From: Acetobacter estunensis
GTDB lineage: Bacteria > Pseudomonadota > Alphaproteobacteria > Acetobacterales > Acetobacteraceae
Length of the DNA stretch: 64,000 nucleotides
Reading direction: 5' to 3'
Assembly: GCF_011516945.1 (NCBI RefSeq)
Contig: NZ_WOTH01000005.1
Location: forward strand, 62,001-126,000
The notes beneath the pieces were generated by a model that did not search any database, had not been told where the DNA came from, and saw only the letters and a program-made list of their open reading frames with translations. Each line of letters opens with the position of its first letter. Within the stretch, counting starts at the first letter, position 1. Of the stretch, positions 1 through 64,000 are shown piece after piece. The position numbers and the translations under genes were made by a program.

Positions 1-64
1 GTGTGCGTCCGGAGAGGATTTCGTTGCCGATCACCACAAGGGCGGAAGTGGGATTCATGGTCAT
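1..64 (-). CDS. CinA/MoCF-like molybdopterin-binding protein, N-terminal fragment
   Basis: Only the first 21 codons are in the window; the gene runs off the left edge. Read on the minus strand it begins MTMNPTSALVVIGNEILSGR, and the string VVIGNEILSGRT is typical of the start of CinA-type / molybdopterin-binding (MoCF_BD) domain proteins. Two in-frame ATG codons (at 64 and 58) are possible starts. It lies 59 bases downstream of the GNAT-MutT gene on the same strand, so it may be the third gene of that transcript. Whether it is full CinA (with a nicotinamide-nucleotide amidase domain) or a stand-alone MoCF domain cannot be told from this piece. Confidence 0.6.
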   Translation of the reverse strand, partial: MTMNPTSALVVIGNEILSGRT

Positions 65-123
65 GGGTCCGGTCTTGTCTGGCGGGTTGCGGGCAGCAGG
101 AAGCCGTCCCTGCAAGGGATACG

Positions 124-1137
124 TCAGAGCAGGGCCCGAAGAAAGGGAAGGAGAGGCAGATCCGCAGGCGGCATGGGATAGGAGGCGAGGTCATCCGCAT
201 GCACCCATGCCAGCGCCTGTCCCTCACGCCCCTGTGGTGTGCCCTGCCACTGGCGGCACAGATAAAGCGGCATCAGCAGGTCGAACGTCTCATAAGCATG
301 AGAGGCAAAGGTGAAGGGCGTGAGACAGGCTCGTCCCACGTCGATTCCCAGTTCTTCGTACAGCTCCCGCACAAGAGCGGTTTCGAGTTCCTCGCCGGGT
401 TCCACCTTGCCGCCCGGAAACTCCCACAATCCCGCCAGTGCTTTTCCCTCGGGGCGCTGGGCCAGAAGAATGCGGTTGTCAGGATCGAGCAGGGCGGCTG
501 CAACGACGAGAAGGAGCTTGCGCTGCACGGGGGAGGTCTGGGCTTCGGCTTCCGGGGTACCGGGACGTAGTGCTGCGTCCAATTCCGGTTGCGTCACGGT
601 GAAGTGCTGCACCGGAACCTTGCCACCGCGTGCCATGAACGACTGCTCTCCCTTGCCCGTCTGACGGAAGCCAAGACGGCCGAGGAGAGCGCAGGAAGCG
701 GCATTGTCCTCGGCCGCTGTCGCCGTGATCGTGTGCAGGCCAAGATGCGCGAAGGCCCAGCGACACACGCGGCAGGCCGCCTGTCGTGCCACGCCTTGTC
801 CCCAATGGGAGTGGGCCACCCAATATCCCAGAGAAGCGGCGTTTTTCTGCGCTCCTTGCCCGAGTGTAAGCCCCACGCAGCCGATGAGTTGTCCGGAGCT
901 ATCGAGAATGGCGAAATGATAGGCACGTCCCTCACGCGCTTGTCGGAGTGTCTCCGCAATCCATTGCGCCGCCAGATCGGCAGGGTAGGGGAACGGCAAC
1001 CGGCTGAGCATCCGGATGACGTTCCAGTCATTGACACGGGCGTGGATGGCGCTGGCGTCATCGGGCTTCAGGGCACGGAGGGTGAATGTGCCCACCGCCA
1101 GTGTGGGACTGGCGATGGGGAGACGAAGGGCGCTCAT
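124..1137 (-). CDS. GNAT acetyltransferase - MutT (Nudix) fusion protein
   Basis: 337 residues with two domains. Residues about 12-182 are a GNAT N-acetyltransferase of the RimJ/RimL type (FTLRALKPDDASAIHARV, then GYWVAHSHWGQGVA as the acetyl-CoA loop, ending with LGFRQTG). Residues about 205-337 are a MutT-type Nudix hydrolase: LWEFPGGKVEPGEE followed by RELYEELGI gives an intact Nudix box, with Gly243, Glu249, Arg257, Glu258, Glu261 and Glu262 in place. The Nudix half probably cleans oxidised nucleotides (8-oxo-dGTP) from the pool; the acetyltransferase substrate is unknown. The start is supported by GGAGG just upstream of the ATG. It begins 9 bases after the Rieske gene ends, so the two are probably co-transcribed. 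Confidence 0.85.
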   Translation of the reverse strand: MSALRLPIASPTLAVGTFTLRALKPDDASAIHARVNDWNVIRMLSRLPFPYPADLAAQWIAETLRQAREGRAYHFAILDSSGQLIGCVGLTLGQGAQKNAASLGYWVAHSHWGQGVARQAACRVCRWAFAHLGLHTITATAAEDNAASCALLGRLGFRQTGKGEQSFMARGGKVPVQHFTVTQPELDAALRPGTPEAEAQTSPVQRKLLLVVAAALLDPDNRILLAQRPEGKALAGLWEFPGGKVEPGEELETALVRELYEELGIDVGRACLTPFTFASHAYETFDLLMPLYLCRQWQGTPQGREGQALAWVHADDLASYPMPPADLPLLPFLRALL

Positions 1138-1146
1138 ACGCCCTCC

Positions 1147-2604
1147 TCAGGACGGGGACTTGGTGCCGGAACCCAGCGGAGCCGTCGTGCGATGTTTGGA
1201 GCGGCTGCGAGAGCGTTTCTTTTTCGCGGGGGCACCCTCCGCTGCGGTTACGCGGGCAGTGGACGAGGCCGCCTTGGCCACGGTCTTGCGGGCGTTGGTG
1301 CGCGCTCTGGTGTTCTGCGGCTTGGATGCCGTGCTGGAGACCAGTGCTGCGGAGGAGGGCGGAGCGGCAGGCGCGGCGGTTACTATGTCGGTTTTCGGAG
1401 CCGGGGACGCCGTTGCTACTTTCTCTGTTGCCGCGACGCTGTTGGGATGAGGTGCGAACGTCGGCGCTTTCTTGTCCGTTGCGGGCTGCACACCGCATTC
1501 CACCAACAGGGCGCGGAGCGCATTGATAACGGGGAACACCTCAAGATTGTGGTCGCCGCCGAGGTCTTTCCATGCTTGTTGCTCAAGCTCCACGATCTCG
1601 CGGTCTTCGGCAAAGATACGCTCGGTGAAGGCGACGAGAAATGGCCATGCGAGGTCGAGCACACCCGGAATGTTGGGACGCTTGACGGACAGCAGGCCGA
1701 ACGTGCGGTTGGTGAGTTGATCCTTGTCCTGCGGCGTGTAGGCAATCCACAGATCCATCACCGGATCCTGATCGCCCGTCTGGATGTGCAGCGTCTGGTA
1801 GGGATAGGTCGTGCGGATGGTCATCACGTCACGATCCTGATGCTGCGCGGAGGTATCGCGCCGCTCACCAAAGATCAGCGCCTCACCCAACGGCTGCTTG
1901 CCGCTGGTGCGGGCGAAGGAATAGCGGGCTTCAACCAGTCCCGGCTCACGACGCTGGCCAAGGAAACGCGGGCGCATCTGGCCCATCTGTTTCATGTGCA
2001 TGAACTGATGGTTCATATCCATCAGGTTCTCATGCATGAAGCTGTAATGGCAGCCGACTTCCTGCCCGAAGCAGCGGGTCTTGTAGGCCGGCTCACCCAC
2101 TCGTGCGAGGCGGGGGGGGAGGAAAGTCGTTTCCGCTTTTTCCGGATCGCCGGGGAAAATGAAGATCAGGCCGTCCTGTTCCATCACGGGGTAAGTGCGC
2201 ACACCGTTAGGCAGCTTGCCCTTGCCGAGATAAGGCACGTCGATGCAGCGACCGGAGCGGCCATAAGCCCATCCGTGGTAGCAGCATTTCACGGACTGGC
2301 CGCAGACACGCCCCTTGCTGAGCGGCACCTGACGATGGGCGCAGCGATCTTCCAGCGCGAAGAGAGGCCCTTCTTCGGGGCGAACCAACGCGATGGGGTC
2401 TGCCCCGTAACGCACGCCGATGGTTTTGCCATGTTTGAGGTCACGCGACCATGCGACAGGGTACCAGAAATCGGGATCGCAGTGGACACGACGGATATCG
2501 ACCCCGCTCGGCAGACGCTGGCGGGGTGTGGCGATGCTCTGACCATCGTCATGTAGCATGTCGTCCGCCTGCGTTGGGAATTCGGTCTCGATTGACTGGT
2601 CCAT
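1147..2604 (-). CDS. Rieske non-heme iron oxygenase with a long basic C-terminal tail
   Basis: 485 residues. The [2Fe-2S] Rieske motif is intact: Cys88-Ala-His90 and Cys107-x2-His110 (ending CCYHGW). The mononuclear iron site of the catalytic domain is also visible in HENLMDMNHQFMHM: Asn193, Asp196, His199 and His203. This is the oxygenase alpha-subunit layout of the family that includes VanA-type O-demethylases and ring hydroxylases, but I cannot name the substrate. No ferredoxin or reductase gene is adjacent. After about residue 374 comes an unusual tail of some 110 residues, rich in Ala, Thr, Ser, Lys and Arg, ending with a KKKRSRSRSK cluster; catalytic-domain homologues normally stop before this. 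First gene of a probable operon with the GNAT-MutT fusion. Confidence 0.85.
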   Translation of the reverse strand: MDQSIETEFPTQADDMLHDDGQSIATPRQRLPSGVDIRRVHCDPDFWYPVAWSRDLKHGKTIGVRYGADPIALVRPEEGPLFALEDRCAHRQVPLSKGRVCGQSVKCCYHGWAYGRSGRCIDVPYLGKGKLPNGVRTYPVMEQDGLIFIFPGDPEKAETTFLPPRLARVGEPAYKTRCFGQEVGCHYSFMHENLMDMNHQFMHMKQMGQMRPRFLGQRREPGLVEARYSFARTSGKQPLGEALIFGERRDTSAQHQDRDVMTIRTTYPYQTLHIQTGDQDPVMDLWIAYTPQDKDQLTNRTFGLLSVKRPNIPGVLDLAWPFLVAFTERIFAEDREIVELEQQAWKDLGGDHNLEVFPVINALRALLVECGVQPATDKKAPTFAPHPNSVAATEKVATASPAPKTDIVTAAPAAPPSSAALVSSTASKPQNTRARTNARKTVAKAASSTARVTAAEGAPAKKKRSRSRSKHRTTAPLGSGTKSPS

Positions 2605-2835
2605 CGTGCCTCTGTCTGCGCTTTGACTCTGCCTTGAATCGTCTCTCCCAACGGTTGGAAAGACAGAAACTGCGCGGCGTTTATATCATCCCTGTCGTGC
2701 AGTCGAAGTGAGTCAGATCAAATGACCACACTTTGCAAGAAACATTCTTGCCGCCTTTGGGTTCTCCCCTCCGTATCGTTCGTCGGAAAGCGGAAGGGAA
2801 AGACAAAAACAAAAACGGGCGGCAACAACAATACT

Positions 2836-2850
2836 TGCGAAGCGTTCGCA
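2836..2850 (-). terminator. Hairpin downstream of the DUF815 gene
   Basis: Perfect inverted repeat TGCGAA-gcg-TTCGCA just after the DUF815 stop codon on the minus strand. T-rich stretches follow some 20-40 bases later on that strand, so this is a weak intrinsic terminator candidate rather than a canonical one. Confidence 0.3.
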
Positions 2851-2866
2851 TGTGTGCCGCGTTGTG

Positions 2867-3733
2867 TCACGCCTTTTTCGTCGGTTCAGCAAGATCGGCT
2901 GTCAGATCGTCGATGAACTGCGCTGCCACGCGGCCCGAACGGTTGCCGCGTGTGGTGGCCCATTCCAGCGCCCGGGCGACGAGATCTTTGTCCGTGATGG
3001 GGAGGTGCCGTTCGTGCGCATAAGCGCGGACCATGTCGAGATAGGTGTCCTGCGAGCACAGATGAAAGCCGAGCCACAGGCCGAAACGATCCGAGAGAGA
3101 AATTTTTTCTTCCACGGCCTCGGACGGGTTGATCGCGGTGGACTGTTCGTTGTCGATCATGTCGCGCGGCATGAGGTGACGACGGTTGGACGTGGCGTAG
3201 AACAGCACGTTGGCCGGCCGACCGGCGATGCCGCCATCGAGCACGGATTTGAGCGCTTTGTAATCACGGTCCTCGCGCTCGAAAGAGAGGTCGTCACAAA
3301 AGACGATAAAGTGCCTGTCCGATGTGCGCAGGAGCGCAAGCAGGTCGGACAGGGAGGCCAGATCCTCGCGTTCGATTTCGATCAGCACGACATGTTTGTC
3401 TGCCGGCAGTTGCGCGTTGACGGCTGCATGACACGCCTTGACGAGGGAGGATTTGCCGGTGCCGCGTGAGCCCCAGAGCATGGCGTTGTTGGCGGGAAGG
3501 CCGTGCGCGAAATGGCGCGTGTTTTCCAGCAGGGCTGTCCGCTGGGACTCGATGCCCTGAAGAAGATCCAGAGGCACATGCGCCACCTGCTCAACCGGTG
3601 CGAGGCGGCTGCGTTCGGGCTGCCAGACGAAGGCATCCGTGCTGTCCAGCCCGTCAAGTGTGGCGGCGGGGGGAGCCAGACGTTCCAGTGCGGAAGCGAT
3701 ACGTTCGAGAACCGGCAGCAGATCCGTGGTCAT
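2867..3733 (-). CDS. DUF815 family AAA+ ATP-binding protein
   Basis: 288 residues from ATG 3733, which has AAGGAG eight bases upstream; the frame stays open 90 codons further but without coding character. Walker A is GSRGTGKSSLVK and Walker B is FIVFCDDLSFE, followed by sensor-like ATSNRRHLMPRD. A conserved stretch about a regulated D-R-F-G segment (LSDRFGLWLGFHLC) and the C-terminal NRSGRVAAQFIDDL are typical of this widespread family of small AAA+ proteins of unknown function. It is divergent from yajC with 129 bases between the starts. Cytoplasmic; the client protein is not known. Confidence 0.85.
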   Translation of the reverse strand: MTTDLLPVLERIASALERLAPPAATLDGLDSTDAFVWQPERSRLAPVEQVAHVPLDLLQGIESQRTALLENTRHFAHGLPANNAMLWGSRGTGKSSLVKACHAAVNAQLPADKHVVLIEIEREDLASLSDLLALLRTSDRHFIVFCDDLSFEREDRDYKALKSVLDGGIAGRPANVLFYATSNRRHLMPRDMIDNEQSTAINPSEAVEEKISLSDRFGLWLGFHLCSQDTYLDMVRAYAHERHLPITDKDLVARALEWATTRGNRSGRVAAQFIDDLTADLAEPTKKA

Positions 3734-3871
3734 GGCATGCTCCTTGAAAAGCGAAAGAGGTGCGTGGGAACAGTTGACGGGTGTTTCCCGAAATCTATGG
3801 TCCCGCCGTATCAGGAGGCCATGACGGCCTGCAACCTGCTGGCTGAAAGCGCCGGCTGAAAAGTGAGTGTG

Positions 3872-4237
3872 ATGATCGATCTTCTGATTTCCCCTGCCCA
3901 CGCCCAGACTGCGGGCGCGGCCGGAGCCACGAGTGGCCTTCTCGCTTTCTTGCCCTATATCGCCATTTTCGCGATCTTCTATTTCCTGATGATTCGTCCG
4001 CAACAGCAGAAGCAGAAGAAGCTCAAGGAAGAGCTCGCACAGTTGCGGCGTGGTGACCGGGTGCTGACCGCAGGCGGCATTATCGGAATCGTGCGCAAGG
4101 TTGTGCCTGAAGGCGACGAAGTGGATCTGGAAATCGCAAGCGGTGTGGTCGTGCGTGTACTGCGTTCAACGATCACAGCCGTTCTGACGGCGGCTGGAAA
4201 GCCTGCCAATGATCCGACACCGGCTGCAAAAAACTGA
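3872..4237 (+). CDS. yajC: YajC, Sec translocase accessory subunit
   Basis: Small inner-membrane protein that associates with SecDF in protein export. From ATG 3872 it is 121 residues; GTG codons at 3863 and 3869 are alternative starts. One membrane segment (LLAFLPYIAIFAIFYFLMI, about residues 24-43) is followed by the family signature RPQQQKQKKLKEEL and a soluble domain with LRRGDRVLTAGGIIGIV. In many alphaproteobacteria yajC is followed by secD and secF; here it is followed only by a strong hairpin and a convergent cassette, so secDF must lie elsewhere or be separate. Confidence 0.92.
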   Translation: MIDLLISPAHAQTAGAAGATSGLLAFLPYIAIFAIFYFLMIRPQQQKQKKLKEELAQLRRGDRVLTAGGIIGIVRKVVPEGDEVDLEIASGVVVRVLRSTITAVLTAAGKPANDPTPAAKN

Positions 4238-4253
4238 ACGCTATCCATATATT

Positions 4254-4282
4254 CTGTGTCCTGAATATCCGTCAGGACACAG
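4254..4282. terminator. 10-bp perfect hairpin between convergent genes
   Basis: CTGTGTCCTG (4254-4263) pairs perfectly with CAGGACACAG (4273-4282) around a 9-base loop, between the convergent ends of yajC and the DUF3325 gene. No T-run follows on either strand, so it may be a bidirectional terminator or an mRNA-stabilising 3' hairpin. Confidence 0.5.
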
Positions 4283-4291
4283 GATGACATT

Positions 4292-4579
4292 TCAGGCGTG
4301 TTTGCGGGCCGTTGCCGACAGAGCCAGCGCCACGAGCACGCCCGCAGGGCCAGCACTCGCAATCCATGCGACCAGACCTTCACCGCCCGCAAGCGCGACA
4401 GCCAGTATCAGCGCGAGCAGGGGAAGGAAAACACGTAGGCGTTTCATCCACTGCTGAAGGCTGATCGCGGGTTGAACTGTCTGGCGTCGCAGCCACGCGG
4501 GTTGCAGGGCACCATGACAGGCCAGTCCCACTCCCCAGAGCAACGATGATTCTGCCAGCACGATTGCGAACATACTCAT
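4292..4579 (-). CDS. DUF3325 family small membrane protein
   Basis: 95 residues, MSMFAIVLAESSLLWGVGLA at the N-terminus, with three hydrophobic segments (about residues 3-22, 50-65 and 70-88). Length, hydropathy and position after a PepSY membrane protein fit the DUF3325 family. Its ATG at 4579 overlaps the TGA of the PepSY gene (ATGA), so translation is coupled. Third gene of the cassette; probably a small accessory subunit of the same membrane complex. Function unproven. Confidence 0.7.
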   Translation of the reverse strand: MSMFAIVLAESSLLWGVGLACHGALQPAWLRRQTVQPAISLQQWMKRLRVFLPLLALILAVALAGGEGLVAWIASAGPAGVLVALALSATARKHA

Positions 4580-6090
4580 TTCACGGCCTCGCGCTTTATG
4601 GAGCGACCGAGAAACACACAGCCGCGCAGAACCATCAGGCCAAGCATCAAGGTCGCCGCATCGACGCCCAGATAGTCCCACTGTTTCTGTTGGCCGAGCC
4701 ATTGCCAGCGGGTCGCGATATCGAGTGCGGGCAGAAGGCAGAGCAGGACGGCTAGAAGCGCGGCCTGTTCGCGCCAGCCGTGCAGCACATGCTTTTGCAA
4801 CGCACGGGCCAAGGCATGGACCACACAGATGCCCCATACGAGAAACAGACAGGCGCTCTCCGTCGTCATGCGATCTGTCAGGCTCGCGGGAACCAGTCGG
4901 TTCGCCCACAGCACGGCAGCGCAGGCAACAGGTAGCCCGATGACGGTGCCGAGTGTCAGCCCTTCCGCCAGCACGAGCGCGAGAAAATGACGTGATGTCG
5001 CAGTCCGGCGGCGTTTGAGCAGGAACATCACCAGCCCTGTGCCGAACATTACGGAGCCTGCGATGCCGGACAGAAAATACAGCCAGCGCATGGGCGTGGG
5101 CGCCCAGTGGGCCATATGAAGGCCCGTCATGACCTGTCGTGTCTGTGCCGGTCCGCTGCGCTGGCGTGTCACTTTCAGTCGCTTACCCGTCCGTCGATCG
5201 TATTCCGCTCGATCCCGGGTCTGGGGGAGCGTACTGGCATCCGAACGCATGACGGAGACTGAGCGTGGGGAGAATTGCAGAAATCCGGTGCCGCCTTCGC
5301 CGAACAGTTGCGTTGCGTCATCCAGAATCGGTCCAAGCGCTGGAATCGGGAGTGCGTCACGATGGTGCCCGTGCTGTCCGCGACCGGGCGGACCTCCTCC
5401 CCCTTCCTGACGGGTTTCCGCCGTGAAGGGAAAGATTCGGTCCGCGTGGATGACCACGCCCGTCCATGCGACCATGAACGTAAAGGGCAGAAACAGGACG
5501 GCGGCGATTACGTGCGCGTCCATCCATGCGCGAGGGCTGGCCCCATTCGGCCGAAACATCACGAGGTTCGGTACGAGCGCCCGTAAATGAATGACAAGTC
5601 CCGATCCGAGAGTAACGAGAAGCCCGATGCCCAGCGCTTCCACCAGCACCACCCCGAACATGCGGCCCATCCGCAACGTGTAATGGAAGCGGAAAAACAG
5701 CGTGCCGCCGACTGTCTTTCGCAGGTTCAGCACCTCGCCTGTTACGGGATCGATGGCTGTGGTGATGACGTCCATGCCTTCGGGTTGCACCACGCGGAGC
5801 ACGGGATCACGTGCGGAGGGCAGCGTGACGCTCACCCGGTGGTGCTGCGCTTCCTGCTCGCTTACCAGAGCGGACGCTCGTGCAAGGGCCGCATCCGATG
5901 GACGTGCGAGTGAGCCGCCGGTGAACTCCGGTTGCATCCAGCGCGTGATTTCCGTGTCGAAAACCGCCAGCGTGCCGGTGATGAAAATGCACAGCAGCAG
6001 CAATCCGCATACGAAGCCGACCCATGCGTGCAGCCATCCCATACGTGTGCGCAGGGAAAGGCCGGATGTAACGGCGCGAGCAGTGTTCAT
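4576..6090 (-). CDS. PepSY-associated membrane protein, likely ferric-siderophore reductase type
   Basis: 504 residues from ATG 6090. Begins with a short cytoplasmic part and a membrane helix (WLHAWVGFVCGLLLLCIFITGTL), followed by a periplasmic PepSY-like region (RWMQPEF to AIDPVTGEVL), a second helix pair around VEALGIGLLVTLGSGLVI, another periplasmic loop with a His-rich patch (GRGQHGHHRD), and several C-terminal helices. Conserved helix histidines (LHAW, FRFHYTL, DAHVIAA, LHMAHW) are those that would hold heme in PepSY_TM proteins such as FoxB/FiuB-like siderophore reductases. Both ends overlap neighbours by ATGA, making a tight three-gene unit. No TonB-dependent receptor is next to it, which is unusual for this cassette. 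Confidence 0.8.
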   Translation of the reverse strand: MNTARAVTSGLSLRTRMGWLHAWVGFVCGLLLLCIFITGTLAVFDTEITRWMQPEFTGGSLARPSDAALARASALVSEQEAQHHRVSVTLPSARDPVLRVVQPEGMDVITTAIDPVTGEVLNLRKTVGGTLFFRFHYTLRMGRMFGVVLVEALGIGLLVTLGSGLVIHLRALVPNLVMFRPNGASPRAWMDAHVIAAVLFLPFTFMVAWTGVVIHADRIFPFTAETRQEGGGGPPGRGQHGHHRDALPIPALGPILDDATQLFGEGGTGFLQFSPRSVSVMRSDASTLPQTRDRAEYDRRTGKRLKVTRQRSGPAQTRQVMTGLHMAHWAPTPMRWLYFLSGIAGSVMFGTGLVMFLLKRRRTATSRHFLALVLAEGLTLGTVIGLPVACAAVLWANRLVPASLTDRMTTESACLFLVWGICVVHALARALQKHVLHGWREQAALLAVLLCLLPALDIATRWQWLGQQKQWDYLGVDAATLMLGLMVLRGCVFLGRSIKREAVK

Positions 6091-6386
6091 GGGGAGCCGA
6101 AAGCAAGGAACATAAAGGCAAGAGGAAACGTGGCCAGAAACGCGGCCAGCGTGGCCAGAAGCCCGCGGGAGAGGGTGGACGAACCGCAAAGGAACAGGAT
6201 TGCCAGCGGCATGATCAGGACAGCCTCGACCTGCGCTACGAAAAGGCCGTCTGCGTGGCTTGCGGGCAGGAGAGAGGGCACCGCTGCGGTGATGGCCAGA
6301 CCGATCGGCCATGCCAGAAGCAGGGCGATCAGGAGGCGTGCGGGCAGCAGCGAGGGCGCGGACGTTCCCGGCTCTTGAGAAGGCAT
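6087..6386 (-). CDS. DUF3649 family small membrane protein
   Basis: 99 residues if started at ATG 6386 (MPSQEPGTSAP); in-frame ATGs at 6419 and 6431 are alternatives and none has a convincing ribosome binding site. Three hydrophobic segments (LLIALLLAWPIGLAITAAV, AVLIMPLAILFLCG, LLATLAAFLATFPLAFMFLA). Its stop overlaps the ATG of the PepSY gene. The order DUF3649 - PepSY - DUF3325 matches iron-uptake cassettes found beside siderophore receptors in other proteobacteria. First gene of the unit, so its promoter should lie in 6390-6580, where I see no clear Fur box. Confidence 0.65.
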   Translation of the reverse strand: MPSQEPGTSAPSLLPARLLIALLLAWPIGLAITAAVPSLLPASHADGLFVAQVEAVLIMPLAILFLCGSSTLSRGLLATLAAFLATFPLAFMFLAFGSP

Positions 6387-6582
6387 CCTGTTGCGGTCTT
6401 TCTTGCTACTGCGATGCATTTGCAACTTCATAAGTGGTCCGTATTTTTCCGTAAAGCATTTTCCTTGCGCAGGCGAACCATGAAGGCAGGTGCCGACGGC
6501 AATGCAACAGCCCCCCTTTCCGTTTGGTGCGAAAGGGTAAATGGTTGGCGCCTCACATTTTTGTTTGTGGAGACATACATTC

Positions 6583-7371
6583 ATGACACCCCGTTTTTTC
6601 GTGGCGACAGGTTTTCTGATGGCCGGAATGGCAGGTGCTTCGCTGGCCCATGCCGCGCAGCCCACCGAACAGCAGGTCGAGCAGGATTTCGGTCACCTGT
6701 CGCAGGATGGACTGCGTTCCTTTGCTGACGTGGACATCGCGGGGCGAGCGATCGCGGTGGGAAACATTTCCACGGCCAAGGACGCTCTGAAGGACGCGAA
6801 TCGTTATCTGCTCCATGCGCAGCGCGACAACCATCAGTTCATGTTGCAGGAATCGGAGCTGCATCCGGCCAGCCGCGTGCCCGATGGACATTCAGGCCGT
6901 CTGCCATCCGCCGATCAGTCATCGGGTCGCTTGGGCTGGCTGCCGATTCTCGGGGAATATATCGAGAAAGACCCGACCCAGTCGCAGCCTGATCACGCAA
7001 AGGCCTTGGCCGATGCGAACAGCAAGCTCAAATCCGGCAATACGAAAGAGGCCGCTGCCAGCCTGAGCAAGGCGGGTGAGAATGTGGAGTTCGTGCTCGC
7101 CGTGGCGCCACTGAAGGATTATCAGGCCGTCGTGCACCGTGCGTCCGAACTGCTGACGGCAGGCAAGACAGGTCCGGCGATGGATGCGCTGACGGAGGCG
7201 CAGGAGTCGGTCCGTTTCGTCAGTCAGGATTTCACGGTTGCGGCGGACGGCAAGACCCTTCAGCCGGTTCCGGCGACCTCTGCTCCGGCGACCTCTGCTC
7301 CGGCGACCTCTGCTCCGGCGACCTCTGCTCCGGCGATCTCTGGCTCCGCCGCTCCTGCCAGCGGCAACTGA
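6583..7371 (+). CDS. Secreted YfdX family protein with PATSA repeats
   Basis: 262 residues from ATG 6583. A signal peptide (FFVATGFLMAGMAGASLAHA, cleavage after AHA-AQ) precedes a YfdX-like helical domain: FGHLSQDGLRSFADVDIAG, then an acid-rich region, and VEFVLAVAPLKDYQAVVHRA. Members are periplasmic proteins induced by acid or multidrug regulators in enterobacteria; their molecular role is not settled. The C-terminal 35 residues are low complexity: four exact PATSA pentapeptides and a fifth degenerate copy. GGAG lies 11 bases before the ATG. The gene stands alone, divergent from the PepSY cassette and closed by a clear terminator. Confidence 0.8.
   Translation: MTPRFFVATGFLMAGMAGASLAHAAQPTEQQVEQDFGHLSQDGLRSFADVDIAGRAIAVGNISTAKDALKDANRYLLHAQRDNHQFMLQESELHPASRVPDGHSGRLPSADQSSGRLGWLPILGEYIEKDPTQSQPDHAKALADANSKLKSGNTKEAAASLSKAGENVEFVLAVAPLKDYQAVVHRASELLTAGKTGPAMDALTEAQESVRFVSQDFTVAADGKTLQPVPATSAPATSAPATSAPATSAPAISGSAAPASGN
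7270..7344 (+). repeat. 15-bp coding tandem repeat, 4 exact copies plus 1 degenerate
   Basis: Unit CCGGCGACCTCTGCT repeats exactly at 7270, 7285, 7300 and 7315, followed by a degenerate copy at 7330. It encodes PATSA repeats at the C-terminus of the YfdX protein. Exact DNA identity suggests recent slippage, so copy number may vary between strains. Confidence 0.95.
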
Positions 7372-7391
7372 GTTGCGCTTGATGTGACTTG

Positions 7392-7424
7392 AAAGGGCTG
7401 CCTGTTCTGCGGGCAGCCTTTTTT
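7392..7424 (+). terminator. Intrinsic terminator after the YfdX gene
   Basis: GGCTGCC (7396-7402) pairs with GGCAGCC (7412-7418) and is followed by a run of six T; the AAAG before the stem extends pairing with the T-run. Confidence 0.9.
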
Positions 7425-7586
7425 CGTTTTGGTTCAGTGTCGCTCGACATATCCATGGGTCTGTCGGCACGTTGAAACCGGGTCATGAGAGAAGAGGATT
7501 TCCCGATAGGAACATTCTTCCACGGCGCCGTGGTCTCATGACCGCATTATTTCCTCCGGAACACGGAGAGAAAGGAGATTTTCATT

Positions 7587-8089
7587 ATGGATGAACAGGC
7601 CAGAAAAACCGCGCTGCGTATGATCCCCTATGGGCTGTACGTGCTAACGGCAGGAACGAAAGACGGCGACAAGGCCGCTGCCACCATCAACTGGGTAACC
7701 CAGACGAGTTTTGCGCCGCCGCTGCTCGCTCTTGGAATCAAGACGGATTCCGCCATTTATTCCCATGCTCGGGAAACAGGCGCTCTGGTCCTGAACATTC
7801 TGGGTAAAGGGCAGCAGGGAGCGGCTTTCGCCTTTTTCAAACCGGCCGAGTACGCCGATGGCAAGCTTTCGGGAGAGGCCGTGACATGGGCCGCGAACGG
7901 AGCGCCTGTTCTCGAAAGTGCTCCCGCCGCAGTGGAACTGAAGGTGCGGGAGGTCGTGGAACTGGGCGATCATCACACCTTTGTCGCTGAGGTGACGGGG
8001 TGCATCTGAACAAGACAATTACCGGCCGACCAGATGAGGCTGTGCTGGAGATGAAGGATCTGGGAGAAAAGGTCTTCTACGGAGGCTGA
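7587..8089 (+). pseudogene. Flavin reductase-like (FMN-binding split barrel) gene, frameshifted near its end
   Basis: The open frame from ATG 7587 (MDEQARKTALRMIPYGLYVL, good GGAG site) matches flavin reductase-domain proteins: TINWVTQTSFAPPLLALGIK, LVLNILGKGQ, then HHTFVAEVTG. It hits TGA at 8007-8009 after 140 residues. If one G is added to the GGGG run at 7997-8000, the frame continues as VHLNKTITGRPDEAVLEM and KDLGEKVFYGG to a stop at 8087-8089, giving a normal-length protein of about 167 residues with the family's C-terminus. So this is either a single-base deletion (real or sequencing) or a truncated but working protein, since most of the barrel precedes the shift. Confidence 0.75.
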
Positions 8090-8153
8090 GATTTCTCCTG
8101 TCTTGCGGCACGGAGCGTTTCCACGCCGCAAGACGTTCTACGGGGCGGGAGGT

Positions 8154-9713
8154 TTACCCGCGCCGCCGGTTCAGCCGACGCTTGGCTCCTTCCAGCGCAT
8201 TTGCCAGATCCAGCACTCCGAAAGCGTGCAGCAGCAGCAGATACACCACGCCGCCCGCTGGCACTTCAATGGCGAGAAGCATGGCAAGCCACAGCGTCCG
8301 TCCCGACGTGGGTGGGGCTGGCAGCATGGCATTCAGCCCATAAAGCCCCAGCGCCATTATGACGGAGCTGATCGCCATCAGTACCACGCGACCGGCGAGA
8401 GCCGCGTCGGGCCTGAGCGCATCGCGACGAATCAGTAGCAATGACAGGATGGTGGTGTTGAGCAGCGCGGCCAGACTACTGGCGAGTGGCGGTCCGACAT
8501 GCGCCAGCGGCTTCATCAGCAGCAGGTTGAGGATCAGATTCACCAGCAACACGAGGAAACCCACACGCACTGGCGTCACTGTATCGCCGCGCGCGAAGAA
8601 GGCGGGGGACAGTACTTTGATGAGCACGAAGGCGGGCAATCCGATGGCGTAGGCCCGCAGCGACTGCGCTGACAACAGCGCGTCCTCCACCGTGAAAGAC
8701 CCGTGTGCGAAGAGGAAGGTCATGATCGGGGCAGCTAGGGCGAGCAGGCCGGCCATAGCGGGCAGGGTCAGCAGCAGCACGTAATCCATCGCCCGGTTCT
8801 GTGCGGCATGGGCGGCTTCGTGATCTTCCGCAGCCAGATGACGCGTAAGGACGGGCAGCAGCGTGGTGCCCGCAGCAGCGCCGAGAACGCCGAGAGGGAG
8901 TTGATTCAGGCGGTCTGCGAAATACATCAGCGAGACGCTGCCGGCGGGCAGCAGGGTCGCGATGATGGTGTCGATGGTCAGATTGATCTGGGTGACGCCG
9001 CTGCCAATCAAGCCCGGCACCATACGGCGGATGACCGTGCGCACTTCCGGAGTGAGACGCGGGGGCAGCGGTGAGAGGGGGAAACCCGCCCGCCGAACGG
9101 CCCACATCAATAACCCCAGTTGCACCACGCCTGAGAGCGTCACGCCCCATGCCGCGGCATGGGCGACACTGGTCATATAGGGCGTGGCGAACAGGATGGC
9201 CGTGATGCCCACCACGTTGAAGGCAAGGTAGGCGGCGGCGGCCATACCGAAATGGTGCAGGCCGTTGAGCACGCCAGACACGAGGGCGGCGGCGCAGATG
9301 AGAACCAGATAAGGGAAGGTAATGCGGCTGAGGGTGACGGCCAGCGCGTGACGGTTGCCGTCTTCCGCGAATCCCGGTGCGATGACGCGGAGCACGCCGG
9401 GCATGAAAATCTCCCCCAGCACACAAAGGCCTATGAGCCATGTGAGAAGCACGCCGAACACTTCGCGTGCCAGCTTGCGCGCTTCCTCTTCGCCTCCCGT
9501 TGTCAGGGTGGCGGTAAACAGTGGCACGAAGGCGGCATTGAACGCGCCTTCTCCAAACAGGCGGCGGAACATGTTGGGAAGGCGGCAGGCCACCTGATAG
9601 GCGTCCTGCATCGGGCCTGCGCCCATCATGGCGGCCAGAAGCTGGTCCCGCACGAGACCGAGTATGCGGCTGAGCATGGTCCAGCCGCCGACCGTGAGGA
9701 GACCTTTGAGCAT
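8154..9713 (-). CDS. murJ: MurJ, lipid II flippase
   Basis: 519 residues, 14 or so membrane segments. The N-terminal signature TMLSRILGLVRDQLLAAMMG and LPNMFRRLFGEGAFNAAFVP are characteristic of MurJ/MviN, which moves the peptidoglycan precursor lipid II to the periplasmic face. Other conserved elements are PGLIGSGVTQINLTIDTI and FADRLNQLPLGVLGAA. Essential cell-wall gene in most bacteria. It stands alone on the minus strand here, convergent with the flavin reductase-like gene. Confidence 0.95.
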   Translation of the reverse strand: MLKGLLTVGGWTMLSRILGLVRDQLLAAMMGAGPMQDAYQVACRLPNMFRRLFGEGAFNAAFVPLFTATLTTGGEEEARKLAREVFGVLLTWLIGLCVLGEIFMPGVLRVIAPGFAEDGNRHALAVTLSRITFPYLVLICAAALVSGVLNGLHHFGMAAAAYLAFNVVGITAILFATPYMTSVAHAAAWGVTLSGVVQLGLLMWAVRRAGFPLSPLPPRLTPEVRTVIRRMVPGLIGSGVTQINLTIDTIIATLLPAGSVSLMYFADRLNQLPLGVLGAAAGTTLLPVLTRHLAAEDHEAAHAAQNRAMDYVLLLTLPAMAGLLALAAPIMTFLFAHGSFTVEDALLSAQSLRAYAIGLPAFVLIKVLSPAFFARGDTVTPVRVGFLVLLVNLILNLLLMKPLAHVGPPLASSLAALLNTTILSLLLIRRDALRPDAALAGRVVLMAISSVIMALGLYGLNAMLPAPPTSGRTLWLAMLLAIEVPAGGVVYLLLLHAFGVLDLANALEGAKRRLNRRRG

Positions 9714-9891
9714 GCGCGCTTATAGGGAGGAGTGGGGGTGGCCGGAAAGCCTGTTTCGCAATGGTACGGACGTCATCATGCCGGGTGTGTCATCACGGGA
9801 TATTGCCTGTAAGGGTATTGCTGATAAAGGCTTTGGCGAAAGGCGGTTTTCCGACCGTTTTCAAGGATGACGCCAGTCGGGAGTGCGCACC

Positions 9892-10095
9892 ATGAAGCAG
9901 ATCAGACGTTCGCCTCTGACCACCACGGTCATTGTCCGTATCATGGCGTGCGTCCTTGGCATCATGCTGCTTGTTTTTGCGGCTAAATTTGTAGCTATCC
10001 TGCCCGATGTCATGCCGGGCGTGGCGGCAGGGCGCCTGCTTATGGTGGTGCTGGGCACGATCCTGCTTCTAGGGTCGATTTGGATCGGGGTGTGA
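9892..10095 (+). CDS. Small two-helix membrane protein, unknown
   Basis: 67 residues from ATG 9892, supported by GGGAG eight bases upstream (a GTG at 9883 is a weaker alternative). Two hydrophobic segments, ITTTVIVRIM-type helix at about residues 12-36 and MVVLGTILLLGSIWIGV at the C-terminus, with a short basic N-terminus (KQIRRS). I do not recognise the family. It is a single gene divergent from murJ, followed by a very AT-rich spacer. Confidence 0.5.
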   Translation: MKQIRRSPLTTTVIVRIMACVLGIMLLVFAAKFVAILPDVMPGVAAGRLLMVVLGTILLLGSIWIGV

Positions 10096-10119
10096 GGAAG
10101 GCGGATCGGTTTCGCAAAC

Positions 10120-10215
10120 TATTGCGCTAATCGACGTTAATAAATTTTCCTGAAATTATCAAAATATTTGTAAATTATCTTATATAATCCGAATTATTAT
10201 TTTCATTTTCTGGAG
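10120..10215. other. AT-rich spacer
   Basis: About 95 bases that are far richer in A and T than the rest of the window, between the small membrane protein and a tiny minus-strand ORF. No ORF, repeat or clear promoter pair can be assigned. Such a patch can be a promoter region or a nucleoid-protein binding site. Confidence 0.5.
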
Positions 10216-10281
10216 ATTGATGGATTTCCTTGTATTGGGCAGAAATGACGCGAGCATAACTCGCGCCATTTAGAAAAGCCG

Positions 10282-10389
10282 TTACGACGGACGATGCGTC
10301 GTATTATGTGCGCGTTCATTTTCCGCTTGAGAAGCGACAAGAACGGCGACAAGGCCATTCGACAGGAAGCGTGCGATGCGCGTAACCAT
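10282..10389 (-). CDS. Possible 35-residue small protein
   Basis: Minus-strand ORF from ATG 10389 to TAA at 10282, preceded by GAGGAG with seven bases of spacing, a better ribosome binding site than many larger genes here have. The product is MVTRIARFLSNGLVAVLVAS followed by QAENERAHNTTHRPS: a short basic start, a 15-residue hydrophobic patch and a polar tail, as in small membrane-associated proteins. Codons are typical of the window. A hairpin (GCGAG/CTCGC near 10250-10265) follows the stop. No family recognised; could be chance. Confidence 0.4.
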   Translation of the reverse strand: MVTRIARFLSNGLVAVLVASQAENERAHNTTHRPS

Positions 10390-10480
10390 GGCAATGCTCC
10401 TCTACTTCAAGTGTTGTGTCTGCAGATTACGATTTTGTGTGCCTCAGGTAAACATAAATCGTCATCCTGACATGAAAGAA

Positions 10481-11233
10481 TCACATATCTCGGTGTGACG
10501 GGGACATATCCGCCTGCATCAGCCATTGGGTGGTGGGAAGAACCTCGGACCGGAGGCTCCACATCTTCAGATCTTCATTCTTTGCAAGAATAAGCTCGTC
10601 ATATTCCCGATTGCCGTGAGCGTCCCACCGTTCTTTCAGAAGGTGAAAGGGAAGAGACGTTTTCAGATCGATGCCGATATCGAGGATCAGCGTGTTTGCA
10701 TGCATCGCGGCAAGACGCGGTGCACCTATCTTCACAACGTCGGGAGTAAGGCCGAGTTCCTCGAAAGTTTCGGCCATGAGTTGCGCGCCCAGATCGACGC
10801 TGTCGTCATTGGTGCGCGCTTCCACTGTGCCAGCGGGCGGAGACTGCCAGAAACCACCAAGATAAAGCGCCTTCGGATTGCGTCTGGCGAGTACGAACCC
10901 GTCCGCACAGCGCAGAGCGCCACATACGGCAAGCTGTCGCAGGGGACGATCCTCGAACACGGACGGTTCACGCATCTGGGCTAAAGCGTGCCGGTAATCC
11001 GTCCAGTGGCCTTCGATCCGATGCGGCGCAATGCGATCGGCGCAAAAGATACGGCCATTGAAGAGCTGCGGTCGCAGCGTTGTTTCAGCGTCCCAGATCG
11101 CATCGACCCGGGCTTCCACCTCTGGTGAATAGGGAGTGGACTGCGGATGGACACACACCTGTAAATCGGCGGCAATTGGAAAACGGCTCCATCCCTCGGC
11201 GGAGGGGCTATCTGGGGACGAGAAACCGGTCAT
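10481..11233 (-). CDS. Nudix hydrolase-like protein
   Basis: 250 residues. The middle (QLAVCGALRCADGFVLARRN, then LGGFWQSPPAGTVE and AETFEELGL) reads like a Nudix fold, with the EExGL end of the Nudix box kept (ETFEELGLTPD) but the canonical Arg of RExxEE replaced (AETFEE), and a longer insertion between the Gly and the helix than usual. The N-terminal 80 residues contain a YSPEVEARVDAIWDAE segment seen in Nudix proteins of the NUDT22-like / UDP-sugar type, though I cannot assign the substrate. AAGGA lies upstream of the ATG. Probably in one transcript with nothing else; the EEP gene upstream ends at 11259, 25 bases away, on the same strand. Confidence 0.6.
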   Translation of the reverse strand: MTGFSSPDSPSAEGWSRFPIAADLQVCVHPQSTPYSPEVEARVDAIWDAETTLRPQLFNGRIFCADRIAPHRIEGHWTDYRHALAQMREPSVFEDRPLRQLAVCGALRCADGFVLARRNPKALYLGGFWQSPPAGTVEARTNDDSVDLGAQLMAETFEELGLTPDVVKIGAPRLAAMHANTLILDIGIDLKTSLPFHLLKERWDAHGNREYDELILAKNEDLKMWSLRSEVLPTTQWLMQADMSPSHRDM

Positions 11234-11258
11234 TCATACGTCCTTGCGCGGAAGATTT

Positions 11259-12119
11259 TCATGGCAGGTCCAGATGGATCGAAACGGGACAGTGATCGGA
11301 CGTCGTCTGAGGGGTGTCATCCGCGCCAGTATAAGTCATCACGCGCAGACTGTTGTTTTTGAGCCAGGAACGCGCAGGACCACCAAGCAGGATATGATCG
11401 ATGAAATACTCTCCGCCCCAGCAGGGACTGGCATATCCCGCTGTGGTTAGGAGCAGCGGCGCATCATGGAGCAGAGTGAGGAAGAACGGATCGGTCGGGG
11501 TCAGGCGGCGGTTGAAGTCGCCCATGATGGCAAAAGCTTCCCCTTCGTCCTGCCGCTCCAGAATCCAGTCTTCCAGCGCGGTGAACTGACTGACGAGAGT
11601 AGGGCAGGCATGAGCGTGTTCCGTGGGGGGATTATCCCAGCAGCCGGTCTTGAGATGCACGACAAGGAGACGCAGAGAGGCGGTTCCGTCGGAGATGGTG
11701 ACGTCCAGTCCGCTGCGCAGAGGATGTGGAGCGCCGGGAGGATAGACATTCAGGGCGGTGACATCATCGTGGCGTGTGATGGTAAGGTCCGGTTTTACAG
11801 CGATGCCCACGCGCTGCACGACCGGGTCGTTTGTGAGCAGGAGACGGTAGGTGGGTGATGGGAAAAGCCGGGCAGCGGCTGTTTCCCCATCGACTTCCTG
11901 AAATCCGATCACATCGGCATCCAGATGCGCGACATAGGCACGCAGATGCGCCAGATCGACGGCGCTACGTCGGGGAATGTCATCAGGAAGGGCAGGATCG
12001 CCCGCTGGGCGCAGGGTCAGCCAGCCGAGATTCCACGTGGCGAGCTTGAGGTCACGCGCCTGCGCCGGGAGAGGCAGTGACAGGAAGCAAAGAAAAAGCA
12101 GCACAAGAAAGATTTGCAC
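11259..12119 (-). CDS. Secreted endonuclease/exonuclease/phosphatase (EEP) family protein
   Basis: 286 residues if started at GTG 12119; the open frame extends upstream into the carbonic anhydrase gene, so a start inside it is unlikely. The N-terminus is a signal peptide (VQIFLVLLFLCFLSLPLPAQ, cleavage near AQA-RD). All EEP hallmarks are present: TWNLGWL, IGFQEVDG, VVHLKTGCW, IMGDFNRR, YFIDHILL and SDHCPVSI with the catalytic Asp-His. Substrate could be nucleic acid, a phosphoinositide-like lipid or another phosphodiester; a periplasmic or secreted nuclease is the simplest guess. It follows the carbonic anhydrase by 34 bases on the same strand. Confidence 0.8.
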   Translation of the reverse strand: MQIFLVLLFLCFLSLPLPAQARDLKLATWNLGWLTLRPAGDPALPDDIPRRSAVDLAHLRAYVAHLDADVIGFQEVDGETAAARLFPSPTYRLLLTNDPVVQRVGIAVKPDLTITRHDDVTALNVYPPGAPHPLRSGLDVTISDGTASLRLLVVHLKTGCWDNPPTEHAHACPTLVSQFTALEDWILERQDEGEAFAIMGDFNRRLTPTDPFFLTLLHDAPLLLTTAGYASPCWGGEYFIDHILLGGPARSWLKNNSLRVMTYTGADDTPQTTSDHCPVSIHLDLP

Positions 12120-12153
12120 TGCTTTTCTCGGGAGACCGGACAGGGGAAACCTC

Positions 12154-12834
12154 TCAGGCCGGGACGCCGCTTTTTTCGAGTTGTGCGATGGCGTCTTCGA
12201 TCGAAATGGTCTTGCGCGCCTGCTCGTCCAGCACCAGCACCTCACCTGTGCCGATGTCGTAGAACCAGCCCTGCAGGGTTAGTTCGTTGCGCGCGAGGGC
12301 AGCGGCGACAGAGGGATGGGTGCGCAGATGCGAGATCTGAAGCAGCACGTTCTGTTCGGCGAGGTTGCGCACCGTGGGTGGGCCGGCATCGGAGCCAGCC
12401 AATGTGACGGCTCGCGCGGCTTCGGCGTTGCGCAGCCACGACTGCACGGTCGGCATTTTCGCAAGCTTGGAGGGGTCCGGATCGAGCAGTGCTGTCATGG
12501 CGCCGCAGTTCGAGTGACCGCAGACGATGATGTTGGAAACCCCCAGTCCGGCAACGGCGTATTCGATGGCCGAGGACACGCCTCCGAGCATTTCGCCATA
12601 GGCCGGCACGATGTTGCCGATGTTGCGCAGAATGAAGAGGTTGCCCGGATCGGTCTGGGTGATCAGGCCGGGGCTGACGCGACTGTCCGCGCACGCGATG
12701 AATAGCGTGCTTGGCGCCTGACCTTTCGCAAGTTCCCGAAACAGTTCCTGCTTCTCGGGAAAGATATGCGTGTTGAAGTGTTCGACTCCACGCAGAAGGG
12801 CGATCAGGCTTTCTTTCGCGTTTCTCTTCGCCAT
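12154..12834 (-). CDS. Beta-class carbonic anhydrase
   Basis: 226 residues. Interconverts CO2 and bicarbonate. The zinc site is intact: CADSR (Cys plus the Asp-Arg dyad) and HSNCGAM (His and Cys). Other conserved parts are LFILRNIGNIVP and SSAIEYAVAGLGVSNIIVCG. Length and motifs are those of the plant-type/CynT-like beta family. The gene is cytoplasmic and begins a minus-strand pair with the secreted EEP protein. Confidence 0.95.
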   Translation of the reverse strand: MAKRNAKESLIALLRGVEHFNTHIFPEKQELFRELAKGQAPSTLFIACADSRVSPGLITQTDPGNLFILRNIGNIVPAYGEMLGGVSSAIEYAVAGLGVSNIIVCGHSNCGAMTALLDPDPSKLAKMPTVQSWLRNAEAARAVTLAGSDAGPPTVRNLAEQNVLLQISHLRTHPSVAAALARNELTLQGWFYDIGTGEVLVLDEQARKTISIEDAIAQLEKSGVPA

Positions 12835-13235
12835 ATGGCTCCCTTTCAGGTGAGACAGTCTCGTGAGAACAGCAGTAACACGCTGTCTTCACGTGAGGAA
12901 AGCGTGAGAAGAGGCGCGGTTGCTTGCGACAGGAAATGTTATGAGGCGGACATTCCCCGACATGACGGGTGTGTGCGTCTGAAGGAGAAGGGTGATTGTT
13001 CGGGCAGGATGGTTCTGCTTGTCCTGCCGTGCTTGTACCGCAATGTTTTTTGTGGGTTCATGCGGAGCCGGGGCCGAGTGCGCGCGGCTGATTGACAGCG
13101 CGGGTGGAAGGCGGGGGCCGAAAGAAGTGAGGAGAGGCGTCGGCCCGCCTGTACAGACCAGACGACATCTTGCCATGGAACCGGGCAGTTCTGAAGACAC
13201 AGGTCCGGAGGCTTGGTTACGATGACCCGTCCGAC
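12835..13235. other. Intergenic region of about 400 bases
   Basis: Lies between the divergent carbonic anhydrase and NrtR-like genes. I find no convincing ORF. It holds a hairpin (GGCAGGA/TCCTGCC near 13001-13025), and just before the NrtR-like gene a five-codon ORF (ATG at 13222, preceded by GGAGG) whose TGA overlaps ATG 13236. Confidence 0.5.
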
Positions 13236-14177
13236 ATGAAGGGTGGGACACAGGTCATCGTGGCGGCTGTTCCCATAGCCCTTAACGCCGGGGAGCCGTA
13301 CGTGCGGGTGACAGAAGAAGGCGAGTTGCCGCATGTGTGTCCCAAAGAAACGGAGACCAATGTGCGGGAGGTTCTCGAGAGCCTTCTGGTTCGGAGCAGA
13401 CGCCTTCCCGATGCATGTGCCGAGCCTCTGCCTGTCTGTCTGCACTGCGATGAAGCCGGAACGCGCATCGTGGAACTTCCCTATCTCGTTTCGACACGCA
13501 TGACGACAGACGAGCCCGGATGGGTGCCTTGTTACGATCTGCTTCCATGGGAGGACCACCGACGTGAAGAAGGTATGGGGCAAGCATCCGCCCTTGGAAA
13601 ACTCCTGATCGCGCAGAATGAAGGGATGCCCCCATCCGAACGGTTGCTGGAGAAGCGGCGTCTCGATGCGTTGTTCGCGATGGGAAACTGCAACTGGAAA
13701 CCACCGCTCGCCAAAGAAAGATGGGCCGCCATCCGGAACGGGGCGCAACAGAAAGAGGCTGTCGGCATGGCGTCTTGTCGCTTCCCACATGAGACGAACT
13801 ATCGGTGGTTGTGCGCGGCTCTGGGGCATCTGCGTCTGTCCATCATAGCGCAGGCCATGCCGGTCAATCTGATGCCTGAACGTTTCACCATCCCCCAGCT
13901 ACATGCGGCGGTGGAAGGTATTTTGGGAGAGGCCGTGGATCGGCCTACGTTCCGTCGTGGGCTGACCAACGGGCGCAGCGTGGAAGACACGGGCGCCTGC
14001 AGTGACGAGGTTTTCGGACGTCCCGCCCGTCTCATGAGGTTTCGCACTGATGTGGTGGTCGCCAACCAGACCCAGGGGATTCCTCTCGCCCTTTCGCTTG
14101 CCGATACGGTGAAACAGGCGGAGACGATTGATCGCCTCTTCCCGGATGGAACGCCGCGTCCCGGTGATCGGAACTGA
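13236..14177 (+). CDS. NrtR-like Nudix-related transcriptional regulator
   Basis: 313 residues from ATG 13236, the first in-frame ATG; it has no Shine-Dalgarno of its own. Residues about 1-200 resemble a Nudix domain that has lost its catalytic box (QVIVAAVPIALNAGEPYVRV at the start, VELPYLVSTRM and GWVPCYDLLPWED later). The C-terminus is the winged helix of NrtR regulators: LMPERFTIPQLHAAVEGILG, DRPTFRRGL, then FGRPARLMRF. NrtR proteins repress NAD-synthesis or salvage genes and sense ADP-ribose. It sits 75 bases upstream of a NadB-like gene in the same direction, so autoregulation and control of that gene are likely. Identification rests on the C-terminal motif; moderately sure. Confidence 0.7.
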   Translation: MKGGTQVIVAAVPIALNAGEPYVRVTEEGELPHVCPKETETNVREVLESLLVRSRRLPDACAEPLPVCLHCDEAGTRIVELPYLVSTRMTTDEPGWVPCYDLLPWEDHRREEGMGQASALGKLLIAQNEGMPPSERLLEKRRLDALFAMGNCNWKPPLAKERWAAIRNGAQQKEAVGMASCRFPHETNYRWLCAALGHLRLSIIAQAMPVNLMPERFTIPQLHAAVEGILGEAVDRPTFRRGLTNGRSVEDTGACSDEVFGRPARLMRFRTDVVVANQTQGIPLALSLADTVKQAETIDRLFPDGTPRPGDRN

Positions 14178-14252
14178 GCGGTAACCCTTTCCTGAACTTT
14201 TGCGACCATAATGCGGCGCGTCTGCCTGTCAGCCGGAACGGGAGCCGCGGTC

Positions 14253-15764
14253 ATGGTCCGAAATGTCAATATTGAGGCCTTGCGCGGCCAGCCTGTCATC
14301 GTAGGAGCGGGGATCGCCGGACTGCTGGTGGCGCTCCACATGGGAGAGGCTCCCTGTGTTCTTGTGTCGGCTGCGGCCATGTCGGCTGCGGGCGCGTTAT
14401 CGTGTGATGTCGCGCGTCAGCTTGGTGTGGGTGAAACAACAGACACGCGCGCGGAACTCACCCTGCGAAAAGGGGAAGGATTGGCCTCTCCCGAGGTTGT
14501 GCAACTGATCGCCGGACGTATGGAACACGCCCGCATGACGTTGCAGTCCTTCGGTGTTTCTGTCGAAGATGCAGGCACTCCGGTTTCGAATGCGGGTCTT
14601 CATCTCGCCCTGCTGAAAGCCGTGGCGCGGCGACCGAATATCACGATCATCTCGCCCGCCCTTGCCCGGAGACTGGTGCTGGTGGACGAGCAGGTCCGTG
14701 GACTTGTCATTGCCAGTGGTGAACACAGCATCATACTCGGCACAGATGCCGTCATTATGGCGGGAGGTGGGGCCGGCGGACTGTATGGCGAACAACTGCT
14801 TCCGCCAACGTCGGTGGGAACCGGCCTTGCGCTGGCGGCGCGTGCCGGAGCCGTTCTGGCCGATCCGGAGCTTGTGTGGTTTCATCCGTTTGCCCTGTCC
14901 AGTCCGGCTACTGCTGGAACGGGAGATACGCTTCCGTTGGGTCTGTGCACGAATCGCGCAGTACTGTTTGACGAACAGGGACAACGTGTCGAAGTGGCGA
15001 GTAGTCCGGAAGCGCTGTCGCGGACTATTTTCCAGTATCAACAGCATAACCGTGCCGTGTTTCTGGACCTGCGGCGGACGCTGGCCAATGGTGTTCAGCT
15101 TGCAGGGTCCGAGATCGATGAACTGGCGGCGGCCTGTCGTCGGGCTGGGATCGATCCGCAGCAGGCGGCGATCCCTGTTCGTGCGGCTGCGGCCTTCCAC
15201 ATCGGCGGTGTCCGCGCCACACCGGAGGGTGTGACATCGCTTGCAGGCTTGTGGGCGTGTGGTGAAAGCGCGTGTACCGGCTTTCATGGAGCCGCCATTC
15301 ATGAAGGCAATCCGCTTCTTGAGGCGGTGGTGTGCAGTGAACTCGTGGCGCAGTCCATAGGCCGACGTGTCAGGTTGCCCGACGTCGATGTTTCGGATGT
15401 CGAACCTCTCGCTTCGTTGCAGCACGGTTGCCTTGAGATGATCGGGAAAACGCTGAGGGCAGCCATGGGGCCGCTGCGTGATAAAGCGGGCCTCATGCGG
15501 GCGATCTCGCAAATATCGGCTTTTGCTGAGTATGACGATGGGGCGCTGGTGGCGCAGATGATGTTGTTGGGCGCTCTTGAGCGGGAGGAAAGCCGGGGCG
15601 TGCATGGGCGCACGGATTTCCCGTCGCGTGCGTCGGTCGCGCGTCACACGGGACTTACGGAAGAAGATGTCGGCAACGCGATAAAGAGCCTTCTGCTTCC
15701 CCAAGAGCTGGAAGATGTGGGGGCTTTTGGTATGTCATTTGGGCCTGCGCCACAGGCGAGTTGA
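14253..15764 (+). CDS. NadB-like FAD flavoprotein, strongly diverged L-aspartate oxidase
   Basis: 503 residues from ATG 14253 (GGAG 10 bases upstream; ATG 14211 is an alternative). FAD binding is intact: VIVGAGIAGLLVALHM near the start and MAGGGAGGLYGEQ in the middle, with SLAGLWACGESACTGFHGA near the end, and a C-terminal helical domain as in the fumarate reductase/NadB family. Yet positions that bind dicarboxylate in E. coli NadB look lost: the REGGHSxRR segment with Glu121 is absent, the RGEG arginine region reads TLPLGLCTNRA, and the NRLASNSLLE arginine reads AIHEGNPLLE. The two histidines remain (WFHPF, AFHIGG). No nadA or nadC follows. It may be a working but altered oxidase, or something new. 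Confidence 0.7.
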   Translation: MVRNVNIEALRGQPVIVGAGIAGLLVALHMGEAPCVLVSAAAMSAAGALSCDVARQLGVGETTDTRAELTLRKGEGLASPEVVQLIAGRMEHARMTLQSFGVSVEDAGTPVSNAGLHLALLKAVARRPNITIISPALARRLVLVDEQVRGLVIASGEHSIILGTDAVIMAGGGAGGLYGEQLLPPTSVGTGLALAARAGAVLADPELVWFHPFALSSPATAGTGDTLPLGLCTNRAVLFDEQGQRVEVASSPEALSRTIFQYQQHNRAVFLDLRRTLANGVQLAGSEIDELAAACRRAGIDPQQAAIPVRAAAAFHIGGVRATPEGVTSLAGLWACGESACTGFHGAAIHEGNPLLEAVVCSELVAQSIGRRVRLPDVDVSDVEPLASLQHGCLEMIGKTLRAAMGPLRDKAGLMRAISQISAFAEYDDGALVAQMMLLGALEREESRGVHGRTDFPSRASVARHTGLTEEDVGNAIKSLLLPQELEDVGAFGMSFGPAPQAS

Positions 15765-15770
15765 CGTGCT

Positions 15771-16394
15771 TCAGAAAAGCGAAGCGAAGGAGCGTGGATC
15801 GGCCCATAGAGCGGTGAGAGGCGCGTCATCGTGCAACGTGCCAAGCGCCAGAAAATCGCTGTGTGTGAGCAATTCCCGGGGAATGAGGTTCGAATCCTGC
15901 TCAGGCAGATAATCGGTGACCACAGGAAGTTCCATCATTTCACGCCACCATTTTGGTAAAGCGAGGTCACTGTCCTGTGGCTGGTCTCCGAACGGCCCAA
16001 ACGCCACATAATCCGCCCCATGTTCGCCTGCCTGCATGGCGAGATCACGGCTGAAGCCACAGACGGCACCCAATTGCAGATCGTTTCCCAAGGCCGCACG
16101 GGCTGTCGCTACCTCTTCCGCTGGAACATGGGCACCGTCGCAGCCCGTTTTGCGGGCAAGTTCCGGGAGGCCATCCAGCATCAAGGCGACATCATGACGG
16201 TGCACGATGGCTCGCACGCGCTCGATCAACTGACTCTGCGGAGTGGGTGAGGCATCCTCCAGTCGCAGGCGGACGGCGGCGACCGGAAGGGCGGCCAACA
16301 CGGTCTCGAAATCCGGCAGGGGCGTGTTCGGGCCTAGGCGCGGTGTGACGAGATAAAGTTCACAAGGCTCGGAGGCGGAAGGCGTGGAGGTCAT
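15771..16394 (-). CDS. Thiamine-phosphate synthase-like (ThiE/TenI fold) protein
   Basis: 207 residues from ATG 16394. TIM-barrel features of ThiE are present: LYLVTPRLG at strand 1, AAVRLRLEDASP at strand 2, the DGAHVPAEE segment equal to the DGVHLGQ motif, and FSRDLAMQAGEHGADYVAFGPF equal to the conserved H/S-x-x-E-A-x-x-A-GADYVxxGPxF block. The lysine of the usual KxGxTxR/HxxxK motifs is not obvious, so catalytic competence is uncertain. Convergent with the NadB-like gene (6-base gap). Short for ThiE but within range. Could be a ThiE paralogue or TenI-like regulator. Confidence 0.65.
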   Translation of the reverse strand: MTSTPSASEPCELYLVTPRLGPNTPLPDFETVLAALPVAAVRLRLEDASPTPQSQLIERVRAIVHRHDVALMLDGLPELARKTGCDGAHVPAEEVATARAALGNDLQLGAVCGFSRDLAMQAGEHGADYVAFGPFGDQPQDSDLALPKWWREMMELPVVTDYLPEQDSNLIPRELLTHSDFLALGTLHDDAPLTALWADPRSFASLF

Positions 16395-16459
16395 GATCTG
16401 CCTGTCGTGAGCGATTGAAACGGAACGTATGGAGTGTGTGTCGTCGGCAGCTTTGCCTG

Positions 16460-16909
16460 TTACGTCAAGGTGCCGAGTGCTTTTCGGGCCTGTTCCAGCG
16501 TGACACACCCTGTCAGATCGCACGATGCCGGAAGAAAAGAGTGGACTTGCGCGTCAAGTGAAGCGGCCAGAAGGTGGACGGCTTTTGTCTGTGGCGAACG
16601 ATCCGAAAACAGGATCTGTTTCTGACCATGGCCGAGAGCGGCCACGGCATGTCCCGCAGACGATCCGCAATCGAGGATATCGGCGAATGCAACGCCTTCG
16701 GTGCGCAGGCAGCGCATCATGGCGAGCCACCAAGGTGTGCCCATGAAAGCCGGGGTATTGGGTGGTGAGAGAAGGAGTGGAAAGAGGCCGCTTTCTTCTG
16801 CCGCATGGATTGCCATATGTGCTTGCGCAAGATTGGCCACCCGAAACAAAGTCTCACGGGGTTCTGTCTTCATTTCGGTAGGCTGAATGGAAAAACGGGT
16901 GCGGATCAT
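16460..16909 (-). CDS. Conserved-looking hypothetical protein
   Basis: 149 residues from ATG 16909, or 137 from ATG 16873 (MKTEPRETLF); neither has a clear ribosome binding site. Balanced composition, predicted alpha/beta: LAQAHMAIHAAEESGLFPLL, then WWLAMMRCLRTEGVAFADIL, DCGSSAGHAVAALGHGQKQI and a final CVTLEQARKAL. The layout (small residue-rich DCGSSAG turn, then strand ILFSDRSP) recalls a nucleotide-binding or DUF-type fold but I cannot place it. Sixty-five bases upstream of the ThiE-like gene on the same strand, so likely co-transcribed. Confidence 0.5.
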   Translation of the reverse strand: MIRTRFSIQPTEMKTEPRETLFRVANLAQAHMAIHAAEESGLFPLLLSPPNTPAFMGTPWWLAMMRCLRTEGVAFADILDCGSSAGHAVAALGHGQKQILFSDRSPQTKAVHLLAASLDAQVHSFLPASCDLTGCVTLEQARKALGTLT

Positions 16910-16974
16910 GCTTGACGTTCAGTCCCGTGCGGGTGATCTGTGGCCTTGGATTCCGAAATGACAAGGCGGAGAAG

Positions 16975-17316
16975 GTGTCGCACAGCAGCGAGGAAACAGG
17001 AACGGTTTCTCCAGCCGTGGAAGCAGCGGACAGGCTGCGTGTGGCTCTTGGGCGCATTGCGTTCGCTCTGGAGAAACATAAGGCTGAAGCCGCGCGCGAG
17101 CCAGAACCTGTCGTTGTGACGACCGGTCCCGATCTTGAGGCCGTGGTGGTCAGTGTGGATGCATTGATGCTGGATGTGCGCGGTATTCTTGCAGAGGCTT
17201 CTTCTGAGGAACACACATCGTCGACCGACTCGCAGCCGGGTCCAGAAGAAGATCCGTATGGCGATGACGCTCAACAGGACACTGTCGTGGCGCATGACGC
17301 GGAAGGAGAGGGCTGA
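16975..17316 (+). CDS. Small helical protein upstream of zapA (DUF4164-like)
   Basis: 113 residues from GTG 16975, which has AAGGCGGAG immediately upstream. The first third (VEAADRLRVALGRIAFALEK) is a predicted amphipathic helix, then a Val-rich middle (EPVVVTTGPDLEAVVVSVDA) and an acidic, disordered C-terminus. In other alphaproteobacteria a short coiled-coil protein (DUF4164) precedes zapA in the same position; this gene could be its local equivalent. It ends 3 bases before zapA, so the two are certainly co-transcribed and may act together at the divisome. Confidence 0.6.
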   Translation: MSHSSEETGTVSPAVEAADRLRVALGRIAFALEKHKAEAAREPEPVVVTTGPDLEAVVVSVDALMLDVRGILAEASSEEHTSSTDSQPGPEEDPYGDDAQQDTVVAHDAEGEG

Positions 17317-17319
17317 CGC

Positions 17320-17658
17320 ATGCCCCAGATGACCGTACGCATCAATGGCTATGCCTATCAGATCGGCTGTGAGCAGGGCGAAGAGCGCCATCTTCTGGCC
17401 ATGGCGCAGGAAGTGGACAAGCGTGTGGCGCGTGTCCGGGCGCTCGGTTTCAGCGGTGAATCGAAGGTTTTGGTGCTGGCGGCTCTGCTGATGGCCGATG
17501 AACTGTCGGACATGGTGGCGGAGAAGCTGTCATCAGGAACACAGGATGCGCTGATCGCGGGTGAAAAGGCCGAACGGGAGAACCGTTATCTGCGCGAGCA
17601 GTTGGTCGTTCTGGCGGATCGTGCGGAAGTCATTGCGGACGCCATCGAAAACGCCTAG
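17320..17658 (+). CDS. zapA: ZapA, cell division protein
   Basis: 112 residues, the usual ZapA length. N-terminal VRINGYAYQIGCEQGEERHL and AMAQEVDKRVARVRA are the family signature; a long C-terminal coiled coil follows (AGEKAERENRYLREQLVVLA). ZapA binds FtsZ and bundles filaments at the division ring. Position directly before the 6S RNA gene and the formyltetrahydrofolate cyclo-ligase matches the conserved zapA - ssrS - ygfA order of proteobacteria. Confidence 0.92.
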   Translation: MPQMTVRINGYAYQIGCEQGEERHLLAMAQEVDKRVARVRALGFSGESKVLVLAALLMADELSDMVAEKLSSGTQDALIAGEKAERENRYLREQLVVLADRAEVIADAIENA

Positions 17659-17664
17659 ATTTGA

Positions 17665-17823
17665 TGAGGGGCTGCCAGGTGCGTCAGGCAATTTCATCCC
17701 CTGGGCCGATAAGCACTTCCTCGGGAGCTGGCGCTGTCCTGACCGTGGTCAGGGTATTTCCGGCACCCACCTGCACTAGCAGGTCCTGGAGGTTGTAAAG
17801 ACCAACGGCCATGGTGGCTCCAT
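17665..17823 (+). ncRNA. ssrS: 6S RNA
   Basis: About 160 bases between zapA and the cyclo-ligase gene, the conserved place for 6S RNA. The terminal stem forms from GGGGCTGCCA (17668-17677) with TGGTGGCTCC (17812-17821), allowing G-U pairs. The core string CCCCTGGGCCGATAAGCA corresponds to CCCTGAGCCGATA of E. coli 6S RNA, and ACTAGCAGGTCCTGGAGG lies on the 3' arm. A T-rich tract follows the stem. 6S RNA mimics an open promoter and holds sigma-70 RNA polymerase in stationary phase. Ends are approximate. Confidence 0.85.
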
Positions 17824-17847
17824 TTTTCTCTTTTTCTGTTCTTCGCG

Positions 17848-18411
17848 ATGCATGACACGCCTGATATCGCGGCTGTGAAACAACGGCTGCGTCTGCGTCT
17901 TGCCGCTGCGCGTGGTGTGGAGGCCGATGTGTCGGGCATCCTCTGCGCGCGTCTTCTGGATGCGGTCGAATCGCAGGAAGGCGAGCGTGTGGCCTGTGTC
18001 TGGCCGCTTCCCGGTGAAGTGGATTTGCGGCCGCTCTGTGGATCTCTGCATGCGCGGGGCCGCGAGATACTTCTTCCCGAGACGACCCCAAAAGGAACGC
18101 CACTTGTTTTTCGACAGTGGATGCCGGGACAGCCGATGAAAGAGGGGCGTTTCGGGACATTGTATCCCGATGGGCCTGTCGAAAAGCCCGATCTGATTCT
18201 GGTGCCTCTTCTCGCGTTTGATCGACGAGGACACCGGCTGGGATATGGCGGGGGGTATTACGACCGCACATTGGCCGCCTTTCCTCACGCTCTGCCTGTC
18301 GGCTATGCCGCGTCATGGCAGGAGGTGGAAGAGGTGCCCACCGGCCCTCATGACGTGCCGCTTCCCATGATCGTTACGGAGCGTGAGACCGTCTTCTCCG
18401 GACAGGGATGA
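17848..18411 (+). CDS. 5-formyltetrahydrofolate cyclo-ligase
   Basis: 187 residues. Converts 5-formyl-THF to 5,10-methenyl-THF with ATP. The family motif is complete: PDLILVPLLAFDRRGHRLGYG followed by GGYYDRTLA, with an N-terminal helix of basic residues (VKQRLRLRLAAARG) that binds ATP phosphate. It starts 25 bases after the 6S RNA; in other proteobacteria 6S RNA and this gene (ygfA/fthC) are one transcript. Followed by the YmdB-type phosphodiesterase on the same strand. Confidence 0.92.
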   Translation: MHDTPDIAAVKQRLRLRLAAARGVEADVSGILCARLLDAVESQEGERVACVWPLPGEVDLRPLCGSLHARGREILLPETTPKGTPLVFRQWMPGQPMKEGRFGTLYPDGPVEKPDLILVPLLAFDRRGHRLGYGGGYYDRTLAAFPHALPVGYAASWQEVEEVPTGPHDVPLPMIVTERETVFSGQG

Positions 18412-18463
18412 GAATGGGCGGCGTATTTTCACGGGAACACGGTGCCCGTTTCAGGAGAATGAT

Positions 18464-19279
18464 GTGAGACTGTTGTTTCTGGGGGATATTGTCGGGCGTT
18501 CCGGTCGTGACGCCGTGACCGCCCGTGTGCCTGAACTGAGAAAGGCGCTCCGGCTGGATCTGGTCGTTGCCAATGCCGAGAATGCCTGCCACGGCTTCGG
18601 TCTTTCTCCCGGAATTGCCCGTGATCTGATGGAAGCTGGGGTCGATGTGATGACTCTGGGCAATCATGCTTGGGACCGGCGCGATCTGATTGGGGAAATC
18701 GATGGGCTGCCCTCCGTCGTCCGGCCGGTGAATTTTCCTCCGGGCACGCCGGGACAGGGAAGCACGGTCGTGGCGCTGGCGGATGGACGCAAGATTCTGA
18801 TCGTCAACGTCATGGGGCGGCTGTTCATGGACGCGATGGACGATCCGTTTCGCCTCACGCTGGACGTTCTCTCACGGCATCGGCTGGGTACGACGGTTCA
18901 GGCCGCAGTTGTGGATGTACATGCCGAAGCCAGCAGCGAGAAATGGGCGATGGGCCATGTGCTGGATGGCAAAGTGTCGCTGGTCGTGGGAACGCACACC
19001 CACACCCCCACTGCCGATCACCGCATACTGCCGGGTGGCACGGCGTTCCAGAGCGATGCGGGTATGTGCGGCGACTACGACAGCATTATCGGGATGCAGA
19101 AAGATGCGGCCGTCAGCCGTTTCGTGCGCAAGATGCCGGGAGAGCGCCTGCAACCGGCTGAAGGACCGGCCACGGTGTGCGGCCTTCTGGTCGAGACGGA
19201 CGATGCAACCGGCCTTGCCCGGCGTGTGGCGCCATTGCGTCAGGGCGGGATGCTCTCCCAGACGTTGCCGGATTTCTGA
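18464..19279 (+). CDS. YmdB-type metallophosphoesterase (TIGR00282 family)
   Basis: 271 residues from GTG 18464, chosen because AGGAG lies six bases upstream and the protein then begins VRLLFLGDIVGRSGRDAV as in homologues. Metal ligands are visible: GDIVGR, NAENACHGFG, LGNHAWD, VDVHAEASSEKWAMG and VGTHTHTPTAD. Homologues such as YmdB of Bacillus hydrolyse 2',3'-cyclic nucleotides and affect sporulation/biofilm choices. The gene follows the cyclo-ligase by 52 bases and probably shares its transcript. Confidence 0.9.
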   Translation: MRLLFLGDIVGRSGRDAVTARVPELRKALRLDLVVANAENACHGFGLSPGIARDLMEAGVDVMTLGNHAWDRRDLIGEIDGLPSVVRPVNFPPGTPGQGSTVVALADGRKILIVNVMGRLFMDAMDDPFRLTLDVLSRHRLGTTVQAAVVDVHAEASSEKWAMGHVLDGKVSLVVGTHTHTPTADHRILPGGTAFQSDAGMCGDYDSIIGMQKDAAVSRFVRKMPGERLQPAEGPATVCGLLVETDDATGLARRVAPLRQGGMLSQTLPDF

Positions 19280-19286
19280 GGCGGCT

Positions 19287-20108
19287 TTAGCTGGGAGAAA
19301 TGATACCCACGCGCAGTCCCGGCTCTCCGATGAAAGTGGAGGGACCGGTGTGGGAAAGTTCCAGCGCCGTATCGAGCCAGACCTCGCCCCCGATATCGCG
19401 CCAGCGTTTGCAGAACGTGAAGTCCTCGCTGAGATAGGTGCTGGTCTCGGGATCGATCATGCAGTCGAACAGGGCATAGGCATCGTTGGCGTGAACAGAC
19501 GCTGAGTTTTCCTGCCCCACTGGCGCGTCGATCCGGCGATAGCGTGTTTGCGGATAGGCCTCGACCATGCGGGCAATGGCATTGCGACTGATCAGCATGA
19601 AGCCGGTCCCGGCATAACCGGCTTTTACGAGGCCCCGGTCAGTCGGAGCGGGCATTGCCTGTTCGTGCAGGGATTCGCTCTCGCCCACATAGCGCAGGGA
19701 GGCGGTGCGGGCGGGTTCACCCCGTCTGACCTGAGCATCCGTCAGCTTGTCCCAGTAACGGTCCTTGAGCGGATAAAGCCCGGCCACGACATCTTTTCCA
19801 TGAGCCATGAGTTGAGGGAGCGCCTCCGATCCGAAACCGATGTCACTGTCCACAAACAGGATGTGGGAGGCGGTGCTCTGGGCAAAAAACTGATGCAGGA
19901 GCGTGTTGCGTGAGCGCGTGATAAGCGCGTCGTTCCCCACCATCGAAAGTGTAAGTTCGATGTCGTGCATTTGAGCCGTTCCCATGCATCCGATGATGGA
20001 CTGCATGTAGGTCTGGGTCACCACGCCCCCGAAGCAGGGAGTGGCGATGAACACATGGGAGGATGGGGAAGAATCGTTCACACCGATGGCCTTGTCTGTT
20101 CGCGCCAT
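19287..20108 (-). CDS. Glycosyltransferase-like (GT-A fold) protein
   Basis: 273 residues. Starts with a nucleotide-sugar style strand (SSHVFIATPCFGGVVTQTYM), then SHILFVDSDIGFGSEALPQL, where the DSD is the expected DxD metal-binding motif, and AGTGFMLISRNAIARMVEAY. A late acidic stretch (STYLSEDFTFCKRWRDIGG) fits the catalytic base region ED of inverting GT2 enzymes. No acceptor can be inferred and no polysaccharide cluster surrounds it. Convergent with the YmdB-type gene, 7 bases apart. Confidence 0.7.
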   Translation of the reverse strand: MARTDKAIGVNDSSPSSHVFIATPCFGGVVTQTYMQSIIGCMGTAQMHDIELTLSMVGNDALITRSRNTLLHQFFAQSTASHILFVDSDIGFGSEALPQLMAHGKDVVAGLYPLKDRYWDKLTDAQVRRGEPARTASLRYVGESESLHEQAMPAPTDRGLVKAGYAGTGFMLISRNAIARMVEAYPQTRYRRIDAPVGQENSASVHANDAYALFDCMIDPETSTYLSEDFTFCKRWRDIGGEVWLDTALELSHTGPSTFIGEPGLRVGIISPS

Positions 20109-20163
20109 TGTGGGAACACGGCATTGCTATTCGTTTAATGGGCCGCCCGGCAGAGACGTGTTC

Positions 20164-20580
20164 TCAATCGGTGATGGTGTCGAATCCGTTTTCCGGTGGC
20201 AGGGCACGGGGTTTGCGCTTGTCGTCGATAGCGACGAACGTGAACTTGCCCTGTGTCACCTTCCGGCGTTCGTTGGTGTTGCGTGCGCGGCGCCATGTCT
20301 CGACATGCACGATGATCGAGGAACGACCTGTTTGTGTGATCTTGGTGTAGATGCTCACTTCATCACCCACCACAACCGGCTCATGGAAGATGAAGCTGTC
20401 GATGGCGACCGTCACGCAGCGTCCCTTGGCGCGGAAAGCTGCGGCCGTTCCTGCTGCAAGATCCATCTGGGAGACCAGCCAACCGCCGAACACATCGCCC
20501 GCCGGGTTGGTGTCGGTCGGCATGGCCACCACGCGGATCGTGGGGATGACTTCGGGAGGATAGGGATTGGACATCGGCAC
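20164..20580 (-). CDS. Acyl-CoA thioesterase, YciA-like hotdog fold
   Basis: 138 residues from GTG 20580, which has AGGA eight bases upstream; ATG 20574 is two codons inside. The hotdog motif DTNPAGDVFGGWLVSQMDLA with the catalytic Asp, then AIDSFIFHEPVVVGDEVSIY, match YciA-type acyl-CoA thioesterases, which release CoA from a range of acyl chains. The 5' leader contains an 7-bp hairpin (GATCTCC/GGAGATC at about 20600-20628). Lies downstream of tonB on the same strand. Confidence 0.88.
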   Translation of the reverse strand: MPMSNPYPPEVIPTIRVVAMPTDTNPAGDVFGGWLVSQMDLAAGTAAAFRAKGRCVTVAIDSFIFHEPVVVGDEVSIYTKITQTGRSSIIVHVETWRRARNTNERRKVTQGKFTFVAIDDKRKPRALPPENGFDTITD

Positions 20581-20701
20581 GTGGATATTCCTGACAGGCG
20601 ATCTCCGCTTTCCCGGCGGTGGGAGATCGGGGTGACCGGACCGTTCGTTCTCAGTCTAGCTTTCTTGTGGGGTGTACGACAGCCCCGCCACCTCACACGT
20701 C

Positions 20702-21853
20702 TCAGCGACGGATGAGGATATAGTTGATGGTGACATCCAGATCGAAGTGATCGCCGGGCACATTGGGTGGCACAGGCGGGAGTTGTGCCGCGCGGAACAT
20801 GCCCGTTGTGGCAGCGTCCAGAAGATAGGATCCGGACTGGTTGGTCAGGCGCACGAAGCGGACACGGCCGCTGCGGTCGATCACCACATGCACCGAAGAC
20901 GGCCCTTCTTCCCCGTTTTCCGCCGCTTCCTCGGGATAATACATATGACGGCGGATCCAGCGATCCACGTCTTCGCTGTAATCGTCGCTCACGCCGCGGG
21001 TGGTTGTGCGCGTGGCATAGGGTGCGTTCAGTTTGCCGTTGCTGACCATCGGACCGATGGAGAGATCAATCGGACCACCACTGCCGCCGGTGCGGCCCTG
21101 TCGCTTTGCGCGAGGTGGGGCGGAAGACTGATCGAGTGAAAGATTTGTCAGCGAGTCGAACGGCGAAGGCGCGTGCTGGGGGCGTTGTGCGTGCTGCATC
21201 GACTGGCGGTGCGGAGCCTGCTTGGTCGTCTTGCGGCTGCCCTGTCCGGTATGGTTGGCGGCGGGCGTGATGGGGGCGGCCTCATTCGTGGGTTTGGGAA
21301 AGTTCTCGTTGGATGAAGCTTCCGGAACGGGAGGAGCCGCTGGCGTTTCCGCCGTGGGGCGGGTGGCACCTTCCGAGTCTTCGGCCTGTTCGGGCTGGCT
21401 CTCGCTGCTTTGGGAGGACTGGGCGGCCTGATTGCCTCCGGCCGCATCATCCGAATGTTCGCCCTTCATGCCGCTTTCTGCCGGGGGGGTGACGAACATC
21501 ATGTCCACGGCGCCGGTTGCCTCCGCCTGCGGATTGCCGCGCGGCTGGTGATGGGCGGCGAGCCATGCCGCGACGGCGAAAAGCAGCGCATGCAGTGCCA
21601 CCGACACCAGTAGGACGCTCATGATGTCGGGATCGGCGATGATCTGACGTGGCGTCAGCGCGGTGCGTGCTGCTCGGAGACGGCGATATCCGGCACTGAC
21701 CGGCACAAGAAGACCGGCACCGAGACGGGGGCGATCCGTGTCCATCTCGACGGGTTGCCGGGGCGGAGCCGTACGAGGTGTATCACGGGTGGGGAAGAGG
21801 ACGGGGTCCTTGCGATTCCCCTGCCGGGCGGAAGGCCTGTTCTGCGCCGTCAT
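20702..21853 (-). CDS. TonB-family energy transducer
   Basis: 383 residues. A long cytoplasmic N-terminus precedes one membrane anchor (MSVLLVSVALHALLFAVAAW, about residues 78-97, with the conserved His of TonB helices), then a 190-residue Ser/Glu/Pro-rich periplasmic linker and a C-terminal TonB domain (RHMYYPEEAAENGEEGPSSV, VVIDRSGRVRFVRLTNQSGS, LDAATTG). TonB links the proton-driven ExbBD motor to outer-membrane receptors. exbB and exbD are not adjacent. The linker is less proline-rich than classic TonB, but the domain order is standard. It could serve the PepSY iron cassette elsewhere in the window. Confidence 0.85.
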   Translation of the reverse strand: MTAQNRPSARQGNRKDPVLFPTRDTPRTAPPRQPVEMDTDRPRLGAGLLVPVSAGYRRLRAARTALTPRQIIADPDIMSVLLVSVALHALLFAVAAWLAAHHQPRGNPQAEATGAVDMMFVTPPAESGMKGEHSDDAAGGNQAAQSSQSSESQPEQAEDSEGATRPTAETPAAPPVPEASSNENFPKPTNEAAPITPAANHTGQGSRKTTKQAPHRQSMQHAQRPQHAPSPFDSLTNLSLDQSSAPPRAKRQGRTGGSGGPIDLSIGPMVSNGKLNAPYATRTTTRGVSDDYSEDVDRWIRRHMYYPEEAAENGEEGPSSVHVVIDRSGRVRFVRLTNQSGSYLLDAATTGMFRAAQLPPVPPNVPGDHFDLDVTINYILIRR

Positions 21854-21992
21854 GAGGTGGAATCGGTCTCCGTGCAGGGGAGGGCGAAATCATCGCGTTT
21901 CGCGACGCACACAACCTGCCACTCCGCAGGCGCGGAAGCCACCCGGCCAATGCTGTCCGAATGTAACAGGCAGAGCGGAAAACGAGTGTCGA

Positions 21993-23480
21993 TCATGCGC
22001 CGCCATGATGGCGATGCCGAAATCCGGCGGCTTCCGCAACATGGTGACGCAGGATTGTGTCATTTCCTTCCAGATCGGCAATCGTTCGTGCCACACGCAG
22101 CAGACGGGTGAAAGCGCGGGCTGACAGACGCAGGCGTCGTGCGACATCGGTGAGGAGCGCACGCGCCGGGTCGTCCAGCGCAAAACCGTCTGGAGAGGCC
22201 TCGGCGTTACGGACAGTCTGGCCGCGCGCAGCCTGCCGGGCACGGGCCGCCGCCACGCGCGCGGCGATAGGGGCAGTAGGTTCGCCTTGCGGGGCCGTCA
22301 TCATCTCGACGGGGGAGAGTGGCTGCACATCGACCCACAGATCGATACGGTCGAGCAGCGGTCCCGAAATGCGGCCTACATAATCCTCCCCGCAGCGAGG
22401 GGCTTTGCGACATGCACGGCTGGCGTCACCCAGATAACCGCAACGACAGGGATTCATGGCCGCGACAAACTGGAAGCGCGCGGGGTAGGTCACATGCACG
22501 GCGGCGCGCGCGATGGACGTCTGCCCGGTTTCCAGAGGCTGACGCAGGGATTCGAGCGTCTGGCGCGAGAATTCGGGCAGTTCGTCCAGAAAGAGGACGC
22601 CACGATGGGCAAGGCTGATCTCGCCCGGCTTGGCGCGTGCGCCGCCTCCGACCAGTGCCGGCTGGCTGGCGGAATGATGCGGATCGCGGAAAACGGGCCG
22701 CCGTCCCGGAGACATCAGCCCGGCAGCGCTGTAGATGCGTGTGACTTCAAGGAACTCAGCGGCGGTCAGGTCTGGCAGAAGGCCGGGAAGCCGGGCTGCG
22801 AGCATGGATTTGCCCGAACCGGGCGGTCCGCACAGCAGGATCGAGTGACCGCCCGCCGCTGCAATCTCCAGCGCACGGCGGCCAACCTCCATTCCTTTGA
22901 CGTCGGCCATATCGAGACCGTCCGGTGCCGCCTCTGGCAATGCCGCCAGGTCCGGTGGAGAGAGAACCTGCTGGCCCCGGAAATGGCTGACAAGCGAGGA
23001 CAGATCGGGGGCCGCGAGAATGTCGGGATTGCCGCCATAAAGGGCCTCGGTGGCCTGCACGGCAGGGCAGATCAGGCCAAGATTCATCGCGGCGGCCTCG
23101 AGAGAGGCGGACGTCACTCCCGGAACGCGGTTGATGCGGCCATCGAGGGAAAGTTCCCCAAGGGTGGCGTAGCGTCCAATCTCTTCGATGGGCAGTACAT
23201 CCATGGCGCAGAGCAGGGCAAGCGCCATGGGAAGATCGAAATGCGAGCCTTCCTTGAGCAGGTCGGCCGGGACGAGATTGACGAGAATACGCTTTGGAGG
23301 AAGGCCGAGCCCCATGGACGTCAGCGCCGCCCGGACGCGCTCGCGGGCTTCGCCCACGGCTTTATCGGGCAGGCCGACGATCAGGAACGCGGGCAGACCG
23401 TTCGCGATCTGGACCTCGACCCAGACCGGCACGGCTTCGATGCCGGAAAACGCGAAGGCGCGGACTCGTGTGTTGATCAT
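21993..23480 (-). CDS. comM: ComM/YifB family Mg-chelatase-like AAA+ ATPase
   Basis: 495 residues. N-terminal lon-like domain (NTRVRAFAFSGIEAVPVWVE; GLPAFLIVGLPDKAVGEARE), then AAA+ core with Walker A LLCGPPGSGKSMLAARLPG, Walker B GVLFLDELPEF and the zinc-ribbon-like AAMNPCRCGYLGD with CRKAPRC. ComM is a hexameric helicase that promotes branch migration during integration of transformed DNA. Same strand and 24 bases downstream of serA, so possibly read through from it. Confidence 0.93.
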   Translation of the reverse strand: MINTRVRAFAFSGIEAVPVWVEVQIANGLPAFLIVGLPDKAVGEARERVRAALTSMGLGLPPKRILVNLVPADLLKEGSHFDLPMALALLCAMDVLPIEEIGRYATLGELSLDGRINRVPGVTSASLEAAAMNLGLICPAVQATEALYGGNPDILAAPDLSSLVSHFRGQQVLSPPDLAALPEAAPDGLDMADVKGMEVGRRALEIAAAGGHSILLCGPPGSGKSMLAARLPGLLPDLTAAEFLEVTRIYSAAGLMSPGRRPVFRDPHHSASQPALVGGGARAKPGEISLAHRGVLFLDELPEFSRQTLESLRQPLETGQTSIARAAVHVTYPARFQFVAAMNPCRCGYLGDASRACRKAPRCGEDYVGRISGPLLDRIDLWVDVQPLSPVEMMTAPQGEPTAPIAARVAAARARQAARGQTVRNAEASPDGFALDDPARALLTDVARRLRLSARAFTRLLRVARTIADLEGNDTILRHHVAEAAGFRHRHHGGA

Positions 23481-23504
23481 CGCCTTCGCGTCGGATTGTG
23501 GGCG

Positions 23505-24761
23505 TCAGTGCCCCTGATAGAGCAGGCGTGCGCGGATGGTTCCCGGCAGCTTACGCAGTTCTTCGAGCAGACGCTCGTCCTTGTCCGTGTTGTTGCCGCC
23601 TGTCTCGGCGTCAATCACCACGTAGCCGACCTCTCCATCCGTCTGGAGATACTGGGCCGTCACGTTGCAGTTTTCACGTGAGAAGATGTCGTTAAGCTTC
23701 GACATCGCCCCTGGAAGGTTGTGGTGGACGTGCATGAAACGGGTGCCGCGCGGGCTTTGCGGAAGCTGCACGCCGGGAAAGTTCGTCGCTCCCAGCGTTG
23801 CGCCCACATCGGAGTATTCCACCAGCTTGCGCGCCACTTCCACGCCGATGCGCTCTTGTGCTTCCGCCGTGGAGCCACCGATATGCGGGGAGAGGATGAC
23901 GTTATCCAGACCCTGAAGCGGCGAGTTGAAGCGCTCGTTCGGACCCTTGGGCTCGACGGGGAACACGTCGATGGCGGCGCCGAGGAGATGCCCCGATTTC
24001 AGGGCATCGGCGGCGGCATCGAGGTCCACGACATTGCCACGGGCGTTGTTGATGAGGAACGAGCCGGGCTTCATCTGCGCGATCTGCTCGGCACCAATCA
24101 TGTTCTTTGTGCTGGGGAGCTGTGGCACATGCAGGCTGACCACATCGCTCTCGCCCAGCAGCGTCTCAAGGCTGTCGCAGGCGGTCGCGTTGCCGTGGCC
24201 GAGCTTGTCCACCACATCGTAGTAGATCACGCGCATGCCGAAGGCTTCGGCCAGAACGGAAAGCTGGGAGCCAATGGAGCCATAGCCCACGATGCCCAGA
24301 GTCTTGCCGCGTACTTCCCAGCTATTGGTGGCGGACTTGTTCCACAGACCTTCGTGACAGCCGACCGAACGTGGGAAGATCCGGCGCAGCAGCATCACGA
24401 TCTCGCCCATGACGAGTTCAGCCACCGAGCGGGTGTTGCTGTAGGGAGCATTGAACACCGGAATGCCATGCTCGCGCGCAGCTTTCAGATCCACCTGATT
24501 GGTGCCGATGCAAAAACAGCCGATGGCGAACAGACGATCCGCGCTTTCAATCACCTCACGGGTGAGCTGGGTGCGCGAGCGGATGCCCACAACATGCACA
24601 CCTTCGAGGGCGTGGCGCAGGGCCTCGCCTTCGAGAGCGCCCTTGTGACGGGTGACATTCTCATAGCCGCTGGCCTTCAGAAGGGCGACTGCGCTGTCAT
24701 GCACGCCCTCGAGGAGCAGGATGCGAATCTTGTCTTTCGAGAGAGAAAGATGAGGAGTCAT
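23505..24761 (-). CDS. serA: D-3-phosphoglycerate dehydrogenase
   Basis: 418 residues from ATG 24761. First step of serine synthesis from 3-phosphoglycerate. NAD site: GKTLGIVGYGSIGSQLSVLA; catalytic Arg in ARTS-like NNARGNVVD, and LSPHIGGSTAEAQERIG with the His-Glu pair. A C-terminal ACT domain (MSKLNDIFSRENCNVTAQYL) indicates serine feedback, as in the E. coli-type enzyme, which it also matches in length. The 5' leader carries a perfect 7-bp hairpin (see separate entry). No good Shine-Dalgarno precedes the ATG. Confidence 0.95.
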   Translation of the reverse strand: MTPHLSLSKDKIRILLLEGVHDSAVALLKASGYENVTRHKGALEGEALRHALEGVHVVGIRSRTQLTREVIESADRLFAIGCFCIGTNQVDLKAAREHGIPVFNAPYSNTRSVAELVMGEIVMLLRRIFPRSVGCHEGLWNKSATNSWEVRGKTLGIVGYGSIGSQLSVLAEAFGMRVIYYDVVDKLGHGNATACDSLETLLGESDVVSLHVPQLPSTKNMIGAEQIAQMKPGSFLINNARGNVVDLDAAADALKSGHLLGAAIDVFPVEPKGPNERFNSPLQGLDNVILSPHIGGSTAEAQERIGVEVARKLVEYSDVGATLGATNFPGVQLPQSPRGTRFMHVHHNLPGAMSKLNDIFSRENCNVTAQYLQTDGEVGYVVIDAETGGNNTDKDERLLEELRKLPGTIRARLLYQGH

Positions 24762-24826
24762 GCGTTTTGCTCGTGACTGTTGCAGCGGCCCCTGCGCCAA
24801 AGGCCAGTCTGGTTGGCACGGCGCAC

Positions 24827-24843
24827 CCGGATTTTATCCGGGA
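24827..24843 (-). promoter_or_regulatory. Hairpin in the serA leader
   Basis: CCCGGAT-TTT-ATCCGGG, a perfect 7-bp stem with a tight loop about 66 bases upstream of the serA ATG. No T-run follows on either strand, so it is not a plain terminator. A short ORF (ATG near 24896 on the minus strand, 15 codons) precedes it. Function unknown. Confidence 0.3.
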
Positions 24844-24959
24844 CGGGCCTTAGCCGCTGAACGCGGCATGTCTCCAGGCTGCGATCGGTTCTGGCATCTC
24901 GACCGGCGGGAGCGGCTCCATAGCACGATTTCCCCAAAGCGGAAATTCAGGGGCCGCTT

Positions 24960-25760
24960 TTATTCTTTCAGGCAGCTAACGGCCGCATCCAGAAGTGCCG
25001 GGTTGCCCACAGCCAGAACGGTTCCGTCTCCATCGGCGCGGAGAATCTGGCCGTTCCAGTCGGTCACACGACCGCCCGCGCCTTCGATAACCGGTACGAG
25101 AGCCGCCCAGTCCCAGGGCTTCATGGTGCATTCGGCAATGACGTCGATCTGGCCCAGCGCCAGAAGGCCGTAGGCGTAGCAGTCACCGCCCCAGCTTACG
25201 CGGTGGACGGCGGCCTTGAGCTGTTTCCATGTGGGGCGCGGTGCGTCTTCCAGCATTTCGACGGCGGTGCAGGACAGATCGGCCTGTGCCAGACTCGCGC
25301 AGGCCCGGGTGCGAATGACGTGGGGGGCGGCAAGACTGCCAAAACCGGGACGAAACAGGGTTCCGCGTCCGGCTACACCAATCCAGCGCTCGCCTGTGAT
25401 GGGCTGGTCGATCACGCCGATGACAGGTGTGCCTGCGTGCGAGAGGGAAATCAGCGTGCCGAATGTCGGGCGGCCTGTGATGAAAGCCCGTGTTCCATCG
25501 ATAGGATCGAGCGTCCATTGCCAGTCGGAGTTGCCCGCGTGCAACCCGAATTCCTCACCCAGAATGGCGTGATCGGGATGCCGCTCGGCCAGCACAGCGC
25601 GCATGACACGCTCGGCTGTACGATCCGCGATGGTGACGGGGCTTTCGTCCGCCTTGTCATCGATGCCGACAGAGGTGCGAAACCACGGGCGGATAACGGT
25701 TCCCGCGACATCCGCCAGAGCGTTGGCCGTAGCAGCGAAGGTATCGAGATCGTGCGACAT
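24960..25760 (-). CDS. hisN: Inositol monophosphatase-family histidinol-phosphatase
   Basis: 266 residues. IMPase motifs are complete: ILGEEFG (metal Glu), LDPIDGTRAFITG (metal Asp residues) and WDWAALVPVIEGAGG. The FITGRPTFGTLISL string and the WDWAALVPVIEGAGGRVTDW end are those of HisN-type histidinol-phosphate phosphatases rather than SuhB or CysQ. It would dephosphorylate L-histidinol phosphate in histidine synthesis; other his genes are not in the window. Substrate assignment is by motif only. Confidence 0.8.
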   Translation of the reverse strand: MSHDLDTFAATANALADVAGTVIRPWFRTSVGIDDKADESPVTIADRTAERVMRAVLAERHPDHAILGEEFGLHAGNSDWQWTLDPIDGTRAFITGRPTFGTLISLSHAGTPVIGVIDQPITGERWIGVAGRGTLFRPGFGSLAAPHVIRTRACASLAQADLSCTAVEMLEDAPRPTWKQLKAAVHRVSWGGDCYAYGLLALGQIDVIAECTMKPWDWAALVPVIEGAGGRVTDWNGQILRADGDGTVLAVGNPALLDAAVSCLKE

Positions 25761-25790
25761 AACGAGGCTCCGCTCAGAAAGGAGAAAGAA

Positions 25791-26264
25791 TCAGCTTCGG
25801 TCTTTCAGCCACGCGATGATATCGGCCCGATCTGCAGCGGAGGGCAAGCCGGGAAACGACATGCGGGTTCCGGGCGCAAAGGTGGCCGGATCACGAAGCC
25901 AGCGGTTGAGAGCCGCCTCATCCCATGTGCCGTTTTGCGAGTGAAGCGCCTGTGAGTAGGGATAGTCCGGGAGAGAGCCGATCTTGCGGCCGAACACTCC
26001 GCTCAGTTCGGGGCCTACACTGTCTTTTACGCCGGGCGTGAGCGAATGACAGGCCGCGCAGCTTTCGGTGGCGAGAGTCATGCCACGGTTGGGGTCACCC
26101 GCAGGGAGAGGTGTTGCGTCCTCTTTCTGTGAAGATGCGGCCTGTGCCGGAGCAGTGGCTGAGAGAGGCGGGATGGCCAGCGCTCCCCCCATCCAGGAGA
26201 CGCCCATTGCGCAGGCGACAAGAAGAAGAGCGAATGCGCCGCGATTGGCAGTCGAAAAGTCCAT
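25791..26264 (-). CDS. Membrane-anchored class I cytochrome c
   Basis: 157 residues from ATG 26264, chosen for GGAG six bases upstream. A single N-terminal helix (GAFALLLVACAMGVSWMGGA) serves as anchor or uncleaved signal, followed by a short linker and a mono-heme domain: CAACH heme attachment and a distal Met in GTRMSFPGL. The pattern GDPNRGMTLATESCAACHSL with VGPELSGVFGRKIGS is that of mitochondrial-type/CycM cytochromes, which carry electrons from bc1 to oxidases. Sits just downstream of hisN's start with 30 bases between, same strand. Confidence 0.9.
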   Translation of the reverse strand: MDFSTANRGAFALLLVACAMGVSWMGGALAIPPLSATAPAQAASSQKEDATPLPAGDPNRGMTLATESCAACHSLTPGVKDSVGPELSGVFGRKIGSLPDYPYSQALHSQNGTWDEAALNRWLRDPATFAPGTRMSFPGLPSAADRADIIAWLKDRS

Positions 26265-26420
26265 TTTTCTCCGCATGTCCGCAAGAGAGCCGACAGGCGG
26301 CACGGCGGACGCTGTTGCGTAGGTGGGACGTCTTTTCTAGAGTGCGCTGCGCTTCCTGTGAAGCCGCCGGCGGTTTTGCGCTGTTTCCTGCCGGCTGACG
26401 GTGTTTCGCGACCTTTTCTC

Positions 26421-27161
26421 ATGGCTTCTCCCCTTATCCTGATCCCGGCCCGCATGGCGTCCTCCCGGCTGCCCGGAAAGCCGCTGGCGGACATCGCCGG
26501 ACGTCCGATGATCCTTCACGTTGTGGAACGGGCGCAGCGCGCGGGCGTCGGGCGTGTGGTCGTGGCGGCGGCCGAGGTCGAGATTGCGGATGCAGTGCGC
26601 AGCGCAGGAGGGGAGGTTGTGCTCACGCCACCCGATCTTCCTTCCGGTTCGGACCGTGTGCATCACGCGGCGCGCGCCCTCGACCCGCAGGGACAACACA
26701 ACATCATTATCAACCTTCAGGGTGATCTGCCGGGACTTGATCCGGCAACTCTACAAGCCGCGCTTCGTCCATTGGATGACGCGGCCATAGATATAGGCAC
26801 GTTGGTGTCGCCCATTCGGGACGCAGAGGAAGCAGGCGCCAACTCTGTGGTGAAAGTCGCTTGTGCCTTTGCTCCAGAGGCGCAGACGGCCCGTGCACTC
26901 TATTTTTCTCGTGCCGTCATTCCATGGGGCGCGGGAGAATTGTGGCACCATATCGGTGTCTATGCGTGGCGGCGCTCTGCGCTTGAGCAGTTCGTGGCCT
27001 TGCCCGAAGGGTTGCTCGAACGACGGGAAAAACTGGAGCAGTTGCGCGCGCTTGAAGCTGGTATGGTCATTGGTTGCGCGCGGGTGGCGCAGGCGCCGTT
27101 CGGTGTGGACACTCCAGCCGATCTGGAGCGCGCGCGGCGCATGTTGGGAGGTGTGTCGTGA
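26421..27161 (+). CDS. kdsB: CMP-Kdo synthetase
   Basis: 246 residues from ATG 26421. Activates Kdo with CTP for lipid A-core assembly. N-terminal ILIPARMASSRLPGKPLADI is the nucleotidyltransferase signature; LPSGSDRVHHAA and IINLQGDLPGLDPATL follow (Gln-Gly-Asp of the active site), then YFSRAVIPW and HHIGVYAWRRSALEQFV. Overlaps the prephenate dehydratase start by 4 bases (GTGA), giving a translationally coupled pair with pheA, an order seen in other alphaproteobacteria. Confidence 0.95.
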   Translation: MASPLILIPARMASSRLPGKPLADIAGRPMILHVVERAQRAGVGRVVVAAAEVEIADAVRSAGGEVVLTPPDLPSGSDRVHHAARALDPQGQHNIIINLQGDLPGLDPATLQAALRPLDDAAIDIGTLVSPIRDAEEAGANSVVKVACAFAPEAQTARALYFSRAVIPWGAGELWHHIGVYAWRRSALEQFVALPEGLLERREKLEQLRALEAGMVIGCARVAQAPFGVDTPADLERARRMLGGVS

Positions 27162-28033
27162 CCGGCACCGTAATCGGCCCCGTTCCGGGGCGCATTGCGT
27201 TTCAGGGGCGTCCGGGCGCCTATTCCGATCTTTCGTGTCGGACAGCCTATCCGGGATGGGAAACCGTGCCGTGCGCAACCTTTGCGGACGCTATTGCCGC
27301 CGTGCATGACGGACGCGCGGATCTGGCCATGCTCGCCTGCGAGAATAATCTTGCGGGACGGGTGCCGGACATCCATGCGTTGCTGCCCGAGTCGGGGTTG
27401 CACATCGTGGCGGAGCATTTCCAGCGTGTGGAACACTGTCTGATGGGGGTGCCCGGCACGACCATTGAGCAGGCAAAGCGCCTGCATACGCATCCGGTGG
27501 CGTTGGCGCAGGTGCGGGATCTGATCCGCGATCTGGATCTGACCCCCGTTGCGGAGTTCGACACGGCTGGGGCTGCGGAGATGGTGGCCCAGTGGGGACG
27601 CCCCGAGGATGTGGCTGTGGCCTCAGAACTGGCGGCCGAACTGAACGGATTGGAAATCCTGCGTCGCAATGTGGAAGACGCCACGCACAACACCACGCGG
27701 TTTTATGTGGCGGCCCGGGAGCCTTTGGCCGTTTTCGACGCAGGCCCCGTCATGACCACGGTGCTGTTCAGCGTCCGCAACGAGCCCGGTGCTCTCTACA
27801 AGGTGCTGGGTGGTTTCGCGACGAACGGGGTGAACATGACGCGGCTTGAAAGCTACATGCTTGACGGATCGTTCGCGGCCACCCAGTTCCTGCTGGACGT
27901 GGAAGGGCGGCCTGACCGTCCGGGCCTGAAGCAGGCTCTGGCGGAACTGGAATTCTTTTCCGCGCGTTTCAGCATCCTCGGTGTCTATCCCCAGTCTCCT
28001 TTCCGGTTGCGCGCGCAAAAAGCCGCGGCCTGA
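27158..28033 (+). CDS. pheA: Prephenate dehydratase
   Basis: 291 residues from GTG 27158, with GGGAGG upstream and an overlap with kdsB. Makes phenylpyruvate from prephenate. Catalytic domain: RIAFQGRPGAYSDLSCR, LACENNLAGRV (usually ENSxxG; the Ser is Asn here), and HNTTRFYVAA with the essential Thr-Arg-Phe. C-terminal ACT domain VLFSVRNEPGALYKVLGGFA with NMTRLESYML (usually ESRP) senses phenylalanine. Monofunctional, without chorismate mutase, as in most alphaproteobacteria. Confidence 0.95.
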   Translation: MTGTVIGPVPGRIAFQGRPGAYSDLSCRTAYPGWETVPCATFADAIAAVHDGRADLAMLACENNLAGRVPDIHALLPESGLHIVAEHFQRVEHCLMGVPGTTIEQAKRLHTHPVALAQVRDLIRDLDLTPVAEFDTAGAAEMVAQWGRPEDVAVASELAAELNGLEILRRNVEDATHNTTRFYVAAREPLAVFDAGPVMTTVLFSVRNEPGALYKVLGGFATNGVNMTRLESYMLDGSFAATQFLLDVEGRPDRPGLKQALAELEFFSARFSILGVYPQSPFRLRAQKAAA

Positions 28034-28108
28034 CAGGGCCTCGCTTTCGTGGCATACCAACGCCACATTCAGGACGTCGCAGCGTCGGATCACAAGAAGA
28101 AGAGCCTC

Positions 28109-29002
28109 ATGACCGAAGCCATGTTCACGGGGGCGATCACGGCCCTCATCACACCGATGAACCGCGATGGCTCCCTCGATCTTTCGTCCTTCGACCGTCT
28201 TGTCGAGTGGCAGATTGCTGAGGGAATCTCGGGTCTGGTGCCTGTTGGTACCACGGGCGAAAGCCCCACGCTTTCCCATGCCGAGCATCACGAGATCGTC
28301 GAGCGTACGGTGAAAGTCGCCTCCGGTCGTGTGCCGGTGATTGCTGGCGCTGGTTCTAACAGCACGGCGGAGGCCATTGATCTGGCGAAGCACGCCGAAA
28401 AGGCGGGGGCATCGGCGGTGCTGGTTGTGGCGCCCTATTACAACAAGCCGACGCAGGAAGGACTCTACCAGCATTTTGCCGCCGTGGCCGATGCGATCAG
28501 TATCCCTGTCGTGCTCTACAACATTCCCGGCCGCTCGGTGGTGGATATCTCTGTCGAGACGATGGCGCGACTGGCCAGGATCGGCAACATTGTGGGCGTG
28601 AAGGATGCGACCGCCAACCTGCTGCGCCCGTTGCAGGTGCGGCATGCCATCAAAGGGCGGCATTTCAACCAGATTTCGGGCGAAGACGGCACGGCAGTCT
28701 CGTTTCTTGCGGCAGGTGGCGACGGCTGCATCAGTGTGTCGTCCAATGTCGCGCCTGCGTTGTGTTCCCAGATGCAGACAGCATGGCGGGAAGGCCGCAC
28801 GAAGGATTCCGTGGCGCTGCAAGATCGGCTGCTACCGCTGCATGACGCGATGTTCTGTGAAACGAGTCCGGGTCCGGTGAAGTTCGCGGCATCGCTTCTT
28901 GGTCTGTGTGGCGAACACACCCGTCTTCCTCTGGTGCCGCTTTCCGAGCCCGCGCGTCAGGTTGTGCGTCTGGCCCTGACGGATGTCGGGCTTCTGGGCT
29001 GA
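28109..29002 (+). CDS. dapA: 4-hydroxy-tetrahydrodipicolinate synthase
   Basis: 297 residues from ATG 28109. Condenses pyruvate with aspartate semialdehyde in lysine/diaminopimelate synthesis. GTTGESPTLSHAEH, the catalytic Tyr in LYNIPGRSVVDIS, and the Schiff-base Lys in IVGVKDATANL are all in place. AGAAGAAGAG precedes the start. It ends 3 bases before smpB, an arrangement common in this class, and the two are certainly co-transcribed. Confidence 0.96.
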   Translation: MTEAMFTGAITALITPMNRDGSLDLSSFDRLVEWQIAEGISGLVPVGTTGESPTLSHAEHHEIVERTVKVASGRVPVIAGAGSNSTAEAIDLAKHAEKAGASAVLVVAPYYNKPTQEGLYQHFAAVADAISIPVVLYNIPGRSVVDISVETMARLARIGNIVGVKDATANLLRPLQVRHAIKGRHFNQISGEDGTAVSFLAAGGDGCISVSSNVAPALCSQMQTAWREGRTKDSVALQDRLLPLHDAMFCETSPGPVKFAASLLGLCGEHTRLPLVPLSEPARQVVRLALTDVGLLG

Positions 29003-29005
29003 TCC

Positions 29006-29506
29006 ATGGCAAAAGGAAGCAAGAAAGCGTCCGGCATGATTTCGCATGGCATTGCCGCGCAGAATCGGAAGGGACGTTTCAACTATACGATTCTGGAAAC
29101 CGTCGAGGCCGGTATTGTGCTCAAGGGACCGGAGGTGAAGAGCCTCCGCCTTGGACGGGCGACGATTACGGAAGCGTACGCGGCCGAACGCAATGGAGAA
29201 ATCTGGCTCTTCAACAGCTTCATCCCTGAATATCAGGGGGGAGTCCTCTCACGTTTCGACACCAAGGCACCGCGCAAACTGCTTCTGCACGCCCGACAGG
29301 TGACGCATCTTCTCAATGCCGTGGCGCGTGAAGGGGCATCGCTCGTGCCACTCGATATTCACTTCAACGAACGCGGGATGGCGAAAGTGACGCTCGGGCT
29401 GGGTGAAGGGCGCAAAAAGGAAGACAAGCGCCACGCGATTGCCGAGCGAGACTGGCAACGCGACAAGGCGCGCCTGCTGCGTAACAAGGGAAAGGGCGAC
29501 TACTAA
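29006..29506 (+). CDS. smpB: SmpB, tmRNA-binding protein
   Basis: 166 residues. Partner of tmRNA in rescue of stalled ribosomes. Signature: AQNRKGRFNYTILETVEAGI, LKGPEVKSLRLGRA, RKLLLHARQV and the C-terminal basic tail RDWQRDKARLLRNKGKG. The tmRNA gene itself is not in the window. Followed by a strong bidirectional terminator. Confidence 0.97.
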   Translation: MAKGSKKASGMISHGIAAQNRKGRFNYTILETVEAGIVLKGPEVKSLRLGRATITEAYAAERNGEIWLFNSFIPEYQGGVLSRFDTKAPRKLLLHARQVTHLLNAVAREGASLVPLDIHFNERGMAKVTLGLGEGRKKEDKRHAIAERDWQRDKARLLRNKGKGDY

Positions 29507-29533
29507 GTCGCTTTTTTCTTTTGTGTGAATGAC

Positions 29534-29571
29534 AAAAAACGCCGCGAGCCTGAAAAGGCTGGCGGCGTTTT
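29534..29571. terminator. Bidirectional intrinsic terminator
   Basis: AAAACGCCGC (29536-29545) pairs with GCGGCGTTTT (29562-29571), with an inner AGCC/GGCT extension. A-run on one side and T-run on the other serve both smpB and the convergent cold-shock gene. Confidence 0.9.
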
Positions 29572-29623
29572 CCGTTCATGAACACATCCCGAAAGGAACG
29601 TGTTCATGACAGGAGTATCGGGA

Positions 29624-30268
29624 TCAGTCAACCGAAACGGCAGCGGCTTCCGGACCCTTCTGGCCCTGCACCACCTTCACGTTGGTCACCTGACCTTCGT
29701 TCAGCCCCTGAATGCCGGAACGCTCAAGAGCGGAGGCGTGGACGAAAATGTCCTTGCCGCCATGATCCGGCGTGATGAAGCCGAAACCCTTGGTGGCGTT
29801 GTACCACTTCACGGTGCCACGGACTTCCTCGGCTGACGACATGTCAGGCGCGGGACGGGGGGCGCGACCACCACCGAAACCGCCCGCACGCGGGCCAGCA
29901 CCGAACTGGGCGCGGGGACGCTCCGGCTGCGCCGTGCTCTCATCGACGGAGATCACTTCTGCGACCTGACGGCCCTTCGGACCCTGTCCGATGCGGACCA
30001 TGAGAGTGGCGCCGGGGCTCACGCTGTCGTGGCCTGCCTGCGAAAGGGCGTTGGCGTGAAGGAACACGTCTCCGCTACCATCGGCGAGTTCGACGAAGCC
30101 GAAGCCCTTTTCGCTATTGAACCACTTTACAGTGGCTTCAATTTCCGGACCCGTAGCGACGACCTGAAGGCCACCACCGCCAGCCGGGCGACGCGGAGCA
30201 AAGCCCCCACGGTCTCCACCGAAGGGGGCGCTGTTCCCGCGGTCATACTGCGAGGGGCCGCCGCCCAT
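29624..30268 (-). CDS. Double cold-shock-domain protein
   Basis: 214 residues from ATG 30268. Two cold-shock domains: ATVKWFNSEKGFGFVELADG with GDVFLHANAL, and GTVKWYNATKGFGFITPDHG with KDIFVHASAL; both keep the RNP1 (KGFGF) and RNP2 (V/IFVHA) aromatic residues. A Gly/Arg-rich linker separates them and an RGG-like N-terminus precedes the first. The same frame stays open for 39 more codons to about 30385 with an Arg/Ser-rich text (RSNRTDRSSRSPRRGGFDDD) that looks coding, but no ATG, GTG or TTG starts it cleanly; an ATT at 30385 is possible. Likely an RNA chaperone. Confidence 0.85.
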   Translation of the reverse strand: MGGGPSQYDRGNSAPFGGDRGGFAPRRPAGGGGLQVVATGPEIEATVKWFNSEKGFGFVELADGSGDVFLHANALSQAGHDSVSPGATLMVRIGQGPKGRQVAEVISVDESTAQPERPRAQFGAGPRAGGFGGGRAPRPAPDMSSAEEVRGTVKWYNATKGFGFITPDHGGKDIFVHASALERSGIQGLNEGQVTNVKVVQGQKGPEAAAVSVD

Positions 30269-30385
30269 AAAATCATCGTCAAATCCGCCGCGGCGGGGAG
30301 AGCGGGAGCTGCGGTCGGTTCTGTTACTTCTCAAGGGTCTTGATCCCGAAGTCTGGCGGCGCCATGTGCCACCTGTGAAAGCAAT

Positions 30386-30731
30386 TCCGGGTCGGGAAAA
30401 CTGAGCCTCTGGTGAAGCCCTGTCGAGACATACGATGTCTCGTCCTGGTGGCCGGTATCCTGAAAGCCAGTTGGCGTTCCAGAACGTTCCTACAAAAGCA
30501 TAAGCGATCGGCTGAAAGCTACAGTCTTTTTGGTATTTCGGCTGTCCGCGAGATGAATTTAATGAAAGATCGGGCCAAAAAAGGAGCGTGGAGAGACTTT
30601 CTTGAGCTTTTCCCATCACAGGATGCGTCCCTGAGGACGATGTGGGGGCGGATGAACGAAACGGCAGTTGACGCGCCCTCCGAGACAAGACCACACCGGA
30701 TGTCAGAGGATGTGGGACGGGGAGTGTGAGT
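30386..30731. other. Intergenic region of about 350 bases
   Basis: Spacer between the cold-shock gene and the divergent LpxR-like gene. Open frames here are short and lack ribosome binding sites. Long 5' leaders are usual for cold-shock mRNAs, so part of it may be leader RNA of the minus-strand gene. Confidence 0.5.
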
Positions 30732-31772
30732 GTGCAGACAGCCAGTCAATCATCGGAAGTGAGAAACAGCCGGACGCTTGTGATGGCTGCCATGCTCGTG
30801 GGAACGGTCCTCGCCCCGACAGCGCGCGCCACGCCCTTGCAGGACGATCAGAACACATGGACCCTTCAGGGTGAGAACGATGCGGTCACGACGCTGAAAG
30901 GCACGTCGGATCAGTATTATACCAGTGGATTGCGCTTCAATTGGACCTCCCGAACCGATCATCTTCCCGGACCGCTGGCGGCCGTGAATCGTTTTGTGCT
31001 TGGTCGCGGCATGCAGCGTGTGAGTGCGGGAGTGCAGCAACTCATCTTCACACCTTCTGATACCCAGACCGCGACTCCATCTTCGCGCGACCGGCCTTAT
31101 GCTGGCGTTCTGCTGGGCACGCTTAACCTCATCAATGACACGGATCTTTCACGCAGCGTCTTTGGAATCCAGATGGGCGTGATGGGACCGGCTTCGGGCG
31201 CGCGTCAGCTTCAGAACGGCTTTCATGGCGCGATCGGCGACACGCAGAATCTCGGCTGGCACCATCAGCTCAAAAACCAAGTGATCTTTCAGGTGCAGAT
31301 GGGGCGCACATGGCGTCTGCCGCTGGGAAACATCGGGGGCGCCAATGGCATTTTCTTCGATATGTTGCCGTCGGCCTCCGCGCGTGCGGGCGATTACCGG
31401 ATTGCTGGTACCTTGGGGGATACGTTTCGTATCGGGCAAGGATTGGACAGTGATTTCGGGGTTCCCACGATCGGGGCGGGAACTGATGGAACGGATGCCT
31501 ACAAGGCCACCCGCATGGTGCCGTGGTATATTTTTGGCGGCGTGAGTGGGGACGCGGTGGCCTATGATGCCACGTTGCAGGGCAACACCACTCTGAAAAA
31601 CTCCCCCCATGTGGACAAGAAGCCGGTGGTGGGCGAGATTCACGCGGGTGTGGCCGTCATGTTCTACGGCGTGCGTATTTCCTACAGCCAAGTCTGGCAG
31701 ACACAGGAATTTACAACCGCACGCTCGGGGCTTTTCAACTACGGCTCCCTCAACGCATCCGCGAAATTCTGA
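30732..31772 (+). CDS. LpxR-like lipid A deacylase
   Basis: 346 residues from GTG 30732, placed 7 bases after GGGGAG (GTG 30726 would be too close). Signal peptide TLVMAAMLVGTVLAPTARAT. The outer-membrane barrel family signature is clear: TLQGENDAVTTLKGTSDQYY then TSGLRFNW, SSRDRPYAGVLLG and LQNGFHGAIGD. The Asn-Asp pair (END), the Ser/Asp of the GTSDQYYTSG loop and the His of GFHGAIG correspond to the catalytic and calcium residues of LpxR, which removes the 3'-acyloxyacyl chain of lipid A. Single gene; would remodel the cell surface. Confidence 0.85.
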   Translation: MQTASQSSEVRNSRTLVMAAMLVGTVLAPTARATPLQDDQNTWTLQGENDAVTTLKGTSDQYYTSGLRFNWTSRTDHLPGPLAAVNRFVLGRGMQRVSAGVQQLIFTPSDTQTATPSSRDRPYAGVLLGTLNLINDTDLSRSVFGIQMGVMGPASGARQLQNGFHGAIGDTQNLGWHHQLKNQVIFQVQMGRTWRLPLGNIGGANGIFFDMLPSASARAGDYRIAGTLGDTFRIGQGLDSDFGVPTIGAGTDGTDAYKATRMVPWYIFGGVSGDAVAYDATLQGNTTLKNSPHVDKKPVVGEIHAGVAVMFYGVRISYSQVWQTQEFTTARSGLFNYGSLNASAKF

Positions 31773-31797
31773 TCCTGACGGAAGGCACCCGTCAGGA
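31773..31797. terminator. Hairpin between convergent genes
   Basis: TCCTGACGG pairs perfectly with CCGTCAGGA around a 7-base loop between the LpxR-like gene and the EAL protein. There is no T-run; a 3' hairpin or weak terminator. Confidence 0.45.
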
Positions 31798-31814
31798 GGG
31801 CAGGCGAGAGCGTC

Positions 31815-33476
31815 TTACCGGGGCGGTTGCACGCTGGGTCGGCCGATGAGGTATCCTTGGATTTCCTCGCATCCGTGAGCGTCGAGGAAACCGAGTTGTT
31901 CTTCCGTTTCCACGCCTTCGGCGCAGCAACTCATGTTCAGCGCGTGGATCATGTAGATGGTGGAGCGGAGGATGGTTTCCACTCGGCTGTCGCGCCCAAG
32001 CCTGCGAATGAACACTCGGTCGAGTTTGACCTGATCGAACGGATAATTCGTCAGCTTTTCCAGCGCCCCGAAGCCCGTGCCGAAATCATCCAGCACCAGC
32101 CGCACGCCCATGGCCCGGATGCGAGCCAGTTCCTTGCGAGCGATATCGGGTCTGTCGAACCCACTTCGTTCTGACAGTTCGATTTGAAGCCGTGCCGGTT
32201 CAAGTCCACTCTTTTCGAGCGCGCTTCCGATGCTGGCGGCCACCCGCTCCGTTTCCAGCCAGCTTGGCGAGACGTTGATGCTCAGACCGAGGGGTTGAGT
32301 CCATGTGGTGGCCTGCTGGCAGGCGTGATGCAACACCCATGTGTCGATGTCCTCAATAAGGCCGGTACTCTCGGCGCAGTCGAGGAAGACAAGCGGATTG
32401 ACCTCTCCGTGGCCATTACGGTCCCACCGAACCAGCGCCTCAAACGCAATGACATGTTCCGTGGCCGTTTCCAGGACTGGCAGCCAGTTGAGGCGAAAAT
32501 GTCCTTCCGCGATGGCGTGCCGCAAATCACCTTCCAGCCCGACCCGTTCGGCATGCACTTTTCCAATTTCAGGAGCCACACGATTGACCCGCGTGCCACC
32601 GCGTTGTCCGCGAATGCCAGCCAGCGCGGCGTTGGCAAAGCCGATCAGTGTGTCGGTATCGGGTGCATCGAAAGGAAAGGCGGCCCACCCGATATGAGGT
32701 TCCAGCGGAAAGCTGTTTTCCGGGCGGCTGTGTGCCGCTTCCATGCGTGCCACGATGGTGGTGGCCAATTCGTTGGCGGCTTCCACGTTCTGCTGTTCGA
32801 GCGGGACGACAACGGCGAAACTCCCGCCGCCGAGATGAACGGTAAAGCAGGAATCGGGCGTGGTTGCGTGCAGGATATCGTGCGCCTGCCCGATCAGGGC
32901 GTCAGAGACAGGCCAGCCGTCGCTGTCGTTGATCGGACCGATCCGGGCAAGGTCGATGCGCAGGAGAGCCAGAGGTGTGGCTGTGGAGATGCCGGGGTTC
33001 GTGATGCGCGTGTCGAGATAGCGCATGAGATCGGCTATGCCGGAACTGCCTGGCACAGGTGGCCGAAGACCGCTGACGGCCGGAAGAGAGAGGCTGGCCA
33101 ACCGCGTCAGGGCGGAAGAAGGAAAGGGCTGTTCTGAGCGGTTGAGGCAGAGCAGAAACGGAGAAGAGTCGTCTTTCCCGTCCCGTAGGGGTTTGCAGAC
33201 CCATGCGCTGAATTCCCCGACTTTTTCAGCGAACTGTCCCGCTTTTACACCATTGCCCGCAGCTAACTGGTCAACGGATGCGTCCATCGCCTCTTTCAGT
33301 TGTGCGAAGGGAGGCAGGCGCACAGGTTTTGAGTGAGACAGAACGATCGGCTGTTCATCCTGCTCCACTGAGCCGAGCACACACGCCACATCACAGGGGA
33401 GAAGTTGTGCTGCGCAGCGGACAAGCAGGGTGAGCAGCGGCCCTTCATCGGTGGGAAGAGAAGATGTGTCGTTCAT
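31815..33476 (-). CDS. Cyclic-di-GMP phosphodiesterase with degenerate GGDEF and EAL domains
   Basis: 553 residues. An N-terminal GAF-like region (to about 150) precedes a GGDEF domain whose signature has decayed to GGGSF (VHLGGGSFAVVVP), so it cannot make c-di-GMP. The C-terminal EAL domain looks complete: FEALVRW, INVSPSW, IELSERS, LDDFGTGFGALEKL, VKLDRVFIRRL, CCAEGVETEEQL and IQGYLIGRP. This is the layout of acetic-acid-bacterium PDE proteins that tune cellulose synthase, where the GGDEF remnant may bind GTP as an activator. No membrane helix, so cytoplasmic. Standalone gene. Confidence 0.88.
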   Translation of the reverse strand: MNDTSSLPTDEGPLLTLLVRCAAQLLPCDVACVLGSVEQDEQPIVLSHSKPVRLPPFAQLKEAMDASVDQLAAGNGVKAGQFAEKVGEFSAWVCKPLRDGKDDSSPFLLCLNRSEQPFPSSALTRLASLSLPAVSGLRPPVPGSSGIADLMRYLDTRITNPGISTATPLALLRIDLARIGPINDSDGWPVSDALIGQAHDILHATTPDSCFTVHLGGGSFAVVVPLEQQNVEAANELATTIVARMEAAHSRPENSFPLEPHIGWAAFPFDAPDTDTLIGFANAALAGIRGQRGGTRVNRVAPEIGKVHAERVGLEGDLRHAIAEGHFRLNWLPVLETATEHVIAFEALVRWDRNGHGEVNPLVFLDCAESTGLIEDIDTWVLHHACQQATTWTQPLGLSINVSPSWLETERVAASIGSALEKSGLEPARLQIELSERSGFDRPDIARKELARIRAMGVRLVLDDFGTGFGALEKLTNYPFDQVKLDRVFIRRLGRDSRVETILRSTIYMIHALNMSCCAEGVETEEQLGFLDAHGCEEIQGYLIGRPSVQPPR

Positions 33477-33603
33477 GCCGCGCCAGCCGTTCTATGGTCA
33501 TGGGAGACGTCACGGAAAGGGAACTCGTCCTGCGCGGCGTCATACGCACAGGTGGTAGCAGGCGGCTGTAAATGGGGCCTTAATTGAACCGCGTACATCA
33601 AAG

Positions 33604-33621
33604 CGTCGCATGATTGCGACG
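33604..33621 (-). terminator. Hairpin downstream of recG
   Basis: CGTCGCA-TGAT-TGCGACG, a perfect 7-bp stem 16 bases past the recG stop codon, followed on the minus strand by CTTTGATG. Weak terminator candidate. Confidence 0.4.
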
Positions 33622-33636
33622 GGTTTGTGCAGGCAA

Positions 33637-35856
33637 TCACGATTGAATGGCAAGCGTGGAATTGTCCTTGCCGAACAGGCAGAGCAGCATGATCAGACGT
33701 TCTGGCGGAGTGCCATCAGTCGGAAAAGTCTGCAATTCCAGTTCTGCGGTCTGGCGCGCCAGCACAATGAGATCGGAGAAATCCGCGTCCTCATCATCCG
33801 ATATGGCCAGTCGGAAACCCGGAAGCCCGGATTGCCTGCGGCCGGTGGCGTCGCCTCCTCCGCGCATACGGAAGTCCTCGTCCGCGATCAGAAACCCGTC
33901 TTCAGTCTCCCGCAAAAGCGCCAGACGCTGTTTAGCGACAGCGCCTTTCTCGCTGCCATGGAGAAGCAGGCAGTAAGATTGATCCGCACCGCGCCCGACG
34001 CGCCCTCGCAACTGGTGCAACTGGGCCAGTCCGAAGCGTTCCGCGTGCTCGATCACCATCACGGTGGCCTGTGGCACATCCACGCCCACTTCGATCACGG
34101 TGGTGGCCACAAGCACACGGCTTCGGCCAGCGGCAAACTCGGCCAGTGCAGTCTCGCGCACAGCAATGTCCTGTTGCCCATGCGCTAACGCCACGTTCAC
34201 TCGGGGGCCGAAATGTTCCGCAAGAGCCGCATGTCGTGCTTCGGCAGCGGCGATGTCGAGCGTCTCGCTCTCACTGACGAGCGGGCACACCCAATATATG
34301 AGCGCGCCGGAGGCCAGCGCCCGGTCCAGCCCTGCCAACACGGCTTCGAAAGCGTCCAGCCCATGAACGGAAGTGTGAATCGGCTTGCGACCGGCAGGTT
34401 TGGCGTCCAGACGGCTCACGTCCATTTCGCCCCAATGAGCCAGAAGCAGCGTGCGAGGAATCGGTGTCGCGGTCATGACGAGCATGTCCACGCATTTTCC
34501 TTTTTGGCCCAGTGTCTGGCGCTGTCCCACGCCGAAGCGGTGCTGCTCGTCCACCACGGCGAGCGCGAGGTCGTGATATTCCACTGCGTCCTGCACCAGT
34601 GCGTGCGTGCCCACGATCAGGGAGGCCGAGCCATCCGTAATGGCTGCCAACGCTTCCTTACGCGCCTTGCCACGTACAGAGCCGGAAAGGAACACGACGG
34701 GCACGGGCGAAAGGCGCTCGAAGGTGGCGAAGTGCTGGCGGGCGAGGATTTCCGTGGGGGCCATGATCGCGGCCTGATCGCCAGCCTCGGCGGCCCGCAG
34801 CATGGCGAGCAGCGCCACCATTGTCTTGCCTGCGCCGACATCGCCCTGAAGCAGCCGCACCATGCGGCGTGGAGCGGCGAGATCCCTATCGATTTCATGC
34901 AGGGCGCGTTTCTGGGCATCGGTCAGGGTATGACCGAATCGGCGCAGGGCTTCGCGTTGGAGGTGGCCGTCGCCTTTGAGAGAGCGGCCCGGCCGTGAGC
35001 GGTTGGCGCGGCGGGCGAGCAGGAGCGCAAGCTGGGATGCCAGAAGTTCGTCAGCGGCCAGCCGTTCGCGTGCGCGACGGCGTGCGGCGTGCCACTCATT
35101 GCCCTGCAGAAACTCCGGCACATCGCCCGGAAAATGGGTCCACAAAAGGGTTGTGCGGAAGTCTGGCCATTGGCGGCGTCTGACCGCGCTCTCGTCCTGC
35201 CATTCGGGCAGATCGGTGGGCAGCAGCGCGAACGCCTTACGCATGGCGGCCCGGACCTGTCCGGCAAACAGGCCTGCGGTCAGCGGCCAGACCGGATCGA
35301 GGAGTGGGATTTTTTCTCCCGGAGCGGCAAAGAAATCAGGCGTGCCGATGACGGGATGACCGCCAAACATGTCCACCCGTCCCGACACCAGAACCTTGCT
35401 GCCCACCACGGCTTTGCGGGCCTGCCAACGCGAGAAAAAGGCCACTTCAAGCGCGCCGGTGTCATCTTCCAGCATCACGCGCCATGGCTGGCGACTGTTG
35501 GGAGCGGGTGAGACGACACGGGTGATGGTGGCGTCCACCGTGGCGATGGTGCCGGGTACCACATCGGCCAGTTTCGGTCGGCGCCTGCGGTCCGTCACGT
35601 TTTCGGGCATGTGAAACAGCAGGTCGATGATGGCCCGCCCGCCTGTCACTTTTGCCAGCAGTTTTGCGGTAGCGGGGCCCACACCGGGAAGAGTGTCCAA
35701 CGGGGCGAGAAGAGGGGCGATGACGGGCGGGACCGGAAAAGGCCGAGGCTCAACTTCCAGACGCGCAGAACCGTCCTGCGATCCCGATTGCGGGAGCGGT
35801 CTGGACACGGAGGGCGCAACGGCCTTTCTTGTCGGGCTGGCAGGCATCGGCCACAA
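33637..35856 (-). CDS. recG: RecG, ATP-dependent DNA helicase
   Basis: 739 residues (ATG 35847 would give 736). Regresses stalled replication forks. N-terminal wedge/OB region starts after LDTLPGVGPATAKLLAKV; helicase motifs are RLLQGDVGAGKTMVALLAML (motif I), MAPTEILARQHF (Ia), LAVVDEQHRFGVGQR (DEQH motif II), TATPIPRTL (III) and VIEHAERFGLAQLHQLRGRV (V-VI). The first 30 residues are a Pro/Ser-rich extension. Divergent from sdhE with 21 bases between starts; recG - sdhE - mfd is a conserved alphaproteobacterial neighbourhood. Confidence 0.95.
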   Translation of the reverse strand: MWPMPASPTRKAVAPSVSRPLPQSGSQDGSARLEVEPRPFPVPPVIAPLLAPLDTLPGVGPATAKLLAKVTGGRAIIDLLFHMPENVTDRRRRPKLADVVPGTIATVDATITRVVSPAPNSRQPWRVMLEDDTGALEVAFFSRWQARKAVVGSKVLVSGRVDMFGGHPVIGTPDFFAAPGEKIPLLDPVWPLTAGLFAGQVRAAMRKAFALLPTDLPEWQDESAVRRRQWPDFRTTLLWTHFPGDVPEFLQGNEWHAARRRARERLAADELLASQLALLLARRANRSRPGRSLKGDGHLQREALRRFGHTLTDAQKRALHEIDRDLAAPRRMVRLLQGDVGAGKTMVALLAMLRAAEAGDQAAIMAPTEILARQHFATFERLSPVPVVFLSGSVRGKARKEALAAITDGSASLIVGTHALVQDAVEYHDLALAVVDEQHRFGVGQRQTLGQKGKCVDMLVMTATPIPRTLLLAHWGEMDVSRLDAKPAGRKPIHTSVHGLDAFEAVLAGLDRALASGALIYWVCPLVSESETLDIAAAEARHAALAEHFGPRVNVALAHGQQDIAVRETALAEFAAGRSRVLVATTVIEVGVDVPQATVMVIEHAERFGLAQLHQLRGRVGRGADQSYCLLLHGSEKGAVAKQRLALLRETEDGFLIADEDFRMRGGGDATGRRQSGLPGFRLAISDDEDADFSDLIVLARQTAELELQTFPTDGTPPERLIMLLCLFGKDNSTLAIQS

Positions 35857-35877
35857 GGCTTACAGGACAGGCGCGCC

Positions 35878-36210
35878 ATGGAACAGAATGAAAACGCATC
35901 TTCCGCCCAGACAGGGAACGATCACGCGGAATCGCTGGAGGCGCGCCGCCGTCGGCTCATCTTCCGCGCCCAGCATCGTGGCACGTTCGAGACCGATATC
36001 CTGATTGGCGGTTTTGTGGACCGGCATGTGAACGGCATGAATGCGGAGCAGGTGGCGGACATGGAACACGTGCTCCAACTGCCCGACCCGGATCTGACGG
36101 ACTGGTTGTTCGGACGGCTGTCCATTCCCGAAGAGAAAAAAACGCCCATGCTCGTGGCGCTGGTGGATGACGCGCTGACACGCATGGGCAAGAAAGAGGC
36201 GACGGCCTGA
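35878..36210 (+). CDS. sdhE: SdhE, FAD assembly factor for succinate dehydrogenase
   Basis: 110 residues from ATG 35878. Helps attach FAD to SdhA. The signature RGTFETD (RGxxE motif) is intact within LIFRAQHRGTFETDILIGGF, followed by LPDPDLTDWLFGR, the conserved Trp-Leu end. A 20-residue polar N-terminal extension precedes the domain. Followed by mfd 53 bases later; the two are probably one transcript. Confidence 0.92.
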   Translation: MEQNENASSAQTGNDHAESLEARRRRLIFRAQHRGTFETDILIGGFVDRHVNGMNAEQVADMEHVLQLPDPDLTDWLFGRLSIPEEKKTPMLVALVDDALTRMGKKEATA

Positions 36211-36263
36211 GCGCTTTTCCACGCTCTCGCCGTAGTGAATCAGGACGAACGGACACATCATTG

Positions 36264-39200
36264 ATGGACGCAGACGTACGCACCGCCACACGCGCCACCA
36301 CCATCTGGGGCGCGCCTGAAGGATTCGACGGACTGCTGCTGGCGCGGCGTGCGCGGGAACACAAAGGCCCGCTGCTGCATGTCGCGCGTGATGACGCCGC
36401 CCTCTCTCGTCTGGGTGACGTGCTGGACTATGTGGGGGAGGGCGTGCAGGTTCTGCGTTTTCCCGCGTGGGATTGTCTGCCGTACGACCGCGTTTCACCT
36501 AACCCGGTCATCATTGCCGAACGTGTCGCCACCCTGACGCGGTTGCTTGAGCCTGTGCCGCCTGCGGGCCGTATTGTGCTCACCACTCCGTCCGCGCTCA
36601 TACAGCGTGTGCCGCCACGCGAAGCGTTTCGCGGTCAGTCGCTCGACATCGTGCAGGGAGAAAGTCTCGATCAGGCGTTTCTGATCGAATTGCTGATCGC
36701 CAATGGCTATACCCGCACAGACACGGTGATGGAGCCGGGCGAGTTCGCTACGCGCGGCGGCATTTTCGATCTTTTCCCAGCCGGTCAGGCAGAGCCTGTC
36801 CGGCTCGACCTTTTCGGGGACGAAGTGGAGAACATCCGCAACTTCGACCCCGGCACACAGCGTTCCACTGGGCACGTGAAATCTCTCACCATGCGGCCCG
36901 TCTCGGAGTTTTCGCTCGACCCGGACAGTGTGTCGCGATTCCGCAGCGCATGGCGCGATCAGTTCGGTCCCGCTGCGGCCAGCGACGCGCTGTATGAACA
37001 CGTCAGCGATGGCCGTCGCTACACCGGCATCGAACACTGGCTGCCGCTGTTTCACACCGAGATGGAAACGCTGTTCGACTACATGCCGGACGCGGCCCTC
37101 TCGCTCGATCATCAGGTGGACGAGTCTCTTGCCGCCCGGTTCGAGATGATCGCGGATCACTATCAGGCGCGCCGCGAACCGACCCGCGAGGGCGAGACAC
37201 CGTATCGCGCGCTGCCGCCACACCTGCTTTATCTCGATCGCAAGGGATGGGACGCGGCGACGTCTCGGCTGCCGGTCATGCGGTTTAGCCCGTTCGCTAA
37301 ACCTGACGGCGCGGAGGGGATCGACGCGGGCGGTCGTCCCGGCATCCTGTTCGCCAAGCTGACGCCGCAGGGCGAGCGTGAAAAAGTCTTCGCGCTGGTC
37401 GAGGATTACGCCCGCCAGTGGGCTGAAACCAAGCGCCGCTGTTACATTGCCGCGTGGACGAAAGGTTCGCGCGAGCGCATCCGCACGTTGTTCATGGAGC
37501 ACGGCATTCCGGTCGAGACGTTTGACGACTGGAAGACCGCGCGCCGCATGAAGCCGGGGCCGGTCGGCCTGCTGGTGTTTGGCATCGACCGTGGTTTTGT
37601 GGGCGACGATCTGGCGCTGGTCTCCGAGCAGGATCTGCTGGGCGAGCGCATCGGTCGGCCAGCGCGCAAGCGCCGACGCGCCGATGAGTTGATCGCGGAG
37701 GCGGGCGAGATCACGGAAGGCGATCTCGTGGTGCATCAGGATTACGGCATCGGGCGCTATGACGGGCTTGAGACCGTCAGTGTCGGCGTGGCGCCGCATG
37801 ACTGTCTGCGCCTCCTCTATGATGGCGGCCAGAAGCTCTACCTCCCCGTGGAGAACATTGAGCTTCTGAGCCGTTTCGGCTCCGATCAGGCCGGTGTGGC
37901 GCTCGACAAGCTGGGCGGTGTTGCGTGGCAGAGCCGTAAAGCGAAGATGAAGGAGCGCATCCGCGATATGGCGGGTGCGTTGATCCGCACAGCCGCCGCT
38001 CGCGCGCTTCTTGAGGCACCGGCTTTCATGACTCCGGAGGGCATGTGGGAAGAGTTCTGCGCCCGTTTCCCCTTCGTGGAGACGGACGATCAGGCCCGCG
38101 CCATTGCCGATGTGGTGGAAGACCTTTCCTCCGGCCGGCCGATGGACCGTCTGGTGTGTGGCGATGTGGGCTTTGGCAAGACCGAGGTGGCGCTCAGGGC
38201 TGCATTCATCGCCGCGATGTCAGGCGTGCAGGTGGCCGTCGTGGTGCCGACCACGCTGCTGGCACGGCAGCATTTCCGTACATTCGAGACACGCTTCGAG
38301 GGTTTCCCCATTCATGTGGTGCAGCTTTCACGCATGGTCACGCCCAAACAGGCGACCGAGGTGCGTAAGGGCCTCACGGATGGCAGCGTCAACATCGTGA
38401 TCGGCACACACGCGCTGCTTGCCAAGACGGTGAAGTTTGCCGATCTGGGGCTGCTCATCATCGATGAGGAGCAGCATTTTGGCGTTTCCCACAAGGAGAA
38501 GCTCAAGGCGTTGCGTGAAGGCGTGCATGTGTTGACGCTCTCCGCCACACCGCTGCCGCGCACGCTTCAGCTTTCGCTCTCCGGTGTGCGTGAGATGAGC
38601 CTGATAGCCACGCCCCCAACCGACCGTCTGGCCGTGCGGACCTTCATCATGCCGTTCGACAGCGTGGTGATTCGCGAAGCCATCCAGCGCGAGCGCTTCC
38701 GGGGCGGTCAGACGTTCTGTGTGGCGCCACGCATCGAGGATCTGGACCGCTTGGCCGAGCGTCTGGCGGATATCGTGCCGGATGCGAAAGTGGTGAAAGC
38801 GCACGGGCAGTTGTCCGCGACCGAGCTTGAGCGCGTGATGACGGAGTTCGCGGACGGGAAATACGACATCCTGCTCTCCACCAATATTGTGGAGAGCGGG
38901 CTGGATATGCCCACCGTCAACACGCTCATCATCCACCGGGCCGACATGTTCGGGCTGGGACAACTCTATCAGCTTCGTGGGCGCGTCGGGCGCGGCAAGC
39001 AGCGTGGCTATGCCTATCTCACGTGGCCGCAGACGCATGTGCTGTCGGCTTCGGCCCAGAAGCGGCTGGAGATCATGCAGACGCTCGACACGCTGGGCGC
39101 AGGCTTCACGCTGGCATCCCACGATCTGGACTTGCGTGGCGCGGGCAATCTGTTGGGTGAGGAGCAGTCGGGCCATATCCGCGAGGTTGGCATCGAATTG

Positions 39201-39722
39201 TATCAGCAGATGTTGCAGGATGCCGTGGCTGATCTGCGCGCGGAGAAAGGCCGCGCGAAATCGCAGGATCGCGACTGGACACCTACTATCGTGCTTGGCC
39301 TGCCGGTGCTGATTCCTGACACGTATGTCACGGATCTTCCGGTGCGGCTGGGCCTGTATCGTCGCATCAGTGCGCTTGCGTCCGAGGCGGAAGATGAGGC
39401 GATGGAAGCCGAACTGGTGGATCGCTTTGGTGAGGTGCCACCAGAACTCAAGAACCTGCTCGATGTTGTGGCGCTCAAGCGCTTCTGTCGTGAGGCCGGG
39501 ATTGAGCGACTGGAAGCCGGGCCGAAGGGTATGGTGCTTCAGTTCCGCGGCAACAGCTTCGCCAATCCGGAGGGCCTTATCCGCTGGATCACGAACTGGA
39601 AGGACGGTGCAGCCCGTCTCCGTCCCGACCACAAGCTGGCTGTGGTGCGGGAACTGACGAATGCGCAGCGGATCAAACTGGCGCGCAAGGTTGTGGGAGG
39701 GTTGGCGAAGCTGGTGAGGTGA
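36264..39722 (+). CDS. mfd: Mfd, transcription-repair coupling factor
   Basis: 1152 residues from ATG 36264. Releases RNA polymerase stalled at DNA damage and recruits UvrA. Domains in order: UvrB-like N-terminus (FPAWDCLPYDRVSPNPVIIA; RGGIFDLFPAG), CarD-like RNA-polymerase-binding domain (GDLVVHQDYGIGRYDGLE), RecG-like translocase with GDVGFGKTEVALRAAFIA, LLIIDEEQHFGV and MFGLGQLYQLRGRVGRGK, and the C-terminal regulatory domain. Length is normal for the family. Tail ends 272 bases before the next gene in an AT-rich spacer. Confidence 0.97.
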   Translation: MDADVRTATRATTIWGAPEGFDGLLLARRAREHKGPLLHVARDDAALSRLGDVLDYVGEGVQVLRFPAWDCLPYDRVSPNPVIIAERVATLTRLLEPVPPAGRIVLTTPSALIQRVPPREAFRGQSLDIVQGESLDQAFLIELLIANGYTRTDTVMEPGEFATRGGIFDLFPAGQAEPVRLDLFGDEVENIRNFDPGTQRSTGHVKSLTMRPVSEFSLDPDSVSRFRSAWRDQFGPAAASDALYEHVSDGRRYTGIEHWLPLFHTEMETLFDYMPDAALSLDHQVDESLAARFEMIADHYQARREPTREGETPYRALPPHLLYLDRKGWDAATSRLPVMRFSPFAKPDGAEGIDAGGRPGILFAKLTPQGEREKVFALVEDYARQWAETKRRCYIAAWTKGSRERIRTLFMEHGIPVETFDDWKTARRMKPGPVGLLVFGIDRGFVGDDLALVSEQDLLGERIGRPARKRRRADELIAEAGEITEGDLVVHQDYGIGRYDGLETVSVGVAPHDCLRLLYDGGQKLYLPVENIELLSRFGSDQAGVALDKLGGVAWQSRKAKMKERIRDMAGALIRTAAARALLEAPAFMTPEGMWEEFCARFPFVETDDQARAIADVVEDLSSGRPMDRLVCGDVGFGKTEVALRAAFIAAMSGVQVAVVVPTTLLARQHFRTFETRFEGFPIHVVQLSRMVTPKQATEVRKGLTDGSVNIVIGTHALLAKTVKFADLGLLIIDEEQHFGVSHKEKLKALREGVHVLTLSATPLPRTLQLSLSGVREMSLIATPPTDRLAVRTFIMPFDSVVIREAIQRERFRGGQTFCVAPRIEDLDRLAERLADIVPDAKVVKAHGQLSATELERVMTEFADGKYDILLSTNIVESGLDMPTVNTLIIHRADMFGLGQLYQLRGRVGRGKQRGYAYLTWPQTHVLSASAQKRLEIMQTLDTLGAGFTLASHDLDLRGAGNLLGEEQSGHIREVGIELYQQMLQDAVADLRAEKGRAKSQDRDWTPTIVLGLPVLIPDTYVTDLPVRLGLYRRISALASEAEDEAMEAELVDRFGEVPPELKNLLDVVALKRFCREAGIERLEAGPKGMVLQFRGNSFANPEGLIRWITNWKDGAARLRPDHKLAVVRELTNAQRIKLARKVVGGLAKLVR

Positions 39723-39994
39723 GGGAGGCCGGCATTTGCTAGAGTGACGGCCGCAACGGTAGCCCGATGCGTCGATACTGGGGATTTGCTGGCTGTCGAT
39801 AGTGCTTAAAATATTCATTCACTCGGAATTTAAGAATAAGCGTTTTTAATTTTCCTGAAGAGCTGAAGTGTTTGTTGGGTATCTGCTAAGATAACGCCCT
39901 GTATCTTATATGGGTTTTTCGTTTTATTTGTTGATTTGCCGAAGAGCGCTTTTTTGCGGTGTGTTGCTGGCACGTTACAGTGCGGAGCCATGCA

Positions 39995-40507
39995 GTGAGT
40001 GCGATATTTTTTCCGGTTGCGGGCACCCGTAACACCTGCTTCGGTTTCGGTCGGTGGGGACGACAGAGGTCATTCTGCAGGTTTAGTTTCGTAGTCTTCC
40101 TGATGCCTGTGACCTATGGTGTAGCCAGTCCGGCACCTTATTTCATTCCTCCCTCAAGTTCGGGAGGTGCGAACCTCTCTTCCTCTACTGCTCACGCAGG
40201 CATGGCTTTACCGAGCGGCACGAAACTGACTTCGCCTGAAAAAGACTATTACGTCACGGCTCCGGCATTGTCCCTGAAGCCGCAAGAAAAAGACGGCATA
40301 CGCCATATCGGGCCGTTCAACATCGAACAGAGCAACAGCAGCCCCGTCCCGATGGAAACCGGCCGGACCATTACGGCGGCCTATCCCGTCAAAGGGGTGC
40401 CGGGAATGGATCTGACCATCAATATGTTCGCGGGACATCGTGAAACCAATACTGGAAGCAATGTTGGAACGGCTGCGCTGACGGCTGGCATGCGGATCAA
40501 ATGGTGA
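39995..40507 (+). CDS. Secreted hypothetical protein
   Basis: 170 residues from GTG 39995, placed by GGAG seven bases upstream. A long signal-like N-terminus (RQRSFCRFSFVVFLMPVTYG, cleavage near VAS-PAP) leads to a Ser/Pro-rich secreted part with no cysteine pattern. The second half has a strand-rich string (GRTITAAYPVKGVPGMDLTI, FAGHRETNTGSNVGTAALTA) ending MRIKW, as in outer-membrane-associated beta proteins. No family recognised. The AT-rich upstream spacer suggests an acquired gene or its own promoter. Confidence 0.5.
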   Translation: MSAIFFPVAGTRNTCFGFGRWGRQRSFCRFSFVVFLMPVTYGVASPAPYFIPPSSSGGANLSSSTAHAGMALPSGTKLTSPEKDYYVTAPALSLKPQEKDGIRHIGPFNIEQSNSSPVPMETGRTITAAYPVKGVPGMDLTINMFAGHRETNTGSNVGTAALTAGMRIKW

Positions 40508-40585
40508 GCGCAATCGCGAGACGTACTTGCTGAACGCATAACCTTCAAATGCATTCGACCGTGTTTCGTGCGATCAGAATGGTTG

Positions 40586-41407
40586 ATGACACAGTGGGTT
40601 TCACACATCGCGCGAAGGATTCCGGGGTTGTTTCTGTCTGGCTCCTGTCTCGTCGGACTGTCTTTTGCGCTGCCTGTTCGTGCTGCCAATCCGGATGCCC
40701 TATGGCACATCGTGCATGAGCGCTGTGCTTCTCAGGATATTTCTCATGGCCCGGGAGCCTGCGCGGTTCTCGACAGTCCTCATCGGGTTGCGGTTCTGAA
40801 AAGTATTGAGGGACGATCGCAATATCTCCTGATTCCAACCGACCGTAATTCCGGCATGGAATCACCTGCTCTGCGCGATCCTGCGACGCCGGATTACTTT
40901 GCCCATGCCTGGGCACAGGCTTTCCGTGTTGGTGAAGGGTATGGCGTTCGCCTGCCGCGTGAAGATGTCGCACTTGCCATCAATTCACAGGACGGTCGCT
41001 CCCAGAATCAGTTCCATATTCATGTGGAGTGCATCAGACCCGAAATAAAAGTCGCTCTCTATTATATGCGCGAAGCTGTTTCCTCACAGTGGGCGTTCCT
41101 TCCGGCTTTGCTGCGAGGTCATCCCTATCGGGCCATGCGTGTGAATGGCATGAACCTTGCTGGCGTGAAGCCCTTTCTTCGTCTGGCGCAATCCCTGCGG
41201 CATCCTGAGTTTGAAATGGGGCACCACACGCTTGCCGTTGTTCCTGAAACCTTTGAGGACAACCAACCCGGTTTCCTGATCCTCAATGACGTGGCGGATC
41301 TTGCGCACAAAAACCGTGGCTCAGCCGAAGAATTGCAGGATCATAGCTGTGCTATTGTCGCGCTCGATCCTCTTGTCCGGCCAATCGGCAAGCCATCCAG
41401 TCGGTGA
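40586..41407 (+). CDS. cdh: CDP-diacylglycerol pyrophosphatase
   Basis: 273 residues from ATG 40586 (GTG 40568 possible). Signal peptide or anchor GLFLSGSCLVGLSFALPVRA, cleavage at ARA-A. Family signature is clear: WHIVHERC near the start, YLLIPTDRNSGMESPAL, and AINSQDGRSQNQFHIHVECI, whose His-x-His is the HIT-like catalytic site. Splits CDP-diacylglycerol to CMP and phosphatidate on the periplasmic side. Lies 78 bases after the unknown secreted gene. Followed by a short hairpin. Confidence 0.88.
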   Translation: MTQWVSHIARRIPGLFLSGSCLVGLSFALPVRAANPDALWHIVHERCASQDISHGPGACAVLDSPHRVAVLKSIEGRSQYLLIPTDRNSGMESPALRDPATPDYFAHAWAQAFRVGEGYGVRLPREDVALAINSQDGRSQNQFHIHVECIRPEIKVALYYMREAVSSQWAFLPALLRGHPYRAMRVNGMNLAGVKPFLRLAQSLRHPEFEMGHHTLAVVPETFEDNQPGFLILNDVADLAHKNRGSAEELQDHSCAIVALDPLVRPIGKPSSR

Positions 41408-41410
41408 CGG

Positions 41411-41440
41411 CCATCATATCGGCGGCAGTCATGATGGTTT
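41411..41440 (+). terminator. Weak terminator after cdh
   Basis: CCATCAT (41411-41417) pairs with ATGATGG (41431-41437), followed by TTTAAAA. Confidence 0.4.
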
Positions 41441-41451
41441 AAAAGAGCGAC

Positions 41452-42360
41452 ATGAAACTTTATTCCGCCGCTGAAACGCAGCGCCTCCTGCCGTTTTCTG
41501 CCCTACTCGATGCGTTGGAACGCACGGTGCTGGATTATGCGCAGGGGCGTCTCATCTGTCCCGAGCGTGTGGTGACGCAGGCCCCCGGCAGTTCAACGCT
41601 ACTGATGGCCATGCCCTGCGCAAGCCCGGACCTGCTTGTCACCAAATTGCTGACCATCTGCCCCGCTAATGCAGGCTCGGAGCGACCGATCATTCAGGGA
41701 CAGGTGACGTGCGCGGATGCGGGCACGGGCGAACTGCTTTTTGGGTTGGACGGTCCCACCGTGACCATGCGGCGTACGGCGGCCATCAGCATGCTGGGCA
41801 TCCGTATCTTCCGACGTGAACCTGTTCGGCGTGTGCTGCTCGTGGGCACAGGCGCGCAGGCCGTGGCGCATTGTGACGCGCTGGCAGCGCTTTATCCGGG
41901 CGTTACGATCTTCATCAGAGCGCGCTCGCCCGAGAAGGCGCGAGGGTTCTGTCTCAGGCATGTCACGCCTGAATGCGACCTGCGGCCTGAAACCGGCGAT
42001 GAGGGACGGTTCGACGCGGTTATCACCGTCACGTCCAGTCGGGAGGTCATTTATGACGCTGCGCCTCACCCGGACACACTCGTCATTGGGGTTGGAGCGT
42101 TTCGCCCGGACATGATCGAGGTTGGGCCAAGGATCGTTCGGGAAAGCAGCCTCTATGTGGACGATCCGCAAGGCGCTCCTTCGGAGGCAGGCGATCTCAT
42201 TCAGGCGGATGTGGACTGGGCGAGCGTGAGATCGCTTGCCGATGCGCTGAAAGAGCCGCCATCGACGGATGAACCGGTGTTCTTCAAATCCGTGGGATGC
42301 GCGGCGTGGGATCTGGCGGCTTGCCGCGTCGTGGTGGAGGAGAAGGAGGACGCGGTCTGA
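41452..42360 (+). CDS. Ornithine cyclodeaminase / mu-crystallin family protein
   Basis: 302 residues. Rossmann-fold NAD(P) site is VRRVLLVGTGAQAVAHCDAL; upstream LLMAMPCASPDLLVTKLLTI and the DGPTVTMRRTAAISMLGIRI string (Thr-x-x-Arg-Thr-Ala-Ala) are those of the family. Members act as ornithine cyclodeaminase, alanine dehydrogenase or ketimine (pyrroline/piperideine-2-carboxylate) reductases; the sequence cannot tell which. It leads a group of three same-strand genes with an amidase and an amino-acid permease, which suggests catabolism of an unusual amino acid. Ninety-nine bases separate it from the amidase. Confidence 0.8.
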   Translation: MKLYSAAETQRLLPFSALLDALERTVLDYAQGRLICPERVVTQAPGSSTLLMAMPCASPDLLVTKLLTICPANAGSERPIIQGQVTCADAGTGELLFGLDGPTVTMRRTAAISMLGIRIFRREPVRRVLLVGTGAQAVAHCDALAALYPGVTIFIRARSPEKARGFCLRHVTPECDLRPETGDEGRFDAVITVTSSREVIYDAAPHPDTLVIGVGAFRPDMIEVGPRIVRESSLYVDDPQGAPSEAGDLIQADVDWASVRSLADALKEPPSTDEPVFFKSVGCAAWDLAACRVVVEEKEDAV

Positions 42361-42459
42361 ACGTGCCCTTCACAGGCCAGTGATGTTATTTCGATATTGA
42401 AACGTATTTCCGCTTCTGTATGGTGATCGGAAGATTGCCATGAGGAAGCGGACAGACGC

Positions 42460-43275
42460 ATGCGCATTGCCGGACTTCAGACGGCCGGAACACCGGGAAA
42501 CATCGCGGCCAACCTTGCGGAACTCGACCGGGCGGCAGCCGATGCACGTGCGCAGGGAGCGGACATCCTTGTCACGCCGGAACTGTTCGTCACAGGCTAT
42601 GACATCGGCCCGCAGCTTTTCGATCTGGCGCGCGTCGATGCGCTCGCTGCGGTGCGACAGATGGCGGTCATGCACGGTCTCGCCATTCTCGTGGGGCTGG
42701 CCGAGAGCGCGGAAGAACTGGGACCACGCAAGCTCTATAACAGTGCGATCCTGATCGATGCCGATGGGCGCGAACTGACGCGCTACCGAAAGCAGCATCT
42801 GTTCGGGGAACTGGACCGCGCATTCTTCGTGCCGGGGGATGCCCTGCCCGAGATCGTGCCGTTTCATGGTGTGAAGATCGCCACCATGATCTGTTACGAC
42901 GTTGAGTTTCCTGAATATGTCCGCGCTGTTGCCCTTGGTGGGTGCGAGGCGCTTTTGGTGCCCACAGCGCAGATGGAGCCGTTCACCTTCGTGGCCCGGG
43001 AGGTCATCCGCACCCGCGCGTGGGAGAACCAGATCTATGTTGCCTATATCGACCACGACGGTCGGGAAGGCAGTACGGTTTATGTCGGCAACAGTCAGAT
43101 CGTGGCGCCTGACGCCACCGTCCTTGCCCGTATCGAGCGCGGCAACGGATTGATTCTGGCCGATGTCGAGCCCGGCGCGGTGGTGCGGGCACAGACCGAA
43201 AATCCGTATCTTCTGGACAGGCGGCCTGCGGCTTATCGTCGGCTTGCCGTCGAACCTGTGGGGAATGTCGCATGA
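42460..43275 (+). CDS. Nitrilase-superfamily amidase
   Basis: 271 residues. Catalytic triad of carbon-nitrogen hydrolases is complete: Glu in VTPELFVTGYD, Lys in RYRKQHLFGE and Cys in MICYDVEFPEYVRAV. The YDIGPQL and EFPEYVRA strings resemble the plant/bacterial N-carbamoylputrescine or omega-amidase branch, but the true substrate is unknown. It overlaps the permease start by ATGA, so the two are translated as a unit. An inverted repeat (TTTC-N6-GAAA) lies in its upstream spacer at about 42389-42402. Confidence 0.85.
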   Translation: MRIAGLQTAGTPGNIAANLAELDRAAADARAQGADILVTPELFVTGYDIGPQLFDLARVDALAAVRQMAVMHGLAILVGLAESAEELGPRKLYNSAILIDADGRELTRYRKQHLFGELDRAFFVPGDALPEIVPFHGVKIATMICYDVEFPEYVRAVALGGCEALLVPTAQMEPFTFVAREVIRTRAWENQIYVAYIDHDGREGSTVYVGNSQIVAPDATVLARIERGNGLILADVEPGAVVRAQTENPYLLDRRPAAYRRLAVEPVGNVA

Positions 43276-44720
43276 AGGAAACCAGTAGCCCACTTACTCT
43301 GCCCGGTGAGGGACCATCCGCGCGTCTTTCGGGAAATCTGGGCGTGACGGAGATTATTTTCATGGTCGTGGCGGCTGCGGCACCGTTGACCGTCATCAGC
43401 GGTAACGTGCCACTGGCCATTGCACAGGGTAATGGCGCGCAGGCATGGACCGGGTTTGTGGCGGCCGCCATCGTGCTGCTGCTGTTCTCGGTCGGCTTCG
43501 TGACCATGGCGCCTTACATGAAGGATGCAGGAGCGTTCTTCTCCTATATCCGCGCGGGTCTCGGTGGTCGTGTCGGGCGGGGCAGCGCTTTTCTCGCGCT
43601 TCTGACGTACACGGCGATCCAGCTTGGTGTGTATGGTTTCTTCGGCTGGGCAGTGGACGATACCGTTCGGCAGTGGGGCGGTCCTCATCTCCCATGGTGG
43701 GGCTATGCCGGGGGGGCGCTCGCGTTGGTGGCGTTTCTGGGATACCGTCACATCGATCTCAGTTCACGGCTGCTGGGAACGGCGCTGGTGTTGGAAATCG
43801 GTGTGGTGCTGGTCATGAACGCGGCCATTCTGATCCATCCATCGCCCGTCATGCCGCCGCCCAGCGCGACACCACCGGTCACTGGACCGTTTGCTGTGGC
43901 TCTTCTTTTTGCCATTACAGGCTTCATCGGATTTGAGGCGACGGCCATTTTCCGTGATGAGGCACGTGATCCGGAACGCACCATTCCGCGTGCGACCTAT
44001 GGCGCGGTCATCATTATCGGCGTGTTTTATGCCTTCTCCTGCTGGTGCATCATCATGGCGTGGGGGCCGGATGCGGTGACGGGCGTGGCGCAGCGCTATC
44101 TGGCGGATGGCGGCAACATGGTGCTGGAAACGGCAGGCCGTTACGCCGGCAATGTGGTGAAGCAGATCATGGCGGTGCTGCTGCTGACCAGTCTGTTTGC
44201 CTGTGTGCTGTCTTTTCACAACATCATCGCGCGGTATCAGCTCGTGCTGGGACGCGAAGGGGTGCTGCCGAGCTTCCTTGCCCGCACGCATGACCATCAT
44301 GAGTCGCCGCACGCCGCTTCGGTCGTGCAGACGCTCACGGCGCTCGTGCTGATGGTACTTGCGGCATTGTCGGGGGCCGACCCGCTGGTGACGGTCTACG
44401 GTTCGATGGCGGGCATTTCCACGGTCGGCATCGTGCTGCTGATGATCCTGACATCGTGCGCTGTGGTGGCATTTTTTCGTGCGCGTCCGACGCTGGTGAA
44501 GGAGCGTAAGTTCAAGACGGCTCTGTTGCCTATGCTGACGACGTTCCTGATGGCGCTGGTGTTGTTCGTTATTCTGGAGAATTTCACCACGATCACCGGT
44601 TTGTCGCTTGTGATCAGTACATGTCTTGGAGCTCTGCCGTTTGTGGCGCTGGGACTTGGTATGTGCCGCGACATGTCGGTTGAAGGCATTCTGGAAGAGG
44701 GTGTGGCGGTCAGATCCTGA
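43272..44720 (+). CDS. APC family amino-acid permease
   Basis: 482 residues, twelve membrane segments. N-terminal LGVTEIIFMVVAAAAPLTVI with the APC first-helix motif, then GFIGFEATAIFRDEARDPER, the classic FEATAxFxEEAxxPxRTIPRA signature of amino-acid permeases. Uptake of an amino acid or a related amine is expected. It is translationally coupled to the nitrilase-family amidase upstream and closed by a strong terminator. Confidence 0.9.
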   Translation: MKETSSPLTLPGEGPSARLSGNLGVTEIIFMVVAAAAPLTVISGNVPLAIAQGNGAQAWTGFVAAAIVLLLFSVGFVTMAPYMKDAGAFFSYIRAGLGGRVGRGSAFLALLTYTAIQLGVYGFFGWAVDDTVRQWGGPHLPWWGYAGGALALVAFLGYRHIDLSSRLLGTALVLEIGVVLVMNAAILIHPSPVMPPPSATPPVTGPFAVALLFAITGFIGFEATAIFRDEARDPERTIPRATYGAVIIIGVFYAFSCWCIIMAWGPDAVTGVAQRYLADGGNMVLETAGRYAGNVVKQIMAVLLLTSLFACVLSFHNIIARYQLVLGREGVLPSFLARTHDHHESPHAASVVQTLTALVLMVLAALSGADPLVTVYGSMAGISTVGIVLLMILTSCAVVAFFRARPTLVKERKFKTALLPMLTTFLMALVLFVILENFTTITGLSLVISTCLGALPFVALGLGMCRDMSVEGILEEGVAVRS

Positions 44721-44731
44721 ATTGGGGAAGT

Positions 44732-44767
44732 GTGGGGAGGCAGGTGAAGTGGCTCCCCACCGTTTTT
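44732..44767 (+). terminator. Intrinsic terminator after the APC permease
   Basis: GTGGGGAG (44732-44739) pairs with CTCCCCAC (44753-44760), followed by CGTTTTTATTT. Confidence 0.92.
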
Positions 44768-44870
44768 ATTTGATGAAAATCATCTATATTTGAATTTTAT
44801 TCTGCTTTGTCGTGTGGTTTCGTGATCGTATATAAATAAAATATTTGTATATATCCCATATGATTTTCGA

Positions 44871-44886
44871 TACCCTCAGTGGGGTA
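44871..44886. promoter_or_regulatory. CsoR-like operator upstream of copA
   Basis: Inverted repeat TACCCTCAGTGGGGTA, 27 bases before the copA ATG in an AT-rich promoter region. It resembles the TACCC-N6-GGGTA class of CsoR/RcnR-family copper operators. A possible -35 (TTGTAT, 44845-44850) lies 17 bases upstream of the overlap. No csoR gene is in the window. Confidence 0.5.
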
Positions 44887-44912
44887 AGTTCAAAAAAACA
44901 AACGGCCTTCTC

Positions 44913-47360
44913 ATGCCCTCCACGTCCGACGTGCTCCGTCATCTCCCTATCGAAGGCATGACCTGTGCGTCCTGCGTTGGGCGTGTGGAAAAGGTGCTTC
45001 GACGTGTCGAAGGCGTGAAAGATGTAAGCGCTAACCTTGCCACCGAAAGTGCCGATGTGACGGCTGACGCCTCCGTCACACTTCCAACACTCGTTCGCGC
45101 CATTACAGCCGCAGGCTACGGAGTGCCTGCTCAGACGGTCGATCTCGCCATTGACGGCATGACCTGTGCCTCCTGCGTCGGCCGTGTAGAGAAAGTTCTG
45201 CGCGCTGTGCCGGGCGTGCAGGATGTTTCCGTCAATCTCGCAACAGAACAGGCCATTGTGACAGGACAGGCGGACGCCTCAGACCTGATCGCAGCAGTGG
45301 AGAGGGCCGGGTATGATGCCCGGATTACAGAGGATGGAGGGCGCGACATCGGCGAGGCAGCCGAACGTCGTCAGGCGGAAACCGTCTCTCTCACCCGCGC
45401 TTTTATCCTAGCACTGGTCTTCACTCTTCCCGTTTTTCTGATGGAAATGGGCGGTCATATGATCCCCGGTTTTCATCACCTGCTGGACCACGTCATAGGC
45501 ATGAGAACGAACTGGATCCTCCAGTTCATCCTGACTTCGATTGTTCTGTTCGTGCCCGGTTGGCGCTTCCTTCGCACCGGGTTCGTCGCTCTGGTGCATC
45601 TGGCGCCGGAAATGAATTCGCTTGTGGCCATCGGTTCGCTGGCGGCGTGGGGATATTCGGTAATCGCCACATTCGCTCCCCGGTTGCTGCCTGCTGGCGC
45701 CGTGCAGGTTTATTATGAAGCTGCCGCGGTTATCGTGACGCTCATTCTGTTGGGCCGACTTCTGGAAGCCCGCGCGAAAGGGCGCACATCGGACGCTATT
45801 CGTAAATTGGCGGGATTGCAGGCCCGTGCAGCCGTGGTTCTTCGTAATGGCACACCTGCCGAAGTGCCGGTTGGAGAGGTGAAAAGTGGCGATCTGGTTC
45901 TGATCCGGCCGGGAGAACGTATTCCCGTCGATGGAGTGGTGGCGGAGGGCGAAAGTTACGTCGATCAGTCGATGATTACAGGCGAACCCGTGCCGGTGGC
46001 GCGTCATTCTGGGGAAAGCGTTGTCGGTGGAACCGTGAACCAGAACGGCACGCTGACTGTCAGGGCGACTTCAGTGGAGGAGGCGTCCACACTCGCGCAG
46101 ATCATCCGCATGGTGCAGGACGCGCAGGCCTCGAAGCTGCCGATTCAGGGGTTGGTGGACCGTGTGACGATGTGGTTCGTGCCGATCATTCTTCTCATCG
46201 CCGCTGTGACTTTCGTGATCTGGCTTGTCTTCGGGCCGACACCGGCACTGGGCGTCGCTCTGGTGCGGGCTGTATCGGTACTGATTGTTGCCTGTCCCTG
46301 CGCGATGGGACTGGCGACGCCCACCTCCGTGATGGTCGGCACAGGGCGTGGCGCTGAACTTGGCGTGCTGTTTCGTAAAGGAGAAGCGCTTCAGACGTTG
46401 AAGGACACAAAAGTCGTGGCGTTCGACAAGACCGGAACGCTCACACAGGGGCACCCTGAACTGACGGATATGACCGTGGCGGAGGGCTTCGAGCGGGAGG
46501 AGGTTCTGCGTCTGGCCGCAGCGGTGGAAGCGCGCTCCGAACACCCGATCGCACGAGCCATTGTAGCAGCAGTCGGAAACACCGTTCTGCCAGATGTTTC
46601 GGCGTTTGAGAGTGTAACGGGCGGAGGCGTGCGGGCCTCGGTGGAAGGGCGAACGGTTGCGGTGGGCGCGGATCGCTACATGCGCGATCTCGGCTTGGAT
46701 GTAGCGGCGTTTGCCTCTCAGGCCGTGCATCTGGGAGAACTGGGTCGCACGCCCCTTTATGTGGCTCTCGATGGGCGGCTGACGGCCATTCTTGCCGTGG
46801 CCGATGCATTGCGACCTACCACGGTTGCGACCATCACCCATCTTCACGCCATGGGACTGCGGACGGCCATGGTGACAGGCGACAATGCGCACACCGCAAG
46901 CGCCATCGCCCGTCAGGCTGGAATCGATACGGTGGTGGCCGAGGTGCTGCCGGCCGGAAAGGTGGAGGCCATTCGCAAACTGAAGGTAGCGGACGGCCTG
47001 CTGGCTTATGTGGGTGACGGCATCAACGACGCACCGGCTCTGGCGGAAGCGGATGTGGGGATGGCAATGGGGTCGGGCACCGACATTGCGATGGAGGCAG
47101 CGGATGTCGTGCTGATGTCCGGCAATCCCGAGACTGTCTGCACGGCCATCGCGCTTTCCAGAGCGGTGATTGCCAATATCCGGCAAAATCTGTTCTGGGC
47201 GTTTGCCTATAACACGGCGCTCGTTCCCTTGGCCGCGGGCGTGTTCGAGCCTCTGTTCGGCTGGCAGATGTCTCCTGTTTTTTCAGCGGGGGCGATGGCG
47301 TTTTCCAGCGTGTTTGTGGTGGGCAACGCGCTTCGGTTGCGACGGTTCTCGCCACGCTGA
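44913..47360 (+). CDS. copA: Copper-exporting P1B-type ATPase
   Basis: 815 residues. Two N-terminal heavy-metal domains, each [16 protein letters not shown] (Cys18/Cys21 and Cys85/Cys88), differ little from each other. Then the actuator TGEP, the intramembrane CPC motif ([12 protein letters not shown]) that marks Cu(I) transport, phosphorylation site [14 protein letters not shown] and [14 protein letters not shown]. The Cu(I)-specific final helices carry the expected YN and MSS-type residues ([18 protein letters not shown]). Detoxifies copper at the inner membrane. A CsoR-like operator overlaps its promoter. Confidence 0.95.
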
Positions 47361-47528
47361 CATGCGCACGTTCAGGTGCTGGGGTGTCAAACCTGTGGCG
47401 ACATCGTGCGTTGAGAGGCCGTCTTTCGCCTCGAACATCCTGATCTCTTTGCGAAAACGGTCAGAAGGGCGATTATGTGCCTTCTGTTGTTCGGTGGCCT
47501 GTCCATCTTCCATAATTCGAAAGTCAGC

Positions 47529-48671
47529 ATGAACACGACGTCTCATTGCACTTCCAGCCAATCTTCCGATGAGCAGGAAATGCGCCGTTCATTTCGTCCC
47601 GGCCGTGGCCCCTTCCAGTTCTGGGCGCAAGGTGTTCTTGTGGCGGTTGTGGCCGCGCTGGCGCTCTACACTCTGGGGCGGTTTCGGGTCTCTCTTGTGT
47701 GGGGCGGCGTGCTGGCGATCGTCTGCTGGCCTCTTCTGGGATGGCTGCAACGGAAGTGGTCACCCCGCCATGCGGATATTGTTCTGCCGGCCATTATCGT
47801 TCTGGGCATTGCCCTGATTTTTGGTGTACCGACGATGGTTATTGGCGGGATCGCGGCCAGTCAGGCGCGCGATGCGGCAGCGTGGGTGCGCGACATCCAT
47901 GAGTATGGCTTGCCGGAACCGGCGTGGCTCTCCTCCGTGCCATGGGGGCGGGCGCAGTTGGAGCATTGGTGGCAGGCCAATCTGGCCGATCCGTCAGGTG
48001 TGCAGCAGCTTCTGCATCGTCTTCATCCGGGGCAGCCTCTGCGGACGATCGATCATGTCGGGCAGGGTGTGGCCAACACGCTGGTTCTGTTCGGTTTTAC
48101 CCTGCTTGTACTGTTCTTCTTCCTCAAAGCAGGCCCGGCTGTGGTCCGGCATATGAATGTCGTGCTCTGGCGCCTGTTCGGTCCGCGGGGTGAGTTGCTC
48201 CGTTCTCAGGTCGTGGGGGCCGTGCGTGGTGCCATGGCGGGGTTGGTGCTGGTGGGTCTGGGTGAGGGCGCGCTGATTACGGTGGCCTATATCATTGCTG
48301 GAGCGCCACAGGCTCTGCTGCTTGGCGTGTTCACGGCTTTGATGTCCATGATTCCGATGCTCGGCGGCTTGGCTGTGGCGCTGGCTGTGGTGGTTATCCT
48401 TGTCAAAGGAACAGTGGGAGCCGCCGTTGGAGTGGGTGTATTTGGCATGATCGTGCTGTTTCTTGCCGATCATTTTATTCGCCCTGTCCTGATCGGCGGA
48501 TCGATCAGGTTGCCCTTCGTGTGGGTGCTGCTTGGGATTTTGGGCGGTCTTGAGGGCTGGGGGCTTTTGGGTCTGTTTATCGGGCCAGTGTTGATGGCGT
48601 TGGCGCATCTGATGTGGCGGTTCGGCTCTATGAGCGCGGCGGGGGCGCATGCGTTGCCCGTTGAAAAGTGA
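47529..48671 (+). CDS. AI-2E family (PerM-like) membrane protein
   Basis: 380 residues from ATG 47529 (the frame is open 18 codons further). Seven or eight membrane segments; the family pattern DUF20 is seen in RIPGALPQALLLGVFTALMS-like text here as AGAPQALLLGVFTALMSMIP, with the conserved PxxG near MIPMLGGLAVALAVVVILVK and FVWVLLGILGGLEGWGLLGL, FIGPVLMALA. Members export small molecules or sodium; AI-2 export is proven only for TqsA. Follows copA by 168 bases on the same strand. Confidence 0.88.
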   Translation: MNTTSHCTSSQSSDEQEMRRSFRPGRGPFQFWAQGVLVAVVAALALYTLGRFRVSLVWGGVLAIVCWPLLGWLQRKWSPRHADIVLPAIIVLGIALIFGVPTMVIGGIAASQARDAAAWVRDIHEYGLPEPAWLSSVPWGRAQLEHWWQANLADPSGVQQLLHRLHPGQPLRTIDHVGQGVANTLVLFGFTLLVLFFFLKAGPAVVRHMNVVLWRLFGPRGELLRSQVVGAVRGAMAGLVLVGLGEGALITVAYIIAGAPQALLLGVFTALMSMIPMLGGLAVALAVVVILVKGTVGAAVGVGVFGMIVLFLADHFIRPVLIGGSIRLPFVWVLLGILGGLEGWGLLGLFIGPVLMALAHLMWRFGSMSAAGAHALPVEK

Positions 48672-48788
48672 GGCGATGATTTCCCCGAAATGGCTGTCTG
48701 GAAGGAAAGTGAGGGAACGCAAAACTTTCGCTTATCGTTTCCCGTTCAATATGCCATGCGTGATCTGTCCAGAAGGAAAGAGACATCC

Positions 48789-49037
48789 ATGAACGACGAA
48801 GAAGAAGTCATTGTCGGCTATCTGATCCAGCGCGAGTCCGAAGACGGTGAACTCGACTTCTGGAACCCGGAGACAAAGTGGTCGGACGATCCAAACGACG
48901 CCAAGCTCTATGAAAGCGAGGACGAAGCGGATGCGGACGCCACGGCGCTTCAGGCACAGGGCGGCGGTGAGATCAGCGTGGCCGTCGTGATTGAAGATGA
49001 CGGTGAAGACGAGGATGAAGAAGACGAAGAAGTCTGA
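48789..49037 (+). CDS. Small acidic protein, unknown
   Basis: 82 residues from ATG 48789, preceded by AGGAAAGAGA. Very acidic: EEEVIVGYLIQRESEDGELD near the start and a C-terminal run of Asp and Glu (DDGEDEDEEDEEV). The first part (VGYLIQRESEDGELDFWNPE) contains a strand and an aromatic-rich segment, not simple low complexity. No family recognised. A strong terminator follows. Confidence 0.6.
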   Translation: MNDEEEVIVGYLIQRESEDGELDFWNPETKWSDDPNDAKLYESEDEADADATALQAQGGGEISVAVVIEDDGEDEDEEDEEV

Positions 49038-49358
49038 ATCTTTCCGCGTTACGAGTTTCCCAGCCCACGTTCTGCTTTCTGGCGGGGCGTGGGTTTTTTG
49101 TTTGTGGAAGAAAACTCACGCTGGTCGGACAGAACGGTAACTGCGAAGCACTATGTCGCATGGTAGACGGTGTGTGACCGAATACTGCGGTTATCTTGGA
49201 ACTCCGTCATTCCGATGGCGAAAATCTGTCCAAATGTTGATTTTGTTACATTTCGATATTTTTTGACTTGCTTTGAAAATTTTGTAAACGAATTATTGAC
49301 AATTGTTGCTGTCTGCGTTTTTTACGTTTCGTCCATTTCATGTGACGGAGATAGAAAA
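49038..49358. other. Promoter region and terminator before the leader-peptide gene
   Basis: About 320 bases without a gene. The first part holds the terminator of the acidic protein gene. From about 49215 the DNA is strongly AT-rich and contains TTGACT (49263) and a perfect -35 TTGACA (49296-49301) with only a poor -10 17 bases on. Confidence 0.6.
49064..49099 (+). terminator. Intrinsic terminator after the acidic protein gene
   Basis: CCCACG (49064-49069) pairs with CGTGGG (49088-49093), followed by six T. Confidence 0.85.
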
Positions 49359-49721
49359 ATGCGTGAATTAAACACAGCTGAAATCAACGAAGTTTCAGGT
49401 GGCTGCAGCTTTGGTGGCGGCTGGGTTGCGCCCGCTTGGGGCGGCTGCGGTGGCGGCGCGTCTTGGTCTTGGGGTGGATGTGGCAGCTGGGCCCCGGCTT
49501 GGGGCGGTGGTTCATGTGATGGCTGGGGGCCGGCTCCGTCATGGCACACAGGCGGTTCCTGCGGTGGCAACACCACGCCGGTTGCTCCGACCCCGGGCAC
49601 GGGTGGTTCCTGCCAGAATGAGTCGTTCCAGCAGATCCTCAACGGGATCATCCATGGCTCGAACTACACGGGTGTGCCTGCGTGCAGCACAACGACGTCC
49701 AGCTGCACGACGACGGCCTGA
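49359..49721 (+). CDS. Double-glycine-leader peptide precursor, Gly/Trp/Cys-rich
   Basis: 120 residues from ATG 49359, preceded by GGAG at eight bases. Residues 1-15 are MRELNTAEINEVSGG, a leader of the class II bacteriocin / colicin V type that a C39-peptidase ABC transporter cuts after Gly-Gly. The predicted mature part of 105 residues holds about 26 Gly, 8 Trp and 8 Cys, with a repeated APAWGG block (VAPAWGGCGGG and SWAPAWGGGSC), then a Pro/Thr spacer and a more ordinary tail (ESFQQILNGIIHGSNYTG). No exporter, immunity or modifying gene is nearby. Could be a bacteriocin, a surface or matrix peptide, or a modified peptide precursor. A larger open frame upstream lacks a start signal. Confidence 0.75.
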   Translation: MRELNTAEINEVSGGCSFGGGWVAPAWGGCGGGASWSWGGCGSWAPAWGGGSCDGWGPAPSWHTGGSCGGNTTPVAPTPGTGGSCQNESFQQILNGIIHGSNYTGVPACSTTTSSCTTTA

Positions 49722-49748
49722 TTTCTGAATTTTAGAAATCTGTAGAAG

Positions 49749-49776
49749 CCGCCCGGTTTATGCCGGGCGGTTTTTT
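49749..49776 (+). terminator. Strong intrinsic terminator after the leader-peptide gene
   Basis: CCGCCCGG (49749-49756) pairs perfectly with CCGGGCGG (49763-49770), followed by six T. Confidence 0.95.
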
Positions 49777-49790
49777 GTGACGTATTAAGA

Positions 49791-50069
49791 TCAGGCGTAG
49801 GAATCGACGGAGTTCGCTGCGTCTGAGTCCGAGTCCGAAGAACTGGCGGTGCGCGGTGTGCCCTCGGTGGTCGTGGAGACCACATTGCCCTGTGCGTCCG
49901 TCACAGTGATGGTGAGGGTGCCATCGCTGTTCAGGGTCTGGGTCGTGGTGTCGGAAGAAGAGGAAGACGCCGAAGACGAGTCAGACGAAACCGAGGAAGA
50001 TCCCGAAGACGTGTCACCGAACAGACTCGATACGGCGCTCGTGCCGAGGGAGGAAATGGAAGACGACAT
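49791..50069 (-). CDS. Ser-rich small protein
   Basis: 92 residues from ATG 50069, which has a near-perfect AAGGAG eight bases upstream, so the gene is real despite its composition. Over a third of residues are Ser (SSLFGDTSSGSSSVSSDSSS), with a Thr-rich centre (DGTLTITVTDAQGNVVSTTT) that reads like a bacterial repeat strand. No signal peptide. Convergent with the double-glycine-leader gene, 70 bases apart. Unknown; possible relation to the peptide gene is by position only. Confidence 0.65.
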   Translation of the reverse strand: MSSSISSLGTSAVSSLFGDTSSGSSSVSSDSSSASSSSSDTTTQTLNSDGTLTITVTDAQGNVVSTTTEGTPRTASSSDSDSDAANSVDSYA

Positions 50070-50208
50070 GACGTTACTCCTTGCGTAAGAGGTACGTCGA
50101 ATTGTTCGCTCTCATTTCCTAACTGATAGTGAAAATGCACGTAACAGAAAGAAATGCTCCGTAACAGGCGCTTTTCTCCTTTGGCTCTGCTCTTCCACGC
50201 CGTGATGA

Positions 50209-51123
50209 TTAGCAGCCCAGTGCAGGCAACACCGTTTCCACAATGTTGCGGTCCAACGCTTCGTATTCATGGTAGCGCAACGTGCGGTAAAGTTCTTCCC
50301 GCGTCTGCATCCGCGGCACCATGGTCTGCGTGCTGCCGTCGCGTTTGAGTGTGGCGTAAAGATCCGCCTGTGCCCTGTTGGCGACGCGCAGTGAACTGAC
50401 GGGCCAGATGATCATCCGATATCCCATATTCTCAAACTCTTCGGCCGTGAAAAAGGGGGTGCGCCCAAACTCCGTCATATTGGCCAGCAGGCGTACGCCG
50501 GGCATCCTGCGTGCGAATTCGCGGAACATATCCGCAGTGGTCAGTGCTTCGGGAAAGATTGCATCCGCTCCGGCTGCTACATACCGTTTTGCCCGTGCCA
50601 CGGCTCCGTCCATGCCTTCGCTGGCCACGGCGTCCGTACGGGCAACGATCACGATGTCACGGGCGGCGCGGCGGGCGGCATCGACCTTCATGACCATCTC
50701 GTCCAAGGACGCGAGTTTCTTGTCATTGAGATGCCCGCATTTCTTGGGCAGCAACTGGTCTTCCAGATGTACAGCCCCCGCGCCCGCTTCCTCAAACGCG
50801 CGCACCATGTTCATGACATTGAGCGTTTCGCCATATCCTGTGTCACCATCGACCAGAATGGGAAGACCGGAAGCGCGGACGATCTGGCGGATAAAAAACG
50901 TCACTTCATTGATGGTGATGATCCCCAGATCCGGCAGGCCCATGCTCGCGGTCATGGCGGCACCGGAGAGATACAGCGCTTCAAAACCCGCATCTTTCGC
51001 CTGAAGCGCGGCCTGCCCGTTATGCGCGCCCGGAAGCTGAAGAATGCCGGATGCATCGAGAAGTTTGCGGAAGCGCACTCCTGCGGATTCACTCGGGTTT
51101 TCGGAACCGACCAGATAGGTCAT
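50209..51123 (-). CDS. prpB: 2-Methylisocitrate lyase
   Basis: 304 residues from ATG 51123, overlapping the prpC stop (ATGA). Splits 2-methylisocitrate into pyruvate and succinate. The isocitrate lyase-family signature [11 protein letters not shown] with the catalytic Cys is intact, with [30 protein letters not shown] and [14 protein letters not shown]. Last gene of the prp operon for propionyl-CoA breakdown. Confidence 0.95.
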
Positions 51124-52289
51124 GCTGCCTTCTCCATATGTCCGCGTTTGTTGATGTGAATGAATGGACGGTCTTCCGGCCCGATATACTCTGCGGAAGG
51201 ACGGATGATCTTGCCGTTTTCGCGTTGTTCGAGGACATGGGCGCTCCAGCCCGCTGAACGCGCGATGACGAAGATCGGTGTGAACATGGCGGTCGGGATG
51301 CGCATCATGCTGTAGGAAACCGCGCTGAACCAATCGAGATTGGGAAACATTTTTTTGGTTTCGCGCATGACGGTCTCGATCCGCTCCGCCACGTTGTAAA
51401 GGCGCATCGCGCCACTGCGTTTTGAAAGTTCGAAGGCTGTGCGTTTGATGATCTCGTTGCGCGGATCGGCAACCGTATAAACCGGATGGCCGAAACCGAT
51501 GATGACCTCACGGTTGTCGATGCGACGGCGGATATCGGCTTCCGCTTCATCCGGTGTGAGGTAACGCTGCTGAATTTCCAGTGCGACCTCGTTGGCACCC
51601 CCATGTTTCGGTCCACGGAGAGCGCCGATACCGCCGCATAATGCGGAATAGATGTCCGAACCGGTGCCAGCGATCACCCGGCCTGCGAAGGTGGAGGCAT
51701 TGAATTCATGCTCGGCATAGAGAATGAGCGAGACATGCATGGCCTTCACCCATTCCGCAGGCGGTGCCTGACCATGCAGGAGATGGAGGAAATGACCGCC
51801 GATGCTGTCGTCGTCAGTTTCGACTTCGATGCGGCGACCATTGGTCGCGAAATGATACCAGTAGAGCAGGATCGATCCGAGCGAGGCGAGGCAACGATCC
51901 GCGATCTCACGCGCACCGACAGGGTTCTGGTCGCGGCGTTCGGGCAGGACGCATCCCAAAACAGACAGGCCGGTGCGCATCACGTCCATGGGATGCGCGG
52001 CAGCCGGGATTTGTTCCAGCACGCGCTTTACCTGCTCGGGCAGACCGCGCATGGAGCGAAGGTGTTCCTTGTAGACGGCCAGTTCCGCGACGTCGGGCAG
52101 ATGACCGTGAATCAGGAGATGCGCGACTTCCTCATACTCGCAGTGTTCCGCAAGATCTTTGATGTCATAGCCGCGGTAATGCAGGTCATTGCCGCCGTGG
52201 CCGACTGTGCAGAGCGACGTGGTTCCGGCCGCAACACCGGAAAGCGCCACGGATTTTTTTGGACGATTTTCGTGAGAGGTCTGCGTCAT
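51120..52289 (-). CDS. prpC: 2-Methylcitrate synthase
   Basis: 389 residues with GAGGAG before the ATG. Condenses propionyl-CoA with oxaloacetate. Citrate synthase-fold motifs: [52 protein letters not shown] (catalytic His). The [11 protein letters not shown] string and length are PrpC-like rather than GltA-like. Middle gene of the operon, 26 bases after prpD. Confidence 0.93.
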
Positions 52290-52315
52290 GATGGCGGCTC
52301 CTCTTCGTTTCTCTT

Positions 52316-53830
52316 CTACTGTTCGTAAGCGAAGATTCCGATTTCTGGGTTTCTTTTCAGTTCGCCTGCGGGCAGGGTGATTTCGAGTTCACACAGTTCT
52401 TTGGCGGATAATTCCGGCAGGCGTTGCGCCACTTCAAGAAAGCGGTCGGCCTCCTGTGGTGTGATGATGCCCTCCGTCAGCGTGCGGAACTTGCGGAGGT
52501 AGTCCGGGCGCGTCCACGGGGTTGCGCCGAGAGGATGGGCATTAGCCACGGCCAGTTCATCGGAAATAATGGTGCCATCGTTCAGGGTGATGGTGATGCG
52601 GCCGCCGAAAGCCTTCACGTTCGGATCGGTGGAGTGATAGCGCTCCGTCCATTCGGGTCGTTCGACCGTGTGAATCTTCTGCCATAGCCTTATTGTGTCG
52701 GTACGGTTTGCGCGTTCTGATGCGTAGGAGTGGACGTGGTGCCACGCGCCATCCTGCAGGGCGACCGCAACGATATACATGATCGAATGATCCAGTGTTT
52801 CGCGGGAGGCTTTTGGATCGAACTTCTGCGGATCGTTGGAGCCGGTGCCGATGACGTAATGCGTGTGATGACTGGTTTCGATCAGAACGTCCTTTACATC
52901 GTCCCAGTTTTTCACCTGCTTACCCAGCCGGAAAGCTAGATCAATCAGAGCCTGACTCTGATATTCCGCCGAATGTTCCTTGGTGTAGCTGTCGAGGATC
53001 GCGCGTTTGGCCTCGCCTTTCTCGGGCAACCGGACGACGTAATGAGCGTCCTTGCCGTCGAGCATCCACGCGATGAAACCGTCCTCGCCCTCATAGATCG
53101 GGCTTGGTGAGGTCTCACCCAACATGGCGCGGTCCACGGCTTCCACGGCCATCTTGCCAGCGTGGGAAGGGGCATAGGCTTTCCATGAGGAAATCTCGCC
53201 CTTGCGGCTTTGACGGGTGGCGGTGGTTACATGCAGTGCGTGCTGGATGGACTGATAGATTGTCTCGGTCGGCAGACCGAGCAGCGTGCCGATGCCTGCG
53301 GCCACGGAGGGGCCGAGATGCGCCACATGGTCGATTTTGTGCGCATGAAGGCAGATGCCGCGCACAAGATTGATCTGGATTTCATAGCCCGTGGCAATGC
53401 CGCGGATCAGATCGTGGCCCGAGCGTTGGCATTGCTGCGCCACCGCAAGGATGCCGGGAATGTTGTCACCCGGATGCGAATATTCCGCCGCGAGAAATGT
53501 GTCGTGGAAATCCAGTTCGCGCACAGCCGTGCCATTGGCCCAGGCGGCCCATTCGGCATGCACGCGAATGTCCGGACCGGCGCCGAAAAGGGTGGCGCCA
53601 CCGGGACGCGCATGCGCCAGCGCTTCTGCCCGGGCGCTCATGACGGAATGACGGTTTGCGGAGGCGATGGCGACAGAGGCGTTGTCGATCACGCGGTTGA
53701 TGATCATATCGCTGACGGCAGGCTCGATCTCGACTGGATCGGCGGCCACCTCGGCAATGTGCCATGCGAGTTGCTTCTCGCGGGGAAGGCGGTCCTTTTC
53801 GGGATGAACCGCGACGTCGTATGTATGCAT
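52316..53830 (-). CDS. prpD: 2-Methylcitrate dehydratase, PrpD type
   Basis: 504 residues. Dehydrates 2-methylcitrate to 2-methyl-cis-aconitate without a metal cluster. MmgE/PrpD family signatures: [60 protein letters not shown]. Because PrpD is present, acnD/prpF are not needed, though no aconitase is in the window. First gene of prpD-prpC-prpB, transcribed divergently from the ScfR-type regulator; 116 bases lie between the starts. Confidence 0.94.
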
Positions 53831-53946
53831 GGGGTGTTCCCGTTCCTTGCTGACAGGACGAGCGTGGCGGATCGCGTGTGCTGCGCGCTATGCACATGCG
53901 GTGAATTCGGGCAATGGGTAGGGCAGATCTTGCGAAGGATGCGAAT

Positions 53947-55449
53947 ATGACGGCTCGCCGGACGAAGATTTTCGCGGGATCGAAAATACGTGAATTGCGC
54001 GGCCGCATTCGGAAAACCCAACAGGCGATGGCGGCCGAACTGGGCCTTTCCGCGAGTTATCTCAATCAGATCGAGAACGATCAGCGTCCCGTTCCGCCCC
54101 CGCTGATGGCAAAACTTTGCACGCTCTTCGGTGTGTCGGAGGCCTATTTCGGTGACAGCGATGAAATCCGGCAGATGCAGGGCTTGCGCGAGATCCTTGG
54201 CGATCCGCTTTTCAAATCGGCCTCGCTTCGTCCAGCGGAACTTCAGACAGCGGTGAAAGGTGCGCCTGCGTTGGTGGATCGCTTCGTGACGCTCTACCGC
54301 GCCTACCGCACATTGGCTGAGCGTGGCGCGTCCGAGAGCCTGCATCCGGTAGCAGGAGAAGGGCTGGCGGCCCCACAGGTGGATACGGCCGGTGCACGTG
54401 TGGCTTCAGGCTCCGCAATGGATGTGGTGGGACCATATGACGCCGTGGGCGATTGGGTGCAGCGTGAGCGCAACTATTTCGATGAGATCGATCGCGCGGC
54501 GGAAGACCTGCACGAGAGGGAAGGTTTTTCGGACGGGATGCTGTCCGTCAATCTGGCGCGTTATCTTCAGGATCATCATGGTATCCGCGTCGTGATCGAC
54601 AATGAACTCGACAGCCGCGCAATGCTCTGGCGTTTCGACAAGCGTGGACGGCGGCTTCTGCTGTCGGATGGTGTGCCATCGGAAAGCAGTGTGTTCTGGA
54701 TGGCGCAGGTCATCGGGCGGCTGGGATATGGCAAATTGCTTGATCGCGTGGTGCGGCGCTCCGGCCTGTCCACGGAGGATGCGCGCGATCTGGCGCGAGT
54801 GGGCATGAGCAACTATTTCGCGGGAGCGTTGCTGCTACCTTATCGGCGCTTTCGTGACGCTACGCGGCTTAGACGGCATGATCTCGATCAGTTACAGCGA
54901 CAGTTCGGCGTAAGTTTCGAGCAGGTCTGCCACCGCCTCTCGACGCTTCAGCGGCCGGGAGAAGAGGGTATTCCATTCTACTTCATCAAGACCGACATCG
55001 CTGGAAATATTCTTAAAGGATACAGCGCAACGCGATTCAATCTGCCAAGGTTCGGTGGATTGTGTTCATTGTGGAATGTCTTCCGTGCCTTTGCCACGCC
55101 GGGCGAGTTGCAGGTGCAGGTCTCACGCAACACGGATGACGCCGTGTTTCTCAACGTGGCGCGAACGGTCGGACATGCCGGGGTGTCATATTTCGACCGT
55201 CCGCGTCGGGTGGCGGTGGTGCTGGGTTGCTCCATCGCGCACGCTTCGGAACTGGTTTACGCGGCGGGACTGGATTTGTCGGACGAGCGCACGATCATCC
55301 CCATTGGGCCGGGGTGCCGCGCCTGTATTCGTACGGAATGCCGTCATCGCGCCATTCCGGCGTCCGGGTTCCAGATCGATGCAGGCGGTGAGGAAAGGGG
55401 GGTATTGCCCTATCACATGGTGCCGATGGATGAGGCGCCGACTATGTAA
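53947..55449 (+). CDS. Short-chain acyl-CoA sensing regulator, ScfR/PrpR type
   Basis: 500 residues from ATG 53947, with GAAGGA upstream. N-terminal XRE helix-turn-helix (KIRELRGRIRKTQQAMAAEL, GLSASYLNQIENDQRPVP), a middle IrrE/DUF955-like part, and a C-terminal cluster motif GPGCRACIRTECRHRAIP that in mycobacterial PrpR binds a [4Fe-4S] cluster. Family members bind propionyl-CoA or acyl-CoA and switch on prp genes. Divergent from prpDCB, so almost certainly its activator. No TTTGCAAA-type site was found. Confidence 0.9.
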   Translation: MTARRTKIFAGSKIRELRGRIRKTQQAMAAELGLSASYLNQIENDQRPVPPPLMAKLCTLFGVSEAYFGDSDEIRQMQGLREILGDPLFKSASLRPAELQTAVKGAPALVDRFVTLYRAYRTLAERGASESLHPVAGEGLAAPQVDTAGARVASGSAMDVVGPYDAVGDWVQRERNYFDEIDRAAEDLHEREGFSDGMLSVNLARYLQDHHGIRVVIDNELDSRAMLWRFDKRGRRLLLSDGVPSESSVFWMAQVIGRLGYGKLLDRVVRRSGLSTEDARDLARVGMSNYFAGALLLPYRRFRDATRLRRHDLDQLQRQFGVSFEQVCHRLSTLQRPGEEGIPFYFIKTDIAGNILKGYSATRFNLPRFGGLCSLWNVFRAFATPGELQVQVSRNTDDAVFLNVARTVGHAGVSYFDRPRRVAVVLGCSIAHASELVYAAGLDLSDERTIIPIGPGCRACIRTECRHRAIPASGFQIDAGGEERGVLPYHMVPMDEAPTM

Positions 55450-55452
55450 TTA

Positions 55453-56373
55453 TCAATCCTGATTGGCGATATGCGGGTTTTTGGACAGAGCCGTGCCATG
55501 CAGGGCGAGGTAGCGCGTCACGATCTTCTGGCGGATCCAGTTCACCAGCCCTGAAAGCGTGACGATGGTCACCCCCACGATCTCCCAGATATCGAGGGGT
55601 TGCCGGAACAGGGTGTAGCTGAGCGCCACGCCCCAGATCATCTGGCTGTATTGTGGCAGAGCCACGCGATTGGCCGGAGCGCTGGCGGTGGCCATCATCA
55701 GCAGAAGCTGGCCGAGAGCCGCAAGGAAGCCATAACCGAAGAGATATGCCCAATCCACGCCCTGCGGCATGGTGGCTCCATGGGCCATGAGAATGCCGTT
55801 ACCGATCAGTGGGCCGAACAGACTGGATCCAAACAAGGAGAGGCGAGGTGTGTTGTTGCCAGCAAGACGGTAGGCGATCACGCCAACCGCATTGGCCACG
55901 GCGGCAACCAGAGCGCAGAGGTGTCCAAATCCGAGGGCGCGAAAGCCGGGTCTGAGTACGATCAGCACACCAATGAAGCCCAGCGCGACCGAAAGCCATG
56001 CCCAGCCATTGACCTTCTCACGCAGGAACGTCACCGAGAGGATGGTGACGAAGAACGGCATGAGGAACATCAGCGACAGGGCTTCGGGCATGGACAGCAG
56101 CATGAAGGCTTCCACGCTGGAAGCAGTGGCGAGAAACACGGCCAGAGCGCGAACACACCACATCCCGAAATGCGGCGTGTGCACCATATCGGCCCATGAT
56201 TCATGCTTGAGCTTGATGAAGGGCAGAATCAGGAAGCCGAACACGCCACCGGAAAAGGCCACTTCAAACGGGTCGAGACGTCCAGCCAGCAGCTTGGAGA
56301 AGGCGTCGCTTATGGAAAAGGACGCATAGGCCAGAAAGGCCTGCAGCATTCCCGACATGGCATTGGTGTACAT
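55453..56373 (-). CDS. EamA (DMT) family transporter
   Basis: 306 residues, ten membrane segments in two EamA halves. LQAFLAYASFSISDAFSKLL at the start, EALSLMFLMPFFVTILSVTF with FLREKVNGWAWLSVALGFIG, LIVLRPG, and a second half ending LSYTLFRQPLDIWEIVGVTI. Exports or imports an unknown metabolite (RhtA/YdcZ-like). Convergent with the regulator gene. Confidence 0.85.
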   Translation of the reverse strand: MYTNAMSGMLQAFLAYASFSISDAFSKLLAGRLDPFEVAFSGGVFGFLILPFIKLKHESWADMVHTPHFGMWCVRALAVFLATASSVEAFMLLSMPEALSLMFLMPFFVTILSVTFLREKVNGWAWLSVALGFIGVLIVLRPGFRALGFGHLCALVAAVANAVGVIAYRLAGNNTPRLSLFGSSLFGPLIGNGILMAHGATMPQGVDWAYLFGYGFLAALGQLLLMMATASAPANRVALPQYSQMIWGVALSYTLFRQPLDIWEIVGVTIVTLSGLVNWIRQKIVTRYLALHGTALSKNPHIANQD

Positions 56374-56739
56374 GACCCGTTCCGTTCTGTTCCGGGGCGG
56401 CGGATAGTGCCCGATGCCCTGTAAGAATGACTGCCTCGCTTACTCCTGCTCGATAGGTGGAGAGAAGCCGTTTCCATTTCCATGTCGTGCAAAGCAGCCT
56501 TGCGGCGTCCCGATAGGGAGGAATGCTCCGGGCGACCAGCGGAAATCACGCTTGCGTGTGCATTGAGTGGGCATGTGTTGCAGCAAAAGAACACTTCGTT
56601 TCCGATAAGTTACATTTCCGATCACGTTCACGGGAAAGGAAATGCGAAATCCTTGCTCGGTTTTCGCCCGTTTCCCTACGGTGAGCGCGCCTTGGCATGA
56701 ATCGCCGGTGTGGACGCTGACAAAGGGAAAGAGCTTTCT
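56374..56739. other. Intergenic region of about 365 bases
   Basis: Spacer between the divergent EamA and MFS genes. Some short frames are open but none has start signals or homology-like text. I see no tRNA or riboswitch fold; a promoter region for both genes is the simplest reading. Confidence 0.5.
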
Positions 56740-57975
56740 GTGGATCAAAGGAAGACCGTTCCCCGACTGACGCGGGTTTCACCGCAATATCGCCGTGCCA
56801 GCGTGGCGCTGTTCCTTGCGGGATTTGCCACCTTTTCACTTCTTTACTGTGTGCAGCCGTTGCTTCCGGTCTTTGCGAGAGATTTTGGGGTCTCTCCGGC
56901 TTCCAGTTCACTGCCTCTTTCATGTTCCACTTTTGCGCTTGCTGTGGCCATTGTGCTGGCGGCGATCCTGTCCGAGCGGGCAGGGCGACGGGAGCTGATG
57001 TTTGCGTCCCTGCTCGCGTCCTCGTTGCTCAATATTGCCTGTGCAGTAGCTCCTACATGGTCCTTTTTGCTTGGCCTTCGATTGCTGGAAGGCTTTACCC
57101 TTGGTGGCGTGCCGGCAGTCGCCATGACGTGGCTGGCAGAAGAAGTTGAGCCTGCCGAGCTTGGACTGGCGATGGGTCTCTATGTGGCGGGCACGGCCTT
57201 TGGCGGCATGGTCGGCCGCGTGGGGGCCGGTGTGCTGGCGGAACACTACGGTTGGCGGGGTGCCTTGGGAAGCGTAGGGCTGCTCGATGTGGCTGCCGCT
57301 TTGGGTTTTGTGCGCCTTTTGCCGCTTTCACAGCATTTCGCGCCCCGCCGGAATCTCGGAGCGGCCTATCACCTGAAAGCGTGGCGCGGTCATATGGGCA
57401 CTGCGGAGCTGAGGGCAATCTATTGGATCGGCGCTCTGGTGATGGGCTGTTTCATGGCTGTCTTCAATTATGCGGGTTACCGCCTGATGAGACCGCCTTA
57501 CGGTTTTACCCAGACACAGCAGGGCTACCTGTTTCTGATCTATGTTTTCGGCATCGGCGCCTCGTCTCTCGCAGGGTTTCTGACGGACCGAATGGGACGT
57601 GGCAAAGTGCTGGTCGCAGGCATCGCCACGATGACGTTTGGCGTGCTGTTGAGTGTGTTCGCCCAGATCGGGTTCATCGTGGCAGGCGTGGCGCTGGTGA
57701 CCATCGGTTTTTTTGCGGCTCATGCCGTGGCCAGTTCATGGGTAGGACGACTGGCGCGTACGGATCGGGGGCACGCAACCTCGCTTTATCTGCTGTCTTA
57801 TTACCTTGGCGGTACAATAGCTGGAACGATGGGTGGATGGTTCTGGAGCCATGACGGCTGGAATGGTGTTGCGGGATTCAGTCTGCTGCTGATGGCGGCG
57901 GCCCTCGGTGCGGCTGGATGGATGCTGTGTCGTGAAAGGCACTCTACTTTGCTTGCTCCCGAAGCCGCCGAGTGA
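56740..57975 (+). CDS. MFS transporter, YnfM-like
   Basis: 411 residues from GTG 56740 (AAAGGGAAAGAG upstream; GTG 56710 is an alternative, ten codons longer). Twelve membrane segments with MFS motif A as VLAAILSERAGRREL and FLTDRMGRGKVLVAGIATM. The ADLSDRAGRRE pattern and LYCVQPLLPVFARDFGVSPA are typical of the YnfM/arabinose-efflux-like drug exporters. Substrate unknown. Convergent with the pirin-like gene, 14 bases apart. Confidence 0.85.
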   Translation: MDQRKTVPRLTRVSPQYRRASVALFLAGFATFSLLYCVQPLLPVFARDFGVSPASSSLPLSCSTFALAVAIVLAAILSERAGRRELMFASLLASSLLNIACAVAPTWSFLLGLRLLEGFTLGGVPAVAMTWLAEEVEPAELGLAMGLYVAGTAFGGMVGRVGAGVLAEHYGWRGALGSVGLLDVAAALGFVRLLPLSQHFAPRRNLGAAYHLKAWRGHMGTAELRAIYWIGALVMGCFMAVFNYAGYRLMRPPYGFTQTQQGYLFLIYVFGIGASSLAGFLTDRMGRGKVLVAGIATMTFGVLLSVFAQIGFIVAGVALVTIGFFAAHAVASSWVGRLARTDRGHATSLYLLSYYLGGTIAGTMGGWFWSHDGWNGVAGFSLLLMAAALGAAGWMLCRERHSTLLAPEAAE

Positions 57976-57989
57976 TGATCCGCAAAGTC

Positions 57990-58724
57990 CTATACTGCCG
58001 CGATGTCCATGAGCAGCACGACGCCGCTCTCTTTAGCAATAACGACCAGATTGTCCTCATCTTCCACTGCGGCTCCGTCACCCGGCATGAGTACCTCATT
58101 CCCGATGCGCATCTGTCCTGACACTACGACCAGATAAAGATCGCGCCCACTGCTTGTCTGGTAAGCTGCTCCCTCACCGGCCGGGATCGTGGCCTGAAGA
58201 AAACGCGCCCGGGCGCGGAGCACGGCGGGGCTTCCGTCTTCCACCACTGTTCTGTCCTCAGGGTCATCTTCAGGGAAGCCGGAGGCGAGGATGTGGAAGC
58301 CTCCATCTGCCTGAGCCGGATCAGCGGCTCGGACGGTCTGCAGCGGCGTGTCGCCTTCCGTATCGTTCATGAGCCAGAACTGGAAGAACTCGGCTCCCTC
58401 TTTGTCCGCCGTCCATTGCAGGTGAACGCAGCCGGTTCCGGTGCTGGCAAGATGCAGATCACCCGCGGGCAGACTTTCGTGGGGAAACTCATCAATCTGC
58501 ACATGCAGGCCACCACGTTTCACCCAACTCAGGATGTCCACATTGGCTTCCGGCCCAAGACGACAGGTTTCACCCGACATGAGAGTGGCCTGATTAACCA
58601 CGCGCAGGCGTCCTTCATGCACATGCGCGGTGTCCTGCCAGTCCGCAAAAGCGAAGTGGCAGTGAAAAGTGACGCCCCCATCATGGGCAATGCCAAGTGT
58701 ATCGGCGCGGCGGACGGTGATCAT
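57990..58724 (-). CDS. Pirin-like bicupin protein with a divergent metal site
   Basis: 244 residues, two cupin halves. The overall pirin order is present (AFADWQDTAH; EGRLRVVNQATLMSGETCRL; GGLHVQIDEF), but the HPHR/H-x-H metal motif is replaced by RLGPEANVDILSW, so metal binding as in quercetinase-type pirins is doubtful. The second half contains VLRARARFLQATIPAGEG. Its ATG overlaps the TGA of the NodT gene (ATGA), so it is the last gene of the efflux operon. May be a stress-linked redox or ligand sensor. Confidence 0.75.
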   Translation of the reverse strand: MITVRRADTLGIAHDGGVTFHCHFAFADWQDTAHVHEGRLRVVNQATLMSGETCRLGPEANVDILSWVKRGGLHVQIDEFPHESLPAGDLHLASTGTGCVHLQWTADKEGAEFFQFWLMNDTEGDTPLQTVRAADPAQADGGFHILASGFPEDDPEDRTVVEDGSPAVLRARARFLQATIPAGEGAAYQTSSGRDLYLVVVSGQMRIGNEVLMPGDGAAVEDEDNLVVIAKESGVVLLMDIAAV

Positions 58725-60244
58725 GCGTGGCTCCCGTGATGGGCGCGGACAGGATAGACCGTCTCCCAGCCACCCCCTAGCGCACGATAGAGATGGGTAA
58801 CAGACTCTGCCACACGGGCCGTTGAGGCGACTAATGTACTCTGGGAGTTCAGCAGCGCGTTCTGCAAAGTCAGCACGTTCAGGAAGTCAGCCGAGCCTTG
58901 CACATATTGCGCCTTGGCCGTCTCCACCGCGATCTCGTTTTCATGCACGGCCTCGGCCAGACGATCGCGCTCGTTCTGGGCGGCGGTGAACGCGGCCATC
59001 GCGTCGTCGATTTCTTCCCATGCCTTGAGCACGGTGCGCTGAAACACGGTCGCGGCTTCCTGCTGCTGGGCCTTGCGCAGGTGAAGTTGACCGGTCAGGC
59101 GTCCGCCCTCGAAGAGAGGAAGGGTGGCTGTCGGACCGAAGCCATATTGCCGCGAGGCCCATGAGCCGAGACCACTGAACTGAAGCGCCTGTACGTCCAG
59201 ACTGCCCGAGAGCGTGATGCGCGGGAAGAAGTCCGCAATCGCCACGCCGATGCTGGCAGTTGCGGCATGAAGGCGCTCGACCGCCATACGGACATCGGGG
59301 CGGCGTTCGGCCAGTTGGGAGGGCAGACCCACTGGAATGTCGGTCGGAACGGGTGGCACGGCGGCAGGTGTGCCAAGACGTGCATCCAGTTCGCCCGGTT
59401 GGCGGGCGACGAGAAAGCTCAGCGCGTTGAGAAGATGGATTTCCTCGCTCTTGAGTGGCGAGAGGCGGGATTCAAACCCATGCAACTGCCCGGTCGCTTC
59501 CGCGACATCCAGCCGCGTGGCCGCTCCCTGCTCGAAGCGCAGGGTGGTGAGTTTCACGCTGTTTCGCGCAATGTCGATGTTGTGGTTGAGGATGCCGATC
59601 TGCGACTGTGTGGCGCGTAGATCGATATAGTCCTGCGCTGTCTCAGCCATGAGAGAGACGAGGATACCGCGCCGCATCTCCTCCGTGCCGCGCATGGCGG
59701 CATTGGCCGCCTCCACCTGCCGGCGGACATGTCCCCACAGATCCACTTCCCATGAGGCGCTCATGCCGTATTGCGGCAGATTGAAGGAGGGGTTGCCCAC
59801 ACCGCCCGGCAGCGCGGCCGGTCCGAAGCCCTGCGTGCCGCTGGCGATATTGCCCGCCATCTCCTGTTCCATGGTGCCCATCAGGCCGAGGATGCCGTTG
59901 GTGCTGGCGCGCTCGCGGGCATAGGAGGCGTTGGCTTCCATATGCGGGAACTGCGCGGCGCTGGCGATACGCCGCTCCGCCGTGCTTTCCGCCAGACGGA
60001 AGGTAGCTGCCCGCAGGTCGAGGTTGGATGCCGCGACCTCGGTTTCCAGTTCCGTCAGCATCGGGTCGTTGAAGATTTTCCACCATGCCGGATCGGCGGC
60101 GGCTGTGGTGACGCGGCTTTCGGCGGCGGGAAGCGGGTCACGCCACGTAGCGGGAGCCTGCGCTTTCGGCTTGTGAAAATCCGGCCCCACCGTGCATCCG
60201 GCGAGGACGGCCAGAGAAAGAGGCAAAAGGAGCGCACGCTTCAT
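58721..60244 (-). CDS. Outer-membrane efflux lipoprotein, NodT/OprM family
   Basis: 507 residues from ATG 60244. Signal with lipobox LAVLAGCTVGPDF (Cys lipidated). Two repeated beta-barrel/helix halves: LRAATFRLAESTAERRIASA, YGMSASWEVDLWGHVRRQVE and YGFGPTATLPLFEGGRLTGQ, with GSWASRQYGFG and the AQYVQGSADFLNVLTLQNAL end. Forms the outer-membrane duct of the tripartite pump with the adjacent EmrA- and EmrB-like genes. Five-base gap after the EmrA gene. Confidence 0.9.
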   Translation of the reverse strand: MKRALLLPLSLAVLAGCTVGPDFHKPKAQAPATWRDPLPAAESRVTTAAADPAWWKIFNDPMLTELETEVAASNLDLRAATFRLAESTAERRIASAAQFPHMEANASYARERASTNGILGLMGTMEQEMAGNIASGTQGFGPAALPGGVGNPSFNLPQYGMSASWEVDLWGHVRRQVEAANAAMRGTEEMRRGILVSLMAETAQDYIDLRATQSQIGILNHNIDIARNSVKLTTLRFEQGAATRLDVAEATGQLHGFESRLSPLKSEEIHLLNALSFLVARQPGELDARLGTPAAVPPVPTDIPVGLPSQLAERRPDVRMAVERLHAATASIGVAIADFFPRITLSGSLDVQALQFSGLGSWASRQYGFGPTATLPLFEGGRLTGQLHLRKAQQQEAATVFQRTVLKAWEEIDDAMAAFTAAQNERDRLAEAVHENEIAVETAKAQYVQGSADFLNVLTLQNALLNSQSTLVASTARVAESVTHLYRALGGGWETVYPVRAHHGSHA

Positions 60245-60248
60245 GACG

Positions 60249-61325
60249 TCACTGCCAGATATAACGGGCGTCATTGGCGTGTGGTCCTTCCGGTTTTGAG
60301 GCCGTGTCGATGTTCACTTCCACGGACATGCCCACGCGCACCTTGGCGGCGAGAGGCTGGTCCGGGTCAAACGTCAGCTTGACGGGAATACGCTGCACGA
60401 CCTTGGTGAAGTTGCCGGTCGCGTTGTCGGGCTGGATCGGGGCGAAGGTCACGCCGGTCGCGGGGGCGAGCGAGTCCACATGCGCTTTCAGTGGATGGTT
60501 GGGGAATGTGTCCACCCAGATGGTCGCGCGCTGCCCTGTCTGGACCTTGGTGAGCTGTGTTTCCTGAAAATTACCCAGCACATAGGCCGCCTGCGTCGGC
60601 ACGACGGCAAGGATGCCGGTGCCCGGATGCACGTAATTGCCCACGCGCACGCCACGCTCGCCCACGATGCCGTCGATAGGCGCCGGAATGGTGCAGTAGG
60701 ACAGGTTCAGTTCGGCCTGCTTTTCGTCGCCTTGAGCCCGCAGCAATACACCGCGTGCGCGTTGGAGCTGGGCTTTCAGCACAGCGACCTGGCGGATAGC
60801 GGCGTCCACGGCGGCCTGATCGCGGGCGATGGAAGCCTGCGCTTCTTTTTCCTGTGCTTCCGAGTGCTGCTTCTGTTCGATGGTGCCAGCCCCACCCGAG
60901 GATAGGTTGCGGTAACGGGTGGCGTTCTGGCGGGCGAACATCAGTTCGGCCTGATCGGACAGCACGGCGGCGCGGGCCTCCGCGATCATGGAATCCTGAC
61001 GGGCCAGTTCGGCTTCCAGATTGGCGACATCGCCCTGCGCTGCCAGCACATTGCCTTTCGCGACCTCAAGTGCGGCGCGGTAATCATCGTCCTCGATGTG
61101 GGCAAGCTCTTCGCCTGCATGAACCTGCTCGTTGTCCTGCGCGATCACGCGGTCGATGCGGCCGGACACCTTGGGGGCGACGGTGGGGAAGTCAGCGGTG
61201 ACATAGGCGTCGTTGGTGTATTGATTGACGCCATCTCCGTTGACGAGGCGTGCGCCGCCCCATGCGACAAGGGCCAGAACAGCGGCGGCGCATCCGGCGT
61301 AGAGAAGGGGTTTCTTGTAGATCAT
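60249..61325 (-). CDS. EmrA-like membrane fusion protein (HlyD family)
   Basis: 358 residues. One N-terminal membrane anchor (LLYAGCAAAVLALVAWGGAR), lipoyl half-motifs VAPKVSGRIDRVIAQDNEQV and CTIPAPIDGIVGERGVRVGN, a long coiled-coil between residues about 85 and 215 (Gln/Ala-rich), and the beta-barrel domain with LGNFQETQLTKVQTGQ. Links the inner-membrane transporter to the NodT duct. Sixteen bases after the EmrB gene. Confidence 0.92.
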   Translation of the reverse strand: MIYKKPLLYAGCAAAVLALVAWGGARLVNGDGVNQYTNDAYVTADFPTVAPKVSGRIDRVIAQDNEQVHAGEELAHIEDDDYRAALEVAKGNVLAAQGDVANLEAELARQDSMIAEARAAVLSDQAELMFARQNATRYRNLSSGGAGTIEQKQHSEAQEKEAQASIARDQAAVDAAIRQVAVLKAQLQRARGVLLRAQGDEKQAELNLSYCTIPAPIDGIVGERGVRVGNYVHPGTGILAVVPTQAAYVLGNFQETQLTKVQTGQRATIWVDTFPNHPLKAHVDSLAPATGVTFAPIQPDNATGNFTKVVQRIPVKLTFDPDQPLAAKVRVGMSVEVNIDTASKPEGPHANDARYIWQ

Positions 61326-61341
61326 CGGGAGCGTTCCGGGT

Positions 61342-62979
61342 TCAGCGGGCAGGCGTGGTGGGAGAAGGCGCTTGGGGTGGATAGACCCGGTGCGGCAGGA
61401 TGAGATTCATGACGGCGTAGCCAAGGCAGACCCAGATCAGCAGGTAGTAGATGTCGTTGAGCGCCAGCACGAGGGACTGCTCGTGCACATAGGTGTGGAA
61501 CACCTGCAGCGAATTGCGCGCGACATGGGCACTGTCAGGCGATGTTGCGGAAAGCTGCTGGTTGATCGGGTCGCCCATGCCGGCAAAGGCGAGTTGGTGC
61601 GTGCCGTGGTGATCAAGCAGCATGGTGGAGTGATACTGCTCGCGACGGCGGCTCAGGGCTGAGAACAGGGCGAAGGCGACGGCATTGGCCAGTCCCTTGA
61701 GCATGTTCACCATGCCCGAGATGAACGGACCATCGGCGGGACCCATGGCCATTGTCGCCAGCATGAGTGTGGGGATGACGGTCATGGGTTGCCCGAAGAC
61801 CTGCAGGATCTGGAGCGGATAGAAATTGTCGCGCACCCAGTCCACGGTCAGCCATGTGCCGAGCCATGCGGAGGCGGCCAGACACAGCATTCCGCCGGCC
61901 AGCACAAAGCGACAGTCCACGCGCCGCGAGTTGCAGATGGCGGCAATCAGGGGGAGCATGACGAGTTGCGGCAGCGCCACCACCAGCGACACGGGAGCCG
62001 CCTGAATGGGGCGGTAGCCACGCACGCCTTCGAGATATGTGGCGGGAATGTCGCCCATCATCGCACAGATGGCGAGGATGCCCACAAGCGACAGCAGGGA
62101 TGCCTGAATATTGCGCGACCGCCAGTATTGAATGCGGAAATACGGGCTTGGGTGAAACGCCTCGTTGATGACGAAGACGATGAACGCAGCGCCTCCCCAA
62201 AAGGCGAGGTCTGTAATGACGGAGGAGCGGAACCAGTCCAGCCGGTCTCCCTGATACAGCACGATGACGAGCGAGCAGATGGCCGGCAGACCCACGAGAA
62301 TACCCAGCCAGTTGAACTTCTCGAAGCGCTCGAAATGCATCGGATCGCGTGGCAGGCCGTAGGCCATCATCGCAATGGCGAGGGCCGCCGTGGGGATGAT
62401 TTCCCAGTAAAGCCAGTGCCAGCCGACATGCTCGAACCAGAACGCTTCCAGTGGCAGGCCGAGATTGGGGCCGAAGGTCGCGCTCATGGCGTAGCCACCG
62501 ATGCCGAACACGCGGATCTGGGGTGGCAGATATTTCAGCATGACCGTCATCAGCACGGGCGGAAGGCAGCCCCCCGCCAACCCCTGAAAGGCGCGCAGGA
62601 TGCACAGGGAGGTCACGTCCGGCATGAAGGGCGCGGGGATGGAGAACAGCGCCAGCGCTGCCGTCATGAAGATGGAAAAGCGATAGATCGAGAACGTCAT
62701 GTAGAACCACGGCGTGAAGGCCATGGCCGCGATGTTGAACGCCTCATAGATGGCGATCACCCATGTGCCTTCATCGTGCCCGATGTGCATGGCGCCCCGG
62801 ATATCGGACAGACCGATCTCGGTGACGTGCTCGTTGAAGCCTGCGACATGCACCGCCAGCAACATGCCCAGACAGCCGATGACGGTCCGCAGGCCGAAAG
62901 GCGGAATATAGGAAGGCCGTGGCGGCGAGGCATGGATGACCGGCGCACCGACTGCCTGTGGAAGAGCGGCAGTTGTCAT
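61342..62979 (-). CDS. EmrB-like DHA2 family MFS drug exporter
   Basis: 545 residues from ATG 62979 (TTG 62988 three codons earlier is possible). Fourteen membrane segments; conserved strings include EGTWVIAIYEAFNIAAMAFT, LCILRAFQGLAGGCLPPVLM, and FGIGGYAMSATFGPNLGLPL (motif C-like, marking antiporters). EmrB-type partner of the EmrA and NodT proteins downstream, so a full tripartite pump. Divergent LysR gene lies 120 bases away. Confidence 0.92.
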   Translation of the reverse strand: MTTAALPQAVGAPVIHASPPRPSYIPPFGLRTVIGCLGMLLAVHVAGFNEHVTEIGLSDIRGAMHIGHDEGTWVIAIYEAFNIAAMAFTPWFYMTFSIYRFSIFMTAALALFSIPAPFMPDVTSLCILRAFQGLAGGCLPPVLMTVMLKYLPPQIRVFGIGGYAMSATFGPNLGLPLEAFWFEHVGWHWLYWEIIPTAALAIAMMAYGLPRDPMHFERFEKFNWLGILVGLPAICSLVIVLYQGDRLDWFRSSVITDLAFWGGAAFIVFVINEAFHPSPYFRIQYWRSRNIQASLLSLVGILAICAMMGDIPATYLEGVRGYRPIQAAPVSLVVALPQLVMLPLIAAICNSRRVDCRFVLAGGMLCLAASAWLGTWLTVDWVRDNFYPLQILQVFGQPMTVIPTLMLATMAMGPADGPFISGMVNMLKGLANAVAFALFSALSRRREQYHSTMLLDHHGTHQLAFAGMGDPINQQLSATSPDSAHVARNSLQVFHTYVHEQSLVLALNDIYYLLIWVCLGYAVMNLILPHRVYPPQAPSPTTPAR

Positions 62980-63099
62980 GCCGGACAATGAGCCGCAGGA
63001 AACAGGACCGGACAACCCCTGTTTCCGATAGGTAACGATTCCACTTTTCGGAATGGTTTGTGCTGGTTCCTGCGCTGGGTGGAGTATAAAATCGCAGCC

Positions 63100-64000
63100 A
63101 TGCGTGGCTATGATCTGGACCTTCTGCGTTACCTTCAGGTGTTGATCGAGGAGGAAAGCGTCTCCGCCGCCGCCCGCAGACTCAAGACGAGCGAGCCTGC
63201 GATGAGTCGTCACCTCGCCAAGCTGCGTGTGGTGTTTGCCGATCCGATCCTTGTGCAGTCAGGACGGCGGATGACGGCTTCTTCCTTCGCCGCAGGCATT
63301 CTTGCTCGCGTGCAGGAGGTGGTGCGGGCCGCCGATGGGCTGATCGAGACGCAGGCTCTGGCCGATCTGGCCAATATGGAGCCGAGTTTCACCATCCGCG
63401 CGAACGATCTCATCGTGGCGTCACTCGGGCTGCCGTTACTGCTGGCGCTGCGCAAGGATTGTCCGAAATGCGAGGTGATTTTTGCGCCCGAAGTGGACGA
63501 TCCGGCGTCCGATCCTCTGCGGCAGGACAGTATCGACCTTTATATCGGCGCGACCGATGTGATGAAGCCCGAGATCCGCCGTCAGACGCTGTTTCGGGAC
63601 CGGATGCGCGGGTTGGTGCGTAAGGATCATCCGATCCTCGACCAGCCTGTCACGCCGGAAACCATGGTACGGTATGAATATATCAGCGTCTCGCGGCGGC
63701 GCAGGGCGCGGGGGCCGATCGACTGGGCGCTGCGCGACCATCATGGCCTGACGCGCCGGATCGCGATGGTGGTGCCGAACTATCACGCCATGGTCGAGAG
63801 CATGAAAGACACGGATCTGATCCTTGCCGTGCCGGGCGTCGTGCTGGAGCATATCTCGATGGAGGCGCTCGGTCTGGCCGCCTTCGAGTTTCCTCTTTCG
63901 CTGCCTTATGTCGAGGCGTTTCAGGCATGGCATCCGCGACGCGACACGGACCCGGTGCATCGCTGGCTGCGTGAGACGCTCTTTCGCGTTTCCCGACAGG
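63100..64000 (+). CDS. LysR-family regulator, C-terminus outside the window
   Basis: 300 codons are in view, starting MRGYDLDLLRYLQVLIEEES; the helix-turn-helix follows (VSAAARRLKTSEPAMSRHLA, KLRVVFADPILVQSGRRMTA). The effector domain is intact as far as it goes (FTIRANDLIVASLGLPLLLA and VRKDHPILDQPVTPETMVRY) and the frame has no stop before base 64000. Divergent from the emrB-emrA-nodT-pirin operon, so it most likely controls that pump. Effector unknown. Confidence 0.9.
   Translation, partial: MRGYDLDLLRYLQVLIEEESVSAAARRLKTSEPAMSRHLAKLRVVFADPILVQSGRRMTASSFAAGILARVQEVVRAADGLIETQALADLANMEPSFTIRANDLIVASLGLPLLLALRKDCPKCEVIFAPEVDDPASDPLRQDSIDLYIGATDVMKPEIRRQTLFRDRMRGLVRKDHPILDQPVTPETMVRYEYISVSRRRRARGPIDWALRDHHGLTRRIAMVVPNYHAMVESMKDTDLILAVPGVVLEHISMEALGLAAFEFPLSLPYVEAFQAWHPRRDTDPVHRWLRETLFRVSRQ

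Follow-up and report, generated by a model that had tools for sequence, protein, structure and literature searches.

In Gram-negative bacteria, peptides with a double-glycine leader are mostly classed as bacteriocins. The window, the whole stretch of 64,000 nucleotides of Acetobacter DNA that was analyzed here, carries a gene for such a peptide in an orphan place, with a mature part unusually rich in Gly, Trp and Cys. The locus raises two questions: how would the peptide leave the cell, and what would it do outside? The answer preferred here is a surface or matrix peptide resembling the EbfG peptides of Synechococcus elongatus rather than a microcin, and the whole of this explanation is given a probability of about 0.5.

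The precursor gene and its predicted product

The gene and the parts of its product are located as follows.

49359..49721 (+), precursor peptide gene, 120 codons plus stop (open reading frame, orthologues, pN/pS)
49359..49403 (+), double-glycine leader of 15 residues, MRELNTAEINEVSGG (translation; rank 1 of 4,728 with the leader matrix)
49404..49406 (+), Cys at +1, the expected N-terminus after the predicted cut behind GG (Cys in 8 of 8 window-family genes)
49404..49619 (+), variable Gly/Trp/Cys/Pro region (orthologue alignment)
49428..49445 (+), first APAWGG, from residue 24 (motif search)
49491..49508 (+), second APAWGG, from residue 45 (motif search)
49620..49661 (+), C-terminal motif ESFQQILNGIIHGS, where orthologues align SFNDVLNSIIHNS or similar (orthologue alignment)

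The coordinates, frame and residue counts of the original prediction are confirmed, as is its internal APAWGG repeat: the leader is followed by 105 residues, of which 26 are Gly, 8 Trp, 8 Cys, 13 Ser, 12 Thr and 8 Pro. Judged by its sequence, the peptide conforms to the double-glycine leader pattern of C39-exported peptides, and the precursor would be cleaved behind GG. Pfam and PHROGs searches with the peptide give no family match. In NCBIfam, TIGR03949 (class IIb bacteriocin, lactobin A/cerein 7B) aligns with the leader region only, at 16.7 bits against a cut-off of 21.5, and a six-frame search of the genome gives 19.1 bits, likewise under the cut-off. The structure model, which shows a helix at 84-99, has a mean pLDDT of 31.1, a very low confidence that makes it uninformative.

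An origin as plasmid or phage cargo was considered and rejected, as tblastn gives no match in plasmid and phage collections; viral contigs searched with profile A1 contain no confirmed relative of the peptide. Among the literature matches listed, titles and the beginnings of abstracts hold nothing on double-glycine peptides of Acetobacter. For Bombella, another acetic acid genus, the accessible part of one study describes a BAGEL4 analysis of 22 genomes in which no bacteriocins were found (PMC9147383).

Orthologues and purifying selection

Window-family genes are present in 7 of 49 Acetobacter genomes: the window's own (G000), G001, G002, G007, G034, G036 and G040. In all seven, representing the own and six further species, one lies at the same place, convergent with a Ser-rich gene and near a gene taken from its sequence to be prpB. 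A. estunensis AV380 and G007 have the same peptide. In the genus search, the window protein matched 8 of 49 genomes and profile A1 matched 11 of 49. The match in G026 is false, as it has three stops and apparently runs across a ligase gene; the G002 match and a second G007 match of the window-protein search are peptides of family A (discussed later), and the window-family genes of G002 came from A1. In G010, G020, G024 and G042, all of which have C39, A1 matches mainly by the leader, and these are not counted as orthologues. L022, whose match contains internal stops, was left out.

Compared with the A. estunensis orthologue, the window gene has 17 synonymous and 7 non-synonymous differences (pS 0.209, pN 0.028) and a single in-frame length difference of 30 nt in the repeat region; residues 38-47 of the window peptide have no counterpart there. 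Given these values and the one conserved place in seven genomes, this is a real gene under purifying selection. Chance or artefact is rejected by the leader alignment, by pN/pS and by the matrix score of the gene.

Identity to the window protein is 45-51% for the four other orthologues. The original prediction had required, among other things, a leader conserved in homologues, and the leader is indeed kept across a six-row alignment that excludes both G002 genes. Leader residues R2, E3, L4, N5, E8, E11, V12, S13, G14 and G15 are invariant in it, and so are Cys16, W48-G50 and, near the C-terminus, SFxxxLNxII. Cys follows GG in all eight window-family genes. However, the total number of Cys ranges from 4 to 8 across the 6 distinct genes counted, which argues against one fixed disulfide fold, and the repeat number varies too. 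The G002 copy at the conserved place (L129:4541) has ATT where the others have ATG. A second G002 copy elsewhere (L130:4979-5398) contains a tandem GNCGFAPPPPP-like repeat, and its mature part is 26% Pro.

Flanking signals and neighboring genes

Four features flank the precursor gene.

49296..49325 (+), possible promoter, TTGACA plus a stretch behind it, resembling the upstream regions of orthologues (not confirmed by the consensus scan)
49345..49350 (+), ribosome-binding-like ACGGAG, ending 8 nt before ATG (by eye)
49746..49773 (+), terminator-like inverted repeat, then T's (inverted-repeat search)
49791..50069 (-), convergent Ser-rich gene, 92 aa (present in 29 of 49 Acetobacter genomes)

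The ACGGAG sequence is consistent with the Shine-Dalgarno that had been ascribed to the gene. The AT-rich promoter region claimed along with it stands as to composition, with a GC content of 0.39 at 49140-49319 and 0.35 at 49230-49409, but a consensus scan of 49040-50110 gives no sigma-70 promoter. Similarly, the terminator does consist of an inverted repeat and T's, but "perfect" was too strong a word for it: the 11-nt arms (49746-49756 and 49763-49773) are 91% complementary, and a terminator scan of 49040-50110 does not list the repeat, perhaps because the scan counts T's into the stem. An Rfam search of 48600-50400 yields nothing. Shortly before the ribosome-binding site, 6 of 8 window-family genes have the palindrome GAGCGCTC (L014 1779, L015 1764, L016 1770, L017 1501, L129 4541 and L087 1288); as it is absent upstream of the window and A. 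estunensis genes, it is no general operator.

Several nearby genes have been named from their sequence and are taken here to be prpB, prpC and prpD, and the gene at 44913-47360 presumably encodes a copper-type P-type ATPase. The ATPase gene is also present at the A. estunensis locus and is absent from the 4 other orthologue loci compared. A small acidic protein is encoded at 48690-49037 (+), with a DUF2849 match below threshold and 93 residues identical in A. estunensis; among the orthologue loci compared (A. estunensis and 4 others), this ORF recurs only in A. estunensis.

The Ser-rich protein of 92 residues has no Pfam or NCBIfam match over cut-off. When the leader pattern is applied to about 1.5 kb on each side of the gene, 22 of the 29 Ser-rich loci have no leader gene. 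The Ser-rich gene is thus a conserved neighbor rather than a dedicated partner, and a role for it as partner or immunity gene is not favored. Small ORFs at 47901-51500, those in the peptide's own frames set aside, all lack a strongly hydrophobic stretch, leaving no membrane-type immunity candidate. By size and nearness alone, a criterion given in the available part of a study of class II microcins (PMC9746304), both the acidic ORF and the Ser-rich ORF would pass.

The C39 exporter and its operon

The original prediction had noted that the window contains no C39 transporter and that export would fall to a distant machine. A profile search finds a single C39 match in the genome, which is assembled in 120 contigs; it lies at C12:1744-2130, while the window is on contig C5. 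The C39 domain belongs to a 757-residue ABC protein, preceded by a 437-residue HlyD protein. Pfam cut-offs are reached for Peptidase_C39, ABC_membrane, ABC_tran and HlyD_3, and no NCBIfam exporter model is at cut-off, the best being TIGR03796 with 499 vs 853 bits. The catalytic residues C27, H100 and D116 are spaced by 73 and 16, a spacing identical to that of Cys32, His105 and Asp121 of CvaB, as given in the part consulted of PMC9746304. In relatives, the first gene of the exporter operon encodes a leader peptide; at the head of the operon on C12, the 3' part of such a gene remains, the rest being cut off by the contig end.

Across the genus, 20 of 49 genomes have C39, with 22 loci between them. 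The stretch fetched for each locus contains a leader-peptide gene in 21 of the 22 cases, counting the own genome with its 3' part; the exception is G024, where the leader pattern has no match in the 6.3 kb before the HlyD gene and the leader gene is elsewhere in the genome. A C39 tree of 21 loci (G042b, open at a contig end, was excluded) splits 13 vs 8 with full support. The 13 are the same genomes as the 13 of 49 that hold family-A peptides, and the 13 closest matches to the Hint-domain protein P0002, at 59-100% identity, come from them too (the match in the own genome is partial). One genome of the second C39 type has two such exporters (G026:C1).

The family-A peptides of the exporter operons have the same 15-residue leader type as the window peptide and a different mature part, which is 113-129 residues long with a conserved GYLAGEYNV...SMTVAQA core; the family-A profile meets window-family genes only over positions 1-52. 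Cys is found at +1 in 10 of the 12 complete operonic genes and Phe in the other two (G019 and G032). A PDB profile search with family A gives a best E of 0.17.

In 12 of 12 assembled loci of this type (for example, L029:7945-9681), the Hint-domain gene and the exporter operon are divergently oriented, and in the own genome the Hint gene is found at the start of contig C10. Pfam Hint_2 was tested on two of the proteins, those of G002 and G032. All 12 proteins of the assembled loci retain the first Cys of the Hint domain and TSEH, with ICFL in place of GCFL in G019. Hint proteins of lower identity (37-39%) are found near 6 of 9 other C39 loci, and P0002 has matches at 1e-60 in 36 of 49 genomes; the broad Hint kind is thus common in the genus, and only the closest orthologue is specific. 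Beyond the Hint gene, 10 of 12 loci encode a regulator-like protein and a DUF3576 protein. The former matches BTAD (21.8 vs 22.1 bits) and Trans_reg_C (20.1 vs 26.2), both under the Pfam cut-offs. In a cellulose-overproducing strain, a Hint-domain gene is among several mutated genes, a candidate association as far as the excerpted article goes (PMC11999647).

Does this exporter carry the window peptide?

A leader matrix was made from 11 exporter-operon leaders of other species. Among the 4,728 candidate starts of the window, it places the window leader first, at 31.1 bits, with the next at 10.8. In about 60 kb of loci of the own genome (4,319 starts), the peptide on contig C11 scores 30.2 and the next 1.3; these stretches were chosen from earlier matches, and so the top rank of the C11 peptide is no independent find. 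The search of the genome for other MREL leaders, which the original prediction had proposed, thus gives three leader-peptide genes in all: that of the window, an intact one on C11, and the 3' remnant at the start of C12.

Distant export is likely, given one C39 exporter with an HlyD protein, its CvaB-like spacing, the leader peptide of its operon, and the first rank of the window leader in the matrix scan. On this footing, the single C39 exporter probably handles the window peptide, and it may serve all three leader peptides of the genome.

The distribution of the genes points the same way. All 7 window-family genomes are within the 13 that have family A and this exporter type (Fisher 2.0e-5), and all 13 are within the 20 C39 genomes (Fisher 3.0e-7); both tests ignore relatedness, and the species that share these genes are relatives of one another. 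Two changes are required on the C39 tree to explain the window family, which may nevertheless have had a single origin. The window family is missing from six of the 13 genomes that have this exporter type. MREL leaders are also found in genomes with the other C39 type (G010, G024 and G042), and other genera of the family give mainly leader-only matches, with A1 matching 16 of 397 genomes. The leader is therefore no pointer to this exporter type in particular. In Acetobacter, different mature parts stand behind MREL, MRDL or MRTL double-glycine-type leaders (L109, L081, L107 and L145), and peptides of this kind are found in other genera as well (L079, L080, L082, L084, L086, L088 and L089).

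A proposed surface or matrix peptide and its alternatives

In the preferred reading, the single C39-peptidase ABC exporter would recognize the leader and cut behind GG; together with the HlyD protein and presumably a TolC-type outer-membrane channel, it would then move the peptide out. The product would be a mature peptide of about 105 residues with an N-terminal Cys, one of at least three such peptides, encoded at the head of the exporter operon, on contig C11, and near the genes named prpB, prpC and prpD. Outside the cell, its most likely role would be that of a low-complexity peptide of the surface or matrix, with disulfides and Gly/Trp/Pro repeats to hold it, rather than that of a dedicated killer. 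The surface-acting peptide that the original prediction had offered as one option is thus a possible, and here the preferred, reading.

The closest precedent is found in S. elongatus PCC 7942, where biofilm is enabled by four double-glycine peptides, EbfG1-4, which are secreted efficiently only with the C39 protein PteB. Of these, EbfG1-3 are amyloid-forming, and EbfG4 occurs both on cells and in the matrix (PMC4997328, PMC9981879, in the parts at hand). The likeness lies in small double-glycine peptides that in S. elongatus depend on a C39-type transporter, several sharing one (same sources). However, it was drawn without sequence comparison, and EbfG1-4 are co-transcribed, with EbfG1-3 amyloid in the passages available, whereas the Acetobacter peptides are dispersed and mostly begin with Cys. 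Besides this precedent, four observations favor a matrix role over a toxin: there is no small membrane protein beside the gene, its place is fixed in seven species, the numbers of Cys and repeats vary while both ends are kept, and the exporter has a Hint-domain neighbor. The Acetobacter set, with dispersed peptides, one exporter, a Hint neighbor and no clear immunity gene, would be a simple system, in vinegar bacteria, for the question of surface building.

The main competitor, less probable but still a serious possibility, is that the distant C39 machine exports a class II microcin or bacteriocin that kills relatives, its immunity being unlinked, unusual or absent. The likeness to class II microcins extends to the double-glycine leader, to a PCAT with the Cys/His/Asp spacing of CvaB and to the membrane-fusion partner; such microcins leave the cell by the same route, and identifying their immunity genes is difficult, to go by the portion available of PMC9746304. 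The weak TIGR03949 match, the variable core behind a conserved leader, and the several such peptides per genome would also fit a microcin. Unlike class II microcins, however, the Acetobacter peptide is encoded apart from its putative exporter and has no neighboring immunity candidate of membrane type; its core, with the C-terminal SFxxxLNxII, has no match in the families searched. The Ser-rich neighbor occurs without the peptide too, the NCBIfam match is confined to the leader region and lies under cut-off, and the chromosomal place is identical in seven species. The bacteriocin function that the leader class had suggested is thus unsupported, or at best possible. Double-glycine peptides with a C39 peptidase are also found in Neisseria gonorrhoeae, where the Nap peptides do not kill competitors, according to the accessible text of PMC11798529. 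The same text describes the Nap peptides as short and cationic, encoded on a mobile island with a FapF-like channel, and linked to autolysis, all of which sets them apart from the window peptide.

A signaling role, in which the peptide would leave through the C39 machine and be sensed by like cells as has been proposed for the unknown substrate of HetC, is unlikely. PCATs with non-toxic roles do exist, HetC being an example in the part consulted of PMC10986499, and 10 of 12 assembled exporter loci have a regulator-like gene nearby. Against this, 105 low-complexity, repeat-bearing residues are long for a signal, and the domain matches of the regulator are below the Pfam cut-offs.

It is more doubtful again that the peptide is modified like microcin B17, with azoles formed from the Cys, Ser and Thr of its Gly-rich chain, or that it is a Cys-rich metal binder. 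The composition, rich in Gly, Ser, Thr and Cys, would suit either, and the putative copper-type ATPase gene, shared with A. estunensis, would suit the latter; however, that gene is missing from the four other orthologue loci compared. As to azoles, YcaO, the enzyme that their formation requires, is over cut-off in 0 of 49 genomes and below threshold in 4 of 49, the window's genome not among them, and YcaO-type modification finds no support; the original prediction had left a modified peptide as one option.

Within the preferred reading of a surface or matrix peptide, a link to the Hint neighbor can be imagined. The first Cys of a Hint domain forms a thioester. The N-terminal Cys of the exported peptide might resolve this thioester and so become covalently joined to the N-terminal part of the Hint protein in a surface or pellicle matrix. 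This secreted ligation is a long shot. The N-terminal Cys, predicted for 8 of 8 window-family and 10 of 12 operonic family-A peptides, and the Hint Cys with TSEH in 12 of 12 speak for it, and the two genomes with Phe at +1, G019 and G032, which keep the Hint orthologue, speak against it. If true, thioester chemistry would thereby have a new extracellular use.

Least probable of all is a decaying or unexpressed remnant of a formerly exported peptide, to which the orphan place and the ATT of the G002 copy might point, but which is contradicted by the low pN relative to pS and by an upstream region and terminator that are similar in A. estunensis.

The exporter tail

The C39 gene of the own genome encodes a Pro/Ala/Gln-rich C-terminal tail (L007:3790-3969) that ends in GTYGMTYGFGGGWPNTSQ or similar (SFGYGGGWP). 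The tail is also present in other family-A C39 genes, shorter related tails occur in G018, G019, G020 and G032, and the other C39 type is without it; G009 is not comparable, as its frame differs at the end. This C-terminal tail of the exporter resembles the Gly/aromatic substrates.
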